From NCBI GenBank assembly GCA_031279915.1, contig JAITHO010000225.1, positions 1-11,755 of the forward strand: DNA of 11,755 nucleotides. Direction: 5' to 3'. The notes beneath the pieces were generated by a model. The model was not told the DNA's origin, did not search any database, and saw nothing but the letters and a program-made list of their open reading frames with translations. Positions 1 through 11,755 of this stretch are shown in pieces; positions within the stretch are counted from its first letter, which is position 1; each line of letters starts with the position of its first letter. The DNA is from Tannerellaceae bacterium. GTDB lineage: Bacteria; Bacteroidota; Bacteroidia; Bacteroidales; Tannerellaceae. The position numbers were made by a program, and so were the translations under genes.

Positions 1-194
1 AGTGAAACCCCCACCACAACATACCGGCAAATCCCACGCCGAGTGAAACCCCCACCACAACATATACCCAAATCCCACGCCGAGTGAAACCTCCAAAACG
101 TTTTTCCGGCAAATCCCACGGCGAGTGAAACCTCCAAAACGTTTTTCCGGCAAATCCCACGCCATGTGAAACCTCCAAAACGTTTTTTTTTCCA

Positions 195-253
195 ATCCCA
201 CGGCGAGGGAAAACGCCACCACAATGTTTTGGAGCTTTCCCTCGCCGTGGGAT
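195..253. repeat. Perfect 18-bp inverted repeat where the array flips
   Basis: The arm at 195-212 (ATCCCACGGCGAGGGAAA) is exactly complementary to 236-253, with 23 nt between them. The arms contain two neighbouring A motifs in opposite orientation, and the intervening stretch holds a degraded B motif around 224. A long hairpin could form in DNA or in RNA from either strand. It marks the point where the direct repeats on the left give way to inverted arrangement. It lacks a clean downstream T-run, so I do not call it a terminator. Confidence 0.85.
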
Positions 254-404
254 CTATACATTTTTCCCACTTTTCGGGTTCCAGAGCCGTGAGAGCCCCC
301 CAAAACAAAGTTTTGGAGCCCTCCCACGCCGAGGGAGCCGACAATTTTGCCCGATTCTTTGAATATCTCAGCGTGGGACAGGGGTAAAATAAAGTTTTGG
401 CCCA

Positions 405-463
405 ATCCCACGCCGAGGGATTCCCAACTTTTTTTGTTTTGGAGGTTTCCCACGCCGTGGGAT
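405..463. repeat. Imperfect inverted repeat inside the array
   Basis: The arms 405-422 and 446-463 match in 14 of 18 positions as an inverted repeat. The right arm ends in a fully symmetric A motif (449-462 region) and the loop holds a B-type dyad: CCCAAC at 423-428 against GTTTTGG at 436-442. It repeats the architecture of the 195-253 element about five units further along. Confidence 0.7.
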
Positions 464-489
464 CCGGCAGAAATGTTGATTTAGACTTT

Positions 490-541
490 CCCACGCCGAG
501 GATTTTGAAAGAAAAAAAGTAACGGAAATCCTCCGCGTGGG
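490..541. repeat. 16-bp inverted repeat at the right end of the array
   Basis: CCCACGCCGAGGATTT at 490-505 pairs with 526-541 in 15 of 16 positions; the 20-nt loop is purine-rich. It is the last recognisable pair of A motifs before the array fades, and it lies about 130 nt beyond the end of the minus-strand operon. It could therefore be part of that operon's 3' untranslated region. Confidence 0.75.
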
Positions 542-591
542 ATTTGAAGGGAAAAAATAAGGTCGTTTGGCTTGCTAAAACTGTTGCGAAA

Positions 592-654
592 GCAATTCCC
601 TTCCTTCGGAGGGGCGCCCGCAGGGTGGGGTGGCGAGGCCCAATCTCAACCACC
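592..654. repeat. GC-rich triple-hairpin element after the operon
   Basis: Three adjacent small hairpins are visible. Arms 598-604 and 608-614 form a 7-bp stem with one G-T pair and a TTC loop. CGCCC 615-619 pairs with GGGTG 623-627. GGTGG 629-633 pairs with CCACC 650-654, with an inner GAG/CTC pair. The overall look, a CCTTCGGAGGGG hairpin followed by a CCCGCAGGG-type hairpin and GGGGTGG, resembles short interspersed intergenic repeats I recall from Bacteroidetes genomes, but that resemblance is from memory and not tested. It sits 18 nt after the stop codon of the last operon gene. Confidence 0.55.
598..614 (-). terminator. Candidate terminator hairpin of the dnaN-rlmB operon
   Basis: Read on the minus strand this is CCCCTCC-GAA-GGAAGGG followed by AATTGCTTTCG, about 60 nt after the rlmB-like stop codon. 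The stem is strong, but the following stretch is only partly T-rich, so intrinsic termination here would be weak. It may instead be just one hairpin of the surrounding repeat element, with transcription ending further left in the palindrome array. Confidence 0.35.
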
Positions 655-672
655 GCTATCCACAAAGGCGCT

Positions 673-1419
673 TTACTTCATCAACTTGCGTTGGCGCACA
701 ACTTCGTACATCAAAACCGAGGCGGCAACCGATACATTGAGCGACTGGATGCTGCCGTATACCGGAATCCTGACCCGACGGTCGGCCATGCGGAGGTGGG
801 CCGCCGCAATGCCCTCGTCTTCCGATCCCAGGAGGAGGGCAACGGGCGAATGACCCAGATCGAGGCTGGTATGCAGCTCAGAAGCGCCCTCCGATGCGGC
901 AACCACCATCACCCCATGGTCGTGAAGCATGCGAATAGCCTCGGCGATGCCTGCCTCCCGACATACAGGCAACGAAAGCAATGCGCCGGCCGAGGTTTTC
1001 ACCGCGTCGGCGCTAATGGCAGCGCTTCCTCGAGCAGGGATAACCAGAGCGTCGACGCCGGCGCACTCGCAACTGCGGGCTATCGCGCCGAAGTTTCGCA
1101 CGTCGGTAACTCCGTCGAGCATAACAACGAAGGGGCTGCGGCCCTCTTCATATACAAATGGCAAAATATCCTCCAGGCGTTGGTACGGAACAACTTGGAG
1201 GTAGGCAATCACTCCCTGGTGATTCTTCGAAGTGATGCGATTGAGGCGTTCAACGGGCACGCGCCTCACTACAATGTTCCTGTCCTGCACGGCCGCCAGC
1301 AGTTCCTTGGCCAAATCGCTTTGGAGTTCGCGGCGGATGTAGATGGTATCAATCTCGCGGTCGCTTCGGATGGCTTCCATCACGGCGTGGAGGCCGAAAA
1401 TCATGCTGCTGTCTTTCAT
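673..1419 (-). CDS. rlmB: TrmH/RlmB-family 23S rRNA 2'-O-ribose methyltransferase
   Basis: This 248-residue SpoU/TrmH (SPOUT) enzyme is predicted to transfer a methyl group from S-adenosylmethionine to a ribose 2'-OH, most likely of the RlmB-type guanosine in the 23S rRNA peptidyl-transferase region. The N-terminal ~75 residues match the RlmB substrate-binding domain (FGLHAVMEAI near 8-17, NHQGVIA 66-72). The catalytic half shows all three SPOUT motifs: N109..G111..R115 in NFGAIAR, the cofactor loop LLGSEDEGI (196-204, E200), and SLNVSVA (226-232, N228), part of the trefoil knot. Length is normal for the family. Its ATG overlaps the recN stop as ATGA, implying translational coupling, and it is the last gene of the minus-strand operon. 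RlmB is preferred over tRNA-specific TrmH because of the N-terminal domain, but the exact target nucleotide is inferred. Confidence 0.9.
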   Translation of the reverse strand: MKDSSMIFGLHAVMEAIRSDREIDTIYIRRELQSDLAKELLAAVQDRNIVVRRVPVERLNRITSKNHQGVIAYLQVVPYQRLEDILPFVYEEGRSPFVVMLDGVTDVRNFGAIARSCECAGVDALVIPARGSAAISADAVKTSAGALLSLPVCREAGIAEAIRMLHDHGVMVVAASEGASELHTSLDLGHSPVALLLGSEDEGIAAAHLRMADRRVRIPVYGSIQSLNVSVAASVLMYEVVRQRKLMK

Positions 1420-3083
1420 AGCTTGGCAGGTTTTAGCAGATCGCGAGCGTTGGCGATGGATGCCTCAGTGAGGCTAGCTCCGCTCAACATTCGGGCTATC
1501 TCCATCACCCGCTCCTCGCCCTCCAGCAGGCGCACTTGGGTTAGAGTTTGCTGTGGGCTATCCTCCTTGTAAACAAAATAGTGCTCATTACCCTTCGAGG
1601 CAATCTGGGGGAGATGCGTGATAGCCACAACCTGCATCGTTTGGCCCAGTTGCTGCATTATAACGCCCATTTTATCGGCAATGTCGCCCGACACCCCAGT
1701 GTCAACCTCGTCAAATATTATCGCAGGAAGAGCCGTCGAACCTGCAATCATGGCCTTCACGCACAGCATAAGCCGAGAAATCTCGCCGCCGGAGGCCGTT
1801 TGCGCCACCCGCTCCAGCTCGCCGGTTTTGTGGGCCGAGAACATGAAGCGCACATCGTCAATCCCATCCTCATCGGGCTCCTGCTTAGCCGGCAGCTCAA
1901 CGCGGAAGCGCGTGTTGGGCATCCCCAACTGCGATACATTGGCCACCAGCTCGATTGCGACCCTCTCCGCCGCCGAGGCTCTCCGCAGATGCAGCTCCTC
2001 GGCCGCTTGCCTCACCTCGAGAGCCGCCGCCTCAGCTTTTTTGCGAATCTCCTCAATCTGATCTTCAAAGGATTCAATGTCTGTAAGCTTAGCGCGATAC
2101 GAGTCGCGGAGCTCTATAAGTGCGCCGACGTTCGGAAGCCGATGTTTTTGCTGCAAAGTATATAGGGTGTCGAGCCTCTTGTTGATCCATTCGAGCCGTT
2201 CAGGATCAAACTCGATATCCTCCGCGCGATAACTGGCATCCGAAGCCAAGTCCTTGAGGTCGATGAAGGCCGAATTGAGCCGTTCAACCATTTCGTTAGC
2301 CTCCGGCATGAATCGTCGGAGCGACTCGGCAGCATTGAGGGCGTCTTTGATGAAGATAAGCGCTCCCGTTTCGTCGCCGTTAAGCTGCTGTCCGATTCTA
2401 TACATAGCCGACTTAATATCCTCGGCATTAGCCAGGATGGCGAGCTCCTCCTCCAGTTCATTCGGCTCGTCGATCGACAGTTTAGCCTCCTCCAGTTGTT
2501 CCAGTTGATACCTCACGTACTCCTCGTCCTGCTTAGCCTGATTCGATCGGGCAATCAGATCGGCGAGCTCCTTCTTCAGCCCTGTCCATTGGCCGTAAAG
2601 CTTGCGATATGCCTTGAGAGACGGCTCGTTCTGAGCCATCACATCAACAACCTTCAGCTGGAATTTAGTGTCGGCAAGTAGCAGATTCTGGTGCTGAGAG
2701 TGGATATCAATCAATCGGTTGCCCAGCTCCTTGAGAGCATTCAGCGATGCAGGCGAGTCGTTCACATAAGCCCGGCTCTTTCCCGAAGCGAAGAGTTCGC
2801 GGCGCAGTATGCAAGTGTCGGGATCGTACTCCAGCTCGTTTTCGGCGAAAAACTCCTCGAGCTCAAATTTGGATACATTGAAAGCGGCCTCTATCACGCA
2901 GCGCTCTTCCCCGCTTTTAACGCTCCGAGTGTCGGCCCTCTGCCCCAGAGCCAAAGCGAGAGCTCCGAGGATGATCGACTTGCCGGCCCCCGTCTCCCCC
3001 GTAATGACGGTAAAGGAGTCATTGAAGCGGATGTCGAGCAAGTCAATAAGAACAAAGTTTTGTATGAACAATGATTTCAGCAT
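1416..3083 (-). CDS. recN: DNA repair ATPase RecN (SMC-like)
   Basis: RecN is a cytoplasmic SMC-like ATPase that acts early in double-strand-break repair, holding DNA ends or sister duplexes together for RecA-dependent recombination. The 555-residue product has the whole family layout: N-terminal nucleotide-binding half with Walker A GETGAGKS (29-36) and the RecN-typical DIHSQHQN (126-133), a central charged helical region (~155-375) suited to an antiparallel coiled coil, then the C-terminal half with signature SGGEISR (431-437), Walker B AIIFDEVDTG (454-463, E459 as catalytic glutamate) and switch histidine H490 in THLPQ. The start gives MLKSLFIQNF, exactly where RecN proteins begin. It lies 16 nt after the DUF4835 gene and overlaps the next gene by 4 nt. 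I see no LexA-type box in front of it; expression probably follows the operon. Confidence 0.97.
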   Translation of the reverse strand: MLKSLFIQNFVLIDLLDIRFNDSFTVITGETGAGKSIILGALALALGQRADTRSVKSGEERCVIEAAFNVSKFELEEFFAENELEYDPDTCILRRELFASGKSRAYVNDSPASLNALKELGNRLIDIHSQHQNLLLADTKFQLKVVDVMAQNEPSLKAYRKLYGQWTGLKKELADLIARSNQAKQDEEYVRYQLEQLEEAKLSIDEPNELEEELAILANAEDIKSAMYRIGQQLNGDETGALIFIKDALNAAESLRRFMPEANEMVERLNSAFIDLKDLASDASYRAEDIEFDPERLEWINKRLDTLYTLQQKHRLPNVGALIELRDSYRAKLTDIESFEDQIEEIRKKAEAAALEVRQAAEELHLRRASAAERVAIELVANVSQLGMPNTRFRVELPAKQEPDEDGIDDVRFMFSAHKTGELERVAQTASGGEISRLMLCVKAMIAGSTALPAIIFDEVDTGVSGDIADKMGVIMQQLGQTMQVVAITHLPQIASKGNEHYFVYKEDSPQQTLTQVRLLEGEERVMEIARMLSGASLTEASIANARDLLKPAKL

Positions 3084-3099
3084 AATTATTGTGTGGATA

Positions 3100-4017
3100 T
3101 TATCGGTTCAAAGCATCGAGCTTTGAAGAGTATGAGGGATATATATTAGAGAGCAATTTAACGCCGGCCTGCTTTTCCTGCATATTGGCCTTGGAGTATA
3201 GAGCAACAATCTCGTCGAGCTTAGCGTCGGCAAACATTTGGAGGAGAACCGACGAAGGCCGTGCGCTTCTATACTGCTCCAGGGCCGGCAGAGCCTCGAT
3301 GATTGTTGTCCTCCCTCGGTCAGCATTAGCCGCCATCTCATCGAGTCCTTTGCGATGATACGCGTACCAAAGCTCGCGGAAAGGCTCGGCTTGATTCTCC
3401 GTCAGAGCTGTAATGACAGCATGTCTGTTGCGGTTGTTCTCAAAGGCCTTCCATCCGTTCCATCCCGGCTGCGATTGCGTTAGATTGACGATCTGCAGGG
3501 CTTGCTGGAAAAATGCAGAGCCTCCTTTGGGCGAGAAGCTCTCGAAATCCAATCCAAGTATTATATATATGTAGTAGACGAGCGTTGCTGTCAGATTATT
3601 CTCCAGCGTATTCTCCGTGTAGTCCAAGGGCGAGAACTCCACGTACTCAAAGTCCAGCTGCCGATCCTGAAAGTTCAGCAGCGTGGTTGTGTAGCTCGAG
3701 TTGTATACCGGTCGTCGCGCCTGAACCTGGAGATCGGTCTTATACATATTGCCTGAATGTTCGTTGAGGGTGAGCGTGAACGTTGCGTCAATCCTTTCGT
3801 TGGGAGCGATGGTGGCATCCGTCCATCGTCGATTGTTAGCAAACTCCGTCAGAGCGTTCTGCAGCGCCGTATAGACCTGCTTATTCGTTCCCTGTATCTT
3901 ATCGCTGTTGATGATGATGCGCATATTCATCTCCTGGGCATCGGCTACGGATGGATAGAGTATGCATCCGCAGAGGATAAGGCATAGCAATAGTGATGTG
4001 ATTCGCAATCCTGTCAT
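3100..4017 (-). CDS. Exported DUF4835 family protein
   Basis: This 305-residue protein has a signal peptide: a charged N-terminus, a hydrophobic run at about 7-20 and a plausible signal-peptidase I site after ADA (25-27). A competing reading is a lipoprotein anchored at C18 (LCGC), though the -2 cysteine is atypical for a lipobox. The body matches what I know of DUF4835, a Bacteroidetes-restricted family: FEYVEFSPLDYTENTLENNL (123-142), YYIYIILGLDFESFSP (148-163), a GWKAFENNRNR stretch (188-198) and PFRELWYAYHRKGLD (212-226). Molecular function is not established to my knowledge; some databases label the family as a type IX secretion protein (PorD), a label recalled and not verified here. Its ATG overlaps the coaBC stop as ATGA, and recN follows after 16 nt, so it is co-expressed with cytoplasmic housekeeping enzymes despite being exported. 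Confidence 0.85.
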   Translation of the reverse strand: MTGLRITSLLLCLILCGCILYPSVADAQEMNMRIIINSDKIQGTNKQVYTALQNALTEFANNRRWTDATIAPNERIDATFTLTLNEHSGNMYKTDLQVQARRPVYNSSYTTTLLNFQDRQLDFEYVEFSPLDYTENTLENNLTATLVYYIYIILGLDFESFSPKGGSAFFQQALQIVNLTQSQPGWNGWKAFENNRNRHAVITALTENQAEPFRELWYAYHRKGLDEMAANADRGRTTIIEALPALEQYRSARPSSVLLQMFADAKLDEIVALYSKANMQEKQAGVKLLSNIYPSYSSKLDALNR

Positions 4018-5216
4018 GGGAGTCGTGTTATTAGTTCGTTGATAATATCGGCAGCGGCCTCTTGCTTGCTCTTGAGGGGGAAGGCTCGGCAGATGCCGTT
4101 GGAGTCAATGATTGTGATGCGGTTGGTATCGACGCCAAATCCTGCATCGAGCTCGTTCGCCGGATTCAGAGCGATGAAGTCGAAGTTTTTCCGCTTCAGC
4201 TTGGCGGATGCATGAGCGATTCCGTCGGATGTTTCCAATGCAAAGCCGGCGACGATCTGCCCGCTACGCTTGAGAGCTCCTATTGATGCGGCAATGTCGG
4301 GGTTGGGAGTGAGATGCAGTATCATCTCCGAACTATCCTCGCGCTTGATCTTCTCCTCAGCGATAGTTGCCGGACGGAAATCGGCCACTGCAGCGCAGAG
4401 TATAGCCGCATCGGATGAGGGAAAGCTCTCCATGGCAGCGGCATGCATCTCCCGAGCCGACTCAACGTCTATCCTGCGTATCTGAGGGTGCGATGTGCGG
4501 AGCGATACCGGCCCGGCGATCAAAGTAACCTCTGCCCCTCGCTCCGCACAGCCTTCGGCAATGGCAAAGCCCATCTTCCCCGAAGAGAAATTACCCACGA
4601 AGCGTACCGGATCTATCCTCTCAAAGGTTGGCCCTGCTGTCACAAGGATCTTCCTTCCATGCAATGCCGATCGCATGGCGAAGTGGTTCTTCAGGGCAGC
4701 GATTATAGCCTCCGGCTCCTCCATCCGTCCTTTGCCGACCAGCCCGCTTGCAAGCTCGCCGCTCGCCGGCTCGATGATGATGTTCCCATACGAGCGTATC
4801 CTTTGCAGATTGCTCTGCGTTGCCGGATGCGCATACATGTCGAGATCCATAGCCGGAGCCAGCAGCACGGGAGCTTTGCATGAGAGGTAGGTAGTGACCA
4901 GCATATTATCGGCTATCCCATTGGCCATCTTGCCTATCGTCGATGCCGTTGCGGGAGCGATCAGCATGGCATCAGCCCATAGCCCCAAGTCGACATGGCT
5001 GTTCCACGTTCCATCTTTGCCGGCAAAGAATTCGCTTACTACCGCCTTGCGGCTGAGGGTCGACAGGCTTAGCGGAGCGATAAATTCCTTGGCGGCGGGA
5101 GTCATCACCACTTGCGCTTCGGCGCCATCTCTTATAAGCAAACGAAGCAGCGCTGCGGCTTTATATGCTGCAATGCTGCCTGTAATTCCAAGTATGATTT
5201 TCTTATTGTTCAACAT
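4014..5216 (-). CDS. coaBC: Bifunctional CoaBC: phosphopantothenoylcysteine synthase/decarboxylase
   Basis: CoaBC carries out two consecutive steps of coenzyme A synthesis: CTP-dependent joining of 4'-phosphopantothenate to cysteine (CoaB, C-terminal) and FMN-dependent decarboxylation to 4'-phosphopantetheine (CoaC, N-terminal). The 400-residue protein shows the flavoprotein fold start ITGSIAAYK (11-19), catalytic H74 in [10 protein letters not shown], and PAMDLDMY (121-128) where the classical motif is PxMNxxMW. The substrate-clamp segment is [12 protein letters not shown] (154-165), with serine where E. coli has its active-site cysteine. The CoaB half has [14 protein letters not shown] (193-206), N209 and SSGKMG (211-216), AAVADFRP (275-282), KIKR with K289, and AGFGVDTN (358-365). 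These substitutions appear lineage-typical from memory of other Bacteroidetes sequences. The gene is separated from the upstream exonuclease by 78 nt, the largest gap in the operon. Confidence 0.97.
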
Positions 5217-5268
5217 ATATGCTTAACGCATTGCCCCCGATCTTTATTATAAGGAGGTGGGGCTTCAT
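5203..5268 (-). other. Possible 21-codon leader ORF overlapping the coaBC start
   Basis: In the 78-nt gap between the exonuclease gene and coaBC an ATG at 5268-5266 opens a frame that ends at TAA 5205-5203, inside coaBC codons 1-5 in another frame. The peptide contains LLIIKIGGNAL, a pattern like the first strand and glycine loop of amino-acid kinases, but it is too short to be such an enzyme. It could be a leader that couples translation into coaBC, a relic, or chance. A short GAGCAG/CTGCTC stem (5269-5274 with 5281-5286) stands just in front of its start. Confidence 0.2.
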
Positions 5269-5294
5269 GAGCAGTCGGGCCTGCTCTTGCTGCC

Positions 5295-6065
5295 TCACTT
5301 GGCGTTGAAGCCTCTTAGTTTGATTTTGGTGAACACCTGCTTGGTGTTGAGGGTGAAATCCCCCTTCATTATCCAGTCGTAATAACCCGTGTCAGATTTC
5401 AGAACGTTGGTAGCCAGCTCTCCTTTGTACTTGCCGAAGTTGATCACCTCTTCTCCTTTGCTGTTATATATGAGCCGCCCTGCAAAGTCTGCATTATTAT
5501 TATAGCTGGAGTAGGCGGCCAGGTAGTTGATGTCGTTTTGCAGGTCAGGATAGCGGTCGAGCTGTGCTTTGAGTATTTCGTATGTTGCTTTTGTATCGGC
5601 TTCGGCGGAATGGGCGTTTTGCAGCTCTTTGTCGCAGTAGAATTTATAGGCGGCTCCGAGTGTTCGCAGCTCTTTCTTATGGAAGATGGTTTGTACGTCA
5701 ACAAATTTGCGCCGGTTCAGGTCGATGTCTATCTCGGCTCGCAGGAATTCTTCGGCCAGCATCGGTATATCAAAGCGGTTGGAGTTGAATCCTGCGAGGT
5801 CGCAGCCTTCTATCTGCACGGCGAGCGACTTGGCTATTTCGCGGAATGTGGGGCAGTCTTTAACGTCGTCGTCGGTTATGCCGTGAATGGCGGTGGCTTC
5901 CTGCGGTATTGGTATGCAGGGATTGATGCGCTTGGTTTTCGACTCTTCTTTCCCGTTAGGATAAACTTTTACGTATGATATTTCAACGATGCGGTCTTTT
6001 ACGAGGTTTATGCCTGTCGTTTCAAGATCGAAGAACACCAGCGCATTTTTGAGGTTGAGCTGCAT
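5295..6065 (-). CDS. DEDDh 3'-5' exonuclease, DNA polymerase III epsilon-like
   Basis: The 256-residue protein is a DnaQ-superfamily exonuclease that would remove nucleotides from 3' ends using two metal ions, for proofreading or repair. The exonuclease domain spans roughly 8-170: Exo I FFDLETTG (11-18; D13 and E15), Exo II around NRFDIPML (96-103; D99), and Exo III HSAEAD (152-157; H152 and D157), the DEDDh form. A separate C-terminal segment (~205-252), with INFGKYKGE (208-216) and YYDWIMKGDF (228-237), resembles the small domain found after exonuclease X-type cores. It lies 14 nt after dnaN, which suggests it works with the sliding clamp, but whether it is the replicative proofreading subunit or a stand-alone repair nuclease is not decided by sequence. 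It is much shorter than the Gram-positive polymerase PolC and has no polymerase domain. Confidence 0.9.
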   Translation of the reverse strand: MQLNLKNALVFFDLETTGINLVKDRIVEISYVKVYPNGKEESKTKRINPCIPIPQEATAIHGITDDDVKDCPTFREIAKSLAVQIEGCDLAGFNSNRFDIPMLAEEFLRAEIDIDLNRRKFVDVQTIFHKKELRTLGAAYKFYCDKELQNAHSAEADTKATYEILKAQLDRYPDLQNDINYLAAYSSYNNNADFAGRLIYNSKGEEVINFGKYKGELATNVLKSDTGYYDWIMKGDFTLNTKQVFTKIKLRGFNAK

Positions 6066-6079
6066 CTGAGCGCGCTTTA

Positions 6080-7201
6080 TTAGTCGTTCAACATCATAGG
6101 CATCAGCAGCATCAGCAGCTCTTCGTTCTCATCGTTCTCTGTTGGAAGGATGATGCCTGCGCGCGACGGGTCGGCGAGCTCAAAGACTATGTGCTCGGAT
6201 GCGATATTGCTCAGTATCTCGATGAGGAACGTGGCTTTGAAGCCTATCTTCAGCTCGCTGCCGTCATAAGAGCATACTATGGTTTCTTCGGCTGAGGTTG
6301 AGAAGTCGATGTCTTGGGCTGATACGATGAGCTTGTTGGTATTGACGTGTATCTTCACAAGGCTGCTGGATGCTGAGAATACCGACACGCGCTTGAGGGC
6401 GTTGAGCAGCGATATGCGGTCGATGGTTACTTTATAGGGATTTTCCTGCGGGATGACGCTGTTGTAGTTTGGATAGCGTCCTTCGATTAGGCGGCAAACC
6501 ATCTCGAAGTTGGGGCAGCTTACGTAGGCATTGTTCTGGTCGAACTTTATCTCAACTATGCTTGTTTCTTTGGAGAGTATGCCTTTGAGGATATTGGCTG
6601 GTTTCTTGGGAAGTATAAAGGATGCGGGGGATTCTGATTGTATGCTGAGATTGCTGAGCCTAACGAGCTTGTGGCCATCGGATGCTACGAAGGTTAGGTT
6701 CTCCTGATTGATGTCGAAGAATACGCCGTTCATCACGGGGCGAAGCTCGTCGTCGGCGGTTGCGAATAGCGAACGGCTGAGGCCGCTGAGCAGCGTTTGC
6801 GATTCTATGGATACCGTTGTATTCTCCTCGCTTAATGGCTTCTGCTGGGGATAGGTATCTGCGCTTTTGCCGCTGAAGCTATACTTGCCGTTCTCGAAAT
6901 GCAGCAGTATGTTCAGGCTATCGTCGTCAATCTCAAAGTTGAGCGGCTGCTCCGGAAGTTCCTTGAGCGGGTCGAGCAGGTTCTTGGCTATCACGGCGAA
7001 GAGGCCGGAGCCTGATACGTTGGACACTCCCACGGACGTCACCATCCGGGTATCTATATCCGATGCGGTAATTATTAGTTTATCGGATTGTAATTCAAAC
7101 AGGAAGCAATCCATGATGGGCATTGGGTTTTTCGATGCTATTACTTTACTTATGGATTGCAAACGGGACAATAGCGCTGTGCTTGATACATCAAATTTCA
7201 T
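6080..7201 (-). CDS. dnaN: DNA polymerase III subunit beta (sliding clamp)
   Basis: DnaN forms the dimeric ring that is loaded around DNA and tethers the replicative polymerase; it is also the docking platform for ligase, mismatch repair and other partners through a hydrophobic pocket. The 373-residue length is standard, with three repeated clamp domains at roughly 1-120, 128-250 and 255-373. Recognisable stretches are ELRPVMNGVFFD (152-163), ASDGHKLVRL (173-182), CRLIEGRYPNY (236-246) and the C-terminal LLMPMMLND, equivalent to the MPMRL end of E. coli beta. It is the first gene of the minus-strand operon, starting with ATG after an A/T-rich leader without a Shine-Dalgarno sequence, as usual in Bacteroidetes. 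It is not next to dnaA within this window. Confidence 0.97.
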   Translation of the reverse strand: MKFDVSSTALLSRLQSISKVIASKNPMPIMDCFLFELQSDKLIITASDIDTRMVTSVGVSNVSGSGLFAVIAKNLLDPLKELPEQPLNFEIDDDSLNILLHFENGKYSFSGKSADTYPQQKPLSEENTTVSIESQTLLSGLSRSLFATADDELRPVMNGVFFDINQENLTFVASDGHKLVRLSNLSIQSESPASFILPKKPANILKGILSKETSIVEIKFDQNNAYVSCPNFEMVCRLIEGRYPNYNSVIPQENPYKVTIDRISLLNALKRVSVFSASSSLVKIHVNTNKLIVSAQDIDFSTSAEETIVCSYDGSELKIGFKATFLIEILSNIASEHIVFELADPSRAGIILPTENDENEELLMLLMPMMLND

Positions 7202-7249
7202 AATCTATACTGATTGTTTAATTGTTAAGAAAGTTACTTTTTTCGCGAG

Positions 7250-7257
7250 CAAAATTA
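7250..7257 (-). promoter_or_regulatory. Candidate -7 box of the dnaN operon
   Basis: On the minus strand the eight bases read TAATTTTG, an exact match to the Bacteroidetes -7 consensus TAnnTTTG. It lies about 50 nt upstream of the dnaN ATG, predicting a leader of roughly 40 nt. No good TTTG/TTG -33 element is present at the expected distance. The surrounding sequence is strongly A+T-rich. Confidence 0.55.
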
Positions 7258-7329
7258 AGAAATAAATTAAATCTTCTATACTACGAGGGCCTCTTTGCGA
7301 TTCTTTTTTCTCTACAAAACGATATCTGC

Positions 7330-7398
7330 CGTTTGGGGGATCGCCACACGACCGTTTGGGGGATCGCCACACGACCGTGTGGGGGATCGCCAAATGAA
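7330..7398. repeat. 23-bp tandem repeat, three copies, built of inverted arms
   Basis: Units 7330-7352 and 7353-7375 are identical; 7376-7398 matches them in 19 of 23 positions. Each unit is arm CGTTTGG, 7-nt spacer GGGATCG, arm CCACACG, and AC. The arms are complementary within a unit (one mismatch) and across unit junctions; at 7367-7382 the junction is a perfect CCACACG-AC-CGTGTGG. It stands about 90-155 bp upstream of the predicted dnaN start point and about 200-265 bp upstream of the glycogen start point, so it could serve either promoter as a multi-site operator, or be a small expandable repeat. Confidence 0.85.
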
Positions 7399-7526
7399 CA
7401 GTAACGAAATAAAGTTACGATATGCATACAGAATGACCTATATATTAACGAGATATATGATGTTTTGTAGCACATGAAACACCAAAGCCTAACTACCGCG
7501 TGACGGATCTCCAGCCGCACGTGGCG
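7399..7526. other. A+T-rich intergenic stretch without a recognised gene
   Basis: The remainder of the divergent intergenic region, before the terminator hairpin, shows no convincing coding frame or RNA fold. It contains a small inverted repeat GTAAC-8 nt-GTTAC at 7401-7418 that could be an operator, and a TATAT/ATATA-rich section around 7439-7460. No good TAnnTTTG promoter was found on the plus strand here. Confidence 0.4.
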
Positions 7527-7571
7527 CACCTCTCCGCAATGAGCTTCGACTCGCGGAGGGGTGTTTGTTTT
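7527..7571 (+). terminator. Strong intrinsic terminator upstream of the glycogen promoter
   Basis: CACCTCTCCGC (7527-7537) pairs with GCGGAGGGGTG (7553-7563) over 11 bp with one G-T pair. Inside, GAG 7541-7543 pairs with CTC 7550-7552 around a CTTCGA loop. TTTGTTTT follows immediately (7564-7571). This is the classical shape and points along the plus strand only; the opposite strand has an A-rich tail. No gene precedes it on this strand within the intergenic region, so either an unseen small transcript ends here or it insulates or attenuates the glycogen operon. Confidence 0.7.
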
Positions 7572-7581
7572 AATAAAATAC

Positions 7582-7589
7582 TATCTTTG
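7582..7589 (+). promoter_or_regulatory. Candidate -7 box of the glycogen operon
   Basis: TATCTTTG matches TAnnTTTG exactly, 31 nt before the glycogen synthase ATG, predicting a leader of about 25 nt. The nearest TTTG (7564-7567) is only 14 nt upstream, closer than the usual -33 spacing, and overlaps the T-tail of the terminator. Its position argues against an upstream in-frame GTG (7561) being the real start of the gene. Confidence 0.6.
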
Positions 7590-7620
7590 CCGCCGAACAA
7601 AAAATCAGAGCGCAAACGAA

Positions 7621-9261
7621 ATGAGTAATAAACCGGATTTTATATTCGAAAGTAGCTGGGAAGTATGTAATAAAGTTGGCGGAATTTATACCGTCCTTTC
7701 TACAAAAGCCCTTATGCTTCAAACGGATTTCCCCGACAAAATTCTTTTTATAGGCCCAGACTTGAAGGATAACAAGCAGCCCGACTTTGAACCCGACCCC
7801 GCCACAATGCAGGGCTGGCGCGAATATGCGGCTGATACCTGGAGGCTAAAACTGCGCCTGGGGCGATGGAATGTGCCCGGAAGGCCGATGGCTGCCTTAG
7901 TTGATTACCGCCCGATTATGAAAGAATGCAACGATATATATTATGAGATGTGGGAAAGGTTTGGGGTGGATTCGCTGCGAGCTTATGGCGACTATCGGGA
8001 GTCGTGCGCTTTTGCATACTCGGTTGGGAAAACAATTGAGAGCTATTACAGGTTTCGGGAGATGGATGGACAGCGGATCGTGGCAGTGTTTAACGAATGG
8101 ATGCTGGGCATGGGGCTGCTGTACGTCAGGAAGCATTTGCCGCAACTGGCAACTATGTTCGTGACGCATGCAACTACCGTAGGTCGCTCTATTTCAGGCA
8201 ACGGCAAGCCGCTATACTCGATGCTCGAAGGCTGCAACGGCGATGCAATGGCACGCGAGCTAAATGTCGACGCCAAACATTCGCTCGAAAAACAGAGCGC
8301 CATCCAAGCAGACTGCTTCGCAACTGTAAGCCGAATCACCGCCGCCGAATGTACTTATCTCCTTGGAAAAAAGCCGGATGCAGCTCTGCCCAACGGCTTT
8401 GAATCGACCCTCGCACCCTCCGGAACAGCTTATACCCGCAAACGCAATGAGGCTAGGCAAATACTGGCAGAAGCGGTAGCGAAACTTACAGGAACTGAGG
8501 CAGATACCAGCGCTTTCTTCATCGCCACCGCCGGACGATGCGAGTATCGCAACAAGGGGCTCGACGTATTCATCGATACCATTAACAGCCTCAGGCGCGA
8601 CCAACGATTGAGCCGTCCAACAGTAGCCTTCGTAATGGTTCCGGCATGGACGCGCGACGCTCGCTCCGACCTTAAGTACCTAATCGACAACGATTCGCAA
8701 CAGCCCTCGCCACTGCAAATGCCCTACATCACGCACTGGACGAACGATGCCGACAGCGATCCTATACTGGCCCACATCCGCCGGCTAGACTTCTCGCCCA
8801 CCGAATCCGTGCGCATCGTATACATACCCTGCTATCTCAACGGCAACGACGGCATATTTAACCGCACGTATTACGAACTGCTGGCCGGTATGGATGCAAC
8901 CGTATTCCCCTCATATTATGAGCCTTGGGGATATACTCCGCAAGAAAGCATCGCCTGCGGAATCCCCGCCGTAACCACCACGCTCGCCGGCTTTGGCCTC
9001 TGGGCACAATCAGAAGGCGCCGGCGAAAGCATAGACACAGGAGTGAAAGTCATCTGTCGCACAGACGATAACTACGATCAAGTGGTGAGCCAAACCGCAT
9101 CCTCCCTCATAGAGCTCGCCAACGCCTCAAACGCGCAGATTGCCGACATACGAATCCGCTGCCGACAGCTCGCCGCAAAGGCCGGATGGACACAATTTAT
9201 TATACATTATTATAATGCCTTCAGCAACGCCATCGAACGGGCAGCAGAAAGAGAACAATAA
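7621..9261 (+). CDS. GT3-type (eukaryote-like) glycogen synthase
   Basis: This 546-residue enzyme is predicted to extend alpha-1,4-glucan chains from a nucleotide-sugar glucose donor in the cytoplasm. It resembles the fungal/animal glycogen synthases (GT3), not the ADP-glucose GlgA family: FESSWEVCNKVGGIYTVLST (9-28) with the donor-site KVGG loop, THATTVGRSI (182-191), SAIQADCFATVSRITAAE (226-243), KPDAALPNGF (251-260), GRCEYRNKGLDVF (305-317), and PSYYEPWGYTPQE (430-442) with the paired glutamates E434 and E442 of the retaining GT-B fold. It lacks the long phosphorylated tails of the animal enzymes. UDP-glucose use is inferred from family. ATG 7621 is chosen because it begins just before conserved sequence and follows the -7 box; an earlier GTG at 7561 is rejected. 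The phosphorylase gene follows after 33 nt. Confidence 0.93.
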   Translation: MSNKPDFIFESSWEVCNKVGGIYTVLSTKALMLQTDFPDKILFIGPDLKDNKQPDFEPDPATMQGWREYAADTWRLKLRLGRWNVPGRPMAALVDYRPIMKECNDIYYEMWERFGVDSLRAYGDYRESCAFAYSVGKTIESYYRFREMDGQRIVAVFNEWMLGMGLLYVRKHLPQLATMFVTHATTVGRSISGNGKPLYSMLEGCNGDAMARELNVDAKHSLEKQSAIQADCFATVSRITAAECTYLLGKKPDAALPNGFESTLAPSGTAYTRKRNEARQILAEAVAKLTGTEADTSAFFIATAGRCEYRNKGLDVFIDTINSLRRDQRLSRPTVAFVMVPAWTRDARSDLKYLIDNDSQQPSPLQMPYITHWTNDADSDPILAHIRRLDFSPTESVRIVYIPCYLNGNDGIFNRTYYELLAGMDATVFPSYYEPWGYTPQESIACGIPAVTTTLAGFGLWAQSEGAGESIDTGVKVICRTDDNYDQVVSQTASSLIELANASNAQIADIRIRCRQLAAKAGWTQFIIHYYNAFSNAIERAAEREQ

Positions 9262-9294
9262 AACGGAATAATCATCAATAATTAATCGGAAGAT

Positions 9295-11755
9295 ATGAAA
9301 ACAAATAGTCATAACACGCCCATCTGGAAGGAGATATACACCCAATCCTCACTGTCGGAAGAGCTCGAATCACTGGGCGAAATAGCAAGCAATTTGTGGT
9401 GGGTATGGAATCACGAAGCGCGAGAATTGTTTATTAAAATAGATGCCCGACTGTGGGAAGCCACCAACGGGAATCCGGTGTTGATGCTGCAAAGCCTCTC
9501 CGTCAAGCGCATGGAAGAGATTACGGCCGATCGCCCGCTGATGGAAGAGATCCGACAAGTATACGAAGCGTACAAAAAATATATGGATACGAAGCCGGAT
9601 AAAACAAAGCCGTCGGTAGCCTACTTTAGCATGGAATATGGCCTCACTCACGTACTTAAGATATACTCAGGCGGCCTGGGCGTACTTGCCGGCGACTACC
9701 TGAAGGAAGCCAGCGACAGCCGTATCGACCTCGCCGCCGTCGGCTTTTTGTATCGCTACGGATACTTCACACAGTCGCTCGCCATCGACGGGCAGCAGAT
9801 AGCCAATTACGAGCCTCAGAACTTCAGCCATCTCCCTATCCGCCAGATGATAGACGAGCGCGGCGAGCCTGTCATACTGGAGGTTCCGTTCCCCGAACGC
9901 AGCGTGTATGCCAACATCTGGATAGCCAGCGTAGGCCGCGTACCCCTCTACCTGATGGATACCGATATACCTCAAAACAGCGAGTGGGATCGCTCCATCA
10001 CACATCAGCTCTACGGCGGCGACTGGGAGAACCGCATGAAGCAGGAGTATATGCTCGGCATCGGCGGCATCCTTCTGCTTAAGCAACTGGGGATCAAGAA
10101 GCAAGTGTACCATTGCAACGAAGGACATGCGGCTCTGATCAATGCCCAACGCCTCGTTGACTATATCGCCGAAGAGAAACTAAGCTTTGAAGAAGCGCTC
10201 GAAATCGTGAGAGCATCAAGCCTTTATACCGTTCATACACCCGTCCCCGCCGGCCATGATTACTTTGAAGAGAACCTGATAGGGAAATACATGGGCGGCT
10301 TTCCGGAAAGAATGGGAATTACGTGGCAGGAATTTGTGGATATGGGGCGCGAAAATCCAGGTACGCACGAGAAGTTCTCAATGAGCGTGTTCGCCCTCAA
10401 CACCTGCCAGGAAGCCAACGGCGTAAGCCTTCTGCACGGGCAAGTGTCGCAGCGAATGTTTGCACCGATATGGAAAGGCTACTTCCCCGAAGAACTGCAT
10501 GTTACGTGGGTTACCAACGGCGTTCACATGCCCTCCTGGGCCGCCAACGAGTGGAAGCGATTCTACTATTCGCGCTTCGGCAAGAACTTCATCAACGATC
10601 AGTCGAATCCCGATCATTGGGAAAACATCTACCGCGCCTCCGACGAGGAAATATGGAACATACGCAAGAAGCTCAAAGAGAAACTCGTGCAATACATCAA
10701 AGCCCAGTTCGAAGGCAGTTGGCTGAAGAATCAGGGCGATCCGCTGAAGGTAGTATCAGTGCTCGAAAAGATCAATCCCAATGCACTGCTCATCGGCTTC
10801 GGACGGCGGTTTGCCACCTATAAGCGAGCCCACCTCCTGTTCACCGACCTCGATCGGCTCTCCCGCATCGTCAACAACGAAAAGTATCCCATACAGTTCA
10901 TCTTCACCGGCAAAGCGCATCCAGCCGACGGAGGAGGGCAAGGCCTGATAAAGCACATCATCGAGATATCCCGTCGACCGGAATTCCTTGGGCGAATAAT
11001 CTTCCTCGAAAACTACGACATGCGCCTCGCCCGACGCCTCATCTCCGGCGTCGACGTATGGCTGAACACTCCGACGCGACCGCTCGAAGCCTCAGGCACA
11101 TCAGGCGAGAAAGCCCAGATGAACGGCGTGCTAAACTTCTCAGTACTCGACGGATGGTGGTACGAAGGCTACAAGCCAGGCGCCGGATGGGCCCTCACCG
11201 ACAAGCGCACCTACGAGAATCAACAGTATCAGGATCAGCTCGATGCCGCCACCATCTACCAAATACTCGAAAACGAAATCATCCCCCTCTACTACGCCCG
11301 TAACAGCAAAGGATACTCGCCCGAATGGATACAATACATCAAGAACTCATTCGCCGAGATAGCCCCTCACTACACGATGAAGCGCATGCTCGACGACTAC
11401 GTGACGCGCATCTATGTGAAGCTATCCGAACGCTCCGCATCACTCGCCGCCGACAACTATGCTAAAGCCCGCCGCATAGCCGCATGGAAGGAAGAAGTAG
11501 CCGAACATTGGGATAGCTTCAGCGTTGAATCATTCACAACCGACAACCGACCGGCCATACATACTCCCAAGGTCGGGCAAGTTTATACCTATAATCTGGT
11601 AATCAATCGCAACGAGCTCCGCGGAATGATAGGCGCCGAGATGGTGGTAGCCTGGGATAATCCAGACAACGGACGCACCGAGCTAGCCGCCGTGCATCCC
11701 TTCACCCTCATCAGCGAAGACGGCCCCAAGCTAAGCTTCGAGCTCAAAGTCGCCG
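9295..11755 (+). CDS. glgP: Alpha-glucan phosphorylase (GT35, short type), cut by window end
   Basis: The open frame from ATG 9295 runs uninterrupted to the right edge (820 codons plus one base), so the 3' end is missing; related proteins are about 850 residues. It is a pyridoxal-phosphate enzyme that splits alpha-1,4-glucan with phosphate to glucose-1-phosphate. The N-terminal DUF3417-like segment ([13 protein letters not shown] near 34-46) marks the short family distantly related to classical glycogen phosphorylase. Further motifs are MEYG (113-116), SGGLG (125-129), HCNEGH (273-278), HTPVPAGHD from H314, RRFATYKR (504-511) and [14 protein letters not shown], with K606 as the expected PLP lysine. 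It lies 33 nt after glycogen synthase with no terminator between, so synthesis and breakdown are co-transcribed and must be balanced after transcription. Confidence 0.95.

Follow-up and report, generated by a model that had tools for sequence, protein, structure and literature searches.

What is the long periodic DNA array at the start of this contig, and to what kind of element does it belong? The window, the whole 11,755-nt stretch of DNA analysed here, opens contig C158 of a draft Tannerellaceae genome (G000; 2.09 Mb, 60.75% complete). The array lies at its very beginning, 3' of a SpoU-family methyltransferase gene, and because it begins at the contig end its left boundary is not visible. 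The original prediction described two palindromes, A and B, alternating every half unit, and proposed either a phased binding array for dimeric proteins or a chain of hairpins. The features are as follows (no strand unless given).

1-545: phased repeat array with 13 A-like sites, one of nine dispersed copies; the contig end cuts its left end
1-212: younger part, about five 41-bp units with 83-85% matches (TRF rows 1-181 and 24-212)
196-462: older part, with A centres at 203, 245, 287, 329, 371, 413 and 455, exactly 42 bp apart
32-46: A site, centre 39
73-87: A site, centre 80
114-128: A site, centre 121
155-169: A site, centre 162
196-210: A site, centre 203
238-252: A site, centre 245
280-294: degenerate A site, centre 287, 4 mismatches
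322-336: A site, centre 329
364-378: degenerate A site, centre 371, 5 mismatches
406-420: A site, centre 413
448-462: A site, centre 455, a perfect palindrome except for the middle base
489-503: A site, centre 496
528-542: degenerate A site, centre 535, 5 mismatches
93-106: B motif CCAAAACGTTTTTC, centre 99.5
134-147: B motif, centre 140.5
175-188: B motif, centre 181.5
219-232: B motif, centre 225.5, 2 mismatches
299-317: B motif CCCAAAACAAAGTTTTGGA, centre about 308
195-253: long inverted repeat A-B-A, 85% identical to its own reverse complement (BLAST self-match, C158)
673-1419, reverse strand: neighbouring gene for a SpoU-family 2'-O rRNA methyltransferase of the RlmB type (PF00588, PF08032)

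When any site with at most five mismatches to TCCCACGCCGTGGGA is taken as A-like, the 12 steps between the 13 sites are four of 41 bp, six of 42 bp, one of 41 bp and one of 39 bp, and the spacing is exactly 41 bp from 39 to 203 and exactly 42 bp from 203 to 455. The predicted recurrence of A at regular steps (39-42 bp) therefore stands, and "at least 13 steps" becomes 12, since 13 sites make 12 steps. Autocorrelation over 1-545 gives z values of 11.7, 10.5 and 7.0 at lags 41, 82 and 123, the mean best z in 300 dinucleotide shuffles being 2.7. The periodic signal persists past the first five near-identical units, because positions 206-545 by themselves still score 8.8 (lag 84), 5.9 (lag 42) and 5.2 (lag 168); the periodicity is real, far above shuffled sequence. 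Identity at lag 41 is 0.84 within 1-205, and the units of this part look like a recent tandem duplication.

The palindromic character of the array is less striking than its spacing. Dyads with at least six of eight pairs number 10 in the window against 5.1 in shuffles, and 10 of 200 shuffles reach this value; since the enrichment is modest, the strong result is the spacing and not the quality of the arms. The B centres predicted at 99.5, 140.5, 181.5 and about 308 were recovered and a further one lies at 225.5, but that placed near 392 is weak (four mismatches) and that near 433 is unmatched within the limits set. Both kinds of dyad are present, but their alternation at half a unit is partly automatic, because tandem repetition of a palindromic unit by itself creates another dyad midway between successive units.

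Copies of the array were found by BLAST elsewhere in the same genome, on contigs C168, C106, C130, C23, C15, C64 and C2, with identities from 82 to 67%, and a ninth copy, on C70, was found with C2 as query (84% identical to C2). A search of 99 other related genomes, with limited scoring, gave no match. Gaps are few in the alignment of the nine copies, apart from contig ends and about one unit missing in three of them. No reading frame is open across all nine; several of the arrays coincide in part with heuristic ORFs (94-312 aa), of which that of 312 aa has no Pfam match.

In the older part of the array (196-462) the linkers are homologous from copy to copy and unrelated from unit to unit. Over the family, linker similarity is 0.706 between equivalent units of different copies and 0.400 between different units, equally within one copy and between copies. 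A-core similarity is 0.657 within a copy, 0.577 between unlike units of different copies and 0.664 for the same unit across copies. When copy labels are shuffled within units, the excess similarity of cores within a locus (+0.080) is reached in 0 of 2000 permutations and that of linkers (+0.0005) in 1392 of 2000; with units 203-455 alone, the numbers are 0 of 2000 and 300 of 2000. The concerted excess falls mainly on bases 2-6 from the A dyad in both arms, peaking at 3-4 bp (z of 13-14 in the left arm and 9.4-11.8 in the right, in 3-bp windows), and it is at this peak that the copies diverge most (identity 0.49-0.65). Since cores are alike within a copy and linkers are alike across copies, the core must evolve quickly, its units shifting together in each copy, on a frame that stays the same. 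A is the private, quickly changing part of the array. B (AAAAC/GTTTT) is present repeatedly in the nine copies, and A-tracts across the class, with dinucleotides controlled, show no enrichment (52 vs 48.4 of 101).

Are these sites of DNA recognition or RNA hairpins? At bases 3-4, arm complementarity is 0.559 within one unit, 0.570 between different units of the same copy and 0.41 across copies; because arms of the same unit pair no better than arms of other units, the half-sites fit a copy-wide motif independently, in the manner of half-sites bound by protein. All seven pairs of 93 units in the window family contain 59 G.T and 50 A.C mismatches, and the 69 DUF6261-linked arrays described below contain 289 and 337, respectively. 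Independent half-site matches and the absence of a G.U preference suggest DNA recognition rather than RNA hairpins. The predicted chain of hairpins is therefore unsupported, with neither a clear G.T excess nor a gain in complementarity within units, and an Rfam scan of the window gave no match. Dyad pairs exceed those of dinucleotide shuffles in three sets of arrays (6.30 vs 5.11, 5.79 vs 5.02 and 6.17 vs 4.81), the enrichment being individually significant in 14/69, 2/24 and 6/18 arrays.

A pattern search for arrays led to 42-bp arrays adjoining genes of the family DUF6261 (PF19775). This family occurs in 21 of 40 related genomes, including that of the window with 33 matches and a congener with up to 44, and in 33 of 294 genomes sampled across the order, again with the window's own included; each of the 39 DUF6261 loci found among named records comes from a Tannerellaceae MAG, probably of termite-gut origin to judge by the sample codes. 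An array of 40-43 bp lies on one side of the gene at 69 of 86 loci. The 17 loci with no detected array, some of them truncated, include a clade from several congeners (L086, L090, L091 and L095), perhaps an ancestral form or one with a different function. Among 105 upstream regions (24 of them order-wide loci; five loci with less than 250 bp upstream, three array-less order-wide loci and a truncated one were excluded), 82 show a strong lag, and the best lag is 40-43 in 80 of these (lags 12-75 tested). Upstream arrays are found at 23 of 28 order-wide loci (16 families, the window's own among them), always with a best lag of 41, 42 or 43 (lags 18-69), and a 24th locus has its array downstream. 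On two long contigs of a congeneric genome (G009), all eight DUF6261 genes adjoin an array. The downstream position characterises one subfamily (L135, L137, L138, L140, L153, L078, L085, L097 and L098), most of whose proteins start with MKV.

The sequence TTTG-N18..21-TAnnTTTG, which we take to be the Bacteroidales promoter consensus, occurs exactly in the array-to-ATG interval at 12 of 83 loci (0.12 expected) and on the upstream side of the array at one of 83 (0.14 expected), so that the promoter, where found, lies mostly between array and gene. With one mismatch allowed, the corresponding counts are 28/83 (3.1 expected) and 11/83 (3.2 expected), the latter also an excess.

The period is common to arrays of unrelated sequence. 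Two Bacteroidales genomes rich in DUF6261 were sampled, G009 (same genus as the window) and G244 (another family); of the 55 noncoding arrays in the stretches taken, 51 have a period of 21-23 or 41-43 bp, equal to two or four turns of the helix. The fundamental TRF periods on the two G009 contigs (357 kb) are 21-23 bp (12 arrays), 41-43 bp (20) and 63 bp (1), with no others. Once open-frame arrays are set apart, 29 of 29 fall into the 21-23 or 41-43 bins, in a sample not wholly unbiased because the contigs were known from a DUF6261 listing, C70 being rich in DUF6261. In G244, where 360 kb were sampled as 18 stretches at even spacing, the period is 21 or 41-42 bp for 22 of 26 noncoding arrays. 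The phased binding array of the original prediction is supported by this quantisation of unrelated arrays at about 21 and 42 bp, by a half-site core that alters in concert in each array and by the enrichment of dyads in the class; as a whole, that interpretation is partly supported.

Array density was compared in eight genomes, counting arrays in the 20-23 or 40-46 bp bins. It is 6.1 per 100 kb in G244 (at least 12 DUF6261 genes) and 8.1 in G009 (40 genes), 1.0 in G007 (nine genes), 0 and 1.0 in G019 and G061 (one gene each), and 2.0, 1.9 and 0 in the DUF6261-free genomes G020, G021 and G074. Array abundance tracks DUF6261 number only at the upper end, with no smooth rise. Moreover, G020 and G021, which belong to the same family and have no DUF6261 match, contain three noncoding arrays each, with periods of 22, 23, 40 or 44 bp; since all six fall into the pitch bins, the pitch itself needs no DUF6261. 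A weak motif, AGCTTGC/GCAAGCT, is common to 10 of 83 DUF6261 modules against 0.7 expected (one of the 83, L240, is array-less). Together, these observations point to a class of helically phased arrays, each of private sequence, that is found widely across Bacteroidales and has a link to DUF6261; the array in the window would be a solo member of it. A description of such an array class was not found in the open-access literature searched.

Solo arrays can be compared with the modules of their own genome. The two G009 contigs hold 18 further arrays analysed as solo, two others having been dropped (one because it lies in an ORF and has a period of 54 bp, the other because it adjoins a contig end). 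Eight of the 18 match one of the 27 same-genome modules at a score of at least 11, against 0/18 with 27 modules of G000, 2/18 with 15 modules of other genomes and 0.4 in shuffles; one of the eight (C31:133852) lies inside a 383-aa open frame. A solo array of 23-bp period in G009 and module L150 have only the core CACAACGTTGT in common. The nearest own module of the window family is L107 (TTCCAACGGCGTTGGAA; 15/15 and 18/22 bases), and no module is assignable, the family giving 29 pairs at a score of at least 10 with its own modules against 33 control pairs, which is no excess.

The DUF6261 protein is predicted to be all-helical (AF2 model, pLDDT 96), and a Foldseek search with this model gave no significant match. 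Its charge is near neutral to slightly acidic, with a median pI of 6.5 and a net charge of -1.5. Pfam returned DUF6261 alone for two proteins, NCBIfam no family over cut-off for four, and padloc no toxin for five, with one single weak match (E 0.019). The arrays turn over faster than the protein sequence: for several pairs of proteins 65-70% identical the arrays are alike at 13-14 of 20 positions, against 12.2 for distant pairs, and those of one pair at 56% identity are still alike at 18 of 20. A proline-rich 45-bp coding repeat is found near the C-terminus of DUF6261 proteins L116, L315, L317 and L323 of the window's own genome.

What, then, is the array of the window? Positions 1-545 may be best regarded as a solo array, gene-less as far as the contig shows, within a class of phased DNA site arrays, a reading that falls slightly short of being probable. 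Half-sites, often forming dyads, stand about two or four turns apart, which would place them on one side of the helix, and the core is private to each array. Such arrays could serve a sequence-specific dimeric protein as DNA platforms with many sites, on which it would assemble cooperatively along one face. The DUF6261 protein encoded beside a module array would be the prime candidate for the binder, unless it only partners the protein that binds; it might regulate its own promoter from the adjoining array, and on solo arrays such as that of the window it might act in trans. It is from adjacency, co-abundance and satellite matching that we infer possible binding of the arrays by DUF6261. That DUF6261 is a large, fast-diversifying family, each member of which, by itself or within a complex, reads a private core at fixed pitch rather than a fixed motif, in its own and in satellite arrays, the window being one such satellite, is conceivable but somewhat doubtful. 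If true, each cell would contain dozens of orthogonal, self-addressed chromosomal site arrays, perhaps of use in chromosome organisation, silencing or self/non-self marking. Nine copies with common linkers but differing cores stand against a single trans-acting protein. Further observations weigh against the preferred reading: the pitch in genomes free of DUF6261 and the uneven rise of array density with gene number, the slight acidity of the protein and its lack of a significant Foldseek match, arrays little alike beside similar proteins, loci with a downstream array or none, the excess of promoter-like sites upstream of arrays at one mismatch, a matching solo array inside an open frame and the lack of an assignable module for the window family.

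Known systems come closest in BrickBuilt, parS_F and REP/RAYT; as far as they were compared, the arrays fit the full definition of none of them. In geometry they are nearest to parS_F, while their habit recalls BrickBuilt and the pairing of a gene with satellites recalls REP/RAYT. In REPIN/RAYT systems, a gene with its palindromes is accompanied by more numerous dispersed, gene-less copies of these palindromes. The present arrays share with the outline of these systems the combination of a gene with gene-less satellites, and differ in being phased instead of single or paired palindromes. The Y1 (HUH) transposase of RAYT type (PF01797) has no match in G000 (60.75% complete) or G009 (88%), and seven in G244. 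In contrast to CRISPR spacers, the linkers of the window family are homologous unit by unit among the nine copies. Another system of similar form is that of plasmid iterons (PMC4980987). Iterons are direct repeats about two turns long, with a group-specific sequence; the present arrays are like them in these respects and differ in being dispersed over many contigs. As described in PMC6238139 and PMC9178275, the centromere of plasmid F, parS_F (sopC), is made up of 43-bp tandem repeats, twelve in all, which contain 16-bp inverted repeats recognised by a dimeric protein. Its geometry, as given there, is nearly that of the window, where repeats of about this length likewise carry inverted repeats; but parS_F is a single plasmid site downstream of sopAB, whereas the present arrays are many and chromosomal and have differing cores. 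Pfam revealed no ParA or ParB among eight window proteins, the left side of the array lying beyond the contig, nor among the eight proteins scanned from the flanks of seven further array loci.

The arrays might instead owe their uniformity to mutation. Mutational homogenisation, by short-tract conversion or template switching among A cores, would require no protein in trans, and the pitch would come from the way in which repeats are generated; we consider this rather unlikely. The six arrays that show the pitch in the DUF6261-free genomes G020 and G021 add to its weight, and lessen that of phased binding sites and of an array-reading family. It agrees with concerted change limited to cores that are private even in solo copies with common linkers, with the freshly duplicated look of the first window units and with the SNPs of BrickBuilt, which recur at intervals and are localised around a 2-4 nt site according to PMC4596501. 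Conversion alone, however, does not account for the fact that arrays of unrelated sequence in two families keep to two or four turns, nor for the DUF6261 link and the pairing of solo arrays with modules, and no correction between the arms of a unit is seen (0.559 vs 0.570).

A less probable alternative is that the arrays are mobile minisatellites of the BrickBuilt or MITE kind, moved by a transposase in trans, with DUF6261 as cargo or helper. The nine dispersed copies, 67-84% identical, and the resemblance of some solo arrays to particular modules suit such an origin, and BrickBuilt itself is a dispersed, intergenic 23-nt array from the same order. As defined in PMC4596501, BrickBuilt consists of dispersed intergenic 23-nt tandem repeats of Porphyromonas gingivalis with predicted stem-loops and dyad symmetry, without BLASTn matches outside the species, and forms one sequence family with a leader, a tail, terminal inverted repeats and target-site duplication. 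It is like the window class in being a dispersed Bacteroidales repeat of about two turns with base changes recurring at intervals, and is set apart from it by the many unrelated sequences of the class, a main period of 41-43 bp and the DUF6261 genes beside many arrays; the period of the window is 41-42 bp, not 23. PF01797, the sole transposase family searched, is unmatched in G000 and G009 as given above, and mobility leaves the pitch and the concerted cores unexplained.

It is very improbable that the arrays belong to a repeat-RNA system like type III toxin-antitoxin loci, in which upstream repeats encode a protein-binding RNA. ToxIN and CptIN, as presented in PMC4627078, are likewise preceded immediately by private, locus-specific tandem repeats, whose length (36-45 nt) is similar. 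The present loci differ from them in the position of exact promoter matches between array and gene (12/83, against 1/83 upstream of the array), in the lack of an RNA-stem signature such as a G.U preference or an Rfam match of the window, in the downstream array of one subfamily and in the abundance of solo arrays; no ToxN, CptN or TenpN toxin family was matched by the DUF6261 proteins scanned with Pfam (two), NCBIfam (four) or padloc (five, with the one weak match at E 0.019). Equally remote is functionless tandem duplication with a chance DUF6261 link, which would suit the near-identical units of 1-205 and the copies lacking one or more units but not the two period bins that take 29/29 (G009 sample) and 22/26 (G244) noncoding arrays, the arrays at 8/8 genes of the G009 contigs and 23/28 order loci, or densities of 2.0, 1.9 and 0 per 100 kb in DUF6261-free genomes against 6.1 and 8.1.

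A fixed pitch without a fixed sequence is unusual in an array, and what selection seems to maintain here is the geometry and the likeness of units to one another instead of a particular motif. Since the arrays are dense in two DUF6261-rich genomes (6.1 and 8.1 per 100 kb), an influence on chromosome structure or on expression is conceivable. The arrays beside DUF6261, pointing to an undescribed gene-and-site system, offer a first experimental handle on this uncharacterised Pfam family. They also provide protein-DNA pairs, possibly orthogonal and of natural origin, with which to study how recognition specificity diverges.

Some minor observations concern individual loci. At L094 (G017:C30), several neighbouring arrays with different units, of periods about 40-42, flank one DUF6261 gene on either side (10-775 and 2127-2707). 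A terminator-like inverted repeat, AGCCTTCCG...CGGAGGGCT, is located near the array at L059 (C8), L060 (C26) and L061 (C24), and is thus common to two DUF6261 modules and one array with no DUF6261 in the fetched stretch. DUF6261 genes are cut by contig ends at G000:C50, C159, L121, L129 and L263, and the contig of the window also begins inside an array; possibly the arrays break assembly. Finally, the window contains a second array of the two-turn class, a 23-bp tandem repeat at 7329-7392 (2.8 copies, 97% matches), between a DNA polymerase III beta gene and a glycogen synthase gene.
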